Below, piece by piece: positions 1 to 64,000 of a stretch of DNA of 64,000 nucleotides (position 1 is the first letter of the stretch; the number at the start of each line of letters is the position of its first letter). The stretch comes from Magnetococcales bacterium (GTDB taxonomy: Bacteria > Pseudomonadota > Magnetococcia > Magnetococcales > Magnetaquicoccaceae), in assembly GCA_015231915.1 (NCBI GenBank), contig JADGAR010000014.1:1-64000 (forward strand), given 5' to 3'. A program made the position numbers and the translations under genes. The notes under the pieces were generated by a model. It saw only the letters and a program-made list of their open reading frames with translations. It was not told the DNA's origin and did not search any database.

Positions 1-26
1 AAGAGCGTGCTGGAACAACAGCTGGG

Positions 27-302
27 TTATTTCGACGAAGAGGTCGCCATGCGCAGGGCAGGCGTGGCAGCGGCCTCGGGTGTCCGTGGTTCCACAACCT
101 TCTGACCGATCACAAACGAAGCACTCACCCTGCGCGGGGGATCCTCGGGTTTGGTGGCAGGCGCAACCGTGGCCGGCGCGGACGGGACAGGCGCAGGCGA
201 CGACGGCTGCTCCGGCCTGGGGGGCCTGCCGATGGCAAGCGCAACGGCCTTGGCGCGGGGCGCGATCGGTTTCGTGGTCTGCTTTTCGTCAGGGCCGCTC
301 AT
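27..302 (-). CDS. short Pro/Ala-rich hypothetical protein, translationally coupled to upstream ABC transporter gene
   Basis: 91-aa ORF whose ATG overlaps the TGA of the ABC gene (ATGA at 299-302); Pro/Ala-rich, no recognised domain; near the window edge. Confidence 0.4.
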   Translation of the reverse strand: MSGPDEKQTTKPIAPRAKAVALAIGRPPRPEQPSSPAPVPSAPATVAPATKPEDPPRRVSASFVIGQKVVEPRTPEAAATPALRMATSSSK

Positions 303-2458
303 ACAATGCCTCCGGGAATCTGCCTCAGGACATCATCCGGCTTGCCGGAGAGACGCAAATAACCCTGCTCGAAATAGAAGACCTGATCCGCCAACCGGAT
401 ATGGCTGGGACGGTGGGTGACGATAAAGATGGTCCTCTTGCCACGCAACTCCCCCACCACCCGGATGAAGGCCTGGTCATCCTCCCACCCCAGGCTGTTG
501 GCAGGTTCGTCGAACAGCATGATCTTGGAAGGCTTGAGATAGGCACGCGCCAGGGAGAGCTTCTGCACCATGCTCGAGGGGAGCTGGGCCGATTTCTGGT
601 CGCCGAGACGGGTCCAGAACTGATTGGGCAACGCCATGATTTCATCATACACCTGCGCCTTGCGACACGCCTCCTGCAAATCCTCGTCCGAGGCCGTGGC
701 ATGGGCCAGACGCAGATTCTGGGCAACCGTTCCATAAAAGAGGTGACAGGACTGCGGGACATACGCCACAGCATGACGCAATTCAATCACATTCATCTGC
801 CGAATATCCAGTCCGTCGATGCGGATGCTCCCCGCCTGGGGAGAATAAAGGCCGGCGATGAGCTTGATGACCGTCGATTTCCCGGAGCCGTTGGGACCGA
901 TCACCGCCACCACCTGCCCCGGCTGCACCTCGAAATTGACCCCCATCAGGGCCGGTTCGGCCTCCGGGACGTAACGAATGCTGACCCGCACAAAGGTAAT
1001 CTGCCCCCGGAAGGTCTTGATCGGCTCGATGGCGGCATACTCCTCCCGTTCCGGGACAACGTTCATGAGGCTGTTGATCTGATTGATGCTGGAATGGACC
1101 TGCTCCAGACGGGTCATGGCGACGAAAGCGCTCTGAATGGGGGCCAAGACCCGCCAGACCAGAATCATCGAGGCCACCAACCCCCCCGTGGTCATGTCGC
1201 CGGACATCACGCGAAACACCCCCAGTCCGATGACCGTCACGCCGGAACCGACGATCAGCAACGTGGCGATGGAGTTGACCAGGGCATTGATGAGGGCGGT
1301 GCGAAAGTTGGCCATGGCGGCCTGGGAAGACAGGGTCCGAAACCGCTCGAGCCAGATCTCCTCCATGCCGCTGTACTTGATCGCCCGCATGCGGCCCAGG
1401 CTTTCCACCACGAACTCCTGTTTCTTGCTGCTCGCCCTGCGGGAACGGGTCTCCTCCCTGGCCACCATGGGCGTCATCACCAGCCACAACAACACGAACA
1501 GAAACATGGTCACGATGGGAATCACCGCCAACACGCCACCGAGAATGCCGATCACCGCGAAAAACACCACGGAAAACGGCAACTCGAAAAAGACCATCAT
1601 CATGGGACCGGTGAAGAACTCCCGCACGGAGTCGAAGTCCTTGATGCGCGCCACCTGGGCGCCGGTCGGGGCGCGTTCGGTGAAACTGGGGGTCAGGGAG
1701 AGGATCCGCATGAAAATGGCGTTGCTGACGATGCTGTCCATGCGCGCCCCGACGTACATCAGCATCTTGGAGCGGACCTTGCGCAGCATCCAGTCGAACA
1801 GCAGCACGCAGGAGATCCCCAAGAGCAGATGGCTCAAAGTCTCCATGGATTGGCTGCCCACCACCCGGTCGTAAACCGCCATGACGAACAGAGGCGACGC
1901 GACCTGCATGAGCGTTATGAAAAAAGTCACGAGAAGAATATACACCAACAACTTGCGAAACCGCTCCGCCACCATGCCGAACCAACCCAACCGCTTTTGC
2001 AGTGCGGTTCGTTCCTCCAGATCCATGGCCTCGAAAAAATAGGCGGTCCCGCGCATGGAGGTGGCCGGGATGAACTCCACATTGCTGCTGGCACCGTTGA
2101 AGACGATGATGCCGTCCCGCTTGCGCTTCAAAAGGACCATGGCGGGCTCGCGATCCGGGACGAACAGGCAGGGCAGCAGTCGCGGATCGATCTCGTCGAG
2201 GTCGAACCTGCCCGGACGGCTGGCATAGGTCATGTTGGCCATCATGTTGCGAAGGCCGGTCAGATCGAGAGACTCGGCGAAGTGCGGCAGGGCCTCGGCA
2301 ATATGACGCAAGTCACCATGATAACCCATTGACATTAACAAAGGAATCATGCAGGCCCCAAAATCGGAGAGCCGTGCAAACTCCGCCAACAGCCCGGTGA
2401 CCGGCTGCCGGGGGCGCAGCAGCTCGCGGATGGCCTCCAGTTCCGGATCCCCGGTCAT
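299..2458 (-). CDS. type I secretion-like ABC transporter (degenerate C39-like N-domain, TM domain, NBD)
   Basis: Walker A 'VIGPNGSGKST', Walker B 'KIMLFDEPANSLG', signature region 'LPSSMVQKLSLARA'; start at MTGDPELEAI overlapping the upstream gene stop. Confidence 0.85.
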   Translation of the reverse strand: MTGDPELEAIRELLRPRQPVTGLLAEFARLSDFGACMIPLLMSMGYHGDLRHIAEALPHFAESLDLTGLRNMMANMTYASRPGRFDLDEIDPRLLPCLFVPDREPAMVLLKRKRDGIIVFNGASSNVEFIPATSMRGTAYFFEAMDLEERTALQKRLGWFGMVAERFRKLLVYILLVTFFITLMQVASPLFVMAVYDRVVGSQSMETLSHLLLGISCVLLFDWMLRKVRSKMLMYVGARMDSIVSNAIFMRILSLTPSFTERAPTGAQVARIKDFDSVREFFTGPMMMVFFELPFSVVFFAVIGILGGVLAVIPIVTMFLFVLLWLVMTPMVAREETRSRRASSKKQEFVVESLGRMRAIKYSGMEEIWLERFRTLSSQAAMANFRTALINALVNSIATLLIVGSGVTVIGLGVFRVMSGDMTTGGLVASMILVWRVLAPIQSAFVAMTRLEQVHSSINQINSLMNVVPEREEYAAIEPIKTFRGQITFVRVSIRYVPEAEPALMGVNFEVQPGQVVAVIGPNGSGKSTVIKLIAGLYSPQAGSIRIDGLDIRQMNVIELRHAVAYVPQSCHLFYGTVAQNLRLAHATASDEDLQEACRKAQVYDEIMALPNQFWTRLGDQKSAQLPSSMVQKLSLARAYLKPSKIMLFDEPANSLGWEDDQAFIRVVGELRGKRTIFIVTHRPSHIRLADQVFYFEQGYLRLSGKPDDVLRQIPGGIV

Positions 2459-4215
2459 CGTTTGCCCTCTGGGGCGGGGGCCGGTTTGACGAAGGGCGCC
2501 CTGGGAGGTTTCAGGGACAGGGTGCCGTTCTTGAGTTCGTATACCCGATCCGCCAGCCGCTCCAGGGAGGGGCGATGGGTGACCATGATCAAGGTCACCT
2601 TGCCGTGCATCGACTCCAGGACCGCCTTGAGCTTGTCGTCGCCGCTGCTGTCGATGGCGGTGTTGGCCTCGTCGAACAACAGGATGCGTGGCGAGGAGAC
2701 CAGGCCGCGGGCGATGGTGATGCGCTGTTTGATGCCTCTGGGGATGGTTTCGTCGGCACCGTCGTCGATGATGGTCTCGTACCCCTTGGGGAGCTTGGAG
2801 ACGAAATCCTCCAATTCCAGGCGACCTGCCGCTTCCATGGCCAGGTCCGCCCACTCCGGACGGAACATGTGGATGTTTTCCAGGATGGTCCCCTTGAACA
2901 GCATGCCCACCTGAGGCATGTAGGCCACCTGAAAGTGCAGGGTGCCGGGATCATACGAGGCAAGGTCGTAGTCATCCAGAAAGACCTGTCCCTCGGTGGG
3001 GCGCAGCGCCCCCATCATCAGCCACAACAGGGTGGTCTTGCCGCTGGCGCCCTGAATGGCGATGGTCTCGCCGGGATTGACCTCCAGGCTGACATTGTCG
3101 ATCACCTTGCGTGGAGGTGGCGGCGGCTTGTTGTCCCGGTTGCGCTGATCCGACTGTTCCACGGGATAGGCGAAACTGACATTCTTCAACACCACCTTGC
3201 CGCGCAACTCCGGGACCGGCGGGGTGCCAGGGGGGACGGCGGGTTTCATCTCGAAGATGGCGTTCAACCGCTTGCGGGCCACGCGAATGGTCTGAAAACG
3301 CGCCCAGATGCCCACCGCCTTCTGCAAGGGCTGAATGGAACGTCCGGCCAGCATGCTGCAAGCCGACAGTCCGCCGATGGTCAATTCGTGGTTGATGACC
3401 AGAATGCTGCCGAAGGCCACCACCCCCACGGTGGTCAACTGGGAGAAGAAGGCGCCGATGGTCTGGGCATCGGCGCCCTCCATGCCCACCCGTTGCGCCC
3501 CCAGGGCGCAGGCCTCCTGCAAGCGCTCGTAGCGCCGGAGCATCATCGCCTCCATGGCCATGGACTTGACCGCGTGAATCCCGGCCAGAACCTCGATGAT
3601 GAAATTGATGCGGATGTCATCCGACTTCATGCGGTCGGCCACGGCCTGATGCAACCGGGAACCGATGTAGAGGGTGAACAGAAGAAACAGGAGGAACAAA
3701 ATCACCGGAATCAGCACCAGCCAGCCGGCCAGATAATAGATCAGGACCAGGAAGACCACGACGAAGGGCAGATCCAGGATGACCAGCACGGCGTTGCCGG
3801 CATAGAAGTCCTTGATCACGTTCAGGGAGTTCAGCCGTTCCAGGTGGACGCCGGAGCCGACCCGCTCGAAATCGGCCAGATTGACCGACAGCAGACGCTC
3901 CATGGCGCCCACGCCGGCGTTGTGCTCGAAACGGGCGCCAAGCCAGGCGCCGACATAGGACCGGCCCATTTTCAAAAGTGCATCCAGAAAGGTGGCCATT
4001 GCCACACCGACCAGCAACAGCGCCAGGGTGCTGACAGCCTCGTATTGAAGAATCCGGTCATAGACTTGCAGCAAAGTCAGAGGCAACACCAGGGACAGAA
4101 TGTTGAGCATCAGGGAGACCAGCAGCAGATCCCAAATCGAATCCGCCACCAGGGAAAAGGGGGTCAGTTGCTCTGGCCAGCCATCCCTGGAAAAAAACGA
4201 ATCTTTCTTGGCCAT
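2455..4215 (-). CDS. type I secretion-like ABC transporter (TM domain plus NBD), shortened Walker A
   Basis: ABC exporter fold; P-loop reads 'IAIQGASGKTTLL'; Walker B 'RILLFDEANTAID'; start at MAKKDSFF. Confidence 0.85.
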   Translation of the reverse strand: MAKKDSFFSRDGWPEQLTPFSLVADSIWDLLLVSLMLNILSLVLPLTLLQVYDRILQYEAVSTLALLLVGVAMATFLDALLKMGRSYVGAWLGARFEHNAGVGAMERLLSVNLADFERVGSGVHLERLNSLNVIKDFYAGNAVLVILDLPFVVVFLVLIYYLAGWLVLIPVILFLLFLLFTLYIGSRLHQAVADRMKSDDIRINFIIEVLAGIHAVKSMAMEAMMLRRYERLQEACALGAQRVGMEGADAQTIGAFFSQLTTVGVVAFGSILVINHELTIGGLSACSMLAGRSIQPLQKAVGIWARFQTIRVARKRLNAIFEMKPAVPPGTPPVPELRGKVVLKNVSFAYPVEQSDQRNRDNKPPPPPRKVIDNVSLEVNPGETIAIQGASGKTTLLWLMMGALRPTEGQVFLDDYDLASYDPGTLHFQVAYMPQVGMLFKGTILENIHMFRPEWADLAMEAAGRLELEDFVSKLPKGYETIIDDGADETIPRGIKQRITIARGLVSSPRILLFDEANTAIDSSGDDKLKAVLESMHGKVTLIMVTHRPSLERLADRVYELKNGTLSLKPPRAPFVKPAPAPEGKR

Positions 4216-4390
4216 CGCACTCTCCCCCAACCAAAACGGATATACAACCATTTATCGGCCAAAATCGCTCATGAGGCAAGCGGGATTGTCTTGATTATAA
4301 GGCACACTCCTTGCTGAATCTCCGTTAAGAAAATCATAAAGCCAATGGACCCACTCTGGCGCACAGGCTGCACGATAAGGTAAAAAACTC

Positions 4391-6670
4391 TTGAAACAAC
4401 GAGTTACACAGAAAAAGGCACGATTGCGCCAAGCCGTGATGCTGTTGGCGATCATGTCATTTTTTTCGCCTTTTCCGGCACGCGCCATCACTCTGACCGA
4501 TGCCGTGAACGAGGCCATGCACTCCAATCCGAAGGTGCGCGCTGCGGCCCAGGAGTTGGAAGAGACCCGGCAGCGCATCCGTCAGGCATACGCCGGATTC
4601 CTGCCCACCATCGACATCACCACCGGCAAGGGCCGGGAGTGGATCAATTCCCCCTACACCCGCTCCTCGCCGGAGGGAGGCGCCCTGGTCATGACCAGAG
4701 GCGAGGCCGGCATGAGCATCAATCAGCCGATCTTCGACGGATTCAATACCCTCAACAAGTTGAGCCAGACCCAGGCGCAGGTGCAATCGAGCGAGCACTC
4801 CCATCGGGAGGAGATCGAAAACGTGACCCTGGCGGTGGCCGAGGCCTTTATCGATACCCAAAAGCAGCGTTCGCTGCTGGCCCTGGCGCGAGAAGCCCTG
4901 AACATCCACTCGGACCTGCTGATCAAGACCCGCCAGACGGCGCAACTGGGGATCAACGCGGAGATGGATGTCCGTCAGGCGGAGAGCAGGCTCTCCCTGA
5001 TCGCCTCGGAACTGGCCACCACCGAAGGGGCGCTGCGGGCTGCGGAAAGCAGGTTCTCCACGCTGGTGGGCTTTCCTCCCGGGGCGCTGGCCCAGGCCAC
5101 GGTTCCCAAACATCGTCTGCCCACCTCGCGGGCCGAAGCCATGGAGGTGGCCATGCGGCTCAATCCGATGCTGCTGTCGGCCAACTCCGACCTGGATGCC
5201 ACCCGAGCCGAGGGGAAGGTCAACGCGGCCTCGCTGTGGCCGAAGATCAGCCTGGACATGTCGGTTTCCGAAAGCAACAATGCCGGGGGCACCCGCAGCT
5301 ATACCCAGGACGCCACCGCCATGGTGAATCTGCGCTACAACTTTTTCCGTGGCGGGGCGGATCTGGCCAAGTTCCAGGAGACTTCGCACAAATCGCTGCG
5401 GTTCCGGGAAAAACTGGAGCAGGCGCGGCGTACCGTGGAGGAGAAGGTGAATGGGGCCTGGAACGCCCTGCTCGCCTCCCGTGCCCGGATGCAGAGCCTG
5501 GAGCGGCATGTGGACACCACCCATGCCGTCAATCGGGATCACAAGGAGAAGTTCCGCCTGGGTCTGCAAACCATGCTCGATCTGCTCAATTCGGAAAACG
5601 AACTCCAGGCATCCAAGCGGCTGTTGGTGCAGGAGCAGTTCCAGTTCATGACGGAGTCCTACCGTCTGCTGGCGGCCATGGGTCAACTCACCGAGGTGTT
5701 GACCAAACCGGAGAGTCCGGCGCCCATGCCGCATGAGGATCTCCCCCCGGTTGCCGAAGCGCAGCCCCCCTCGCCCGCGCCGGAGAGCGCGCCGCCCGCC
5801 CCGGAAGCACGGGATGCCCATATTTCCGAGGTCCAGGAGGAGACCATGAACCTGCTGGCCGAATCCCTGTTGAACACCCCGGTCCCTCGACCGCAACCTG
5901 CGGTGGCCGCACCCGAACCCCCTCCCGCCGCGCTTCCCGCCCCTCTCCCGCAGCCGCGCTCCAGGCCGGTTCGCACCGAGGAGGTGACCGATCTAGAACA
6001 GATTTCCCTGCTCGATTTCGTGCACCTCATGAGCGACGACGAATCCACGCCCGAAGCCAAGAGGCCCCCTGCCGACCTGCGGCAATTCGCCATCCAGATC
6101 GGTTCCTTTCAGGAAGAAACCGCTGCCCTGGAGTTGATCAGCCAATTGCAGGACAAGGATTACGACCTCACCCTGGCGGAAAGCAGTGAGGGCGCTCTGA
6201 CCTGGCATCAGGTGCGGATCGGGCGTTTCGACACGGAAAGCGCGGCGCGGGCCGCCCTGCAGGCGTTCACCGAACGGGAGGGGCGTCCCGGCTACATCAT
6301 CCCGCTGGCCAGACAAGGCTTTCACTCTGCGGCATCCGGCCAGACCAGCGTGCAAAAGGCGCCCCGGGTTCCGCCAGCCGAGGGCTATGCGGTGCAGGTG
6401 GCGGCCTTTCTGGCCCCAGAAGCCACGGAAAAGATGCTCGCCGAGTTGGCGGCCAAAAATAATTATCATCTATACGTCTGCGAGAAAAAGGATGCCAAGG
6501 GCCGGACGTGGCAGCTGGTCTGGATTGGCCGCTTCGACAATCGGGAAGAGGCGCAAGCCCTGGCGCAGGACTATTTTCTCCATCACAAACAGCCGGCAGT
6601 GGTCATCGAGGTGCCGTCGGGAACACCGAACGCCCCCTTGCGGATCCTGTCGGCGGGACCCCTGGCATGA
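4391..6670 (+). CDS. TolC-family outer membrane efflux protein with two C-terminal SPOR domains
   Basis: N-terminal TolC-like 'ITLTDAVNEAMHSNPKVRAAAQELEETRQRIRQAYAGFLPTIDI'; Pro-rich linker; SPOR-like 'QFAIQIGSFQEETAALEL...' and 'GYAVQVAAFLAPEATEKML...'; putative TTG start. Confidence 0.85.
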   Translation: MKQRVTQKKARLRQAVMLLAIMSFFSPFPARAITLTDAVNEAMHSNPKVRAAAQELEETRQRIRQAYAGFLPTIDITTGKGREWINSPYTRSSPEGGALVMTRGEAGMSINQPIFDGFNTLNKLSQTQAQVQSSEHSHREEIENVTLAVAEAFIDTQKQRSLLALAREALNIHSDLLIKTRQTAQLGINAEMDVRQAESRLSLIASELATTEGALRAAESRFSTLVGFPPGALAQATVPKHRLPTSRAEAMEVAMRLNPMLLSANSDLDATRAEGKVNAASLWPKISLDMSVSESNNAGGTRSYTQDATAMVNLRYNFFRGGADLAKFQETSHKSLRFREKLEQARRTVEEKVNGAWNALLASRARMQSLERHVDTTHAVNRDHKEKFRLGLQTMLDLLNSENELQASKRLLVQEQFQFMTESYRLLAAMGQLTEVLTKPESPAPMPHEDLPPVAEAQPPSPAPESAPPAPEARDAHISEVQEETMNLLAESLLNTPVPRPQPAVAAPEPPPAALPAPLPQPRSRPVRTEEVTDLEQISLLDFVHLMSDDESTPEAKRPPADLRQFAIQIGSFQEETAALELISQLQDKDYDLTLAESSEGALTWHQVRIGRFDTESAARAALQAFTEREGRPGYIIPLARQGFHSAASGQTSVQKAPRVPPAEGYAVQVAAFLAPEATEKMLAELAAKNNYHLYVCEKKDAKGRTWQLVWIGRFDNREEAQALAQDYFLHHKQPAVVIEVPSGTPNAPLRILSAGPLA

Positions 6671-6724
6671 CGCAGCAAAGGGGCAATGGAACCAGGAGAG
6701 GAATGGGCGCTTGCATCTGCCCCC

Positions 6725-7651
6725 TCATGGGGCGAGACACTCCCGAAACGACCGGGCAAGATTGCGCAACGTTTGAAAGTAGTGCTCCGGACCCTCCGGC
6801 AGCCCCGCGCCCAGGGGGTCGAGACGACCGACACGCACCGGCTGGTGTTCGGTCACGGTGGCAATCAACCTGGAGGGGAACTGGGGTTCACTGAACAGAC
6901 AGACCGCCTTGCTCTCCCGCATCCGGCGGACGATCTCCCCAACCCGGCGGGCGCCGGGAGGACGGTCGGGATGCACCACCACCGCGCCCACGGCGTGCAG
7001 GCCATAGCGATGCTCGAAATAGTGATAGGCATCGTGAAAAACGATGTAAGGTCGCTCCCGCAACGCGGCCATCTCGCTGGCCAACTCCCGGTCCAACGCC
7101 TCCAGCCGGTCGGACAACCCGGCGGCATTGGCCCGGTAGCGGGCGGCGTTCCCCGGATCGAGCCGCGCCAGACGCTCCGCGATGGCCAAGGCCATGAGCC
7201 GGGCATTGACCGGATCCAGCCAAAGATGAGGATCGGTGGCGGCGTGGTCGTGACCGTGACCGTGATCGTCCCCCTCCTCCTCCCATGCCCCCCCCGCCCG
7301 CACAGGCAGACGGGTCAGGCCGTCCACACCCAACAACGCCAGCTTGTCCCCCTTGCGCGCCAGGGAGGCCAGCGGACGGGTCAGCAAGGTCTCCAGCCCC
7401 TCCCCGCCCCAGACCACCAGATCGGCCCGTTCCAGCAGGCGGGCATCGGAAGGGCGCAAGGTATAGGTGTGGGGCGAACCGCTGCCCCGGATCAACAACG
7501 CGGGAGTGCCCACACCGGCCATGACCGCAGCGGTCAGGGAGTGCCAGGGGGGGATGGTGGCCACCACCTCCAGGGCCGAGGCCACGGCAGGCATCCACAG
7601 CAACATGCCCAGGCACGCCCAACGCGCCCGACGTACCCGTTGGTTACCCAT
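6725..7651 (-). CDS. znuA: zinc ABC transporter substrate-binding protein (ZnuA family)
   Basis: 'VVATIPPWHSLTAAVM', His-rich loop 'DDHGHGHDHAATDPHLWLDP', 'YIVFHDAYHYFEHRYGL'; signal peptide from MGNQ; the ORF could start at 7699. Confidence 0.85.
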   Translation of the reverse strand: MGNQRVRRARWACLGMLLWMPAVASALEVVATIPPWHSLTAAVMAGVGTPALLIRGSGSPHTYTLRPSDARLLERADLVVWGGEGLETLLTRPLASLARKGDKLALLGVDGLTRLPVRAGGAWEEEGDDHGHGHDHAATDPHLWLDPVNARLMALAIAERLARLDPGNAARYRANAAGLSDRLEALDRELASEMAALRERPYIVFHDAYHYFEHRYGLHAVGAVVVHPDRPPGARRVGEIVRRMRESKAVCLFSEPQFPSRLIATVTEHQPVRVGRLDPLGAGLPEGPEHYFQTLRNLARSFRECLAP

Positions 7652-7740
7652 TTTTTTCGCTTGTCTCCTGTAAAACGCATGGGGTAGGATGCCCGACATC
7701 CCTTCTTCCAGGCCCCATTTTCTCCCCAGGACGGTGTGTC

Positions 7741-9729
7741 ATGCAAGGTAATCTTTCCCTCGAAGAGGCATTGCAGCAGGCCATCGCGCATCATCATGCG
7801 GGACGCCTGGCGGAAGCGGAACCACTCTACCGGGCGATCCTGCAGCTTCAGCCGCGTCACCCGGACGCCCAGCACAATCTTGGCATCCTGGCCTGGCAAC
7901 ACGGGCACCATCAAGCTGCCTTGACCCACTTGCTGACCGCCCTGGAGGTCGATCCCGGGCACGCACAATACCGCGCCAGTTGTTGCGAGATCCTGACCCA
8001 TCTGGGCACCGCCCTCCAGAAACAGGGCAGGCCGGAGATTGCGGAAAACCACTTCCGACAGGCCTTGAACCTGCAAAAAGATGCCGTCGGGACCCTCTGC
8101 GCGTTCGGCGACTTTCTCCGGGAAACAGGTCGGCTGGAGGAGGCCGCAGACTGTCTGCTCGAGGCCCTGACACGTTGCCCGGACCACATGCCGGCCCTCA
8201 ACAATCTGGGGCTGGTCCTCCAGAGGCAAGGGCGTCTCGATGATGCCGAAAAGATGCTGCGGCACGCCCTGACCCTGGCACCAGGACAGGCCGAACTCCA
8301 CGGCAATCTGGGCATCGTGCTGGCGGAACAGGGCCGCATCGTCCTGGCCGAAAGCTGCCTGCGCCAGGCGCTGGCCCTGCAGCCGGACCATGCCGAGGCG
8401 CACAACAATCTCGGTCATCTGCTGCGGGATCAGGGCCGACTCGCCGAGGCCGACGCCTGCTATCGTCGGGCGCTCGCGCTGCGACCCGAGTCACTGGCGA
8501 TCCACGACAATCTGCTCTTCATTCCGGGGCTGGACCCGCACCAGTTCCTGGCCGACGCCAAACAGTACGGAAAACGGGTTGCCGACCTGGCCACGCCGTT
8601 CTCTCATCACCCGGACCCTGGGGATGTCAACCGGCGACTGCGGGTGGGGATGGTCTCCGGGGATTTTCGTTTCCATCCGGTGGGCTACTTCCTGGAAGGG
8701 GTTTTGGCCGCCCTGCCGCAGGAGGAGATCGAACTGTTCGCCTACTCCGCCGTGCTGCGGGAGGATGCCATGACGCAGCGGATCCGGGCATCCGTCCCCA
8801 ACTGGCGTCCGATCCGCTCCCTGTCGGATGCGGGGGTCGCCGCCCAAATCCGGCAGGACGGCATTGACATCCTGATCGATCTGGCCGGGCACACCGTGGA
8901 CAACCGCCTGCCGGTCTTTGCCTGGAAACCGGCGCCGTTACAGGTCGCCTGGCTGGGATATTTCGCCACCACCGGGGTTGCGGCCATGGACTACCTGCTG
9001 GGCGATGCCATCAACCTGCCCGAGGAAGAATGTTGGCAATACGTGGAAAAACCCTGGCGGCTGCCGGAGTGCCATCTCTGTTTCACCCCGCCAACTGATG
9101 CCCCGGACGTGGCCCCCCTGCCTGCCGCGCGCAACGGTTTCATCACCTTCGGCTGTTTCAACAAACAGATGAAACTCAACGCCGGGGTGCTCGACTGCTG
9201 GGCGGAAATCCTGCGGCGCGTGCCGGACAGCCGCCTGTTGCTGAAAAACGCCTCCCTGGCCGACCCCACGATCCGGCAACGGCTCATCGACCGCTTCCGG
9301 GAACTGGCCATCGCGCCGGAGCGACTGCTCCTGGAAGCCGCGCAACCCCGCACGGCATATCTGGCCGCCTATCACCGGGTGGACATCGCCCTGGACCCGT
9401 TTCCCTTTCCGGGGGGGACCACCACCGTGGAAGGGTTGTGGATGGGTGTTCTCTGTCTGACCATGCGCGGGACCGGCTTCATTGCGCATCAGGGGGAAAC
9501 GCTGCTCACCCACGCCGGTCTGCCGGACTGGATCGCCGACGACACCACGGATTACATCGCCAAGGCCGTGGCATTCGCCAACGACCTCCAAAATCTCGTC
9601 ACCCTGCGCGCCAACCTGAGAGCGCAACTCGTCCGCTCCCCGCTATGCGACGCGCCCCGTTTCGCCCGACACCTCACCCAGGCCTGGCGGGAGATGTGGC
9701 GTGCCTGGTGCCTGCAAGAAGCGGCTTGA
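7741..9729 (+). CDS. TPR protein with O-GlcNAc transferase-like glycosyltransferase (GT41/SPINDLY-like) domain
   Basis: Multiple TPRs ('AEAHNNLGHLLRDQGRLAEADACYRRAL'); catalytic-domain motifs 'DFRFHPVGYFLEGVL', 'DILIDLAGHT', 'PFPFPGGTTTVEGLWMGV'. Confidence 0.88.
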   Translation: MQGNLSLEEALQQAIAHHHAGRLAEAEPLYRAILQLQPRHPDAQHNLGILAWQHGHHQAALTHLLTALEVDPGHAQYRASCCEILTHLGTALQKQGRPEIAENHFRQALNLQKDAVGTLCAFGDFLRETGRLEEAADCLLEALTRCPDHMPALNNLGLVLQRQGRLDDAEKMLRHALTLAPGQAELHGNLGIVLAEQGRIVLAESCLRQALALQPDHAEAHNNLGHLLRDQGRLAEADACYRRALALRPESLAIHDNLLFIPGLDPHQFLADAKQYGKRVADLATPFSHHPDPGDVNRRLRVGMVSGDFRFHPVGYFLEGVLAALPQEEIELFAYSAVLREDAMTQRIRASVPNWRPIRSLSDAGVAAQIRQDGIDILIDLAGHTVDNRLPVFAWKPAPLQVAWLGYFATTGVAAMDYLLGDAINLPEEECWQYVEKPWRLPECHLCFTPPTDAPDVAPLPAARNGFITFGCFNKQMKLNAGVLDCWAEILRRVPDSRLLLKNASLADPTIRQRLIDRFRELAIAPERLLLEAAQPRTAYLAAYHRVDIALDPFPFPGGTTTVEGLWMGVLCLTMRGTGFIAHQGETLLTHAGLPDWIADDTTDYIAKAVAFANDLQNLVTLRANLRAQLVRSPLCDAPRFARHLTQAWREMWRAWCLQEAA

Positions 9730-9826
9730 CACACACAATAAACGCACACAACACTGCAAGAATTACCATGAAGGTGCCTTGCGCAGTTTGGCCAGTGGCG
9801 GAAGTGTTGGAATAGAGACAAAGATC

Positions 9827-11503
9827 ATGAATGCAGAAGATCACCCATTGACCGCCATTCAACAGGCAGGCGAAAGCCTGACCGTCGCGTTCAAAAGCGA
9901 TCAGAAGTCGCTTCCCGACCGGGAACTGTTGGCCGCCGTTGTGGCTCTGGCCAACACGGAAGGGGGTGATCTGTTGCTTGGCATCGAGGACGATGGCATG
10001 GTTACAGGTCTGCATGCCAACCATCGGGATGCCATGGGATTGACCGCCTTGATCGCCAACCGGACCATTCCCGCGCTTGCCGTGCGCATTGATGTGCTGG
10101 ATGTGGCTGCCGGAATGCAGGTTGCCAGAATTCGTGTGCCGAAATCCTGGCAACTGATCTCCACAGCCGATGGCCTGCTCCAGCGGCGGCGATTGCTGGC
10201 CAATGGCAAGCCGGAAGCGGTGCCGTTCTATCCTCACGAGTTCATGCAACGTCAAGCCGCCATGGGGCTGGCCGACCCTTCGGCGGTGGCGTTGTCATTT
10301 TTGTCCGTGGATGCGCTCAATCCCCTGGAACGCCATCGTATCCGGGAGGCCATCCGCCGTTATGGCGGGGATGCCGCCCTTTTGCCATTGGCGGATGAGG
10401 AATTGGATGGCGCGCTCGGCTTGACCACAACTGTGGATGGCGTGCGCTGTCCCACCCTGGCCGGTCTTTTGATGACAGGGCGGGAAGAGGTGTTGCGGCA
10501 GCATGTTCCCGCCCATGAGGTTGCCTTTCAGGTGCTGGAAGGAACCGATGTCCGCGCCAACGAATTTTTTCGCAAGCCGCTGTTGCAGGTGTTCGAGGAG
10601 ACGGAGCGTCTGTTTGCCGCCAGGGTGACGGAACACGAAGTGCAGATTGGCATGTTTCGGGTGCCGGTGCCCAATTTCGAGCGTCGGGCCTTTCGGGAGG
10701 CGTTGGTCAATGCCCTGGTCCATCGGGATTATTCCAGATTGGGTGCGGTGCATGTGCGCATCGATGACGATGGCCTGACGATTTCCAATCCGGGTGGCTT
10801 CGTGGAAGGGGTGACCCTGGACAATCTCCTGGTCACCGAACCACGTCCCCGCAACCCGCATTTGGCCGACATCTCCAAACGGATCGGGCTGGCGGAACGC
10901 ACTGGGCGGGGAATTGACCGGATTTTCGAGGGTCTGTTGCGTTTTGGCCGTCCGTCGCCGGATTATGGACGATCAAATGCCAGCTCGGTGATTCTGCGCA
11001 TGAGCAACGCCGATTCGAACCGTGATTTTTTGGAACTGGTCATCCGCGAAGAGAACCGTACCCGGCATCCCATGCCGTTGGAGAGTCTGATCATCCTGTC
11101 TCGTTTGCGCATGGAACGACGCTTGACGACCATGGAACTGGCGTCCTCCACCCAGAAATCGGAGTCGGAAACCCGCTCCGCATTGGAACGATTGACTGAG
11201 ATTGGTCTGGTGGAAGCCCACGGCACGACCCGTGGCCGAACCTACACCTTGAGTGCCACAGTTTACCGGAAGGTTGGGCAGGAAGCCGACTACATCCGGC
11301 AAGTGGGCTTTGATCCGATTCAGCAGGAACAGATGGTGCTGAGATTTATTCAGGAACACGGTACCATCAAACGGGCCGATGCGGCGGGCCTGTGCAGAAT
11401 CAACCCATATCAGGCCACCCGATTGCTCAACCGATTGGTTAACAATGGCAAAATCATGGCCAAGGGCAAAGGCAAGGGAACGGTTTATGAGCGGTGCCCA
11501 TAA
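9827..11503 (+). CDS. AlbA_2 (Schlafen-type) ATP-binding transcriptional regulator, COG2865-like
   Basis: 'AVVALANTEGGDLLLGIEDDGMVTGL', 'FREALVNALVHRDYSRLGAVHVRIDDDGLTISNPGGF', 'GRGIDRIFEGLLRFGRPSPDY'; C-terminal HTH-like region. Confidence 0.8.
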   Translation: MNAEDHPLTAIQQAGESLTVAFKSDQKSLPDRELLAAVVALANTEGGDLLLGIEDDGMVTGLHANHRDAMGLTALIANRTIPALAVRIDVLDVAAGMQVARIRVPKSWQLISTADGLLQRRRLLANGKPEAVPFYPHEFMQRQAAMGLADPSAVALSFLSVDALNPLERHRIREAIRRYGGDAALLPLADEELDGALGLTTTVDGVRCPTLAGLLMTGREEVLRQHVPAHEVAFQVLEGTDVRANEFFRKPLLQVFEETERLFAARVTEHEVQIGMFRVPVPNFERRAFREALVNALVHRDYSRLGAVHVRIDDDGLTISNPGGFVEGVTLDNLLVTEPRPRNPHLADISKRIGLAERTGRGIDRIFEGLLRFGRPSPDYGRSNASSVILRMSNADSNRDFLELVIREENRTRHPMPLESLIILSRLRMERRLTTMELASSTQKSESETRSALERLTEIGLVEAHGTTRGRTYTLSATVYRKVGQEADYIRQVGFDPIQQEQMVLRFIQEHGTIKRADAAGLCRINPYQATRLLNRLVNNGKIMAKGKGKGTVYERCP

Positions 11504-11505
11504 AA

Positions 11506-11637
11506 TACGTGCGCGCACGAAAAAATACGTGCGCGCACGAAAAAATACATGCGCGCACGAAAAAATACATGCGCGCACGAAAAAATACGTGCGCGCACGA
11601 AAAAATACGTGCGCGCACGAAAAAATACGTGCGCGTT
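11506..11637. repeat. tandem array of 20-bp units tac(g/a)tgcgcgcacgaaaaaa (6 full plus partial 7th)
   Basis: Exact 20-bp periodicity read directly; four of the six full units contain the perfect palindrome CGTGCGCGCACG followed by A6 (two have CATGCGCGCACG). Confidence 0.97.
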
Positions 11638-11678
11638 TGTAAATTGGACACCTGTCTCCGACGATTGGCAGGATCCCA

Positions 11679-12698
11679 TCATCCACGATGCGCCGCACGA
11701 TTGCGCGCAATGCCCTCGGCGGTCATCAGGGCGGACACATAGGAACCGGGATCGGCGATGTTCTGGCCGGCGATATCGTGCGCCGTGCCATGATCGACGC
11801 TCGTGCGCACGATCGGCAGATTGAGCGTGATGTTGATCGAATTGCCGAAGGCAAGCATCTTCAAGGGGATCAACGCCTGATCGTGATACATGCAGATCAC
11901 GGCGTCGTACCCTTCACGGGCACGGGCGTGAAACAGGGTATCCGGGGGCAACGGCCCGCGCACCTGATGCGTATCCGCGAACTCCCGGCACACCGGCGCG
12001 ATGATATCGATCTCCTCGCGCCCGAAGGCCCCCCCCTCCCCGGCGTGGGGATTCAGACCCGCCACCACGACGCGGGGACGGGCAATATCGAAATCCAAAC
12101 GCAGGGCATCCAACGTGATGCGGATCACCTCGCGCAACCCCTCCCGGGTCAAGGAACCGGACACCGAGGCCAACGATTGATGAATCGTCGTCGGAACCAC
12201 CCGCAACCCGTTGCCGGACAACATCATGACCGGATGATCCACCCCCAGGAAACGGGCCAGAAGCTCGGTATGCCCCGGAAAATCGAAACCCGCCGCATGA
12301 ATCGAGGCCTTGTGCAAAGGAGGCGTCACCATGGCGGCCACCCGCCCTTCCCGCGCCAGCCGGCTGGCCGTCTCGATGCTCTCCACCACGGCGGCGGCGT
12401 GACGCGCCTGGGGATGTCCGAAAGCGAAGTCGTCCATCTCCACCCTGGCCGTTGTCGGCAGGATGCCAAAACTCTCCACCGGCCACTCCAGGCTCTCCTC
12501 CACGCTGGAAAAAACCTGCATGGGCATCTTCATCCCCAGATGCCGCGCCGTATGGGCATAGACCTCAGGATCACCGATATGCACCAGACGGTAGCGGGTG
12601 TTCACCCTCCAGGGATGGGCCGCAAAGGCTTTCAACACGATCTCCGGGCCGACCCCGGTGGGATCCCCCATGGTCACCGCCAACATCATTCTGTTCAT
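11679..12698 (-). CDS. pdxA: 4-hydroxythreonine-4-phosphate dehydrogenase
   Basis: 'MLAVTMGDPTGVGPEIVLKA', 'HTELLARFLGVDHPVMMLSG', 'GLNPHAGEGGAFGREEIDII', 'YDAVICMYHDQALIPLKML'. Confidence 0.95.
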   Translation of the reverse strand: MNRMMLAVTMGDPTGVGPEIVLKAFAAHPWRVNTRYRLVHIGDPEVYAHTARHLGMKMPMQVFSSVEESLEWPVESFGILPTTARVEMDDFAFGHPQARHAAAVVESIETASRLAREGRVAAMVTPPLHKASIHAAGFDFPGHTELLARFLGVDHPVMMLSGNGLRVVPTTIHQSLASVSGSLTREGLREVIRITLDALRLDFDIARPRVVVAGLNPHAGEGGAFGREEIDIIAPVCREFADTHQVRGPLPPDTLFHARAREGYDAVICMYHDQALIPLKMLAFGNSINITLNLPIVRTSVDHGTAHDIAGQNIADPGSYVSALMTAEGIARNRAAHRG

Positions 12699-14023
12699 CG
12701 CAACTCCACATAAGCTCGCAGACGGATATCCCGCAACCATTGATTGTAACGGGCCTGTAATTTCACTTCCATCAACCGTTCCTCCAACTCCTTGGACTGG
12801 GCCTCCAGGGAATCGGGTTCCAGCACCTTGCGCTCCTCCACCAGAATCAGGTGCCACCCGAACGGAGTACGCACCGGGTCGGAGACTTCATTCGGTTTCA
12901 GGCGGAACGCGACCTCCTCGAAGGGCGCCACCATCAGACCGGGACCGAACCATTTCAGATCGCCACCTTCCCGGGCGGTCTCGTCCTGGGAATATTTTCT
13001 GGCCATTTGCGCGAAGGGGGCGCCGGCGAGCACCTCCTGACGAACGGCGAGCAAGGTTTGTTTCGCCTGCTCCTCCTCCTTGGCGGAGACGCCGGAGGGG
13101 ACCTTGATGAGGATGTGACGCGCCTTGACCTTCACCTGTTCCGGCCCGCCCTTGGGCTTGAGGGTCGCCCTGCGCTTTTCCAACACCGCCAGGATATGGA
13201 TCCCCTGCGCGGTACGCACCGGACCGACGAACTCGCCGGGCTGCATCTTGAAGACCGCCGCTTCCAACTCCGGCATCAACTCCCCGCGCTTGAACCAACC
13301 GATATCCCCACCCTGCAGACCGCTGGCGTCATCGGAATATTGCCCGGCCAGCGAGGCCAGCGAGGCGCCCGAACGCAACCGACCGATCAACTCGTGCGCC
13401 AGTTTCGTCTTTTCCTCCGCGCGGGCCTGGTTGGCCGAATTGTCCACTGCCAGCAGAATCTGCGCCAGATGCACCTCCTGGGGGGCGTCCGCGCCGCGCA
13501 TCGTGTGATAGAGGCTGGCGATTTCGTCAGGGGAGACCGAAACCAGAGGCCGGATCACCTTGTTGATCAGGCGTCCCTTCATGAGTTGATCCCGCAGCCC
13601 CAGTTTGTACTGGGCCAGAGGGATGTTCTGGCTGGCCAGCGCCTTGGGGAGACTGCCCGGAGGCAGATTGTTGTTGCGCTCCACCTGAACCATGACGGCT
13701 TCGATATCCTTTTCTTCGACGGCAACACCCAACTGTTCCGCCTTCTGCTCGCGCAGGACCCGCATGATCAACTCCTCGAGCACCTTGGCGCGGATCCTGC
13801 CGGCATCCGCGTCGTCCCCCTGCCCCACGCGGGCAAGCAGGGGACGGGCCATCTCGTCCACCTCGGAGGCCATGATGATCTGCGACTTGACCGGCTTTTC
13901 CGAGACGATCTCCGCGCCGACCACCGCCACGATCCGATCCAGGACCACCGCCCCGGCGAAAAACGGTGCCAGACCGCCGAGAAAGGCAAAAATCGCCAGC
14001 TTACGATGAAACGCCATAGCCAC
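12695..14023 (-). CDS. surA: periplasmic peptidyl-prolyl isomerase SurA
   Basis: SurA N-domain plus two PpiC/parvulin domains; lptD-surA-pdxA order; ATGA overlap with pdxA. Confidence 0.92.
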   Translation of the reverse strand: MAMAFHRKLAIFAFLGGLAPFFAGAVVLDRIVAVVGAEIVSEKPVKSQIIMASEVDEMARPLLARVGQGDDADAGRIRAKVLEELIMRVLREQKAEQLGVAVEEKDIEAVMVQVERNNNLPPGSLPKALASQNIPLAQYKLGLRDQLMKGRLINKVIRPLVSVSPDEIASLYHTMRGADAPQEVHLAQILLAVDNSANQARAEEKTKLAHELIGRLRSGASLASLAGQYSDDASGLQGGDIGWFKRGELMPELEAAVFKMQPGEFVGPVRTAQGIHILAVLEKRRATLKPKGGPEQVKVKARHILIKVPSGVSAKEEEQAKQTLLAVRQEVLAGAPFAQMARKYSQDETAREGGDLKWFGPGLMVAPFEEVAFRLKPNEVSDPVRTPFGWHLILVEERKVLEPDSLEAQSKELEERLMEVKLQARYNQWLRDIRLRAYVELR

Positions 14024-16211
14024 CCAACCCCTTCAAGATGAAATACAAGCCGATGAACCCACCACCATGTTTATTGGTTTGGGAAGAGAGTTCCCGTCCG
14101 CCCGAAAGCTCGATACTCCAACACGAGTGGTCATAGGCGATGCCCGAACGCCAACTCTTCAATCCGCTGGTCTCCAGGGAGTAATCGGCATCCTGTTTGA
14201 AACGCCAATGTTCCCGCGCCCGCCAACTGGCCTGCAAGGTCACCTCCTCCACCGGTTCGGTACTCCCCTCGGTCAGGAAGACCAACTCGGTCTCTGGCCG
14301 ATTGCGGTGATAGCCGATGGCAACCTTGCTGGAGGCATCCGAATAGGACAAGGCGGTATCCATGGAGCGCACGGTATTGTCATACTGATCGTAGCGGTTG
14401 CCCAGGGAGACGGTCCAGTGGTCCGTCAGGTTCCACTCCACGCCGGAGACCACATCCGAGAAGGTGTGATTCCGCTGATACTCCCGATCCCCTTCCGGCG
14501 CCCAGCGTTGGCCCACGGTCAAGGTGACGAGATTGCGCACATCGCCGCTGCCCTGTCGTCCGAAGAGACGCGAAGTCAGACCGTAGGCGACCCATTGACC
14601 GGCGGAAAGCCGGTCATCCCCGGAATAGAGATTGCCGTCGAAGAGGTTGCCGACGCTGAAATGGCGCAAGGTGGAATCGAAATTGGGCAGACCGCTCTGG
14701 TTGCTGGACGAGAGCATGGCATATTGAATCGCCGGCTCCAGGGTGTGCTTGTAGGCACCGCCGCCATAGGAGCGGGCCAGATCCATGTCCAGGCGCAACC
14801 GCAGGGAGGCGGCCTCACGGCTCTCCGAGGGATCCTTCGCACCGGTCTGATTGGGATCGCCCTGCATCAGGTAGCTGGTCTGCCGCAGCCCCAGGGCGCC
14901 GCTGACGTGACCGATGGGCAGCGCCCGCCAGTACTGGAGTTCCGGCGCCAAATCCAGCCGTTGGGCGGCATCCCCGGACAACTGATAGAAGGAATCGAAC
15001 TTGTAATCGCCGTGCAACTGGAAATGGCCGGCGGTCAGGGCATTCCCTTCCACGACGCGCCCCAGGGCATGCAACGGGCGATCATCGGTGAACGACATGT
15101 AGGGCAGGCGCTGAACCGTATAGCGGTCGTTGGCGGCATCCAGGTTCTGATACCATGCGGTTCCGGTCTGAAAATTGGAGTAGCCCTGCTTGCGCAACCA
15201 GAGCCGATCCGCCTCGAGATGGGATTCCAGACGACGCTCACGGGGATCGATCAACTTTTTTTGCGGAAAATCGTGCAGGAAATCCCGGGTCTGACTGTTG
15301 GCCAGACGCGCGTCCAGCGCCCAGGAGCCGACATTTTGCTGGTGCTGGAACAATGTCAGGCCGCGATGGCGTTCCTCCACGGAGTCGTAGATGTTCTGGG
15401 TATCCAGTTGCCCCCGGTAATCGGTGCCCATGTAGCGATACTGCACCTTGGTCAGCATGCCGCGACGCGAGGTGGGATGGAGGGTGAGGGTGGCATCCCG
15501 GTTGGGGGCGATATCCCAGTAATAGGGGATGTCGGCCTCGAACCCGTTGCCGCCGGCGGCGCGCATGGTCGGGAAGAGCAGGCCGCTCTGACGCTTGGGA
15601 AGCAAAGGATGGCGCCACCAGGGAACCCACATTACCGGCACGTCCCCCAGGCGCAGATGGACATCCTTGGCGGTCATGGTGTTGGCCTCGCGGTCCAGGT
15701 CCACCTCCCGGGCGGTCAATTCCCAGGAAGGCTTGGCCCCCGGTTCGCAGTCGCAGTTGGTGTAGGTGGCGTTGCGCAGGAGGTAATGATCCTGGGAGAG
15801 AAAATCGACGTGCTCCCCGGCCACGTGCCCGCCTGGCCCCTTGAGGTCGGCGACCGGTTTTTCCATGCTGCCGGTGCGGTTTTCGATATCCAGTTCCAGC
15901 TTGTCGCTGGTGAACAGATCGCCGTTGCGCTCCATGCGCACATTGCCGGTGGCGTGGACCACCCGTTTGTCGATGACATAGGAGGCTTCGTCGGCGGAAA
16001 GCTCCATCCTGCCGGGCTGGGAGACCTGGACCTTGCCCTTGGCCTCGATGCGCTGATTCTTGTTGTCGATATCGAGATGGTCGGCGTTGAAATCGATGGG
16101 GACCTCCGGCTCCGATTCCGCCAGGAGCGGGGGTGCGTGGTGCAACAAAAGACAGGCAAGGCATGCGGAGAGCAACCCCCGCCCCGCCCGCGCGCGACGT
16201 TCCGGATTCAT
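14001..16211 (-). CDS. lptD: LPS-assembly protein LptD
   Basis: OstA-like N-terminus ('ISTDHLDIDNKNQRIEAKGKVQVSQPGRMELSADEASYV' region), Cys-containing, C-terminal beta-barrel; surA synteny. Confidence 0.92.
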   Translation of the reverse strand: MNPERRARAGRGLLSACLACLLLHHAPPLLAESEPEVPIDFNADHLDIDNKNQRIEAKGKVQVSQPGRMELSADEASYVIDKRVVHATGNVRMERNGDLFTSDKLELDIENRTGSMEKPVADLKGPGGHVAGEHVDFLSQDHYLLRNATYTNCDCEPGAKPSWELTAREVDLDREANTMTAKDVHLRLGDVPVMWVPWWRHPLLPKRQSGLLFPTMRAAGGNGFEADIPYYWDIAPNRDATLTLHPTSRRGMLTKVQYRYMGTDYRGQLDTQNIYDSVEERHRGLTLFQHQQNVGSWALDARLANSQTRDFLHDFPQKKLIDPRERRLESHLEADRLWLRKQGYSNFQTGTAWYQNLDAANDRYTVQRLPYMSFTDDRPLHALGRVVEGNALTAGHFQLHGDYKFDSFYQLSGDAAQRLDLAPELQYWRALPIGHVSGALGLRQTSYLMQGDPNQTGAKDPSESREAASLRLRLDMDLARSYGGGAYKHTLEPAIQYAMLSSSNQSGLPNFDSTLRHFSVGNLFDGNLYSGDDRLSAGQWVAYGLTSRLFGRQGSGDVRNLVTLTVGQRWAPEGDREYQRNHTFSDVVSGVEWNLTDHWTVSLGNRYDQYDNTVRSMDTALSYSDASSKVAIGYHRNRPETELVFLTEGSTEPVEEVTLQASWRAREHWRFKQDADYSLETSGLKSWRSGIAYDHSCWSIELSGGRELSSQTNKHGGGFIGLYFILKGLGGYGVSS

Positions 16212-16271
16212 GCGGTACCCCTTTTTTCGTTCATGCCGGCGCGCGAGCCACGCGACCGGCTTAGAGATGGA

Positions 16272-17582
16272 CTACAATAACAGAGAACGCACCTCGCCCA
16301 CCAGAAACAAAGAACCGGTCACCAGGATCCGTCCCCCAGGGCCGGCGGAGCGGCGGGCCGCAGCCAATGCCTGCCTGGCGTCGGCAAGGCAGGTGACCGC
16401 AACCGGGGCATCGTTCCACAACCCGATCAGTTCGTCCGGGGAGCGTCCCCGTTCCCCGCCACACGAGACGGTGAACACCTCGCGCACCCAAGGGATCAAG
16501 CGATTGACCATATTCAGGCCATTTTTATGTTGCACAACGGAAAAAATCAAGGTGATGGGAACAAACGGCTCCCCCATGCCACCATTTTGCACCCAGCGGG
16601 CCAATGCCTCCATTCCGGAAGGGTTGTGCGCCCCATCCAGCCATACCGGGGGCGTGCCTGGAAAACACTCCAGCCGTCCCGGGTGATGGGCGTTGGCAAT
16701 GCCGATCCGGGCATGGGCGAGGGAAAGCCGCATCCCCGACTCCCGCAGGATCACGGCCCCCGCCATGGCCAGGGCGGCATTGGCGTACTGATGCAGGCCT
16801 GGCAGGGCCGGCGCGGGCAACCGCGCCCAGGGGCCACCCCCGGCCAGACGAAAACGCCAATCCATTCGCCCCGCCGGCTCCCGGCGCGGCACAACATGAT
16901 GAAAATCCCGCCCTGCCAGCCACAAGGGGGCACCCAGGCGCCGGGCCGTCGCCGCGATCACCCGTTGCGCCACCCACGAACCGGGTGCGGCGACCACCGG
17001 GACCCCCGGTTTCAGGATGCCCGCCTTTTCGCGGGCGATGGCGACCAGGGAAGACCCCAGATACTCCTCGTGATCCATGGCGATGGTGGTGAGCATGGCC
17101 ACTCTGGGGACGACCACGTTGGTGGCGTCCAGACGCCCACCCAGACCGGTCTCCAACAACACCAGCCCCGGCCCGGAGAGCGCGAACCGTCCGAGGCGGG
17201 CAAAATGCAGCAAGGCCGCAGCGGTGGTCAACTCGAAGAAGGTGGTCTCCTCCTCCGGGTCGGCGGCGATGACCTCCGTCAGCAGGGCGTCCAGGGCATC
17301 ATCCGTGATTTCCCGGCCATCGATGCGCATCCGTTCGTGAAAGCGAATCAGATGGGGCGAGGTGTAGGCCGCCACCGGAATCCCGGCTGCCAGCAGCATG
17401 GCCTCGAGAAAGGCGATCACCGACCCCTTGCCGTTGGTCCCCGCCACATGCACCACGGCCAGCCCCCGCTGGGGATCCCCCAGACGCGCCAGCAGACGCC
17501 GCACCGGGCGCAGACCCGGACGGATCATCGCGGGCGAGCGTCTGGCCAACAGCGCCCGCAACGCCGGAACCCGACCGATCAT
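16272..17582 (-). CDS. folC: bifunctional folylpolyglutamate/dihydrofolate synthase
   Basis: 'GLAVVHVAGTNGKGSVIAFLEAMLLAAG', 'GRLDATNVVVPRVAMLTTIAMDHEEYLG', 'PVWLDGAHNPSGMEAL'. Confidence 0.94.
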   Translation of the reverse strand: MIGRVPALRALLARRSPAMIRPGLRPVRRLLARLGDPQRGLAVVHVAGTNGKGSVIAFLEAMLLAAGIPVAAYTSPHLIRFHERMRIDGREITDDALDALLTEVIAADPEEETTFFELTTAAALLHFARLGRFALSGPGLVLLETGLGGRLDATNVVVPRVAMLTTIAMDHEEYLGSSLVAIAREKAGILKPGVPVVAAPGSWVAQRVIAATARRLGAPLWLAGRDFHHVVPRREPAGRMDWRFRLAGGGPWARLPAPALPGLHQYANAALAMAGAVILRESGMRLSLAHARIGIANAHHPGRLECFPGTPPVWLDGAHNPSGMEALARWVQNGGMGEPFVPITLIFSVVQHKNGLNMVNRLIPWVREVFTVSCGGERGRSPDELIGLWNDAPVAVTCLADARQALAAARRSAGPGGRILVTGSLFLVGEVRSLLL

Positions 17583-18525
17583 TCAGGCGTCGATGAACGG
17601 CAATCTGGGTTCCTCGCCACGGCTCCAGCCGGTCTCCAGCACTCTGCCGTTGCGCCGGGAACGGGTCAGGCGGGAGAGAAAATCCGCCAGTTGATCGCGC
17701 ATTTCGCTGCGCGGACAGATGCGGTCCACAAAACCGTGTTCCAGAAGGTACTCGCTGCGCTGGAACCCCTCGGGCAGGGATTCGCGCACGGTCTGCTCGA
17801 TCACCCTGGGACCGGCGAAACAGATCAGGGCATTGGGTTCGGCCAGAATGATGTCGCCCAGCATGGCGAAAGAGGCCGTGACCCCGCCGGTGGTGGGATC
17901 GGTGAGGACCGAAATGAACGGCAAGCCCAGTTCCTCCAGACGGGTGAGGGCCGTGGAGGTGCGGGCCATCTGCATCAGGGAGAGGATCCCCTCCTGCATG
18001 CGCGCCCCGCCCGAGGCGGAAAAGACCACGAACCCGCACTCCTCCTCGGCGGCGGCCAGGGCGCCCTGAGCCACCTTGGCCCCCACCACCGAACCCATGG
18101 AGCCGCCCAGGAACTGAAAGTCGAATGCGGCCACCACCGCCGGCACCCCCTTGATGGTCCCCTTGAAAAGGCGCACGGCATCGTTGACGCCGGTCTCCTT
18201 CTGGGCCTCCCGCAGGCGGTCGCGATAACGTTTCAGGTCCTTGAACTTCAGGGGATCGGAGGGGTGCAGGCCGGCGAAAAGCTCCTTGCGGCCTTCCGGG
18301 TCCAGCGTGATGTCGATGCGGGCCTGACCGCTGATGCGAAAATGACGCCTGCAGTGGGGACAGACGTGCAGGTTGCGTTCCAGTTCCTTGTGAAACAGGG
18401 TCTGACCGCACGGCTCGCATTTGATCCACAACCCTTCCGGAGGATGCTGCGCGCGGGTGGCGGCCACCTTGATCTTGGGTTTGATGATCCGGTTGAACCA
18501 GTTCATGGGGGTATTCGTATTCATG
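17583..18525 (-). CDS. accD: acetyl-CoA carboxylase carboxyltransferase subunit beta
   Basis: Zn-ribbon 'WIKCEPCGQTLFHKELERNLHVCPHCRRHFRI'; carboxyltransferase 'ASGGARMQEGILSLMQMARTSTAL'. Confidence 0.95.
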
Positions 18526-18534
18526 TGCCCTCGT

Positions 18535-19200
18535 CTACTGGCTTGAGTTGTCTTTCCTTGAAAAGGCCTGGCGGACACGACGGACGAAGAGGGCCATCCT
18601 TTCGTGATCCTTGATGCCGGGGGCCGACTCCACGCCGCTGGAGACATCCACGGCATAGGGACGCACCTGACGCACGGCCATGGCCACGTTGTCCGGATCG
18701 AGTCCCCCGGCCAGAATCAGCGGCAGGGGGCATTGCAATCCCTCCAGCAGGTTCCAGTCGAAGGTGCGTCCGGTTCCCCCGTAATGGGACTCGCACTTGG
18801 CATCCAGCAGGATGGCGGAGACCGGGTAGCGATCCACGCCCAGCAGATCCTCCGGGCCGGCCACCCGAATCGCCTTGATCACCCGACCGGGCAATCCCCG
18901 GCACTCACCGGGGGCCTCGTCGCCGTGCAACTGGATCGCATCCAGGCAGCACTCCGCAACGACTTTGCCGATCTCCTCGCGGCTGGCATTGACGAACAGG
19001 CCGATGCTGGTGATGAACGGAGGCAGACGACCGACGATCTTCATGGCCCGGCGCGGGGGGATATACCGTTTGGAACGGGCATGGAAGACGAATCCCAGGG
19101 CGTCCGCACCGGCTGCCACCGCCGCCATGGCATCCTCGATGCTGGTGATGCCGCAGATCTTGACGCGGGGCAGACCCGAGCATGTGGTGGAACGGTTCAT
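18535..19200 (-). CDS. trpF: phosphoribosylanthranilate isomerase
   Basis: 'VKICGITSIEDAMAAVAAGADALGFVFHARSKRYI', 'DAIQLHGDE', 'LILAGGLDPDNVAMAVRQVRPYAVDVSSGVES'. Confidence 0.95.
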   Translation of the reverse strand: MNRSTTCSGLPRVKICGITSIEDAMAAVAAGADALGFVFHARSKRYIPPRRAMKIVGRLPPFITSIGLFVNASREEIGKVVAECCLDAIQLHGDEAPGECRGLPGRVIKAIRVAGPEDLLGVDRYPVSAILLDAKCESHYGGTGRTFDWNLLEGLQCPLPLILAGGLDPDNVAMAVRQVRPYAVDVSSGVESAPGIKDHERMALFVRRVRQAFSRKDNSSQ

Positions 19201-19228
19201 GCTTCCGGCCTCGATGCGCGCGGCAGGT

Positions 19229-19585
19229 TCAACCACCGTCGTCCTCGTCCTCCCCCTCTTCGTCTTCCTCTTCCTCTTCTTCCTCCATCTCGATCCCGCC
19301 GACCACCCTGCCCAGAAAATCGCACAGTTTCTTGTTTTGTCCGAAGATCTTCTGGTCGGCCTTGAGGGCTTCGGCCAGGGTCGTTTTCGGGTCGAAACAG
19401 TAGCGCAGGGGTTCGTCCTCGGCAATCACGTCATCCAGGAGCCAGATCTCCCGCTCCTCGGGATACCACTCCTCGATCTTGAATTTCCGGGGTTCCTCCA
19501 GGCGGGTGAGGATCGGCGTCTTGTTGCCGAAATCGAGGGTGACGCTTTGACCGGGTTTGATTTTGGCGACTTCTATGCTTTCCAT
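19229..19585 (-). CDS. small hypothetical protein with poly-acidic C-terminal tail
   Basis: 'MESIEVAKIKPGQSVTLDFGNKTPILTRLEEPRK...GGIEMEEEEEEEDEEGEDEDDGG'. Confidence 0.65.
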   Translation of the reverse strand: MESIEVAKIKPGQSVTLDFGNKTPILTRLEEPRKFKIEEWYPEEREIWLLDDVIAEDEPLRYCFDPKTTLAEALKADQKIFGQNKKLCDFLGRVVGGIEMEEEEEEEDEEGEDEDDGG

Positions 19586-19675
19586 GGCGGCATCTTTATC
19601 TGGTTGGTGGAGAAGGGACCACGATCTCATCGCCAGACAAGATAACGAAATGGTGCGCAAGAGGCAACCGGGCAT

Positions 19676-19714
19676 AAAAAAAAACGCCGGGGCAAAGGCG
19701 CCCCGGCGTTTTTT
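19676..19714. terminator. strong bidirectional Rho-independent terminator
   Basis: aaaaacgccggggc-aaaggc-gccccggcgttttt inverted repeat flanked by an A run and a T run. Confidence 0.9.
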
Positions 19715-19735
19715 CTCCCGGTCCCGTGCAGGCGG

Positions 19736-19987
19736 TCAGCCGAAGACCAGGCAGGGATTGCGCTGGGCGAGGAGCATCTTGTTCTCCAGTTCGCCGAGGA
19801 GCATTTCGGTCAACTCCTGGGCGATGCTGAGGTCCTGGATCCCCTCGAACAGACAATCGCCGATGAAGGGATGGTCGCTGCGACAAACGCTGTAGCCGTT
19901 GTCACCCAGTTGGATGTGGACCCGATTCTGCGCACCGTGGCACAGGCCGTGATCTTCCAGGTCCAGGGCATAATTTCCGATTCTCAT
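19736..19987 (-). CDS. small Cys-containing hypothetical protein
   Basis: 83-aa ORF 'MRIGNYALDLEDHGLCHGAQNRVHIQLGDNGYSVCRSDHPFIGDC...' directly upstream of a clear terminator. Confidence 0.6.
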   Translation of the reverse strand: MRIGNYALDLEDHGLCHGAQNRVHIQLGDNGYSVCRSDHPFIGDCLFEGIQDLSIAQELTEMLLGELENKMLLAQRNPCLVFG

Positions 19988-20105
19988 GGTCGTCTCCTTT
20001 CACTAATCGACGTTCATTCATATTGCAAGATCGTTTTAGTCTCTATGCCGGATTAGACCAACGCCAGCGCGCAAAAGTTCCCGCGCTCTTTTTTCAGCAG
20101 TTTTT

Positions 20106-20915
20106 TCAGAACCCGAGAATATCGCCCATCGAATAGAGACCCGGCTGCCTGCCACTCACCCACAGGGCGGCGCGCACTGCGCCCGAGGCGAAGGTCATGC
20201 GACTGGAGGCGCGATGGGTGATCTCCAACCGTTCTCCCTCGCCGGCAAACAAGGCGGTGTGATCTCCCACGATATCGCCGCCGCGCACGGTGGCAAAACC
20301 GATGGCGCGCGGGTCCCGGGCGCCGGTATGACCCTCACGGGCATACATCGCAACTTCCTGCAAGTTTCGTTCCAACGCATCAGCGATCGCCTTGCCCAGC
20401 CCCAAAGCCGTGCCGGAAGGGGCATCCACCTTGTGTCGATGGTGGGCCTCGATAATCTCCACGTCAAAATCATCCCCCAACGCCTTGGCAGCCAGGGCGG
20501 CAATCTTGAACATCAAATTGACACCCACGCTGAAATTGGGGGCAAAAACGATCGGAATCCCGACACTGGCCGCCTGGATCTTCCCCCGCCCGGCGGCATC
20601 CAACCCGGTGGTGCCGATCACCATGGGCGAACCCGCATCCCGCGCCAAATCCAAATGCACCATGGTGGCGGCAGGCGTGGTGAAATCGATCACCACCTGA
20701 CCCGCAACAAAGGCAACCGTGGGATCACGGGAAATCGCCACCCCCAACGGACCCACGCCAACCACATCGCCGGCGTCCTGCCCGATCCATGGCGAGTTGG
20801 GATGCTCGGTGGCCGCCACCAGCCTGGCCACCCCTCCATGCGCCTGCAAGGCCTGAATGAGCATGCGGCCCATGCGTCCGCACGCGCCGACAATGGCGAC
20901 GGGAATCTTGTCCAT
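20106..20915 (-). CDS. dapB: 4-hydroxy-tetrahydrodipicolinate reductase
   Basis: 'VAIVGACGRMGRMLIQAL', 'VVIDFTTPAATMVHL', 'EIIEAHHRHKVDAPSGTAL'. Confidence 0.95.
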   Translation of the reverse strand: MDKIPVAIVGACGRMGRMLIQALQAHGGVARLVAATEHPNSPWIGQDAGDVVGVGPLGVAISRDPTVAFVAGQVVIDFTTPAATMVHLDLARDAGSPMVIGTTGLDAAGRGKIQAASVGIPIVFAPNFSVGVNLMFKIAALAAKALGDDFDVEIIEAHHRHKVDAPSGTALGLGKAIADALERNLQEVAMYAREGHTGARDPRAIGFATVRGGDIVGDHTALFAGEGERLEITHRASSRMTFASGAVRAALWVSGRQPGLYSMGDILGF

Positions 20916-20936
20916 GAGAATGAATTCCTTGCGTAA

Positions 20937-22079
20937 TTACTTGGATGACATCTTGTCGAGGAAATCCTTCACCCGACCCAGGAACGAGTGCGATTCGGGC
21001 TGGGATTCCTGATTGGAAAGGGCCTCGAACTCCTGCAACAGCTCCTTCTGACGCTTGCTCAGGGTGACCGGAGTCTCCACACGCACCTCCACCACCAGAT
21101 CGCCGAACATCCCCGGACGATTCAGATGGGGCAACCCCTTGCCGCGCAACACCAGCCGCTTGCCGGTCTGCACCCCCGGCGGCACGGTGACGATGGCCCG
21201 TCCCACCAGGGTGGGAACCTCCAGCTTGCCACCCAAGGCGGCCTGCGGAAAGGTGATCGGGGCATGACACAGCAAGTCCGGCCCGAAGCGCTCGAAAATC
21301 GGATGGTGGGCGACATCGATGATGATGTACAGATCCCCCGCCGGCCCCCCCTGGGGACCCGCGCCCCCCTCCCCGCTCAAACGGATGCGGGTGCCGGTCT
21401 CCACCCCGGGCGGGATCTTGACCGTCAGGGTCTTTTCGGAACGGATGCGCCCCTGACCCTGGCACTCGGAACAGGGATTGCGGATGATACGACCCTGCCC
21501 GCGACAGGTGGGACAGGGCCGTGAAATGGAAAAGAACCCCTGCTGACTGCGAATCTGCCCGGAACCGCCGCAGGAGGTGCAATTCTCCGGGCCGCTGCCC
21601 GGCTTGGCGCCGCTGCCGCGACAGGAGTCGCACCGCTCGATGGCCGGGATGCGGATGCGCTCCGTGGCGCCATTCATGACGGTCTCCAGGGAGACGGACA
21701 TGTCGTAGCGAAAATCCTCGCCCTTCTGGGGCCCGCCCCGGCTGGCACGGCCCCCGCCGAAGATGTCGCCGAAAAACTCCTCGAAGATGTCCCCGAAGCC
21801 GCCGCCAAACCCGGACGGATCGCCGGAAAAACCGCCGCCGCCACCGCCGGCCTGCTGATTCAGGCCGGCATGGCCGAACTGGTCGTAGATGGCCCGCTTC
21901 TTCTGGTCCTTGAGCACCTCGTATGCCGCGTTGATCTCCTTGAATTTGGCCTCGGCGGTCTTGTCGCCCGGATTGCGATCCGGGTGGAGCTGCATGGCCA
22001 GCTTGCGGTAGGCCTGCTTGATGTCGGCGTCCGAGGCGCTGCGCGGGACGCCGAGGGTTTCGTATAAATCGTTGGCCAT
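20937..22079 (-). CDS. dnaJ: molecular chaperone DnaJ
   Basis: J-domain with HPD ('[10 protein letters not shown]'), G/F region, four CxxCxGxG repeats; TAATG coupling to dnaK. Confidence 0.97.
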
Positions 22080-24022
22080 TATTTGCCTTTATCCGTATGA
22101 ACTTCCTCGTAATCGGCCTCGACCACATCCTCCGGCTTGTGGAAACCGGATTGGGGATTGCCGCCAGGCCCCCCGCCAGTACCGGCGCCGGCGCCAAAAT
22201 CCGGACCACCCGGTCCCGCCTGATCCTTGTAAACCGCCTCGCCCAGCTTGAGGGAGGCCTCCATCAAGGCCTGGGTCTTCTGTTCGATCGCCTCGGCATC
22301 CTCGCCGTTCAGGACCTCCTTCAACGCGGTCATGGCGCTCTCGATGGCCTGTTTGGTGGCGGCATCGATCTTGTCACCATGCTCCTTGAGGCTCTTTTCG
22401 GTGGAGTAGACCAAAGAGTCGCCGTGATTGCGCGCATCGATCAGACGACGCTTCTTGGCGTCATCGCTGGCATGGGCCTCGGCGTCGCGGACCATCTTGT
22501 CGATTTCGGCCTGGCTCAGACCGCCGGAGGCCTGGATCTTGATGGACTGCTCCCGACCGGTCCCCTTGTCCCTGGCGGAGACATGCACCAGACCGTTGGC
22601 GTCGATGTCGAAGGTGACCTCGATCTGGGGGATGCCGCGCGGGGCAGGAGGAATGCCCACCAGGTCGAACTGACCGAGCAGCTTGTTGTCGGAAAACATC
22701 TCCCGCTCGCCCTGGGCGACGCGAATGGTGACGGCAGACTGGCTGTCCGTGGCGGTGGAAAAGACCTGGGACTTCTTGGTGGGGACGGTGGTGTTCTTGT
22801 CGATCAGCTTGGTGAAGACCCCGCCGAGGGTTTCGATCCCCAGGGAGAGCGGGGTGACATCCAGCAGCAGGACATCCTTGACCTCACCCTTGAGCACGCC
22901 CCCCTGAATGGAAGCGCCAATGGCCACCACCTCGTCGGGATTGACCCCCTTGTGGGGATCCTTGCCGAAAAATTCCGCGACCAGGCTCTGCACCTTGGGC
23001 ATCCGGGTCATGCCGCCGACCAGAATGACCTCATGCACCTCGCGGGTGGAGATGCCGGCGTCACGCAAGGCGGTGCGGCAGGGTTCCAGGGTGCGTTGCA
23101 GCAGATCATCGACCAAAGACTCCAGCTTGGCGCGGGAGAGGGTGATGTTGAGATGCTTGGGACCACTGGCGTCGGCGGTGATGAAGGGGAGGTTGACATC
23201 GGTCTGGACGCTGTTGGACAGCTCGATCTTGGCCTTTTCCGCCGCCTCCTTGAGGCGCTGGAGGGCCATGTTGTCCTGACGCAGATTGATGCCGGTCTCC
23301 TTCTGGAAGGTGTCGGCCAGGTACTGGATGATGGCATAGTCGAAATCCTCGCCGCCGAGGAAGGTGTCGCCGTTGGTGGACTTCACCTCGAAGACGCCGT
23401 CGCCGATGTCGAGGATGGAGATGTCGAAGGTGCCGCCGCCCAGGTCGTAAACAGCGATGGTCTGGTTGCCCTTCTTGTCCAGGCCGTAGGCGAGGGCTGC
23501 GGCGGTGGGTTCGTTGATGATGCGCAGGACGTTGAGTCCGGCGATGCGACCCGCGTCCTTGGTGGCCTGACGCTGGGCGTCGTTGAAGTAGGCCGGGACG
23601 GTGATGACGGCATCGGTGACCTTTTCGCCCAGATAATCCTCGGCGGTCTGTTTCATCTTCTGGAGAATCATGGCCGAGACTTCGGAAGGGCTGGTCTTCT
23701 TGTCGGCGCAACGCACCCAGGCGTCGCCGTTGTCGGCCTTGATGATCTCATAGGGGACGAGCTTCTTGTCCCGCTGGGTCATGGGATCGTCGAAACGGCG
23801 ACCAATGAGCCGCTTGATGGCAAAAAGCGTGTTCTTGGGATTGGTGACCGCCTGCCGCTTGGCCGCCTGACCGACCAGACGCTCGTTGCTGGAGGTGAAG
23901 GCAACCATGGAAGGGGTGGTGCGGCTCCCTTCGCTGTTTTCGATCACCTTGGGGTCCCCGCTCTCCATGATGGCCACGCAGGAGTTGGTGGTGCCCAGAT
24001 CAATACCGATGACTTTGCCCAT
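22079..24022 (-). CDS. dnaK: molecular chaperone DnaK (Hsp70)
   Basis: '[20 protein letters not shown]', '[23 protein letters not shown]', Gly-rich C-terminus ending '...[13 protein letters not shown]'. Confidence 0.98.
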
Positions 24023-24078
24023 GATATAATTCCCTCGAGTGCATGCCTGAAATTGGGATGAATCCTTGTAACGGGCTA

Positions 24079-24108
24079 GATATGGACATCCGTTCCCGGC
24101 TTGTCAAG
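24079..24108 (-). promoter_or_regulatory. candidate sigma-32 (RpoH)-like promoter upstream of dnaK
   Basis: Minus strand CTTGAC - 18 bp - CATATCTAG, resembling alphaproteobacterial heat-shock consensus; -35 overlaps the grpE stop. Confidence 0.45.
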
Positions 24109-24742
24109 AGTCCGGCGGGGAAGAATTCTCCACTTCGGCAGGCTGCAAAGAGACGCCGACCATCGAGGGACGCAGGAGCCGATTGTTGAGAAGATAGCCG
24201 GACTGCAACTCCCGCACCACGGTACCGGGAGGGACCGAGCCGTCCTCCACCTGCATCACGGCCTGATGGAGGTTGGGATCGAACGGGGCGGACAGGGCCT
24301 GGATGCGGGTGACCCCGTGGCGTTTGAAGGTGTTGTCCAGTCCGGTGGCCACCATGCGCACGCCATCGGTAATGGCGGTGATGGCGGGGTCGTCGCCGGC
24401 GGGTACGGCGGCCAGGGCGCGTTCCAGGTTGTCGGCAATTTGCAGAAGATCCTTGGCAAAGGCCTCGACGGCATACTGCCTGGCGTTTTGCATCTCCCGG
24501 TCGGTGCGCTGGCGCAGATTGCGCATGTCGGCCACGGCGCGCAGATAATCGTTGCGGTACTCCTCGGCCTTGGCCTGGGCCTGGATGAGCATTTCCATGG
24601 GCGAAAGATACCCTTCCCGGCTGGCGTCATCATCCGCAGGGGTCTGGCCGGCATCATCCCCGGCGGTGTTGTCGGTGAATTCCTCGTCGCCGGACAGTTC
24701 CTCGACGGATTCCACGGGGGGTTCTGGGGATTTCTTGGACAT
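24104..24742 (-). CDS. grpE: nucleotide exchange factor GrpE
   Basis: 'YRNDYLRAVADMRNLRQRTDREMQNARQYAVEAFAKDLLQIADNLERAL', 'GSVPPGTVVRELQSGYLLNNRLLRPSMVGVS'. Confidence 0.95.
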   Translation of the reverse strand: MSKKSPEPPVESVEELSGDEEFTDNTAGDDAGQTPADDDASREGYLSPMEMLIQAQAKAEEYRNDYLRAVADMRNLRQRTDREMQNARQYAVEAFAKDLLQIADNLERALAAVPAGDDPAITAITDGVRMVATGLDNTFKRHGVTRIQALSAPFDPNLHQAVMQVEDGSVPPGTVVRELQSGYLLNNRLLRPSMVGVSLQPAEVENSSPPDS

Positions 24743-24777
24743 GAGTCGATCTCGATGCGGTTTGAATGAAGGGAACG

Positions 24778-25833
24778 TCACAATGGGGTTTCGGCATCGG
24801 CAAGACGGGCGCTGAGGACCTTGGCCGTGAATTCGACCAGCGGGATGACGTGGGCGTAATCGAGGCGGGTAGGCCCCAGGACGCCGATGGCCCCCGGACT
24901 GGTGCTGGCAGGACCGGTGAAACTGGAGGCCACCACGGCACAGCCGTCCCCCAGGGCCGCGCCGGCGCCGATGAACAGACGCACGCCCGGGGTCTCCAGG
25001 CAAAGATCGAGCAGCCTCGACAGGCGGCGTTTTTCCTCGATGAGGAGCATGGCCTCATGGGTGCGGCGCAGAACCAGGGCCGTGGCATGCTCGGTTCCGA
25101 AGGCGGGGAGCAGGTGCATGCGACCGTTGACGATCAACTCCTCGCCGGGGGTGCCGAAGACCGGCGCGGCCAGGAGATTGCCGCACAGCAACCGCAGGTC
25201 CCGTTCGCCCTGATCGACGGCCATGCGCAAGCGCTGCCTGGCCTCGAGGGGGGTGACTCCGTCCACCAGCCGGCTCAGGGTGACGCCATGGTGGTCGAGG
25301 TCGGTCTGGCTCAAGGCCCCTTCCATGTCGAAAATGCGCGAATCGATGCGCCCGGTGACGGCCACCAGCAGGGCCATGATACGGGTGGTTCCGGCGCGGG
25401 TGCGGTCGAGACGGATGAAACGGATGCCGCGCAAGGTGACGCCGCCCAGCCCCAGGGGGCGCACCAGGGAGGCGTTGGCGCACAGGGCCGCGACCACCCG
25501 ACCGGCCTCGACGAGCATGCGATCCGGATCCGGACGGCCCGCCTCGCAGGCGGCGAGGATGCTTTCCCGCTCCTGGGGCGCGAGGGAAGAGACCCGCGCC
25601 AGGGCATCCACGTAGACCCGCAACCCCTCCTCGGTGGGCGCCCGACCGGAGGAGTGGTGAACGCGATGCAGAAGGCCGAGCTCCTCCAGTTCCGCCATGG
25701 CATGACGGATACTGGCGGCAGAAAGGTCCATGCGGAACCGTTGACGCAGGGAGAGGGAACCGACGGGTTCGCCGCTGGCGATGTAGGACTCGACCACCTT
25801 CTTGAGGATGTCGCTTTGACGAGGCGTCAACAT
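24778..25833 (-). CDS. hrcA: heat-inducible transcription repressor HrcA
   Basis: 'LTPRQSDILKKVVESYIASGEPVGSLSLRQRFRMDLSAASIRHAMAELEELGLL'; first gene of hrcA-grpE-dnaK-dnaJ. Confidence 0.95.
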   Translation of the reverse strand: MLTPRQSDILKKVVESYIASGEPVGSLSLRQRFRMDLSAASIRHAMAELEELGLLHRVHHSSGRAPTEEGLRVYVDALARVSSLAPQERESILAACEAGRPDPDRMLVEAGRVVAALCANASLVRPLGLGGVTLRGIRFIRLDRTRAGTTRIMALLVAVTGRIDSRIFDMEGALSQTDLDHHGVTLSRLVDGVTPLEARQRLRMAVDQGERDLRLLCGNLLAAPVFGTPGEELIVNGRMHLLPAFGTEHATALVLRRTHEAMLLIEEKRRLSRLLDLCLETPGVRLFIGAGAALGDGCAVVASSFTGPASTSPGAIGVLGPTRLDYAHVIPLVEFTAKVLSARLADAETPL

Positions 25834-26033
25834 GGGGCAAGCAGTCGTCCCGGAATGGCCATGGATCTAATGAAAGCATGCGACAATACCCCGACTCCGT
25901 CCCTTTTGTCAATCGCTTTGCGTGCGCTTCTGGAGACAAAAAGTGTTGACAGACAACAGGGACATGGTTTAACCATATGTAGTGGCAGATCGAGAATTCA
26001 CGTTCAAACCTTTAGACAATGGAACTATTCGAC

Positions 26034-26663
26034 ATGAAACTGATGCAACGCTCCAACCTGACCCTTCTGGTCGCTTCCGGACTGCTCGCGGTGGGATTGT
26101 CCGCTTGCGTCACCACCCCATTGAGCCAGTGTGTCGATCCCTACCACGATCGTCACCATCTGTGCGGCCAGGCGCAGGCCCCGGCTCCCAAGCCGGTCGC
26201 CGAAGTGACGAGATCGGTTCAGCCGCCGCCCCCCGCCGCGCCGATGGACTCCGACGGAGACGGCGTGACCGACGACAAGGACAAGTGCCCCGGCACCCCG
26301 AAGGGCGCCAAGGTGAATCACCTGGGCTGCTGGGTGTTGGAGAATCTGCATTTCAATGTCAACAAGTACGACATCGCCGCCAAGTCCTTCCCGATGCTCA
26401 ACGAAGTGGTGAAGGTCATGCAGGCCAATCCGGACGTGCGCATCGAGGTCCAGGGCCACACGGACAGCACCGGCTCGAAGGCGCTCAACGACAAGCTTTC
26501 GAAGAACCGCGCCAATGCGGTGATGAAGTATCTCGCCAGCCATGGCGTGGCGGCCAACCGCATGACGGCCCAGGGTTATGCCGACACCCAGCCCATCGCC
26601 TCCAACGCGGACCCGAACGGTCGGGCGCAGAATCGCCGCGTGGAGTTGAAGCCCAACCGTTGA
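26034..26663 (+). CDS. OmpA-family lipoprotein with thrombospondin type 3-like Ca-binding segment
   Basis: Lipobox 'VGLSAC'; 'DSDGDGVTDDKDKCPGTPKGAKV'; OmpA-like 'VRIEVQGHTDSTGSKALNDKLSKNRANAV'; alternative start at 26019. Confidence 0.88.
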   Translation: MKLMQRSNLTLLVASGLLAVGLSACVTTPLSQCVDPYHDRHHLCGQAQAPAPKPVAEVTRSVQPPPPAAPMDSDGDGVTDDKDKCPGTPKGAKVNHLGCWVLENLHFNVNKYDIAAKSFPMLNEVVKVMQANPDVRIEVQGHTDSTGSKALNDKLSKNRANAVMKYLASHGVAANRMTAQGYADTQPIASNADPNGRAQNRRVELKPNR

Positions 26664-26667
26664 TCGG

Positions 26668-27999
26668 TTGATGCCTGTGGCATCCGGCCAGAGCGGTGGC
26701 ACTCCCTCTGCTCTGGCCGGCCTTCCCCTGGCCGACCGGATGCGGCCCGTCTCCCTGGAGGAGTTGCTGGGCCAGGTTCATCTGGTGGGGCCGGGGCGTC
26801 TGCTGACCGAGGCGCTGGCGGCGCAACGCCTGCCATCGATGATCCTGTGGGGACCGCCGGGCTGCGGCAAGACCACCATCGCGCGCCTGGTGGCGGGGAT
26901 GACCCATCTCCCGTTTGTCTCCCTGTCGGCGGTGTTCTCCGGGGTCAAGGAGGTGCGCGCCGTGGTGGAGCGTGCCCGGATGGTGACGGGCACGATCCTG
27001 TTCATGGACGAAATCCACCGTTTCAACAAGGCGCAACAGGACGCCTTTTTGCCATTCGTGGAGGACGGCACCATCACCCTGATGGGGGCCACCACGGAAA
27101 ATCCCTCGTTCGAGATCAATCAGGCCTTGTTGTCCCGTTGCCGGGTGGTGGTGCTGAATCCCCTGGGCGAAGCGGAGCTTCTGCATTTGCTGCACCGCGC
27201 GGTGGCGGACGGGGAGCGGGGTTATGGCAACCTGCAACTGCGTTTCGCGGCTGAGGTGTTGCCGCGCATTGCCCGGGAGGCAGCCGGGGATGGCCGTTAT
27301 GCCCTCAATCTGCTGGAGACCCTGGTGACGGTGAGCCGGGTGGCCAAGCGCCCCCGTGAGTTGACCCTGGAGGATCTTGCCGCCGGTTTGCAGCGGCGTG
27401 CCGCCGTGTACGACCGGGCCGGCGAAGCGCATTACAATCTCATTTCCGCCTTGCATAAATCCTTGCGCGGTTCGGACGCGGACGCCTCCCTGTATTGGCT
27501 GGCGCGCATGCTGGCCGGCGGGGAGGACGGATTGTACGTGGCGCGGCGGCTGGTACGCTTTGCCAGCGAGGACATCGGCAACGCCGATCCGCAGGCGTTG
27601 GCGGTGGCCCTGCATGCCAGGGACGCCTGGCATTTTCTCGGCGCCCCGGAGGGGGAACTGGCGTTGGCGCAGGCGGTGATCTATCTGGCCACCGCGCCGA
27701 AGAGCAATTCGGTCTATCTCGCCTGGGAGGCCGCCCTGGCCACGGCCAAGGCCACCGGCCATCTGATGCCCCCCCTGCACATCCGCAACGCCCCGACCCG
27801 CCTGATGAAAGAGTTGGGCTACGGCGCCAACTACCGCTATCCCCACGACCACGAAAACGCCTACGTGGCCGAGGAGTATTTTCCCGACGCCTTGCGCGGC
27901 CAATCCTTTTATCAACCCGTCGAACGGGGTTTCGAGCGGGAGATCGGCAAGCGACTGGCCTTCTGGAAACGGCTGAAGGCGCGGGAAAAGCCGGATTGA
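26668..27999 (+). CDS. rarA: replication-associated recombination AAA ATPase RarA (MgsA)
   Basis: 'LADRMRPVSLEELLGQVHLVGPG', Walker A 'GPPGCGKTTIARL', 'FMDEIHRFNKAQQDAFLPFVEDGTITLMGATTENPSFE'. Confidence 0.95.
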   Translation: MMPVASGQSGGTPSALAGLPLADRMRPVSLEELLGQVHLVGPGRLLTEALAAQRLPSMILWGPPGCGKTTIARLVAGMTHLPFVSLSAVFSGVKEVRAVVERARMVTGTILFMDEIHRFNKAQQDAFLPFVEDGTITLMGATTENPSFEINQALLSRCRVVVLNPLGEAELLHLLHRAVADGERGYGNLQLRFAAEVLPRIAREAAGDGRYALNLLETLVTVSRVAKRPRELTLEDLAAGLQRRAAVYDRAGEAHYNLISALHKSLRGSDADASLYWLARMLAGGEDGLYVARRLVRFASEDIGNADPQALAVALHARDAWHFLGAPEGELALAQAVIYLATAPKSNSVYLAWEAALATAKATGHLMPPLHIRNAPTRLMKELGYGANYRYPHDHENAYVAEEYFPDALRGQSFYQPVERGFEREIGKRLAFWKRLKAREKPD

Positions 28000-28076
28000 C
28001 CACCCAAACGGTTGCTGCCGGCCTCTCCATGCTTCCCCTGCAACCCACCATGATCCAAGACAGGAAACCGTACACA

Positions 28077-28868
28077 ATGAAACAAAACCAGAGACCGATT
28101 TCTTTTGTGTTTGCAGCAACCGATCATGGTGGGTTGCTGGTCAGCCGATACGACTATCGCGTGACCCATGCAGGTACGTTTGGGGTAGGCCATCAGCTCT
28201 TGACGACCTCATCGTTCGATCCGCTTGAAGTGGATATCGCACTGCAACTGCTGGAAAGCCGCCGGCATCATTGCGGAGATGGGGTGTTCGCCCTGGATTG
28301 CGGCGCCAATATTGGCGTCCATACCATCGAATGGGCCAAACGCATGTCCGGTTGGGGAAGCGTCTGGGGCATTGAAGCGCAAGAGAGAATCTTTTACGCA
28401 TTGGCCGGCAATATCACCATCAACAATTGCTTCAATGCCAGAGCGATCTGGGCTGCGGTCGGCGCCAGGAAAGGGGTGATCGGGGTGCCACAGATGAATT
28501 ATTGCGAACCCGCCAGTTTTGGCAGTCTGGAACTGCGGCAAAATGCCACACCAGGGTTTACCGGGCAGCATGTGGACCATTCCGCCAATCTGCATCAAAC
28601 GGAAATGATTGCAATCGATGATTTCAGCCTGACAAGAATTGATTTAATAAAAATAGATATCGAAGGCATGGAACTGGAAGCGCTTGACGGAGCGGAAAGA
28701 ACCATCACCGGACACAAGCCGATTTTAATGATAGAAAAGATAAAAACAAATGAAAAAGATTTGAAAGAATGGGTCGAACAGCGTGGCTACACCCTGTTTC
28801 CCGTTGGGCTGAACATCGTGGCTGTCCACCAATCCGATCCGGTGTTGTCCGATATCCGGCTCGTTTGA
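28077..28868 (+). CDS. FkbM-family methyltransferase
   Basis: 'FALDCGANIGVHTIEWAKRM', 'IDLIKIDIEGMELEALDGAERTI'. Confidence 0.85.
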   Translation: MKQNQRPISFVFAATDHGGLLVSRYDYRVTHAGTFGVGHQLLTTSSFDPLEVDIALQLLESRRHHCGDGVFALDCGANIGVHTIEWAKRMSGWGSVWGIEAQERIFYALAGNITINNCFNARAIWAAVGARKGVIGVPQMNYCEPASFGSLELRQNATPGFTGQHVDHSANLHQTEMIAIDDFSLTRIDLIKIDIEGMELEALDGAERTITGHKPILMIEKIKTNEKDLKEWVEQRGYTLFPVGLNIVAVHQSDPVLSDIRLV

Positions 28869-28899
28869 TCCTCATCCCGGATTTTGCGGCGCGGGGCAA

Positions 28900-29181
28900 T
28901 CATGGCGCTTGGGTGGCGATCCAGCTCTTAAGGACATCATCCATGCGCGTTTGCCACCCCGGCCCCGTGGCGCGGAAAAAGGCCACCACCTCCGGGGAGT
29001 ATCTGACAGACAGCAATACCTTGCTGGAGGCTGTCGCTGGACGCCCCCTGCGCAATGATCGCATCTCGGCAATCTCGGCCCCGGACGGCTCGTAGGTGTC
29101 CGGGTCGTTCGCGATGCCAACGGCAATCATAGCATCCTCTTCAGGCGTCGGAATCTGCAAAGAAACTCTGCGATTGGACAT
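28900..29181 (-). CDS. brnA: BrnA-family antitoxin
   Basis: 'GRPATASSKVLLSVRYSPEVVAFFRATGPGWQTRMDDVLKSWI', overlapping the 3' end of a BrnT-like gene. Confidence 0.85.
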   Translation of the reverse strand: MSNRRVSLQIPTPEEDAMIAVGIANDPDTYEPSGAEIAEMRSLRRGRPATASSKVLLSVRYSPEVVAFFRATGPGWQTRMDDVLKSWIATQAP

Positions 29182-29446
29182 AAGCTTTCACCTCTCGGCT
29201 GTTGGCCTTGCGCAAACTGATGATCCTGCGGACATCGCCCCGATCCACGAATACGACGCAATACAAACGATCCTCAAGCGGTGCATAGCCGATCATGCGT
29301 TCTTCACCATAGTCGCTCCGTTGATCGGGACTGGCAACCGCCAAAACCCAGTCCAGCCTCTCTGCAATGGCAAGAGAAACGCCGTGCTTCTCCTGGTTGA
29401 CGGAATTTTTGACAGGATCGAAGTCCATTTTTACGGGATTGATCAT
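29141..29446 (-). CDS. brnT: BrnT-family toxin
   Basis: 'MDFDPVKNSVNQEKHGVSLAIAERL', 'YGEERMIGYAPLEDRLYCVVFVDRGDVRRIISLRKANSREVKAY'. Confidence 0.88.
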   Translation of the reverse strand: MINPVKMDFDPVKNSVNQEKHGVSLAIAERLDWVLAVASPDQRSDYGEERMIGYAPLEDRLYCVVFVDRGDVRRIISLRKANSREVKAYVQSQSFFADSDA

Positions 29447-29508
29447 AGCCACAAAAAATCGACAATGCAAGATTTTTCCTTGACATCCAGGGCAATTCCT
29501 GTACCAAG

Positions 29509-30306
29509 CTACTGCGCTTGCGTGGCCTGGACCGGCCCCTCCCGATACTCCCCCTCCAGATCGGTCAACACCTCGAACCCGGTGCGGGTGACCAGAATCG
29601 TGTGCTCGAACTGGGCGGAAAACGAATGATCGCGCGTCACCACGGTCCACTTGTCCGGCAACAGCCGGATCTCGGGACGGCCAAGATTGATCATCGGCTC
29701 GATGGTGAAGATCATCCCAGGCTCCAGCCGCGCGCCGGTGCCGGGCACACCGTAATGCAACACCGCCGGCTCCTCGTGAAAATCCCGGCCAATGCCATGG
29801 CCGCAATACTCCCGCACCACACTGCAACCATTCCTTTTCGCTACCGCCTCGATGGCAGCGCCGATGTCGCCGAAAAAGCCCCCCGGCCTCACCACCCGAA
29901 TCCCGGCATCCAGACACTTCTTGGCCACCTCGGTGATTTTCACCCCCTTCGGCGAGGGAAGCCCCACGTGAAAGGTCTTGTTGGTGTCCCCGTGAAATCC
30001 GTTCAGGAAGGTGGTGATGTCCACGTTGACGATGTCCCCGGCATTCAACACCCGCGGGCCAGGGATCCCGTGACATACCTGCTGGTTGACCGACGTGCAG
30101 ATCGATTTGGGAAAACCACGATAATTCAATGGCGAAGGAATGGCATGATGCTGTAAAATATACTCGTGGCAGATGTCGTTGAGCTGCTGCGTGGTCACCC
30201 CGGGACGGATGTGCTCCCGGATCATCTGCAAGGTCTGCGCGGCCAAGGCACAGGTGGCACGCATCATCCCGATCTCGTCGGCGTTTTTGATCCTGATCCC
30301 TGGCAT
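29509..30306 (-). CDS. map: type I methionine aminopeptidase
   Basis: 'ICTSVNQQVCHGIPGPRVLNAGDIVNVDITTFLNGFHGDTNKTF', 'GHGIGRDFHEEPAVLHYG', 'GMIFTIEPMINLG'. Confidence 0.96.
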   Translation of the reverse strand: MPGIRIKNADEIGMMRATCALAAQTLQMIREHIRPGVTTQQLNDICHEYILQHHAIPSPLNYRGFPKSICTSVNQQVCHGIPGPRVLNAGDIVNVDITTFLNGFHGDTNKTFHVGLPSPKGVKITEVAKKCLDAGIRVVRPGGFFGDIGAAIEAVAKRNGCSVVREYCGHGIGRDFHEEPAVLHYGVPGTGARLEPGMIFTIEPMINLGRPEIRLLPDKWTVVTRDHSFSAQFEHTILVTRTGFEVLTDLEGEYREGPVQATQAQ

Positions 30307-30307
30307 G

Positions 30308-31153
30308 TCACTGGCCCGGCCCTTCCCCCGGCGCAACCGACGCGGGAGACGCGGCTGGCGGGGCGATCAATTGCGCCTGCACATCGATGATCTGACCGTT
30401 GCGGTTGATCGTCACCTCCACCAGATCCTTGGGCCGAAACGACCGCAACACCCGCGCCATGGCCCGCGGCGAGGAGACCGATTGCCCGCTCACCGAAATG
30501 ATCACATCCCCAGGCTTCATCCCGGCACGCTCCCCAGGCCCGCCTGGGGCCACCTGGGTGACGGTCACCCCCGCCTGGGTCAACTCCGGGGCCACCCCCA
30601 GCCAGGCGGTGGCAGGCGGCTCCGGCGGCTCGAAAGACGCCATCGGCATGCGCGGCGGTTCTACATCGGCACGCGACGGCTCCAGGTTGCCAGGCATCAA
30701 AGGCGATACCCCCTGCTGCTGCCACGGCGGATCGGAGCGCCGCCACACCCGCTCCCCGGACTGCGCTGCCGGGGCCATCTCCATCCCGCCAATCTGACGT
30801 CCGTCCGGTCGCACCGATTGATGCAAGGCACTGTCGTCCGGGGTGATCTTCAACTCCCGCTCCTCCCCGCGCCGCAACAGATTCAATACCATCTCCCTGC
30901 CAGGCGGGGCAGACTCCAGCAGCGTCATGAACTGCGCCAACGAGGTGATCGGCTTGCCGTCCATCTTCATCAGGATGTCATTCCGGTGCAGCCCGGCCTT
31001 GTCCCCCGGACCATCCTTCATGATCTCCCCAACCTGCACCCCCTCGGGAGATTGCACCGTGATCCCCAACCACCCCCCAGCCATCGCAAACCGCGCCTGC
31101 ATCATCACCAGCGCACTCAACCCGATCCATATCGCCTTGCCGGTACGTTTCAT
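30308..31153 (-). CDS. exported protein with two PDZ domains, no protease domain
   Basis: Signal peptide; PDZ1 'WLGITVQSPEGVQVGEIMKDGPGDKAGLHRNDILMKMDGKPI', PDZ2 'GVTVTQVAPGGPGERAGMKPGDVIISVSGQSV'. Confidence 0.85.
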   Translation of the reverse strand: MKRTGKAIWIGLSALVMMQARFAMAGGWLGITVQSPEGVQVGEIMKDGPGDKAGLHRNDILMKMDGKPITSLAQFMTLLESAPPGREMVLNLLRRGEERELKITPDDSALHQSVRPDGRQIGGMEMAPAAQSGERVWRRSDPPWQQQGVSPLMPGNLEPSRADVEPPRMPMASFEPPEPPATAWLGVAPELTQAGVTVTQVAPGGPGERAGMKPGDVIISVSGQSVSSPRAMARVLRSFRPKDLVEVTINRNGQIIDVQAQLIAPPAASPASVAPGEGPGQ

Positions 31154-31244
31154 CGTCAGCCGCCTCTTGTATGAAAGATCGAAAGGGAATCCCAAGCCGA
31201 AGCCGGTTCAGGTTAATGGAATTTTTCCCGTTCGTCCACCCGCG

Positions 31245-31273
31245 TTGACTTGCACGCCAAGGGAGAGTATAAA
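31245..31273 (+). promoter_or_regulatory. sigma-70-type promoter of carAB
   Basis: TTGACT - 17 bp - TATAAA, about 45 bp upstream of the carA ATG. Confidence 0.7.
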
Positions 31274-31316
31274 TTGGTCCGTGCATAAGCATAACCAACC
31301 ATTCCAGGGTGGACGC

Positions 31317-32465
31317 ATGACAAGTGACAACATCCCGGCGGTTCTGACGCTGGAAGACGGCACCCGCTTCGACGGCTTTTCCTTCGGGGCACCGGGGGAA
31401 CAGGTGGGCGAAGTCTGCTTCAACAGTTCCATCACAGGCTACCAGGAGATCATCACCGACCCTTCCTACGCCGGTCAGATCGTCACCATGACCGCCCCGC
31501 AAATCGGCAACGTCGGCGTCAACCCGGAGGACATGGAGTCCGATCACCCCCACATCCGCGGCTTCGTGGTGCGGGAAAACTCCCGTCTGGTCTCCAACTG
31601 GCGCGCCCGCGAATCCCTCGGCGCCTTCCTCAAACGCCACGACATCCCGGCCATCGAGGGGATCGACACCCGCCAACTGGTCAACCACCTGCGCGACCAC
31701 GGCGCCATGCGCGGCACACTCTCCACCCGGGATTTCGATACCGCCTCCCTGGTCGCCAAGGCACGCGCCTGGCCAGGACTGACCGGCATGGACCTCACCG
31801 CCGAGGTCACCTGCCCCGCCGTCCACTCCTGGACCCAAGGCATCACCGAGTGGAAAAACGATATCTGGCACTCCCCGAACCCGCTGCCCAACCCTCCAGG
31901 GCAAAAACGGGTCGCCGTGCTCGACTACGGCATCAAACACAATATCCTGCGCTCCCTCGTCGAGGCGGGCTGCAGCCTGACCGTCTTCCCCTCCCAAACC
32001 ACCGCCGAGCAGGTTCTGGCCCTCCAGCCGGATGGCATCTTTCTCTCCAACGGCCCTGGAGACCCGGAAGCGGTGCACCACGCCATCCTTGCGATCCGCC
32101 AGTTGCTGAAAACCGACATCCCCCTCTTCGGCATCTGCCTGGGCCACCAAATGCTTGCCCTGGCCCTGGGCGCCAAAACCCGCAAGCTGAAATTCGGCCA
32201 CCGGGGCGGGAATCACCCGGTCAAGAATCTCCTGACCGGCCAGGTGGAAGTGACCTCCCAAAACCACGGCTTCGTGGTGGAAGAGCACAACCTGCCCTCC
32301 ACCCTGGAAGTGACCCACCGGTCCCTGTTCGACGGCACCATCGAGGGAGTCCGCATGCGTCATCAGCCGGTCTTCTCCGTGCAACACCATCCCGAGGCCA
32401 GCCCCGGACCCCACGACGCCCATTATCTCTTTCGCCACTTCATGCAACTGATGACGGGCGCCTGA
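31317..32465 (+). CDS. carA: carbamoyl-phosphate synthase small subunit
   Basis: 'FNSSITGYQEIITDPSYAGQIVTMTAPQIGNVG', GATase 'LFGICLGHQMLALALGAKTRKLKFGHRGGNHPV'. Confidence 0.97.
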   Translation: MTSDNIPAVLTLEDGTRFDGFSFGAPGEQVGEVCFNSSITGYQEIITDPSYAGQIVTMTAPQIGNVGVNPEDMESDHPHIRGFVVRENSRLVSNWRARESLGAFLKRHDIPAIEGIDTRQLVNHLRDHGAMRGTLSTRDFDTASLVAKARAWPGLTGMDLTAEVTCPAVHSWTQGITEWKNDIWHSPNPLPNPPGQKRVAVLDYGIKHNILRSLVEAGCSLTVFPSQTTAEQVLALQPDGIFLSNGPGDPEAVHHAILAIRQLLKTDIPLFGICLGHQMLALALGAKTRKLKFGHRGGNHPVKNLLTGQVEVTSQNHGFVVEEHNLPSTLEVTHRSLFDGTIEGVRMRHQPVFSVQHHPEASPGPHDAHYLFRHFMQLMTGA

Positions 32466-32491
32466 CGACTTGAACGCATTCGCGAGGCACC

Positions 32492-35400
32492 ATGCCAAAA
32501 CGTACCGACATCCATAGAATACTCATCATCGGGGCCGGACCCATCGTCATCGGCCAGGCGTGCGAGTTCGACTACTCCGGAGTCCAGGCGTGCAAGGCCC
32601 TCAAGGAAGAAGGCTACGAGGTGATCCTGGTCAACTCGAATCCCGCCACCATCATGACCGATCCGGAACTGGCGGATCGCACCTACGTGGAACCCCTCAC
32701 CCTGGAATCCCTCTCCTGCATCATCCGCCAGGAGCGCCCGGACGCCCTGCTCCCCACCATGGGGGGACAGACCGCCCTCAACCTCGCCATGGCCCTGGCC
32801 AATACCGGCATCCTCGAAGAGTACGGCGTGGCGCTGATCGGCGCCTCCCGCGAGGCGATCATCAAGGCCGAAGACCGCATGCAGTTCAAGGCCGCCATGC
32901 ACCGCATCGGCCTGGGGTTGCCCCGCTCCGGCTTCGCCCACTCTTTGGAAGAGGCCCTCGAGGTCCTGGAAGAGGTCGGTTTTCCCGCCATTCTGCGCCC
33001 CAGTTTCACCCTGGGCGGCAGCGGCGGCGGCGTGGCCTACAACCGCGACGAATATGTCGAACTGATCCGCCTCGGACTCGACGCCTCCCCCACCCACGAG
33101 GTCCTGGTGGAAGAGTCCCTGCTGGGCTGGAAGGAGTTCGAAATGGAAGTGGTGCGGGATATGGCCGACAACGCCATCATCGTCTGCTCCATCGAAAACC
33201 TCGACCCCATGGGCATCCATACCGGCGACTCCATCACCGTGGCCCCGGCGCAAACCCTCACCGACAAGGAGTTGCAGGAACTCCGTGACGCCTCCATCGC
33301 CGTGCTGCGGGAGATCGGCGTGGATACCGGCGGATCCAACGTCCAGTTCGCCATCCACCCCCGCACCGGACGCATGATCATCATCGAAATGAATCCCCGC
33401 GTCTCCCGCTCCTCGGCGCTCGCCTCCAAGGCCACCGGCTTTCCCATCGCCAAGGTGGCGGCCAAACTGGCCGTTGGCTACCTGCTGCCGGAAATCATGA
33501 ACGATATCACAGGCGTCACCCCCGCCTCGTTCGAACCCTCCATCGACTACGTGGTCACCAAAATCCCACGCTTCACCTTCGAGAAGTTCCCCCAGGCCGA
33601 GGCGATCCTGACCACCCAGATGAAATCCGTCGGCGAGGCCATGGCCATCGGTCGCACCTTCAAGGAGTCCGTGCAAAAGGCCCTGCGCTCCATGGAGACC
33701 GGTCTGGCCGGCTTCGACCCGGTGGATGTGCCCGAAACGGAACTCAAACGCCGCCTGAGCCACCCCGGACCCGACCGCATCCTCATTGTGGCCGAGGCCA
33801 TGCGCCTGGGCAAAAGCATCGACTGGATCCACGATGTCACCGCCATCGACCCCTGGTTTCTGGATCAAATCCTCCAGATCGTCGAGGCGGAACGCGCCCT
33901 GGCGGGCCATGTTCCGGAGGACCTCGCCCCGGAACATCTGCGCGCGCTCAAGGCCATGGGCTTTTCCGACCAGCGTCTGGGTGCGCTGCTGGGCTGCAAA
34001 CCCGCCGACATCCGCGCCCTGCGCAAGCGTCTGGGCATCACCCCGGTCTTCAAGCGGGTGGATACCTGCGCGGCGGAGTTCGCCTCCCAAACCGCCTATC
34101 TCTATTCCACCTACGAACGCCAATGCGAGGCCCGCCCGTCGCAACGCCGCAAAATCATGATTTTGGGCGGCGGACCCAACCGCATCGGCCAGGGGATCGA
34201 GTTCGACTACTGCTGCGTGCACGCCGCCTTCGCCCTCAAGGAGGCCGGCTTCGAAACCATCATGGTCAACTGCAACCCGGAAACCGTCTCCACCGATTAC
34301 GACACCTCCGACCGCCTCTACTTCGAACCCCTCACCCTGGAGGATGTCCTGGCCATCGTGGACACGGAACAGCCCGAGGGGATCATCGTCCAGTTCGGCG
34401 GCCAAACTCCGCTCAAGCTCGCCAAACCCCTGGAGGCCGCCGGCGCGCCCATCATCGGCACCTCCCCGGAGGCCATCGACGTGGCCGAGGACCGGGAACG
34501 GTTCCAGGTGTTGTTGCAACGCCTCAACCTGAAACAGCCGGAAAACGGCCTCGCCCGCTCCCCGGAAGAGGCGCGCGCGGTCGCCGCCCGGGTGGGCTAT
34601 CCGGTGGTGGTGCGCCCCTCCTACGTGCTGGGCGGTCGCGCCATGGAGATCGTTCACGACGCTGCGGACCTGGACCGCTACATGCTCACCGCCGTGCGCG
34701 CCTCCCCGGATCATCCGGTGCTCATCGACCATTTTCTCAATGACGCCATCGAAATCGATGTGGATTGCGTGGCGGACGGCAAGAACGCCATTGTCGGCGG
34801 CATCATGGAACACATCGAGGAAGCCGGCGTCCACTCCGGAGACTCGGCCTGCTCCCTGCCCCCCTACTCCGTGGGCGAGGAACTCCTGCGGGAGATCGAG
34901 CGGCAAACCCTCCTGCTGGCCAGCGCGCTCCATGTGGTCGGCCTGATGAACATCCAGTTCGCCATCAAGAGCGGCGAGATCTATCTTTTGGAAGTCAATC
35001 CGCGCGCCTCGCGCACCGTGCCGTTCGTCTCCAAGGCCACCGGCGTGCCCCTGGCCAAGGCTGCGGCCCGCATCATGGCAGGCGCCACACTGCAACAGGC
35101 GGGACTCACCGCGATGCCGAAATTGAACCATGTGGCCGTCAAGGAAGTGGTGTTTCCCTTCAAAAAATTCCCCGGCGTGGACACGGTGCTGGGACCGGAA
35201 ATGAAATCCACCGGCGAGGTGATGGGACTGGCCGACCGCTTCGGTCTGGCCTTCGCCAAGGCGCAGGAGAGCGCCGCCACCTATCTGCCCCGCGCCAGGG
35301 GAGAGGGGCACGAGGGATTGGTCTTCATCTCGGTCAAGGACGCGGACAAGGGGGCGATCACGGCCCCCGCGCGCCTGCTGCTGGAAATGGGCTTTCGCAT

Positions 35401-35707
35401 CTGCGCCACCCGCGGCACGGCAGCCCACCTCACACGGGAGGGCCTGGTGGTGCGGGTCGTCAACAAGGTACGGGAAGGGCGTCCCGACATCGTGGACTCC
35501 ATGAAGAACGGCGATGTGGCCATGGTGTTCAACACCACCCAAGGCAAGCAGGCCCTGGCCGACTCCTTCTCCCTGCGCCGCACCGCATTGATGACCGGCA
35601 TTCCCTATTTCACCACCGTGGCCGGCATGCGCGCCGCCGTGGAGGCCATGTCCGAGGTCAAGGAAACGGTCTTTGCCTGCAAGGCATTGCAGGATTATTA
35701 TCAGTAA
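32492..35707 (+). CDS. carB: carbamoyl-phosphate synthase large subunit
   Basis: '[42 protein letters not shown]'; duplicated ATP-grasp halves. Confidence 0.98.
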
Positions 35708-35743
35708 AGCCAAACCATCAAATCGAAAGCAGAAGGGGGCATT

Positions 35744-36220
35744 ATGTTGGGAAAAGTGCCGATGACCCTGCAAGGGGCGGAGAAATTGAAGGCGGAGCTC
35801 AAGCGCCGCAAGTCCGAGGACCGCTCCAGGATCGTGGAGGCGATATCCGTGGCGCGGGATCACGGCGATCTGTCGGAAAACGCCGAATATCACGCCGCCA
35901 AGGAGCAGCAATCCTTCAACGAAGGGCGGATCCAGGAGATCGAGGCCATGCTGGCCAATGCCGAGATCATCGACACCAGCCGCATCCGCTCCAGCAAGGT
36001 GGTCTTCGGCGCCCAGGTGAAGGTGGTGGACGAAAAAACCGACCAGGAGAGCGTCTACCGGATCGTCGGCGAGGACGAGGCGGCCCTGGATCAGGGGATG
36101 ATCTCGATCACCAGCCCCATGGCCCGCGGCCTGATCGGCAAGGAGGTGGGGGATTCGGTGGAGGTGCGCGCCCCAGGCGGGATCCACCGTTATGAAATCC
36201 TCTCCATTCAATTCATCTAG
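35744..36220 (+). CDS. greA: transcription elongation factor GreA
   Basis: '[51 protein letters not shown]'. Confidence 0.97.
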
Positions 36221-36227
36221 GCAGACC

Positions 36228-36641
36228 GTGACCACGCGGGAGAGACTGCAAGACGCCCTGCGCAGCCTGGAAACCGCCTTGCGACTGCATCACGACAAGG
36301 CGGGGGAGGACCGGGAGTTGGAACTGGCGTTGCAGGACTCCGTGGTCCAACGTTTCGAATACACCTACGAGTTGGCCTGGAACGCCATGCGCCGCTGGAT
36401 CGCCGAAAACGACCATCCGCAAGCCGCCGAACCGGTCTACAGTCGCAAGGAGCTGTTTCGACGCGCTGCCCGCCTGGGTCTGATCCCGGATCCGATTCCG
36501 TGGATGGAATTTCACGCTGCCCGCAATGTGTCTGCGCACCCCTATGAGAAATCCAACGCCCGGCGGGCATTCCAGGCGGCCAGGGAATTGGTGAAAGAAG
36601 GGCGCGTGCTGCTTGAGCGTCTGGAAGCCGGAGATGGTTGA
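36228..36641 (+). CDS. HEPN-domain protein, HepT-type / nucleotidyltransferase substrate-binding (HI0074) family
   Basis: 'RNVSAHPY' matches the RX4HXY HEPN motif; paired with MNT-domain gene; GTG start proposed, ORF could start at 36192. Confidence 0.8.
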   Translation: MTTRERLQDALRSLETALRLHHDKAGEDRELELALQDSVVQRFEYTYELAWNAMRRWIAENDHPQAAEPVYSRKELFRRAARLGLIPDPIPWMEFHAARNVSAHPYEKSNARRAFQAARELVKEGRVLLERLEAGDG

Positions 36642-36947
36642 CCTTGCCGCAAGCCATCTGCATGAGGTGCGCCGCATTTTGCGGGCCTGGGTGCCGGAAT
36701 GCGAGGTATGGGCGCATGGTTCGCGGGTGACAGGTCGGGCCGTGACCTGGTCCGATCTGGATCTGGTGTTGCTGGACCCGTCCAACCGATTGACGTGGCG
36801 GGATGTGGAACGGGTCAAGGAGGCGTTTGCCTGTTCGGATTTGCCCATCATGGTGGATGTTTGCGATTGGGCCGGGATCGGGGATGAATTGCGTGAGGTG
36901 ATCCAGGGGTGTCATGAGGTGATCCAGGTTCCAGGCAAGGAGGCGCC

Positions 36948-36951
<4 letters not shown>
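36634..36951 (+). CDS. MntA-type minimal nucleotidyltransferase antitoxin
   Basis: 'GSRVTGRAVTWSDLDL' matches GSX10DXD; overlaps the HEPN gene 5' and rlmE 3'. Confidence 0.82.
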
Positions 36952-39084
<2,133 letters not shown>

Positions 39085-40638
39085 ATGAACGACGCCCTGC
39101 ACTCCGAAAAGATCCTGATCCTCGATTACGGTTCGCAATACACCCAGTTGATCGCCCGCCGGGTGCGGGAGACCGGCTGCTATTGCGAAATCCACCCCTG
39201 GTGCATGGAACCCGAGGCGATGCTGGCCTTTGCCCCGCGCGGGGTGATTCTGTCCGGGGGTCATCATTCGGTCTACGACCCAGGCGCGCCCCCCCTCAAC
39301 GAAACGGTGCTGCAGTTGAACGTGCCACTGCTGGGCATCTGCTACGGCATGCACCTGCTGGCCAGACACTTCGGGGGCGAGGTGGCCCCCTCTTCCACCC
39401 GCGAGTACGGCCATGCCCGGATCCACCGCGACGGGGCAGGAGGATTTCCCGGCGGTTTCCAGGCACACGGTGGGGGCACGGTGTGGATGAGCCACGGGGA
39501 TCACGTCACCCGCCTGCCCGCCGGTTTCCGGGCCGTGGCCGCCAGCGAAAACGGCATCCTGGCCGCCATGGCCCGTGATGAGGTGCTGTGTGTACAATTT
39601 CACCCCGAAGTGAACCACACCGTGGATGGCGACAGATTGATCAATGGCTTCGTGCGCGAGGTGTGCGGCTGTCACGGCCTGTGGACTGCCGGCAACTTCA
39701 TCGAGCATCAGGTGGAGAGCGCCCGCCGGACGGTGGGCGAGGACCGGGTGATTTTGGGTCTGTCCGGCGGGGTGGACTCGGCGGTGACGGCGGTTCTGCT
39801 GCACCGCGCCCTTGGGGAGAAACTCACCTGCGTCTTCGTGGACAACGGCCTGTTGCGCCTGAACGAGGGCGAGGAGGTGATGGAGACCTTCGCGCGCCAT
39901 CTGGGGGTCCGGGTGATCCGGGTGGATGCGGAAGAAAGATTCCTCGAGCGCCTGCGCGGGGTGACCGACCCGGAACAAAAGCGCAAGATCATCGGCCACA
40001 CCTTCATCGAGGTGTTCGAGGAGGAGGCCAGGCGCATCGATGGCGCGCGCTGGCTGGCGCAAGGGACCATCTATCCGGATGTGATCGAGTCGGCGGGCGC
40101 CAAGACCAAAACGGCGGCCAACATCAAGTCGCATCACAACGTGGGCGGACTGCCGGAGCGGATGGGGTTGCGGCTGCTGGAGCCGTTGCGGGAGTTGTTC
40201 AAGGACGAGGTGCGCAAGGTGGGACTGGAACTGGGTCTGCCGGAGCGGATGGTGTTTCGTCATCCCTTTCCCGGTCCCGGTCTGGGGGTGCGGATTCTGG
40301 GGGAGATTCGCAAGGAGTACGCCGATCTCTTGCGCCGCGCCGACGCCATCTATCTGGAGGAGTTGTATGCCCACGACCTGTACGACAAGATCGCGCAGGC
40401 GTTTGCGGTCTTTCTCCCGGTCAAGAGCGTCGGGGTGATGGGGGATGGCCGCAGTTATGATTATGTCGTGGCCCTGCGGGCGGTCGAGACCAAGGATTAC
40501 ATGACCGCCTCCTGTTTTCCCATGCCGCACGAGATCCTGTCCCGCATGGCCGGTCGGATCATCAACGAGGTCAAGGGGATCAACCGGGTGGTCTACGACA
40601 TCACCTCCAAGCCTCCGGGGACGATTGAGTGGGAGTGA
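39085..40638 (+). CDS. guaA: GMP synthase (glutamine-hydrolysing)
   Basis: GATase '[20 protein letters not shown]', PP-loop '[21 protein letters not shown]', C-terminal '[14 protein letters not shown]'. Confidence 0.98.
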
Positions 40639-40655
40639 AAGAGGGGTGACAACGC

Positions 40656-41066
40656 CTATGGCGCCTGGGTGGTAAAGGCGATCTTGCGAATGCCGCTCTC
40701 TCGGGCGAGGGCAAGCAACTGGGCGACCTTCTGATAGGGTGTGGCCCCGTCCCCGTCGATGCGCAGCGGGGTCTCCGGATCGTTTTGGGCCGCCTCGCGC
40801 AAGCGGGCGGCCAATGCATCGGAAAGCAGGGTCTGCTCGCCAATGGCGGTGGAGCCGTCCGCCCGCAGCACCACGGTCAGGGGGACGGCGGTCACCACGT
40901 TCTCGCCGCTGGCGCGCGGCAGGGTCACCCGCAGGGAGTTGGCCATGGCCGGGGCCAGAATGATGAAAATCACCAGCAACACCAGCATCACGTCCACCAA
41001 CGGAGTGACGTTGATCTCGGTCAGGGGACGGTCCTCCCCCTCGTGGTCAAAAATCCCGCCGGCCAT
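40656..41066 (-). CDS. exbD: biopolymer transport protein ExbD/TolR family
   Basis: '[26 protein letters not shown]'. Confidence 0.9.
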
Positions 41067-41643
41067 GGCTCTCTCCTGTGCGCCCCTCCTCGAGGCGCAA
41101 TAAATTCCCTTCGGCCAGGGTCATCAGACGCCGCAAACGACGAATCAATAAATTATAACCCACGGCAGCGGGAATGGCGGCGAACAACCCGGCTGCCGTG
41201 GCCACCAACGCCTCGGAGACCGGTCCGGCCACCAGTTCCAGGGAGAGCGAACTCTGTCTGCCCAACCCGGCCAGGGCATGCATGATCCCCCATACCGTGC
41301 CCAGCAGACCGATGAACGGGGTCGCGACCCCTATGGACGCCAGAAAGGTCAGGCCGCTCTCCAACTCCACCCGCAACTCCCGCGCCGCGAGGGTCTGACG
41401 CGCCCCGTTCCAGGCCACCACCTCTCCCAGCAATGCCTCCTTGCCCTCCACCCGCTCCCCGCGCTCCAGGGCGGTGCGCAGACGGCGCTCCCTGCCCAGC
41501 AGGGCGCTGAAGCGCCACCACTTGTGCAGGATGATCGTCCAGGCGGCCACCGACAAGCCGGCCAGCAGCAAAAAAATCCCCCGCACCACCCAATCCGCGT
41601 TGAACCACCAATCCACCCACGAGACCGCGTTGTTCACACCCAT
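41047..41643 (-). CDS. exbB: MotA/TolQ/ExbB proton channel family protein
   Basis: '[31 protein letters not shown]...[22 protein letters not shown]'; start could be 41664. Confidence 0.9.
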
Positions 41644-41656
41644 CTCCCTTGTTCTG

Positions 41657-42346
41657 TCACGCATCCAGTTGAAAGCGAATCGGCACCGTCACGGTGGCCG
41701 CCACCGGCTGACCATTGCGTCGCGCCGGAACGAAACGCCATTTTTCCACTGCCGCCAGGGCCGCACGGTCCAGTGAGTCCACCCCGGAACCGCTCTTGAC
41801 CTCCACGCGCGCCACCTCCCCGCTCGCGCTCACCTCCACCGTCAGCAGCACCGTTCCCTGCTGCCCCATGCGTCTGGCGGATGGGGGATAGGCCGGTTTC
41901 GGGTTGTTCGCATAGGCCGCGCGCACGTCCGGGGGATGATAGACCTCCTCCACGGGGGCGGGGGGCGCGGGGGGTGCGGCCACGGGAGCAGAAGGCGCGG
42001 CAACCGGTTCCGCCGGGCGCTCCGTCACCGGTTGCGCTGCCGGGACCTTGCGGGGCGGCTTGACCGGCTTCGCCTTGCGCACCGGGGGATCCGGCTTTGG
42101 CATCTCTGCCGGGAGCGGGGCGGGTGGAGGAGGCAGAGGAGGCACGACCTCCTCCACGGGTGGCGCCGAAGGGGGAGGAGGAGGTGGTGGAGGCGGAGGG
42201 AGCGTGGCCATCTCGAATTGCAACACCGGCCTTGGTGGCGAGTCCGGCATGGCCGGGGCCGATTGGGTCAACCACCAGAACACCGCGCCATGCCACGCCA
42301 TCGCAACCCCGAAGGCATACCCCCACCCTGCCCTCCCGGCGGCCAT
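41657..42346 (-). CDS. tonB: TonB family protein
   Basis: N-terminal TM, Pro-rich spacer, C-terminal '[64 protein letters not shown]'. Confidence 0.92.
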
Positions 42347-42350
42347 GCCG

Positions 42351-42968
42351 TCACGCCACCCGCGCGAGCGCCAGGGCGATCAGGGCGACCCCGGCCCCGC
42401 GCCGCAGCCAGGGGGCCAAAGTGGGAAAAATCTCCCGCAACGCCCCACCCGTGCGACCCACCACCCCGACCACCAGCAACACCGGCGCCAGCGTGGCGCT
42501 CACCCCGAACAGCAGGCCGTGCCACACCCCCACGCCCACATCGCCGCTCAAGGCGCAGGCAGCGAGCAGACCCGCCAGGGTGGGACAGGGCACCAAACCC
42601 AACGCCGCCCCCAGCAGCCATGGCGGCCATGCCCGCCTCTCCCGCATCCCGCAGCCGCCGTCATGGACCTGCGGGGCACGCAACAACAGCACCCCCAACA
42701 ACAGGCTCACTCCCGCCAACGGCAGATGACCCGCCCCACCCTTGACCACCCCGCCCAGGGCCGCCGCCACCCCGCCGGCTCCGGCATACGCCGTCACCCG
42801 TCCGGCCAGGAACCAGCCCGCGTTGCCCCACGCCCCGCGCTCCCCGTTGCCCAAAATCCAGGCGCCGAAATAAGGCAGGCAATAGGCCGCACAGGCGGTC
42901 ATGCCCATGGTCAGGCCCAACAGCACGGTGGCTGCCGGCAGCAGGTCAGGCACGCCTTCGGTCGCCAT
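42351..42968 (-). CDS. SafE/DsbD-like polytopic membrane protein with intramembrane Cys pairs
   Basis: Six-TM-like hydrophobic pattern, 'MTACAAYCLPYFGAW' and 'GLVPCPTLAGLLAACAL'. Confidence 0.7.
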   Translation of the reverse strand: MATEGVPDLLPAATVLLGLTMGMTACAAYCLPYFGAWILGNGERGAWGNAGWFLAGRVTAYAGAGGVAAALGGVVKGGAGHLPLAGVSLLLGVLLLRAPQVHDGGCGMRERRAWPPWLLGAALGLVPCPTLAGLLAACALSGDVGVGVWHGLLFGVSATLAPVLLVVGVVGRTGGALREIFPTLAPWLRRGAGVALIALALARVA

Positions 42969-43956
42969 TGGCCAACTCCTCGCGACTGCGTGCGCGAAAC
43001 CGCCCCGGATGGGAGTGACACAGGGTCACCGGACCCAATTTGAGCTGCAACACATTGTCCTGGGGACAAAACTCGATGCAGCGGCCACACAGGGTGCAAT
43101 CGTCCTGAAACACCTCCCCTGCCCTGGGCGAGGCCACCTCCGGAATCTCCATGGGACAGGCCGCGTGACACGACCGGCACTGTCCGCAACGGGGGTGCGG
43201 GGTCTTGGTCAACCGCAAGGGGGCCAGGCGCTTGAACACGGCATTCCAGGCCAACAGGGGACAGATCCGGCAAAAGGGCTGACGCACCACGCAGGCGGCG
43301 GTCACCACGAATCCGAACATCAGATAGCCGAGCACCCCCAACGCGACATCCCAACCGTCGCCGATCATCAGGGCCATCTCCTCGGTATTGCCGGTCGCCA
43401 GGGTGGTCAACAGCCGGGAAGGACAGACCCGACACCACGCCTCCGCCGCCGCCCCTGGCAGCCAACCCAGCCCACCAGCCAGCGGCAGAACGAAGACAAA
43501 AAGCAGCAAAACAAGCCATTTGACGGCACGCACCCGCCCCATCCACCCTTGCGGCACCCCGCGCGTCACCAGTCGCAGCCTGCGGCCCAGGCCGTACAGC
43601 CACTCCTGCGCACTCCCCAACGGGCAGACCCAGCCGCAAAAGGCCTTGTTGAGCACAACGAACCAGGCGAAAAAGGCCAACAGCGTGATCCCCAAGGGTT
43701 TGAGCAATTCCAGGGTCACGCTCCCGGTACGGGCCACGGTCGCGCCGACCTGATGGGAAGTCTGATGCTGGAAAGGACGCAGCACGCACCAGCCGCCGTT
43801 CTGCCGGTCATAGGTGCACGAGAGCGCCGGCAGGGCCGTGGAGAGCTTGTCGGCGGCATAGGGGCCGACCACCACCCCGCCGTAGACCGTTGCCAGAAAC
43901 ATCGCCACCTGGACCCAGGCGCGCAACCGGCTCAAGGAAAAGGGCCACCCCTTCAT
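42946..43956 (-). CDS. NapH/NosR-like polytopic 4Fe-4S membrane protein
   Basis: TM helices, 'CGWVCPLGSAQEWLYGL', 'CRVCPSRLL', 'CRICPLLAW', C-terminal ferredoxin 'CGQCRSCHAACPMEIP...CTLCGRCIEFCPQDNV'. Confidence 0.85.
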   Translation of the reverse strand: MKGWPFSLSRLRAWVQVAMFLATVYGGVVVGPYAADKLSTALPALSCTYDRQNGGWCVLRPFQHQTSHQVGATVARTGSVTLELLKPLGITLLAFFAWFVVLNKAFCGWVCPLGSAQEWLYGLGRRLRLVTRGVPQGWMGRVRAVKWLVLLLFVFVLPLAGGLGWLPGAAAEAWCRVCPSRLLTTLATGNTEEMALMIGDGWDVALGVLGYLMFGFVVTAACVVRQPFCRICPLLAWNAVFKRLAPLRLTKTPHPRCGQCRSCHAACPMEIPEVASPRAGEVFQDDCTLCGRCIEFCPQDNVLQLKLGPVTLCHSHPGRFRARSREELANGDRRRA

Positions 43957-44750
43957 CGCTTTGCTCCCCCCCTGCCCCGCCGCCACAGCAGCAGACCGCC
44001 GCCCATGCCTGCCCCGGTGGCCAGCCAACCCATCCAGGGCGAACGGTTGAACCAGGGGGCAGGTCCATATTCGTACTGGAACACGCTGGTGAAAAGCCGC
44101 CCCGCCACGACATGTTCCACGCCCAGTTGAAAGGGCTGCAACGGACGCCGGGAACGAGCGGGCTGCTCCCCAGAGGGCATGGAGAACACTGGAAAGACCA
44201 CATGAACCACCCCCCGGTCATCGGCACGAAAGCTTTTCGCCATTTGTCCCGGCGCGTACAGGGTGGCCATCTGCCCCGCCAGGGGGCGCCCGTCGAAACG
44301 CAGCCCGAAATCCCACGCCTCCTCGGCCCGGTACACGGATCGCTCTCGCGGCAGGGGAGACGGGACGATCTCCAGACGGGATTTCGGCACGGCGAGCATT
44401 GCCTGCGGGGATGGCCCGGTCAGGGGGAAGAAATGCACCGTGGCCAGGGAAAACTCCCGCTCCGGCTCGCTCCTGTGCAAAGCGATCCAATGATAATTGC
44501 CCTTGCCACTCTCCACCCGCAGGGTGGCCCCCTCCCCGACGCGGGTGGTGGTGAACGGCGGGATCCCAGGGTCCGGGGAATAAAAGGACAACTCCCCGGA
44601 CGGAGGAGAAAACGGTGCGATGCGCACCTCCCCCGCTCCTTTGACCTCCTTGCGCAGCATCGGATGCGGGGTCCAGGCGGGAAGGTCCGCCCATGCGGAA
44701 ACCGCCGGCAGGCAACAAACGACCATTGCCAAAAAGATCCGCCTCACCAT
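43953..44750 (-). CDS. DUF4198-like exported protein with C-terminal TM anchor
   Basis: Signal peptide, 'GRPLAGQMATLYAPGQMAKSFRADDRGVVHVVFP', C-terminal TM 'MGWLATGAGMGGGLLLWRRGRG'; ATGA overlap with the next gene. Confidence 0.6.
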   Translation of the reverse strand: MVRRIFLAMVVCCLPAVSAWADLPAWTPHPMLRKEVKGAGEVRIAPFSPPSGELSFYSPDPGIPPFTTTRVGEGATLRVESGKGNYHWIALHRSEPEREFSLATVHFFPLTGPSPQAMLAVPKSRLEIVPSPLPRERSVYRAEEAWDFGLRFDGRPLAGQMATLYAPGQMAKSFRADDRGVVHVVFPVFSMPSGEQPARSRRPLQPFQLGVEHVVAGRLFTSVFQYEYGPAPWFNRSPWMGWLATGAGMGGGLLLWRRGRGGAKR

Positions 44751-46879
44751 TGCAGCCGCAACCCCGTAAAGGCCAACCGGGGCATGCCGGGGGCATACAT
44801 CTCGGCGCCGGAGAAACTCAAGCCCCCGGTTTCGGCATAGCGCTTGTCGAACAGGTTGGTGATGCTTCCGAACCATTCGAGATCCTTGCGAATCGGATAG
44901 CTGGCACGCAGATTGAACAGATCATGCCCGCTGTATTGGGCGGTATTGGCCGGATCCAGCCAATAACGGCTCAGTGTCACCCATTCCACGGCGGCCTGCC
45001 CCTTTTGTCCCTGATCCGGGGCATAACGCAGCGTGGTGGTGCCGATGGCGCGGGGGGCCTTGTCCATCTCCTTGCCGTCGTAGACCTTGGTGGCCGACTC
45101 CTTCCACTGTTTGTAGGTGTGTCTGGCGTAGGAAAAGGCGGAATCCACACGCCAATCCTCCCCGACCGGCAAACCAATGCCCACCTCGATCCCGCGATGG
45201 GTGGTCTCGCCGGCGTTGGTCACCTTGGAGACCGCATCCACCGGATCGAGATGGCTGAGAATATCGTCCTTTTTGGTCATGTGATAGAGGGAAATCTCGT
45301 AATCCAGCCCCTTGCCGTCCTTGTCGCGGATGCCCGCTTCATAACTGTCCACCTTGACCGGTTTGAGATCCAGGGCCGCCTGGGCCGCGATCCCGGCCTT
45401 GGCGGGCGTATTGCTCGAGGAAGGACGGAACAACTGTCCTTCCGAAGGGGCACGGAAGGCGTGATTATAGGAAACGAATCCACTCAAACGGTCGGTGAAG
45501 GCATAGGTCGCTCCCAGCTTCGGGCTGAAATGACCATAATGGACCGAGGTGTCCGCAGCGTGACCGTAGACCTTGGTGCCGATGGTGGTCGCCACGGTGG
45601 TGGGAGTGTCGGCCATGAGGTTGTCGTACCTGTACCCCACGGCGTCATAACGCAATCCGCCGGTCACCCGCAGCCGCGCGAAGGGGGAAAACTCGCCGTG
45701 CAGATAGGGTGAAACCCCCTGATAGGTGACATCGTATGCGTAAATGCGCGGCCCAAGAAAATAATGATCATAGACCTTGGCGTCGCCAGTGGTCCCCGGT
45801 GCGACGGTGGTAATGACACTGTTCTCCTCCCGCCCGCCGGGGCTGATGTCCACGTCCATGCCGGCGATCAGCCGGGCGCGGCCCGGTGCGAAATCACGCC
45901 GGTATTTCAACATCAGGCCGTAGGAATCATTAAAGGTCTCGTAGACGGTCTGGTCGTAGGTCATGGACCAGCTCGGCATGATATCCATGTTGTCGTGGCG
46001 ATAGTAGGGGGTGATGCTCACCAGGCTTGCCCCCTCTTCGCGCTCCCAGGCCGCCGTGAGCCGCAATGCCTGGACCTTGCGATAGGTGATCGGGGAGTAG
46101 TTGCGCCGGGGGTTGTGGAGAAAATCCTCCCTGGTGACGTTCGAGGAACCGGAACTCTGCTGATCGATGTTGGACCAGGTGGCGGTGGTTTTCAGGAAGG
46201 CGTGATCGCCGATGGCCCGATCCCAGCGCAGGGTCGCGCTCTGGCGGTCGAAGGCGGAGTAGTCGATCCAGCCGTCGGTATGGGTCAGGTTCAGGTCCCC
46301 GCGCACCCCGTTCTCGCCGAAGCGATTGCCCCCGGTCAGCATGAGCCGGCGCCAGCCATACGCGCCGACCTCGCCGCTCGCCTCCACCTCCCGTTTGGCG
46401 GGCGGCGGACGGGTCAGGACGTTCACCACCCCGCCGATGGCATCCGAGCCGTACAGCGCAGTCCCTGGTCCCTTGTTCACCTCCACCCCCCCGGACATGG
46501 GCAGGTTGACCTCGTAGAGGGCGTTGTGGTTGAAAAATCCGGTGGAACGGGTGGCGACCCCGTCCTCCAGATAGAGATAGACCGGACTGGTGGTCAGGGG
46601 CTGCCGGATCATGGTCATGTGCCCCTCCCCGCCCGCCTTGTTGATCCAAACCCCAGGCACCTTGCCCAACACCTCCGTGGGATGGGTCGGATGAAGATCC
46701 CGGATCGTCTTTTCCTTGATCACATCCACCGTGGCCGGGGTTTCGGAGATCTTTGCCCCCTCCCGCGTGCCGGTGACCGTAACCTCCGGCAACGCCTGCT
46801 CTTCTGCCCAGGCCGGCATGACGCCCAGGCCGATGCTCCCCAGGAACAGAATGACACTCCCGGTCGAGAGATTTCTCAT
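44744..46879 (-). CDS. TonB-dependent receptor
   Basis: Signal peptide; TonB box-like 'LPEVTVTGTR'; plug 'GVEVNKGPGTALYGSDAIGGVVNVLTRPP'; C-terminal 'LAFTGLRLQW'. Confidence 0.92.
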   Translation of the reverse strand: MRNLSTGSVILFLGSIGLGVMPAWAEEQALPEVTVTGTREGAKISETPATVDVIKEKTIRDLHPTHPTEVLGKVPGVWINKAGGEGHMTMIRQPLTTSPVYLYLEDGVATRSTGFFNHNALYEVNLPMSGGVEVNKGPGTALYGSDAIGGVVNVLTRPPPAKREVEASGEVGAYGWRRLMLTGGNRFGENGVRGDLNLTHTDGWIDYSAFDRQSATLRWDRAIGDHAFLKTTATWSNIDQQSSGSSNVTREDFLHNPRRNYSPITYRKVQALRLTAAWEREEGASLVSITPYYRHDNMDIMPSWSMTYDQTVYETFNDSYGLMLKYRRDFAPGRARLIAGMDVDISPGGREENSVITTVAPGTTGDAKVYDHYFLGPRIYAYDVTYQGVSPYLHGEFSPFARLRVTGGLRYDAVGYRYDNLMADTPTTVATTIGTKVYGHAADTSVHYGHFSPKLGATYAFTDRLSGFVSYNHAFRAPSEGQLFRPSSSNTPAKAGIAAQAALDLKPVKVDSYEAGIRDKDGKGLDYEISLYHMTKKDDILSHLDPVDAVSKVTNAGETTHRGIEVGIGLPVGEDWRVDSAFSYARHTYKQWKESATKVYDGKEMDKAPRAIGTTTLRYAPDQGQKGQAAVEWVTLSRYWLDPANTAQYSGHDLFNLRASYPIRKDLEWFGSITNLFDKRYAETGGLSFSGAEMYAPGMPRLAFTGLRLQW

Positions 46880-46890
46880 GCACGTCTCCT

Positions 46891-49080
46891 TTAGAATTCC
46901 ATGGTCATGCCGATGTATGCGGAGCGTCCCGGCCCCGGCACCGGGGTATTCCCGCTCCCGTCTCCGACCCAGTAGACCCCGCCGAGCGGCGCGTTGTAAT
47001 ACTTGTCGAAGAGATTGTCGATGCCGGCATCCAGGCGCACCTGCTTCCACTGGTAGCCGGTCTTGACGTTCACCAGCCCGTATCCGCCGGTACGCAACTC
47101 GTTGCGGGTGGCCGAAACCGCATCCTTGCGGTCCACCACCTGGAGTTCCACCCGGTTGGACCAGTTGTCCAGCGCATGTTCCAAACCCAGACGCGCATTG
47201 AGGGGCATGATGTGATAGAGGTGATCCCCGGTATCCGAATTCTTGCCGTTGACATACCCCAGAACCCCGGTCAGGGCGAAGTCGCCCGCTGGGGTGCGCG
47301 GCCCCAGTTTGCTTCTTGCGCTCAGATCCAGGCCGTACAGACGGGCGTCGTGGTTGGCGTATTGCAGATTCACCAGACCTGCGGTGGCGGCGCGATTGGC
47401 GGCAGTACACCCGGTGCCGCCGGTGCAGCGGTCGGCGTCGATGAAATCCTCCACATGGGTGTAATAGGGGGTGGCCTTGATCTCCCACTGCTTGCGTGCC
47501 GCGTCGTGCCAACTGGCCGTGAAACTCAGGGTGTGGGCCACCTCGGGCTTGAGATCCGGATCGCCGACATAGCCGTTGGCATCTCCCGCAGCGCTGTTCA
47601 TGCGGGCCGACATGCTGGAACGGGTCCACAAATAGCGCTCGTAGAGGTTCGGGGAGCGGGTCTTGCGGGCATAACCGGCCTCGTAGGACTGCCTGGTCGT
47701 GGGGTCGAAACGCAGCAGGGCGGTGAGATCGAAATTCATGTCCGTGCGTTCGTGATCACGGCCATTGAAGGCCGTGGCGTCTTCCTGATAGGCCCTAACG
47801 CCGGCCAGGCCCAGGGTCGTGTTGTAGCCCACCACGTCGTCGGTGTTCATGCGGACATAATCGGAGCGCACCCCGACCAGGGACGACCACCGGTCGTTCC
47901 AGCGACTGCTCCACTCCAGATAGGTCCCGAGACGGTCACGCCGTCCGTTGCGGATGTTCCAGAAGGTGCCGGGCGCCATCGAGCAGTTGTTGGCGACACA
48001 CGGCAACTGCCCCGGCGACGGGGGCCACCAGTCGTCGAGGACAAAATGGATGAACTCGTTGCCCACCCGCAGGGTGTTCCCTTCGGACAGATCGATCTCC
48101 AGCTTCAGGGAATAGCCGCTGGTGGTGCCATCGGTGTTCATCGGCATGTCCATGTTGCGACCCAGGATCTTGTCCCCCCGGACATTCATCTGGTGCTCGG
48201 TATTCTGCCAGTGAAGCTGGGCATCCAGCTTGCCCCAACCGAATTGTCCCTCGTAGCGGCCATTCACGAATTTGGCCTGATTGCCGATCATATCCATCTG
48301 CGCGTTGACGAAGTCCTGATAGGGGATATCCTGCCGGCCCAGATCCAGGCGGAAGAGGTGACCGTTGCCACGCGCCCCCAGTTGGACCGATTCGTTCTCG
48401 GCGGCAAACGAGGTGGATTGCACCTTCTGGTCGTGACCATCCCGGTAATCCCCGGCACGGGTGAGGGATCCTTGCGCCGTGAGGCTCAGATGTTCCGTTG
48501 CCAGGGTGGCGGCGAGGTTGCCGCCGTTATGCTCGCCGTTGCTGCGCGCGAAGCCGGAGACCCGGCCCTTGGTGAGCACCCCCGCCCCCGCCTTGGCGAA
48601 CACCGGATCCACGGATTGCACCGCGATGGTCCCGCCGATGCTGTCCCCGCCGGCGCTGACCGGGGTGATGCCGCCCATCACCTCCACCTTGGCGACGTTG
48701 GAAGGATCGATGTAGGAGAGCGGCGGATTCATGTGATTGCCGCAGGCCGAGGGCAGCTCGCGACCATCGACGTTGACGCGGACCCGGTCATCGGCCATGC
48801 CATGCACCACCGGCAGGCTGGACACCCCACCCCCCCGATACAGGGTGACGCCCGCCACCCCCTCCATGAGGGAGGCTGCGTCGCTGTTGGCGGCGCGCAG
48901 GGAGTTCAGCGCCGCTTTCGCCAGTCCGGCATTCGCCAGCAAGGCGGGATCCTCGATGCGCGGCGCCGTAACCACCACCTCGGGCAGGGCGCTCCCGCCC
49001 GACGCGGCGTTTTCCGCGAACGAGACGACCGGAGCGGTACACAACAATGCCGACATGGCACACTGCCCAAGAAGACGCAT
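46891..49080 (-). CDS. TonB-dependent receptor, OprC/NosA-like putative copper receptor
   Basis: 'ALPEVVVTAPRIED', plug 'VNVDGRELPSACGNHMNPPLSYIDPSNVAKVEVMGGITPVSAGGDSIGGTIAV', C-terminal 'GRSAYIGMTMEF'. Confidence 0.85.
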   Translation of the reverse strand: MRLLGQCAMSALLCTAPVVSFAENAASGGSALPEVVVTAPRIEDPALLANAGLAKAALNSLRAANSDAASLMEGVAGVTLYRGGGVSSLPVVHGMADDRVRVNVDGRELPSACGNHMNPPLSYIDPSNVAKVEVMGGITPVSAGGDSIGGTIAVQSVDPVFAKAGAGVLTKGRVSGFARSNGEHNGGNLAATLATEHLSLTAQGSLTRAGDYRDGHDQKVQSTSFAAENESVQLGARGNGHLFRLDLGRQDIPYQDFVNAQMDMIGNQAKFVNGRYEGQFGWGKLDAQLHWQNTEHQMNVRGDKILGRNMDMPMNTDGTTSGYSLKLEIDLSEGNTLRVGNEFIHFVLDDWWPPSPGQLPCVANNCSMAPGTFWNIRNGRRDRLGTYLEWSSRWNDRWSSLVGVRSDYVRMNTDDVVGYNTTLGLAGVRAYQEDATAFNGRDHERTDMNFDLTALLRFDPTTRQSYEAGYARKTRSPNLYERYLWTRSSMSARMNSAAGDANGYVGDPDLKPEVAHTLSFTASWHDAARKQWEIKATPYYTHVEDFIDADRCTGGTGCTAANRAATAGLVNLQYANHDARLYGLDLSARSKLGPRTPAGDFALTGVLGYVNGKNSDTGDHLYHIMPLNARLGLEHALDNWSNRVELQVVDRKDAVSATRNELRTGGYGLVNVKTGYQWKQVRLDAGIDNLFDKYYNAPLGGVYWVGDGSGNTPVPGPGRSAYIGMTMEF

Positions 49081-49159
49081 GCTTCTCTCCTTAACATGTA
49101 TAGATTGAAATATCACCGATCCGTCCCAATGAGCAACCGGCATGCCTGATTATTATTTA

Positions 49160-49170
49160 TTGATTATCAA
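49160..49170. promoter_or_regulatory. AT-rich palindrome TTGAT-T-ATCAA in the receptor/csp1 divergent region
   Basis: Perfect 11-bp dyad inside an AT-rich stretch of otherwise GC-rich DNA. Confidence 0.35.
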
Positions 49171-49206
49171 ATAGTTAAACAACAAACCAGCCTGTTGTCC
49201 GTGTCG

Positions 49207-49240
49207 AATCACACACCCTGCATGGCAAATCACACACCTG
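49207..49240. repeat. 21-bp-spaced direct repeats AATCACACACC(C)TG
   Basis: AATCACACACCCTG at 49207 and AATCACACACCTG at 49228, read directly. Confidence 0.6.
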
Positions 49241-49258
49241 ACCATTCCTGAAACAGGG

Positions 49259-49288
49259 TTGCATTCCATGCCTGCGAATCGCTATAAA
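49259..49288 (+). promoter_or_regulatory. candidate promoter of the csp1-like gene
   Basis: TTGCAT - 18 bp - TATAAA upstream of 49347. Confidence 0.5.
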
Positions 49289-49346
49289 GGACAATTGTCG
49301 CACGTCCTGTTTTTTTCACTGCCATCGGAAAGGAAACCACCGGATC

Positions 49347-49808
49347 ATGAGCACCCCAATGCAACCTCCCGTCAACCGCCGTCAACTGCTCACCGCCGGG
49401 GCCACCGCCGCCCTGGTCGCCACCATCGCCGGCGACCTGTTCGCCGCCGAGGATCACTCCGGCCACGCCAAGCATGGCGACCAGCACCGTTCCGTGGTCG
49501 CCGCCGCCCGGGAGTGCGAGACGGAAGCGATCAACTGCCTCAGCCACTGTCTGATGCAATTCCAGGCCGGGGATACCTCCCTTGCCGCCTGCGCCACCCG
49601 TGTGGTGGAACTGATCCCCCTCTCCCACGCCCTGGCGCAACTGGCCTCGATGAACTCCCCCCTGCTGGCCAAACTGGCTGCGGTCTGCGTGGAAGCCTGC
49701 AAAACCTGCGAGACGGAATGTCGCAAGCACGCGGAAAAGCATGCCGCCTGCAAGGCCTGCGCGGACGCGTGCGCGGCCTGCATCAAGGCCTGCCAGCCCC
49801 TCGTCTGA
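49347..49808 (+). CDS. Tat-exported four-helix-bundle copper storage protein (Csp1-like)
   Basis: Twin-Arg signal 'NRRQLLTAGATAALVATIAGDLFAAE'; 13 Cys in the mature region, incl. 'ACKTCETECRKHAEKHAACKACADACAACIKAC'. Confidence 0.88.
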   Translation: MSTPMQPPVNRRQLLTAGATAALVATIAGDLFAAEDHSGHAKHGDQHRSVVAAARECETEAINCLSHCLMQFQAGDTSLAACATRVVELIPLSHALAQLASMNSPLLAKLAAVCVEACKTCETECRKHAEKHAACKACADACAACIKACQPLV

Positions 49809-49812
49809 CGCG

Positions 49813-50784
49813 ATGTCCAACCAGGCCGCCATTGCCGACCTGCTGAACTCCGTCACCCGGAAGATCCTGGGACAGGAGGTCCTGGTCAACCGTCTGGTGA
49901 TCGCCCTGCTGGCCGACGGCCACCTGCTGGTGGAGGGCGCGCCGGGTCTTGCCAAGACCCGCGCGGTCAAGACCCTGGCCGAACGGATCGAGGGGGCGTT
50001 TCACCGGATCCAGTTCACTCCGGACCTCCTGCCCGCAGACCTGACCGGCACCGAAACCTTCCGTCCCCAGGACGGATCGTTCCAGTTCCAGAAAGGGCCG
50101 CTGTTCCACAACCTGATCCTGGCCGACGAGATCAACCGCGCCCCTGCCAAGGTGCAATCCGCACTGCTGGAGGCCATGGGGGAACGGCAGATCACAGTGG
50201 GTCCCAAGACCTATCCCCTGCCGCCCTTGTTCATGGTGATGGCCACCCAGAACCCCATCGAACAGGAAGGCACCCACCCCCTGCCCGAAGCCCAACTGGA
50301 TCGCTTCCTGATGCTGGTGCGCATCGGTTACCCCCAGGCCGGGATCGAGCGGGCCATTCTGCGCTTGGTGCGCGAGGAGACACGCGAGGAAGAGACGCGA
50401 CAACTCGCCGCCCCGGAGGAGAAACTCCCCACCCGGACCATCCTGGCCGCCCGCCGCGAGGTGCTGGAGTTGCACATGTCCGAGGCGGTGGAGGAGTATC
50501 TTTTGCACCTGATCCTGGCCACCCGCGACCCGGACAAATACGACCCCCGACTCGCCGGGATCCTGCAATTCGGCGCCAGTCCGCGCGCCACCATCGCCCT
50601 GGACCGGTGCGCCCGCGCCCATGCCTGGCTGGCCGGTCGGGATTTCGTCACTCCGGACGACGTGCGCGCCCTGGCCCCGGACATTTTGCGCCACCGGATC
50701 ATCCTGACCTTCGAGGCGGAAGCGCAGGGGCATACCCCGGACGGCTTCATCACCCAACTGTTGCGGCGGATACCCTCACCGTGA
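49813..50784 (+). CDS. MoxR-family AAA+ ATPase
   Basis: 'LVEGAPGLAKTRAVKTLAERI', 'ILADEINRAPAKVQSALLEAMGERQITVG', 'MATQNPIEQEGTHPLPEAQLDRF'. Confidence 0.95.
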   Translation: MSNQAAIADLLNSVTRKILGQEVLVNRLVIALLADGHLLVEGAPGLAKTRAVKTLAERIEGAFHRIQFTPDLLPADLTGTETFRPQDGSFQFQKGPLFHNLILADEINRAPAKVQSALLEAMGERQITVGPKTYPLPPLFMVMATQNPIEQEGTHPLPEAQLDRFLMLVRIGYPQAGIERAILRLVREETREEETRQLAAPEEKLPTRTILAARREVLELHMSEAVEEYLLHLILATRDPDKYDPRLAGILQFGASPRATIALDRCARAHAWLAGRDFVTPDDVRALAPDILRHRIILTFEAEAQGHTPDGFITQLLRRIPSP

Positions 50785-51680
50785 ACCCACTGGACCTTGC
50801 GGAACTGGTCGCCCTGCGCCATCAGGCCAAGGGGGTCCCGCCTGCCCCCCGGCGGGCGCGGTCGTTGCTGGAGGGGAGCTATCTTTCCCATTTCAAGGGG
50901 CGTGGCATGGAGTTCGCCGAAACCCGCGCCTATCTGCCCGGAGACGACATCCGGCACATGGAATGGCGCGTCACGGCCCGCACCGGAAAACCCCATGTCA
51001 AGGTGTTCCGGGAGGAACGGGAACGGGCGGTGCTGATCTGGACCGATTTCCGGCGCCCCATGCATTTTGCCACTCGCGGGCGTTTCAAGGTGGGGCAGGC
51101 CGGGCTTGCCGCTGCCCTGGTGGGCTGGGGCGCGGCGTTGCGCGGGGATCGTCTCGGCGGGCTGATCTTTGCCGAGGGGGAGCATCGGGAGTTGCGTCCG
51201 CAAAGGGGAGACCGCGGGGTATTGCGCCTCATCCAGGAGATGGTCCGTTTTCCCGCCCCCGGATCGGAAACGGATCCTTCCGTGTCGTTCACGTCGGCTT
51301 TGCTGCGTCTGCGCCGGGTGGCGCTTCCGGGGAGCCTGTTGTTTTTATTCAGCGATTTCCGTGGCTTGAGCGAATCGGATCACACCCATCTGGCACAGAT
51401 GGCCCGTCACAACGACCTGACCCTGTTTTTTGTCCACGATCCCCTGGAACGCGCCCTGCCGCCTCCCGACGGACGCTACCCGGTGGCGATGGGCAGCGGA
51501 GCGCCCCGCTTTCTGGAGGTCAACCAGCCTCGGGTGCGCGAGGAATACGCCGCCCGTTTTCAGCGCCGCCTGGAAGAATTGACCACCTTGTGCCGATCCA
51601 TCGGAGCTTTGTTGATCTCCTGTTCCACGGACGAGGATGCCGTCACGGCGCTCAAGCGGGGATTCGGGATGCGGCCATGA
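50781..51680 (+). CDS. DUF58 (vWA-like) domain protein
   Basis: 'GRGMEFAETRAYLPGDDIRHMEWRVTARTGKPHVKVFREERE'; GTG start overlapping the moxR stop. Confidence 0.9.
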   Translation: MNPLDLAELVALRHQAKGVPPAPRRARSLLEGSYLSHFKGRGMEFAETRAYLPGDDIRHMEWRVTARTGKPHVKVFREERERAVLIWTDFRRPMHFATRGRFKVGQAGLAAALVGWGAALRGDRLGGLIFAEGEHRELRPQRGDRGVLRLIQEMVRFPAPGSETDPSVSFTSALLRLRRVALPGSLLFLFSDFRGLSESDHTHLAQMARHNDLTLFFVHDPLERALPPPDGRYPVAMGSGAPRFLEVNQPRVREEYAARFQRRLEELTTLCRSIGALLISCSTDEDAVTALKRGFGMRP

Positions 51681-52183
51681 ACAACGCCGCCCCCCCCCTG
51701 GAACTGCGCGACATTCACCTGCCGGATCCGGTGGCCTGGTGGCCGCCGGCCCCGGGGTGGTGGCTGGTGGCCGCGACCCCTGTGGTTTTGTTCCTGGTCT
51801 GGTGGCTTTATCGCCACTGGTCGAAGCGGCATCGGCTCCGCCGGGCCGCCCTGGGCGAACTGCAACGGCTGGAGGATGCCCACGCCAAAAGGCCGGACGC
51901 GCAACGCCTGGCCGCCGATCTTTCGGCGTTGTTGCGCCGGGTGGCCATCGCGCACCACCCGCCGGAAGAGGTGGCGGGGCTGGCGGGCCGGGAGTGGCTG
52001 GCCTGGCTGGATCGCGCCCTGCCCACCCCGGAGTTTTCCCAAGGTCCGGGCGCGGTGCTGATCAGCGCCCCTTTCCAGCCCGACCCCGACATCGATGCCG
52101 CTGCTTTGCTGGCATTATGCCGGCGTTGGATCCGGGCCACGCCTCAACCCATCGGGCGGGGATTGGCAAGCGACAGAATGTGA
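51677..52183 (+). CDS. DUF4381-like membrane protein
   Basis: 'LRDIHLPDPVAWWPPAPGWWLVAATPVVLFLVWWLYR'; follows MoxR-DUF58 with ATGA overlap. Confidence 0.82.
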   Translation: MNNAAPPLELRDIHLPDPVAWWPPAPGWWLVAATPVVLFLVWWLYRHWSKRHRLRRAALGELQRLEDAHAKRPDAQRLAADLSALLRRVAIAHHPPEEVAGLAGREWLAWLDRALPTPEFSQGPGAVLISAPFQPDPDIDAAALLALCRRWIRATPQPIGRGLASDRM

Positions 52184-53196
52184 TCGGCCATCCGGTCCAG
52201 CGAGATGACGGCCTCGGCGGCATCCAGGGCCAAGGCCTCGCCGGGCATGCCGAAGACGATGGAACTGGCCTGATCCTGCACGAAGGTGTGACACCCCGCG
52301 TTGCGCATGGCCAACAAACCCATGGCGCCGTCATTGCCCATTCCGGTGAGAATCCCCCCCGCCGACCGGCCCGGCGCAGCCATGGCAAGAGAGGTGAACA
52401 AAGGATTGCCCGAAGGCCGAAACCGGTTGATCGGCTGGCTCCGGTCCAAACGGATCACCAACTCCCCCCCCTCGGCCCGAATTTGGATGTGATGATCGTC
52501 CGGGGCAAAAAAAACCTGGCCCGGTTGCGGAAGGTCCCCATCCCTGGCCAACAGGACGCTCAGTTTGGTGACCTCCCCCAGCCATTTCACCAGCCCGCCG
52601 ACAAATCCGCTGGAGATGTGCTGCACCACCACCACGGGAAACGGCAGTTCCCCAGGCAACATCCGCAGAATGGCATGCAACGCCTGCGGGCCACCGGTGG
52701 AACAGGCCAGACCGAGCACCTTGCTGCCCCCTGGGGAAACGGAACGACCGGGCACACGCACCCGCCGCGCCAGGGAATGACGCAAACGCCGCACCAGCTT
52801 CACCTCCGCCATGGCCCGGATGGTCCCCACGATGTCGTCGCGAATCGAGGCGAAATTCGGACTCTGCAATCCCGCAGGCTTTTCGATCACCGCCAAAGCG
52901 CCCTCCTCGATGGCCCGAAAGGTGATGTGCAACTCATCGTCGTCCACGTTCGAGGAGATCACCACGATCGGTACCGGTCGGGTCGCCATGATGTGACGCG
53001 TCACCTCGAAGCCGTCCATCACCGGCATGCGGATGTCCATGGTGATCAGGTCCGGCTGCAACGCCTCGGCCATGCGCACCCCTTCCGCCCCGTCCCTGGC
53101 GGCCCCGATCACGGTCATGTCCGACTCCCGATCGATGATGGCCGTCAGCAGCCGCGTCACCACCAAAGAGTCCTCGATGATCAATACCCGAATCAT
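52144..53196 (-). CDS. cheB: chemotaxis response regulator protein-glutamate methylesterase CheB (WspF-like)
   Basis: REC 'DLITMDIRMPVMDGFEV'; catalytic 'CSTGGPQAL', 'VVQHISSGF', 'GILTGMGNDGAMGL'. Confidence 0.95.
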   Translation of the reverse strand: MIRVLIIEDSLVVTRLLTAIIDRESDMTVIGAARDGAEGVRMAEALQPDLITMDIRMPVMDGFEVTRHIMATRPVPIVVISSNVDDDELHITFRAIEEGALAVIEKPAGLQSPNFASIRDDIVGTIRAMAEVKLVRRLRHSLARRVRVPGRSVSPGGSKVLGLACSTGGPQALHAILRMLPGELPFPVVVVQHISSGFVGGLVKWLGEVTKLSVLLARDGDLPQPGQVFFAPDDHHIQIRAEGGELVIRLDRSQPINRFRPSGNPLFTSLAMAAPGRSAGGILTGMGNDGAMGLLAMRNAGCHTFVQDQASSIVFGMPGEALALDAAEAVISLDRMADHILSLANPRPMG

Positions 53197-55415
53197 GGCA
53201 ACAGTTGCTCCACCATTTCCAGCAAGGCGCGCGTCTCGAACTGCCCCTTGACGATATAGGCATCCGCCCCCACCTCCACCCCGCGCCGCTGATCCTCGGC
53301 GCTCCCCAACGACGACACGATCAGCACCGGAATCTCGCGCAACGTCAGGTTCCCCTTGATCCTGCCGGTCAACTGAAACCCATCCAGCACCGGCATCTGC
53401 ACGTCGGTGACCACGAGATCGAACCCGGGTTCGGCAAGCAGGATCTCCCAGGCCTCCTCCCCCTGGGTGGCCAGCCGCACCTCATGACCGACCCCGGTCA
53501 GGATGTTGCTCTCCAGCGTGCGCGAGGTGATGGAGTCGTCCACCACCAGAATGCGCCTTTTGGGCCGCTCCACCGGGTGGATCCCTTCCGAAATGACATG
53601 GGCCTGGGCCGGCATCCGCCAGGCCATGTCCACCAGCAAGACCGGATCCAGCACCATCACCACCCTGCCCGATCCCAGAATGGCACCGCCCATCACCCCA
53701 GGCACGGCAGACAACGGCGGCGGCAACTTCTTGATCACCATCTCGCGATCCTCCACCAAATCGTCCACCACCAGCACCACGCCGCGCCACCCGTTGGAGA
53801 CCACCACCGCCGGCCAGTTTCTTTCCCACCTCGACGCCAAAGGATCGCTCCAGGCGAGCAGCCCCGCCAGCGGCACCAAAGGATAAGGCGTGCCGTCCAC
53901 CAGCACCGCCTCCCGGTTGGCGATCCGCACCCGCATCTCCGGCGCGACCGACAGAATCCGGTCGATCTGCTTGGAAGGAATCGCCACGCTCCGCCCGGCG
54001 ACCCGCACCAGCAATCCGCGCTGTGTTGCCATGGTCATCGGCAGATCCAGGACAAAAACCGTCCCCCGTCCCGGCTCGCTCTCCACCCGAACCGATCCCT
54101 GCAAGCCGCGCAGGGTGGTCCGTACCACATCCAGTCCCACCCCGCGACCGGAAAGCGTGGTGAGCAACTCCCGACTGGTGAATCCGGGACGAAAGATCAG
54201 TTGCAGGCAATCCTCCCGGCTCATGGCCCGGCCCTCCTCCGCGCCGACCATTCCCTTGCGGATCGCGACGCCCATGATCGCCTCCGGGTCCATGCCGGCC
54301 CCGTCGTCCTCGATGCGGATCCGCAGGCGATGTCCCACCTGGGCAAAGGTCAGCCGGATCCGGCCCGTGTCCGGTTTGCCCAGGGCCACCCGCGCGGCTG
54401 GCGACTCGATGCCGTGGTCCACCGCGTTGCGCAGCAGATGGTTCATGGGGTCGCGCAGAGGATTGAGCAGAAATCGATCCACCAGAGGATCCTCGCCATC
54501 GACGACCAGTTCCACCCGCTTGTCCAGTTCCCGCGCCAGATCCCGCACCATGCGCGGCAAAGGCTGCGTCAGCGTGGTGACCTTGACCAGACGCAACCGG
54601 GAGATCTCTTCCCGCAGGGAACGGGTCAGGGTACGCAAATGCGCCGAACCACGGGTCAGTTCCCCCTGCAATGCCGCCGTGGCGGCAAACAGCCCCTCGA
54701 TGGCCGCCTGACAGCTCCTGGCACTCTCCACGCGCCCGTCGAGACGCTCCGCCAGGGCCTCGACCCGCGCGACAACCGCCCGCAACGATTCCCCAGGGTC
54801 GAGCCGGTCCTGCAGCGTCACCTGAATCTCCTCGGCCCAGGCGCTCAGGCGTTCCAGTTTCTCCACCGGAATCCGCAGGGTTTCGCTCTCCACGGCAGGA
54901 GGGGCTTCCCGCACGGGTTTTTCCTCCGCCACCGGCTCCACAGGCGGGGGAGGACGCCAACGCGAGGCCCTGGCCTGCTGGTGGGGCACGGACAAACCCT
55001 GCATCCCATCGCACAGGGAGGTCAGCCGGAAATTCAGGGCGGCGATGCGCTGCTCGGGCAACGGCTCCCCCGCCTCGAAGGCCGACAACACCGGTCGCAT
55101 GCAGTCGAGAGCGGCCAGGGCGGCATCCATGGCCTCGGTGGCGGGGTGTTGGGGATGCTTTTTCAACGCGGCGAACAAGGACTCCATGCGGTGGCTCAGA
55201 TCGGCGATCTCCGTCAGACCCACCCCGCGCGCCGCTCCCTTGATGCTGTGGGCCGCACGAAAGATCTCTTCGAGTATCCCCTCCCGTTCCGGGGCGGGCG
55301 GACCCTTTTCCAGCCGCAGCAGCAAATCCGTCAACGACTGGAGCTTCTCGTCCAGCTCGATGCGGAATACGGCGAGCAACTCCCGCTGCAAATCGGCATC
55401 CTGGTCGTTGAACAT
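53193..55415 (-). CDS. hybrid CheA histidine kinase (Hpt-HATPase-CheW-REC; WspE-like)
   Basis: 'FRAAHSIKGAARGVGL', 'LLRNAVDHGIESPAARVALGK', C-terminal REC 'FDLVVTDVQMPVLDGFQL'. Confidence 0.95.
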   Translation of the reverse strand: MFNDQDADLQRELLAVFRIELDEKLQSLTDLLLRLEKGPPAPEREGILEEIFRAAHSIKGAARGVGLTEIADLSHRMESLFAALKKHPQHPATEAMDAALAALDCMRPVLSAFEAGEPLPEQRIAALNFRLTSLCDGMQGLSVPHQQARASRWRPPPPVEPVAEEKPVREAPPAVESETLRIPVEKLERLSAWAEEIQVTLQDRLDPGESLRAVVARVEALAERLDGRVESARSCQAAIEGLFAATAALQGELTRGSAHLRTLTRSLREEISRLRLVKVTTLTQPLPRMVRDLARELDKRVELVVDGEDPLVDRFLLNPLRDPMNHLLRNAVDHGIESPAARVALGKPDTGRIRLTFAQVGHRLRIRIEDDGAGMDPEAIMGVAIRKGMVGAEEGRAMSREDCLQLIFRPGFTSRELLTTLSGRGVGLDVVRTTLRGLQGSVRVESEPGRGTVFVLDLPMTMATQRGLLVRVAGRSVAIPSKQIDRILSVAPEMRVRIANREAVLVDGTPYPLVPLAGLLAWSDPLASRWERNWPAVVVSNGWRGVVLVVDDLVEDREMVIKKLPPPLSAVPGVMGGAILGSGRVVMVLDPVLLVDMAWRMPAQAHVISEGIHPVERPKRRILVVDDSITSRTLESNILTGVGHEVRLATQGEEAWEILLAEPGFDLVVTDVQMPVLDGFQLTGRIKGNLTLREIPVLIVSSLGSAEDQRRGVEVGADAYIVKGQFETRALLEMVEQLLP

Positions 55416-55418
55416 GCG

Positions 55419-57620
55419 CTATGCCTGTCGGAACCGAATGCTCTCCCGCAGCTTGACGGAGAGTCGGGACAGATTCTCGATGGCCTGCGCGGTCTGCCGG
55501 GTCGAGGTCACCGACTGGGTGGTGGCATGATTGATCTCGTTCATCGCCGCCCCGATCTGATCGATCCCCGCCGCCTCCTGGCGCACCGCCGCCACGATCT
55601 GCTGTCCGGCGATGGCCACTTCCTTGAGCATGTCCAACAGGTTTTTCACCACGGCCCCGGCCTGTTCGGTCAGGGAGGCCCCTGCGTCCACCTCCTTGCT
55701 CCCCTCCTCGGTGGCCATCACCGATTTGTCGGTGGCGTGACGGATCTCCTCCAGGATCCGCTGCACCTGCGTGGTGAACTGCTGGGATTGATCGGCCAGA
55801 TTCTTGACCTCGTCCGCCACCACGGCGAACCCCTTGCCCGCCTCGCCGGCCTTGGCCGCCTCGATCGAGGCGTTGAGCGCCAGCATCTTGGATTGCTGGG
55901 CCAGATTGTTGACCGCCATGGTGATCTCGCCGATGCGACCGATCTTTTCCGACAGGGCCAGAATGGTGGTGGCGATGGTCCCAACCTTGACGCGGATGGA
56001 GTCCATGGCCAACAAGGTCTGCCTGGCGGCCTGATTGCCTCGTTCCCCCTCGCCGCGCGCCTGATCGGCGATCCGTCCCAGGGCCTGGGCCTTTTCCAGG
56101 GTCTGGGACGCCACCGCGCGGATCTCCTCCAGGGTGGTGGTGGTCTCGTTGATGGCCGCCGCCTGCTGCGCCGCACCGGAGGATTGCGCCTGCACCGCGC
56201 CATGTACCTGCTCCAGTGCCGTGGAGAGCGACTGCACCGTCTCGTCGGTCTGTTTGACCATCTCCGCCAGGTTGCCGATCATGATGTTGACGTTGCTCCC
56301 CAGAATCGCCAGTTCGTCCTCTCCCGTCTCGTCCCCGCGCCGGGTCAGGTCCCCGCCGGCCACCTGAATCACCAGATCCCTGAGCTTGCGCACCCGATGG
56401 CGGAACCGTTCCGATTCCTCCCGTTCCCGTGCCGCGTTGGCCTTTTCCTGGAGCGTGCTCTGTTCGATCCGCGCCGCCATCTCGTTGAAAGTGGCGCCGA
56501 TGTGGCCCAGTTCGTCTCCGGAGATCAGCGTCATGCGCACGCGCTGATCGCCTTCCGAGAATCCCCGCATGGTCCGCACCAGGGTGCGGGTATGGGTGGT
56601 CAGGTGCCGCGCGATGAGCAGGACCAGCGCCAGGGTCACGCCCAACGCGCCACCGTTCAGAATGGCGAACAGGAAAAACCGTTCCCGCTGATGCGTCAAC
56701 GTCTGGCTCACGCCGGACTGGATTTCGCTCACCAGGCGATCCTCAATCTCCTTGAACTGATCCATCTTGCAGGTGATCCGCTCGAACCAGGGAGCGGCAT
56801 CCAACCCGGCGCGGGCCGGATCGCCCTCCTGGAACAGGATGTACATGACCCGACGCACCTCATGGACGCACTCCACCTCCATGGCGTTTTGAAACCGGGT
56901 GCGGTTCTCCGGGGTTTCCAGTCCCAGATAGCGCTGGACGTACTCCTCGTGTCGGGCCTCCAGTTGCGCCAGATGCACCAACCGGTCGCGGGGGAGCGCC
57001 TTGAGTTGCAGGACCGCGCCCACCTGCGCCCGCAACTGGCCGAGCATCTCCTTGCCGTGCAACAGCGCGATGTAGGCTTGCAGGCGGTTGTGCAGGCGAT
57101 GCCACCGTTCGTTGAGGATGGCGTCGTCGAGCATCTGGATCAACTGACCGATCCACTCCGTATAAAAGCGCAGGGCAGCCGGCTCATCGATGCGCCTGCC
57201 ATCCACGGAGTCGCGCACCCCCTTGAGCCGTCCGGAACCGTCCAGGGCGGCCTGGACGCTTTTCTCCGATCCAAAGACGCGGGATTTTTCGTTCAGGCGC
57301 GGCAGCGCATTGCGCATGGGGTCGAGCCTGGCGTCGGTCAACTCGCGGGCGCGCTTGAGTTCCTGGGCGGCGATGCCCTCCCCGGAGGTCACGAAGATCG
57401 CGGTGCGGCCCCGCTCCTTCTGGAGCAGATGGATCGCCTCGCCCACCCGTACCGCCACGTCGGCGATGTCGCTCAAGCGTTCCAGTTCCCTGATCTCCTC
57501 GCGCTTGGCTTGATAATCCATGCCTATGAAATAAACCAGACACAAAATCGGCGGCAGGAGCATCAAGGCCAGTTTGCCCTTGATGCCGATGTTCCGGAGT
57601 GCTGACAGGAGTCCGGGCAT
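55419..57620 (-). CDS. methyl-accepting chemotaxis protein with NIT (nitrate/nitrite-sensing) domain
   Basis: '[18 protein letters not shown]' NIT-like; HAMP; MCP hairpin '[36 protein letters not shown]'. Confidence 0.92.
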
Positions 57621-57626
57621 GATCGT

Positions 57627-58139
57627 TCATCTCCCTTGCAATGTGGGGTGGGACAACAGGGCATCGACATTCAGCACCATGATGCGTTCCTCGTGCAACC
57701 CCTCGATGACCTCGTCGATACGGCCCCGGGGGGAGGACCGGTGGATGACCTTGCCCAGCACCTCGGCAACCGGAATGCCCACGGTCATCCCCGCCCCGCG
57801 CACCACCAGGATGCGGCCATCCTCATGGAGCGCACTCTCCCTCCGGAAGAGCAACCGGCACAGATCCACCACGGGCAGCAGTTGGCCCAGGCGGTTGATC
57901 ACCCCCAGGATCGCTTGCGGTGCGTAAGGGACCGGCGAGACCGGCGTCATGGGAAGGATCTCCTCGAGGAAACGGTAGGCGATGGCATACTCTTCGTCCG
58001 CATCCGGACGAAAATGAAGCAGAGGTTCTCCGGCCAGACCCGTTTCCTCGCCGGAGGCGGGGGCCTGGGCCAGATGCAGCGCGCGTTGTTGCAAAACCGC
58101 GCGTTCCGCCAGGGTGGAGGGAAATTCAGGCGGGGCCAT
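57627..58139 (-). CDS. CheW-like coupling protein
   Basis: 'YAIAYRFLEEILPMTPVSPVPYAPQAILGVINRLGQLLPVVDL'. Confidence 0.85.
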   Translation of the reverse strand: MAPPEFPSTLAERAVLQQRALHLAQAPASGEETGLAGEPLLHFRPDADEEYAIAYRFLEEILPMTPVSPVPYAPQAILGVINRLGQLLPVVDLCRLLFRRESALHEDGRILVVRGAGMTVGIPVAEVLGKVIHRSSPRGRIDEVIEGLHEERIMVLNVDALLSHPTLQGR

Positions 58140-59520
58140 GGATGCTCCTTGCGTAATGATCGATCTCGGCGCGCAGGGTGGGCATGAACCGCTCCAGGGT
58201 GATATTGGCGGAGTGATGCACCACCCAGCGCGGAGGACTCTTCTGGGCATGGTGCAGGGCGCCCCGCAGACTCTTCAACCCGGCCTCCCGACGTCCGCTG
58301 CGCAGCAGCAGAAGCCCCAGATGGAAATGGCATTCCAGAAATTTCCGGTCCAGGAAGATCCCCTTGCGCAAGGCCGCTTCCGCATCGGCCAACTCGCCCG
58401 CTTCCAGGTGGGCCAACGCCAGGATCAGATAGACGTGCTTGTCCGTTGCCTCCAGGGCGATGCTGGCACGGCACAGGTCGATGGCCTGCCGGATATCGCC
58501 CATGTTGGCCAGGATTTTGGCCTTGAATTGCAGCAGGCAGGAGGTGTTGCTGCGCCATGTTTCCGCCTGGCCGACCGCATCCAGGGCCTGACGCCAGGAG
58601 GCGCTCCGCATCAGGGCGATGACCCTGGCCTCGCGATCCTCCCCCGGGGGTGCCGCTTCCCGCTCCGGCGGGGCGGCTGCGTCGGCGGGGGTCAGGCGAC
58701 GGTAATAGCCGTACCGTCCATGCAACGCGATCTCGCAGCCCGGCAAGGGCACATGGCGCATCTCCGCCGCGCCCAGCATCAGATGGCCGCCGGGGGCCAG
58801 AGACTCCGCCAACCGGGCCAGCACCCGATCTCCCGTGGAATTATCAAAATAAATCAGAACATTGCGACACAAGATCAGATCCATGGCCTCCCCAGGAGCA
58901 GGATCCCCGATGAGATTCATCGGCTGGTAGCGAATCATGGACAACAGTTCCTCGCGGGCACGCCACTCCTTGCCCTCTGCCACGAAATAGCGCCCCCACA
59001 TGGCGTCCGGCGTGGCCCGCAACGACCATGCCGAGTACAGGCCTGTCCTGGCCTGCCGCAACACATCGGAGTTGATGTCGGTCCCCAGCAGTCCGATTTT
59101 CCAGCGGTGCATGTCCGGGATGGCCTCGTGCAGCAGGATCGCCAGGGTGACGCACTCCTGACCCGCCGCACACCCGGCGCTCCAGAGGTTGAGCGTCAGG
59201 TCGCCGGAGTGACGTTTGGCGGCGATCGTGGCAGGCAGCCACTCCCGGCGCAAAAAGGCGATCTGTTCCGGGTCGCGAAAGAAATAGCTCTCCCCTGTGG
59301 TAATTTTTTTTATGACAAAAATAATTTCCGAGGCGTCGTCGGGAGACTCCCGCAGGCGCTCCAGCAGCACGGCACAGGAAGGCAGGGCGAAACGCGCCAT
59401 TGCCTCCCGCAGGGTGGCCTCCAGGGGCGCCAGATGGCGGTCCCTGCAGACGATGCCGGTGCGTTGCGCGATGATGCGGCTGGCCGCGAGCAACTCCTCC
59501 CCTGCGACCGGGGAGGTCAT
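58126..59520 (-). CDS. CheR methyltransferase with C-terminal TPR-like repeats (WspC-like)
   Basis: 'LNLWSAGCAAGQECVTLAILLHEAIPD', 'DLILCRNVLIYFDNSTGDRVLARLAESLAPGGHLMLGAAE'. Confidence 0.92.
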   Translation of the reverse strand: MTSPVAGEELLAASRIIAQRTGIVCRDRHLAPLEATLREAMARFALPSCAVLLERLRESPDDASEIIFVIKKITTGESYFFRDPEQIAFLRREWLPATIAAKRHSGDLTLNLWSAGCAAGQECVTLAILLHEAIPDMHRWKIGLLGTDINSDVLRQARTGLYSAWSLRATPDAMWGRYFVAEGKEWRAREELLSMIRYQPMNLIGDPAPGEAMDLILCRNVLIYFDNSTGDRVLARLAESLAPGGHLMLGAAEMRHVPLPGCEIALHGRYGYYRRLTPADAAAPPEREAAPPGEDREARVIALMRSASWRQALDAVGQAETWRSNTSCLLQFKAKILANMGDIRQAIDLCRASIALEATDKHVYLILALAHLEAGELADAEAALRKGIFLDRKFLECHFHLGLLLLRSGRREAGLKSLRGALHHAQKSPPRWVVHHSANITLERFMPTLRAEIDHYARSIHGPA

Positions 59521-60005
59521 GCTTCCACCCCCGCCGCGTTCAAAAAGGCCTGGACCGCATCGGGGGCCACAGGTTCGAGCACGGAAAGATCCATCTCCAA
59601 CAGACGGGCGGGATGAAGGACGGGAACCGGGCCGGTATCGGAAAAACGGATCATCCCCTGAAAGGGAGGCGCGCCCGGCGCAAACAGTCCGGTGTGGGTC
59701 ATGCTCTCCCGGGTAGCCCCGCGCACGCCCAACACCTCCTCGACGATCAGCACCACCTCTCCCCTGGCGGCGGTCACCACCACCATGGGGGTGGCGAGCC
59801 GATAGGGTGGCGGCTCTCCCAGGCTCAGGCGCAGGGCGAGGTCCATCACCGGCAGGAACTCCCCGGCCAGTTCCAGAAAACCCACGAACCAGGATGGGGC
59901 ATCCGGAATGGTGCGCAAACGGGCCAGGGGGAGCACACGCACCACGTTTTCCAGGGGCAGGCAGACGGGAAACGCATTGACGGTCATGGCCAGAAAACCG
60001 CTCAT
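59517..60005 (-). CDS. CheW-like coupling protein
   Basis: 'FPVCLPLENVVRVLPLARLRTIPDAPSWFVGFLELAGEFLPVMDLALRL'. Confidence 0.85.
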   Translation of the reverse strand: MSGFLAMTVNAFPVCLPLENVVRVLPLARLRTIPDAPSWFVGFLELAGEFLPVMDLALRLSLGEPPPYRLATPMVVVTAARGEVVLIVEEVLGVRGATRESMTHTGLFAPGAPPFQGMIRFSDTGPVPVLHPARLLEMDLSVLEPVAPDAVQAFLNAAGVEA

Positions 60006-62227
60006 TCCCCTTTCCTGTTCCCCCCTTGCGGCAGCAGTTCCCGCAGCACATCCTGAAATTCATTCAACATGAGCGGCTTGGTCAGATAACGCAGGAAGCC
60101 CGCAGCCTTGCCCCGGTCCACATCCTCCGGCGAGGCATGGCCGCTCAGGGCGATGGTGGGGATGGCGCGGGTTTCGGGGAGTTCGTTGAGCCGCGTCAAG
60201 GCCTGAATGCCGTCCATGCCCGGCAGTTGAATGTCCATGACGATAAGATCCGGGGTGTGTTCCCTGGCCAGTTCGATCCCCTCCTCGGCGGTTTTGGCCT
60301 GGAGCAGGTTCAACCCCGGCATGCGGCTGACCAGATCGCGCATGAGTCTGGCATTGGAGGGATTGTCCTCCACGTAGAGCAGGACGCGGGGACCTCCGGC
60401 AAAGCCGCCGGGGACCTCCGCGCCAGGGTCGGACGACGGGAGCGGGACCGACTGCCGGTCGGCGGTCCTGAGCCGGATCCAGAAGCGGCACCCCTTGTCC
60501 TGCTCGGATTCGAAGCCGATCTCCCCGCCCATCATTTCCATCAATCCCCTGGAGATGTTCAGGCCGATGCCGGTCCCCTCGATGCCGGCAGCCTCGGCGC
60601 CCAGGCGGCTGAAGGGTTTGAAAACCTGGTTCCACTGCTCCCGGGGAATGCCGGGGCCGGAATCCTTGACGCTGATTTCCAGTTCGCCGTCCCCGGTCTC
60701 CCGATGGGCGACGATGACGAATCCACCTTTGCGATTGAATTTGATGGCATTGGACAATAAATTGATGATCACCTGCTTGAGGCGCAACGGATCGGCGTGA
60801 ACCAAAGGATAGGGCACCTCCTCGCCGGTGTTGATCAGGGAGACGAATCGCTTGAGGGCCAGAGGCCGACTCATGGAGATGGCGTTGAGGACGATGGAGG
60901 TGGGATCCAGAATTTCCATCTCCGGCGTGATCCTGCCGGTCTCGATGCGGGCCACGTCGAGCAGACCGTTGATCAGTTCCAGGAGGTGTTTGCCGCCGGA
61001 AAAGATCTGGGAGACCGATTCCCGCTGGCCTGGCGTGAGGGGTTCCAGGGGGTTGAATTCCAGCAGTTGGCTGAAGCCGATCACCGCGTTGAGCGGGGTA
61101 CGCAATTCGTGGCTCATGCGGGAGAGGAACGCCGATTTCGCCCGGTTGGCGCGCACGGCCTCTTCCTTTGCCTTGATCAGGGCTTCGGCGATCGCCTTGC
61201 GCTCGGTGATGTCGCGGATCACCCCGACCGTGCCGACGAAATGATCCCGGTTGGACTGGTGGTCGATCTGGTACATCCCGGCGCTGTTGACCTCGAAGCA
61301 GTGCAGTTCGCCGACGATCTCGATGGAAGGATTCCGGATGCGCGCCGGGTTGGGCAGCAAACGGACCTCCAGGCCGCTGGTGCGACGGGAGCCGGTGCGT
61401 TTTTCGTCGAAGAGCTTGGGGGTCTGTCCTTCCGGGATGGTTTTGCCTTTCAGGCGGGGCAGGACCTTGCGGCGCGCCACCCGTTCCTCCTCCTCGGGGG
61501 CGATGAGCTGGGTGAAGGGTTTGCCGATCAACTCTTCCGGTTCGTAGCCGAGTTTGCGAATGCTGTGATTGACGAACAGGAATTTCCCCTCCTCGTCGAT
61601 GCGGTAGATGATGTCGGGAACGGTCTGCACCAGGGCGCGGAAGCGGTTTTCCGAGGCTTCCAGTTCCCGGGTGCGTTCGCTCAGTTGTTCGTTGATGATG
61701 CGCAGTTGGGTTTGAATCTCCTCCAACTGGATATTGCGGCGCACGGCGTTGTCGTAGATGGAGACCAGAAAATTCAGGATCTGTTCCCGTCCGGAGCGAA
61801 TCTGGTACTCCTGGCCGTCCAGATGGAAGGCCATGGGGGGGGATGGGGCGGCCAGGCGTTCCCGGGAGGCGTTCACCGTGGCCACGATGGCCAGGATCTC
61901 TTCTTCCACCAGGGGCTTGATGATGTAACTGTCGGCCATGGCCTCCAGGCCGAGGAGGATCTCCTCGGTTTCGGAAAGGCCGGAAAGAAGAATCACCGGG
62001 ATCAGGCGGGTGCCCGGATCATTCTTGATGCGCCAGCACATCTCGTAGCCGTCCATCTCCGGCATGCGGATGTCGCTGATGACCAGCGCGGGGGGGGAGG
62101 TCGCGATGGCTTGCAGGCCCTCATGACCGTTGCGGGCGGTTTGCACCTCGTACCCGGCCTTTTCGAGGATATTTTTCAGCAACAACCGTTGCGTTGTGCT
62201 GTCTTCCACTACCAGGATGGTCGCCAT
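60002..62227 (-). CDS. hybrid sensor kinase REC-PAS-HisKA-HATPase-REC
   Basis: REC 'LVISDIRMPEMDGYEM', PAS 'VPDIIYRIDEEGKFLFVNHSI', HisKA 'FLSRMSHELRTPLNAVIGF', REC 'LIVMDIQLPGMDGIQAL'. Confidence 0.94.
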   Translation of the reverse strand: MATILVVEDSTTQRLLLKNILEKAGYEVQTARNGHEGLQAIATSPPALVISDIRMPEMDGYEMCWRIKNDPGTRLIPVILLSGLSETEEILLGLEAMADSYIIKPLVEEEILAIVATVNASRERLAAPSPPMAFHLDGQEYQIRSGREQILNFLVSIYDNAVRRNIQLEEIQTQLRIINEQLSERTRELEASENRFRALVQTVPDIIYRIDEEGKFLFVNHSIRKLGYEPEELIGKPFTQLIAPEEEERVARRKVLPRLKGKTIPEGQTPKLFDEKRTGSRRTSGLEVRLLPNPARIRNPSIEIVGELHCFEVNSAGMYQIDHQSNRDHFVGTVGVIRDITERKAIAEALIKAKEEAVRANRAKSAFLSRMSHELRTPLNAVIGFSQLLEFNPLEPLTPGQRESVSQIFSGGKHLLELINGLLDVARIETGRITPEMEILDPTSIVLNAISMSRPLALKRFVSLINTGEEVPYPLVHADPLRLKQVIINLLSNAIKFNRKGGFVIVAHRETGDGELEISVKDSGPGIPREQWNQVFKPFSRLGAEAAGIEGTGIGLNISRGLMEMMGGEIGFESEQDKGCRFWIRLRTADRQSVPLPSSDPGAEVPGGFAGGPRVLLYVEDNPSNARLMRDLVSRMPGLNLLQAKTAEEGIELAREHTPDLIVMDIQLPGMDGIQALTRLNELPETRAIPTIALSGHASPEDVDRGKAAGFLRYLTKPLMLNEFQDVLRELLPQGGNRKGE

Positions 62228-62245
62228 GGGGATTCCATTGCCACC

Positions 62246-63058
62246 TCACAAGCGTCGATGGGTCAGACAGGGAATGCGCTGGCGGCAGCGGGCCACCCGC
62301 TCCATTTCCAGCGGTGCCAGGACAAAACCCACCCCGTCCGGGCATTGCGCGACCACCGACCCCCAGGGTTCCACCACCATGGAGTGGCCGTAGGTCTGAC
62401 GTCCCCCGCCATGGAGACCCCACTGTCCGGCGGCCAGGACATAGGAGAAATTCTCGATGGCGCGGGCCTTGAGCAGGGTTTCCCAGTGATCGCGTCCGGT
62501 GACCATGGTGAAGGCCGCCGGCAGGGAAAAGAGTTCGCAGCCCTGGGCCGAGAGGGCGCGAAACAGTTCCGGAAAACGCAGATCGTAACAGACGGCCATG
62601 CCCAGCCGTCCGAAGGGGGTATCCACCACCACCGCCTCGGTGCCGGATTGGACCGAATCGGACTCGCGATAGCGGGTGCCATCGCCGATATCCACGTCGA
62701 AGAGATGAATTTTATCATAGCGTCCCCGCACCTTGCCGGTCTCGTCCACCAGGAAGGAGACGTTGCGGGACTTGTCCGCGCCGGGAATGGCCACGGCGAT
62801 GGAGCCGCCGACGATCCACACCCGGTGACGGGCCGCGAATTCGGTCAGGAACTGGAGTGTGGGGCCGTTGCGATCGTCCTCGCGGGCGGCCCGTTTCTCC
62901 TCCTCGCTGCCGCCGAAAAAGGCGAAGTTCTCCGGCAGCACCAGCAGGCGCGCCCCTTGGGAAGCGGCCTCGCGCATCAGGCGTTCGGCGGTGGCGAGAT
63001 TGGCCCCCCGGTCGGTGCCGGAATTCATCTGGATGACGGCGGAGACCTTGATCATCAC
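62246..63058 (-). CDS. carbon-nitrogen hydrolase (nitrilase family, Nit-like amidase)
   Basis: 'LLVLPENFAFFG', 'VRGRYDKIHLFDVDIGDGTRYRES', 'GMAVCYDLRFPELFR'. Confidence 0.93.
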   Translation of the reverse strand: MMIKVSAVIQMNSGTDRGANLATAERLMREAASQGARLLVLPENFAFFGGSEEEKRAAREDDRNGPTLQFLTEFAARHRVWIVGGSIAVAIPGADKSRNVSFLVDETGKVRGRYDKIHLFDVDIGDGTRYRESDSVQSGTEAVVVDTPFGRLGMAVCYDLRFPELFRALSAQGCELFSLPAAFTMVTGRDHWETLLKARAIENFSYVLAAGQWGLHGGGRQTYGHSMVVEPWGSVVAQCPDGVGFVLAPLEMERVARCRQRIPCLTHRRL

Positions 63059-63309
63059 GCGAGCAACCCGTCCAGTTGACCGTCCTTATCCAGGGCGTGC
63101 AGGTCATCGCAACCGCCGATGTGGCGTCCGTCGATGAAGATTTGCGGCACGGTGCGGCGTCCCCCGGCCTTTTGCACCATTTCGTCCCGGCGTTCGGGCT
63201 GCTTGTCGAGATTGATCTCTTCGTAATTGACCCCCTTTCTGGTCAGCAACTGCTTGGCGCGCACGCAGTAGGGACAGACGGTGGTGCTGTAGATGACGAT
63301 TTTGGCCAT
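63055..63309 (-). CDS. grxC: glutaredoxin 3
   Basis: 'IVIYSTTVCPYCVRAKQLLTRKGVNYEEINLD', 'TVPQIFIDGRHIGGCDDLHAL'. Confidence 0.95.
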   Translation of the reverse strand: MAKIVIYSTTVCPYCVRAKQLLTRKGVNYEEINLDKQPERRDEMVQKAGGRRTVPQIFIDGRHIGGCDDLHALDKDGQLDGLLA

Positions 63310-64000
63310 GCATGACTCCTGCGGATGAGATTCGAATCGGATCCGGTACGCGGATCCACGCGGGCCAGGCAAACCCCGGCCACCCGACCGGCCCCGGCCT
63401 GTTTCAATGCCCCCACGGCCATGTACATGGTGGCGCCGGTGGTCATCACGTCGTCCACCAGCAGAACCGACCGCCCCATGATCCGTGCCGAACCGGCCCG
63501 AAATGCCCCCTGGACATTTTCCCGGCGTTCCCGCGCGCCAAGATGGGTTTGCGGGCGCGTCCTTTTTGTGCGCAGCAAGGCATCCGTGATCAGGGGACGC
63601 CGCAGATGTCCGGCCAGCACCCCGCCCAGCAGCGCGGATTGGTTGTAGCGGCGTCCCAGCAGACGCCATGGGTGCAGGGGCATGGGAATCACGATATCGG
63701 GATTTTCCCATGCCAGCGCCTTGCCCAGCCGCTCCCAGCACAGATCACCCAGCAGACGCGCCCTTTCCGAACGATCGGCGAACTTGAAGCCCACGATCAA
63801 TTCCTGCACCTCTCCCTGGTAGGGAAAGGCGAAAAAGGCGGCATCCGGCAAGTCGGGCCTGTCGAGGCAATGGCCACATCCCTGTTCCGGTCGTGCGGTC
63901 AATTCCCCGCAACGCAGACAGAGATTCTCCGGCATGGGGGGCAGTGCCCGCCGGCAGGCCTCGCAGAGTCGATGATCCTGGAAAACCTCCTCCCCGCACA
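63243..64000 (-). CDS. comF: ComF-family phosphoribosyltransferase (5' end outside window)
   Basis: Cys-rich N-terminus open to the window edge; 'YNQSALLGGVLAGHLRRPL', PRPP motif 'VLLVDDVMTTGATM'. Confidence 0.88.
   Translation of the reverse strand, partial: CGEEVFQDHRLCEACRRALPPMPENLCLRCGELTARPEQGCGHCLDRPDLPDAAFFAFPYQGEVQELIVGFKFADRSERARLLGDLCWERLGKALAWENPDIVIPMPLHPWRLLGRRYNQSALLGGVLAGHLRRPLITDALLRTKRTRPQTHLGARERRENVQGAFRAGSARIMGRSVLLVDDVMTTGATMYMAVGALKQAGAGRVAGVCLARVDPRTGSDSNLIRRSHAWPKSSSTAPPSVPTACAPSSC

Follow-up and report, generated by a model that had tools for sequence, protein, structure and literature searches.

The TolC channel of E. coli is a trimer whose C-termini lie in the periplasm, and in the textbook picture it merely touches the cell wall. 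How tripartite secretion ducts are positioned or held relative to the wall is, to our knowledge, poorly known. Among type I secretion systems (T1SS), the four-component system of MARTX has two ABC subunits, RtxB and RtxE, together with an adaptor and TolC. A TolC with a tail of SPOR domains has apparently not been described so far: in the literature that we searched, mostly outside subscription journals, no published description of a TolC fused to SPOR domains was found. Here, we describe such a protein, encoded in the 64,000-nucleotide stretch of Magnetococcales DNA that was analysed (the window), and find that a TolC with two SPOR domains is a conserved variation on a well-known machine.

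Architecture of the TolC-like protein

The gene in question encodes 759 residues, which are organised as follows (positions are those of the window):

4391..6670, + strand: TolC-SPOR-SPOR open reading frame, 759 aa, TTG start, no internal stop
4391..4486, + strand: predicted signal peptide, residues 1-32 (...FFSPFPARA/ITLTDAV), read from the sequence by eye
4493..5071, + strand: OEP repeat 1 of the channel (PF02321, 102.8 bits)
5135..5683, + strand: OEP repeat 2 of the channel (PF02321, 76.3 bits)
5693..6085, + strand: Pro-rich linker of variable length (70-224 aa among orthologues)
5822..5881, + strand: conserved amphipathic stretch in the linker, from the tail alignment (ISEVQEETMNLLAESLLNTP; ..AQEEAM.GLVEALF in orthologues)
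6002..6031, + strand: short linear motif ISLLDFVHLM directly before the first SPOR domain, found by regular expression
6086..6301, + strand: SPOR domain 1, residues 566-637 (PF05036, 48.3 bits in the DNA search; also by fold)
6377..6571, + strand: SPOR domain 2, residues 663-727 (PF05036, 44.4 bits in the DNA search; also by fold)

An earlier note had read this frame as a TolC-like channel followed by a Pro-rich linker and two SPOR modules, while allowing that the SPOR matches might fall below threshold or that the fusion, if absent from all relatives, might be an assembly artefact. Profile searches agree with the proposed architecture. The protein scores 284.9 bits against the NCBIfam model TIGR01844 (type_I_sec_TolC; cut-off 225.15) and contains two OEP repeats (158.6 bits in Pfam; cut-off 22), which places it among T1SS TolC channels. 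The linker, with its boundary set by a local OEP model, is 131 aa long and 22% Pro. The two SPOR domains behind it reach 83.8 bits combined (cut-off 21), and in the DNA search each of them alone exceeds the Pfam cut-off more than twofold. The fusion is found in relatives and occurs in many independent genomes, which rules out an assembly artefact. Judging from the basic n-region of the signal peptide, translation probably starts at the TTG codon or at one just upstream, not at the later ATG codons. Pfam matches to AP2, LppA and TPR_2 were weak and were either taken as chance or lay under the cut-off.

The fold of the tail agrees with the PF05036 scores in identifying a SPOR protein. AlphaFold modelling of the 200-aa tail alone, from one sequence, produced two β-α-β-β-α-β folds, the first with a pLDDT of about 78-90 and the second weaker, with about 53-69. 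Foldseek searches with this model retrieved the SPOR structures of CwlC, RlpA and DedD (TM 0.74-0.75 and rmsd 2.1-2.3 for CwlC and RlpA), including the RlpA SPOR domain solved with denuded glycan (6i09), onto which the tail model superposes. A profile of both SPOR domains, run against the PDB sequences, found CwlC and FtsN, and the tail used there as a single sequence gave chance matches only. A full-length AlphaFold model from a two-row alignment had a pLDDT of 39 and was not usable.

Structural work on SPOR domains makes it possible to compare individual residues. In the RlpA complex, the glycan is contacted by Q270, F274, the β1 backbone and R302/R309/R311, with contacts made mostly through the backbone, and in FtsN mutating Q251, S254, W283, R285 or I313 reduces septal localisation (PMC6895207). 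In our alignment, SPOR1 of the window has Gln, Ser, Phe and Trp at the matching places, Gln at the R285/R309 position and Arg at that of R311. Of the five localisation residues of FtsN, it thus keeps the equivalents of Q251, S254 and W283; at the R285 position, three orthologues (G004, G008 and G007) have Arg instead of Gln. SPOR2 has Gln, Ala, Phe and Trp, with Leu and Trp at the R309/R311 positions, a pattern conserved in the genus. Both domains therefore retain the glycan-site Gln and Phe, as do nearly all copies; of the basic patch, SPOR1 retains a part, and SPOR2 has lost it at the positions of R309 and R311. By these residues, SPOR1 is a good candidate glycan binder and SPOR2 an altered candidate. 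With the Arg pair of SPOR2 lost, peptidoglycan binding by the tail is putative; the loss of the arginines would lower binding and not exclude it, as the contacts are mostly made through the backbone.

Among named genomes, the sole match was Magnetococcales bin WMHbin3, with 90% identity over the best segment and 92% over the whole protein. Both SPOR domains are present in seven other genomes of the window's genus; in the same genus, G007 has one SPOR domain, and G003 has none and carries a TPR-like tail. The TolC parts from this genus form one supported clade in the tree. The best conserved part of the tail is SPOR2, with the pattern GYAVQVAAF...W Q-[LM]-[IV]-W-I-G-R.

The secretion cassette and the tails of its channels

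Two genes for T1SS ABC subunits are oriented divergently from the TolC gene:

2455..4251, - strand: ABC1, T1SS permease/ATPase without the N-terminal peptidase-like domain (ABC_membrane and ABC_tran; its best NCBIfam match, to the LssB family from profile position 151, is under the cut-off)
299..2458, - strand: ABC2, T1SS permease/ATPase of 719 aa with an N-terminal peptidase-like (CLD-type) domain (LssB-family match from profile position 5, under the cut-off)

The window's own contig ends within this cassette. On orthologue contigs HlyD comes after ABC2, and here it is expected past the contig end. Linkage to ABC1 and ABC2 in the window, and to HlyD at the orthologue loci, agrees with the suggestion of the earlier note that the protein is a type I secretion channel. 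The same divergent layout of TolC and ABC1-ABC2-HlyD was also seen at six loci from other families of the order. With ABC2 as a query (E <1e-90), 30 genomes in a sample of 150 Pseudomonadota gave a match, and all except one (G075, 31% identity) belong to Magnetococcales. Where both flanks of the double-ABC cassette can be seen, neither an adhesin gene nor any other substrate gene is a conserved neighbour. A second TolC-SPOR protein of the same genome, on contig C60, is encoded near a 1337-aa frame in which both ABC subunits are fused, supporting the idea that ABC1 and ABC2 work as one transporter. This fused frame (L142:3230-7240) has HlyD on either side and the TolC-SPOR gene nearby.

Several other features of these loci deserve mention. 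The LSGGQ signature is missing in both ABC subunits (LPSSM in ABC2, IPRGI in ABC1), and this is conserved across several families; the forms in MC-1-like genomes are milder (LPKGI / LSSGF). The ABC1 P-loop in the window's genus has a two-residue deletion (GASGKTT). In G023, an AAA+SPOR (DamX/ExeA-like) protein (L144:7178-9385) directly adjoins the ABC1-ABC2-HlyD cassette. Elsewhere in the window, positions 11502-11635 hold a tandem array in which a 20-bp unit containing a palindrome, AAAATACGTGCGCGCACGAA, is repeated 6.7 times with 98% matches.

The tails of the channels are variable. We inspected 18 TolC tails of the cassette clade, most of them confirmed by synteny and two (G033 and G009) assigned by sequence only. 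They include tails with two SPOR domains, tails with one (four genomes), a TPR-like tail and short tails without any known domain (five genomes), the last found in orthologues of family f8 and of part of family f13. Mapped onto a tree built from 54 TolC cores, the presence of SPOR requires 8-9 changes, some of which fall on long, uncertain branches. The window's own genome has 18 OEP genes, counted by place, three of them with SPOR (on contigs C39, C60 and C91) and one with SH3. The SH3-tailed TolCs (L092:3377-6226 and L085:5000-7030) come from G013, where the gene lies beside two ABC genes, and from contig C129 of the window's own genome. SH3 on a TolC is another presumed wall-binding fold. 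In G014, a TolC has a C-terminal POTRA-like domain (L087:5306-7186; PF08479, 26.1 bits, cut-off 24). Family f5 has TolC frames of 1024-1100 aa with two SPOR domains some 330-360 residues apart (L082, L083 and L102), and no ABC gene was present in the stretch inspected at these three loci.

Outside the order, we considered a sample of the best TolC matches from 398 Pseudomonadota genomes, namely those listed. Long TolC frames were few among these matches: in those examined with Pfam, OmpA was detected in three, OmpA together with SPOR in one (G106) and no known domain in three more. The earlier note had called the fusion of TolC with SPOR unusual. This holds outside Magnetococcales, as the G106 protein was the only long-tailed TolC with SPOR among the matches listed; it does not hold inside the order, where the fusion is common. 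One further TolC, in G308, ends in a Cds6_C (NTF2-like) domain (L072:5151-7196) and lies beside a LapG-type protease gene.

A second element of the tail is the short motif in the linker, seen as SLLDFVHLM, ALLEYIGLM, SLIDYVEIL or PIMEFLSLM in the tail alignment and in SPOR-less tails. The expression [LIM]x[DEQ][FY][VIL]xx[LMI] matched 13 of the 18 cassette-clade tails, including SPOR-less ones, none of 27 other TolC tails and 0-9% of shuffled tails; as it was written after viewing the sequences, the counts are flattering, but the contrast to other tails is still large. In tails with SPOR the motif lies ahead of SPOR1, and in tails without SPOR it is close to the C-terminus, indicating that it is independent of SPOR. 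We regard it as a putative docking site.

Possible roles of the SPOR tail

We consider it probable, at roughly 0.55, that the SPOR pair tethers the channel to peptidoglycan. In this reading, the protein would form the outer-membrane channel of a T1SS of Magnetococcales; two different ABC subunits, ABC1 and the CLD-bearing ABC2, would make up the motor in the inner membrane, with HlyD as the adaptor. If it resembles the known TolC structure in being a trimer with periplasmic C-termini, each channel would expose three flexible periplasmic tails and thus six SPOR domains. These may grip glycan strands poor in stem peptides, so that the channel would be held to the wall by avidity. The linker motif may be a separate docking site of older origin, whose partner would probably be a periplasmic component of this system. 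Tethering is supported by the retention of both SPOR domains in the genus, by the residues of SPOR1, by the superposition on 6i09, by the divergent T1SS cassette and by the SH3 and OmpA tails of other channels. In particular, the replacement of SPOR by unrelated wall-binding folds (SH3, OmpA, OmpA+SPOR) on other T1SS TolCs suggests that tethering to the wall is their common function. On the other hand, SPOR2 has no counterpart of the arginines that make up RlpA's basic patch, and the cassette can do without SPOR, as in the short tails of f8 and part of f13 and in the TPR-like tail of G003. Tethering may serve to position the channel, to stabilise a very long duct or to carry load. The earlier note had predicted a channel localised or locked by peptidoglycan binding, possibly at division sites, and such locking is plausible.

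The SPOR domains might instead bring the channel to division sites, leading to secretion there or at new poles. SPOR domains tested so far do go to septal denuded glycan (PMC6895207), and SPOR1 retains most of the FtsN residues. However, related channels carry OmpA or SH3, neither of which marks the septum, SPOR is absent from many cassette channels, and the Arg patch is missing in SPOR2. We therefore favour general wall anchoring, and regard septal or polar targeting as unlikely. It also seems improbable that the SPOR domains have given up glycan binding altogether to become protein-protein or spacer modules. The lost Arg positions of SPOR2 would fit such a change, as would the varying linker length and domain number and the replacement or loss of SPOR in relatives, but nearly all copies still have the glycan-site Gln and Phe, and SPOR2 is the very part of the tail that is conserved best.

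A more specific possibility is a load-bearing anchor, in which a giant adhesin stays plugged in the channel, like LapA in its TolC, and the pull on it is borne by the wall. Outside the order, the TolCs closest in sequence are indeed encoded within a few kb of LapA-type retention-module adhesins, whether they are plain or fused to OmpA; the OmpA-fused ones lie within about 7 kb in four of four cases. In addition, the Shewanella bpfA operon has a separate OmpA-like gene, of unknown role, that is needed for biofilm (PMC4523816). However, in a control of 34 other genomes plain TolCs were beside retention-module adhesins as often. This showed the link to be non-specific, and we dropped the idea that a wall-binding tail is tied to these adhesins; as plain-tailed TolCs also export adhesins, adhesin export is not in itself an explanation for the tail. 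Nor did the loci searched support a "Rosetta stone" relationship, in which a separate OmpA gene, as in Shewanella bpf, would accompany a plain TolC: none was found at 14 plain loci with a local OmpA model, and none by Pfam in the genes tested after HlyD. In the window's own genome, the clearest adhesin T1SS (contig C45) has a plain TolC. The retention-module model NF033682 had no match above the cut-off in this genome (the weak ones sit on other contigs, and the window's own contig ends inside the cassette). A LapG-type protease (PF06035) is absent from the locus, and the genome has one C93 protein, on contig C49. Together with the lack of a neighbouring adhesin at double-ABC cassettes whose flanks can both be seen, these observations make a load-bearing anchor for an adhesin quite unlikely.

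If tethering is the correct reading, a broader picture can be tentatively drawn. The T1SS tail in Magnetococcales might be modular, combining an old docking motif with a wall anchor of exchangeable type (SPOR or SH3, and OmpA outside the order) that was gained or replaced several times. Anchoring of the exit duct to peptidoglycan could then be a general, unrecognised need of T1SS whose ABC motor has two subunits and whose cargo is very large or is retained. As related channels repeatedly use unrelated wall-binding domains, this idea can be tested by comparison. A channel with built-in wall-binding domains also offers a direct approach, since deletion or swapping of the tail could show whether a T1SS depends on being held to peptidoglycan and whether secretion can be steered to division sites.

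Comparison with known systems

The protein has the SPOR fold and some of the glycan-binding residues in common with FtsN, DamX, DedD, RlpA and CwlC, which are either division proteins or enzymes acting on the cell wall; none of them is a secretion channel. A possible parallel is the RtxB/RtxE system of MARTX, which likewise combines two different ABC subunits with an adaptor and TolC. By sequence, the nearest channels outside the order are the LapE/AggA TolCs of LapA-type adhesin T1SS, several of which have a C-terminal OmpA domain; these work with a single LapB-type ABC protein and an adjacent adhesin, whereas the present locus has two ABC subunits and no adhesin nearby. Finally, like the TolC proteins described by TIGR01844, the protein has a channel domain that scores above the family cut-off and is encoded next to T1SS genes; unlike them, it continues behind the channel into a 320-residue tail with two SPOR domains.
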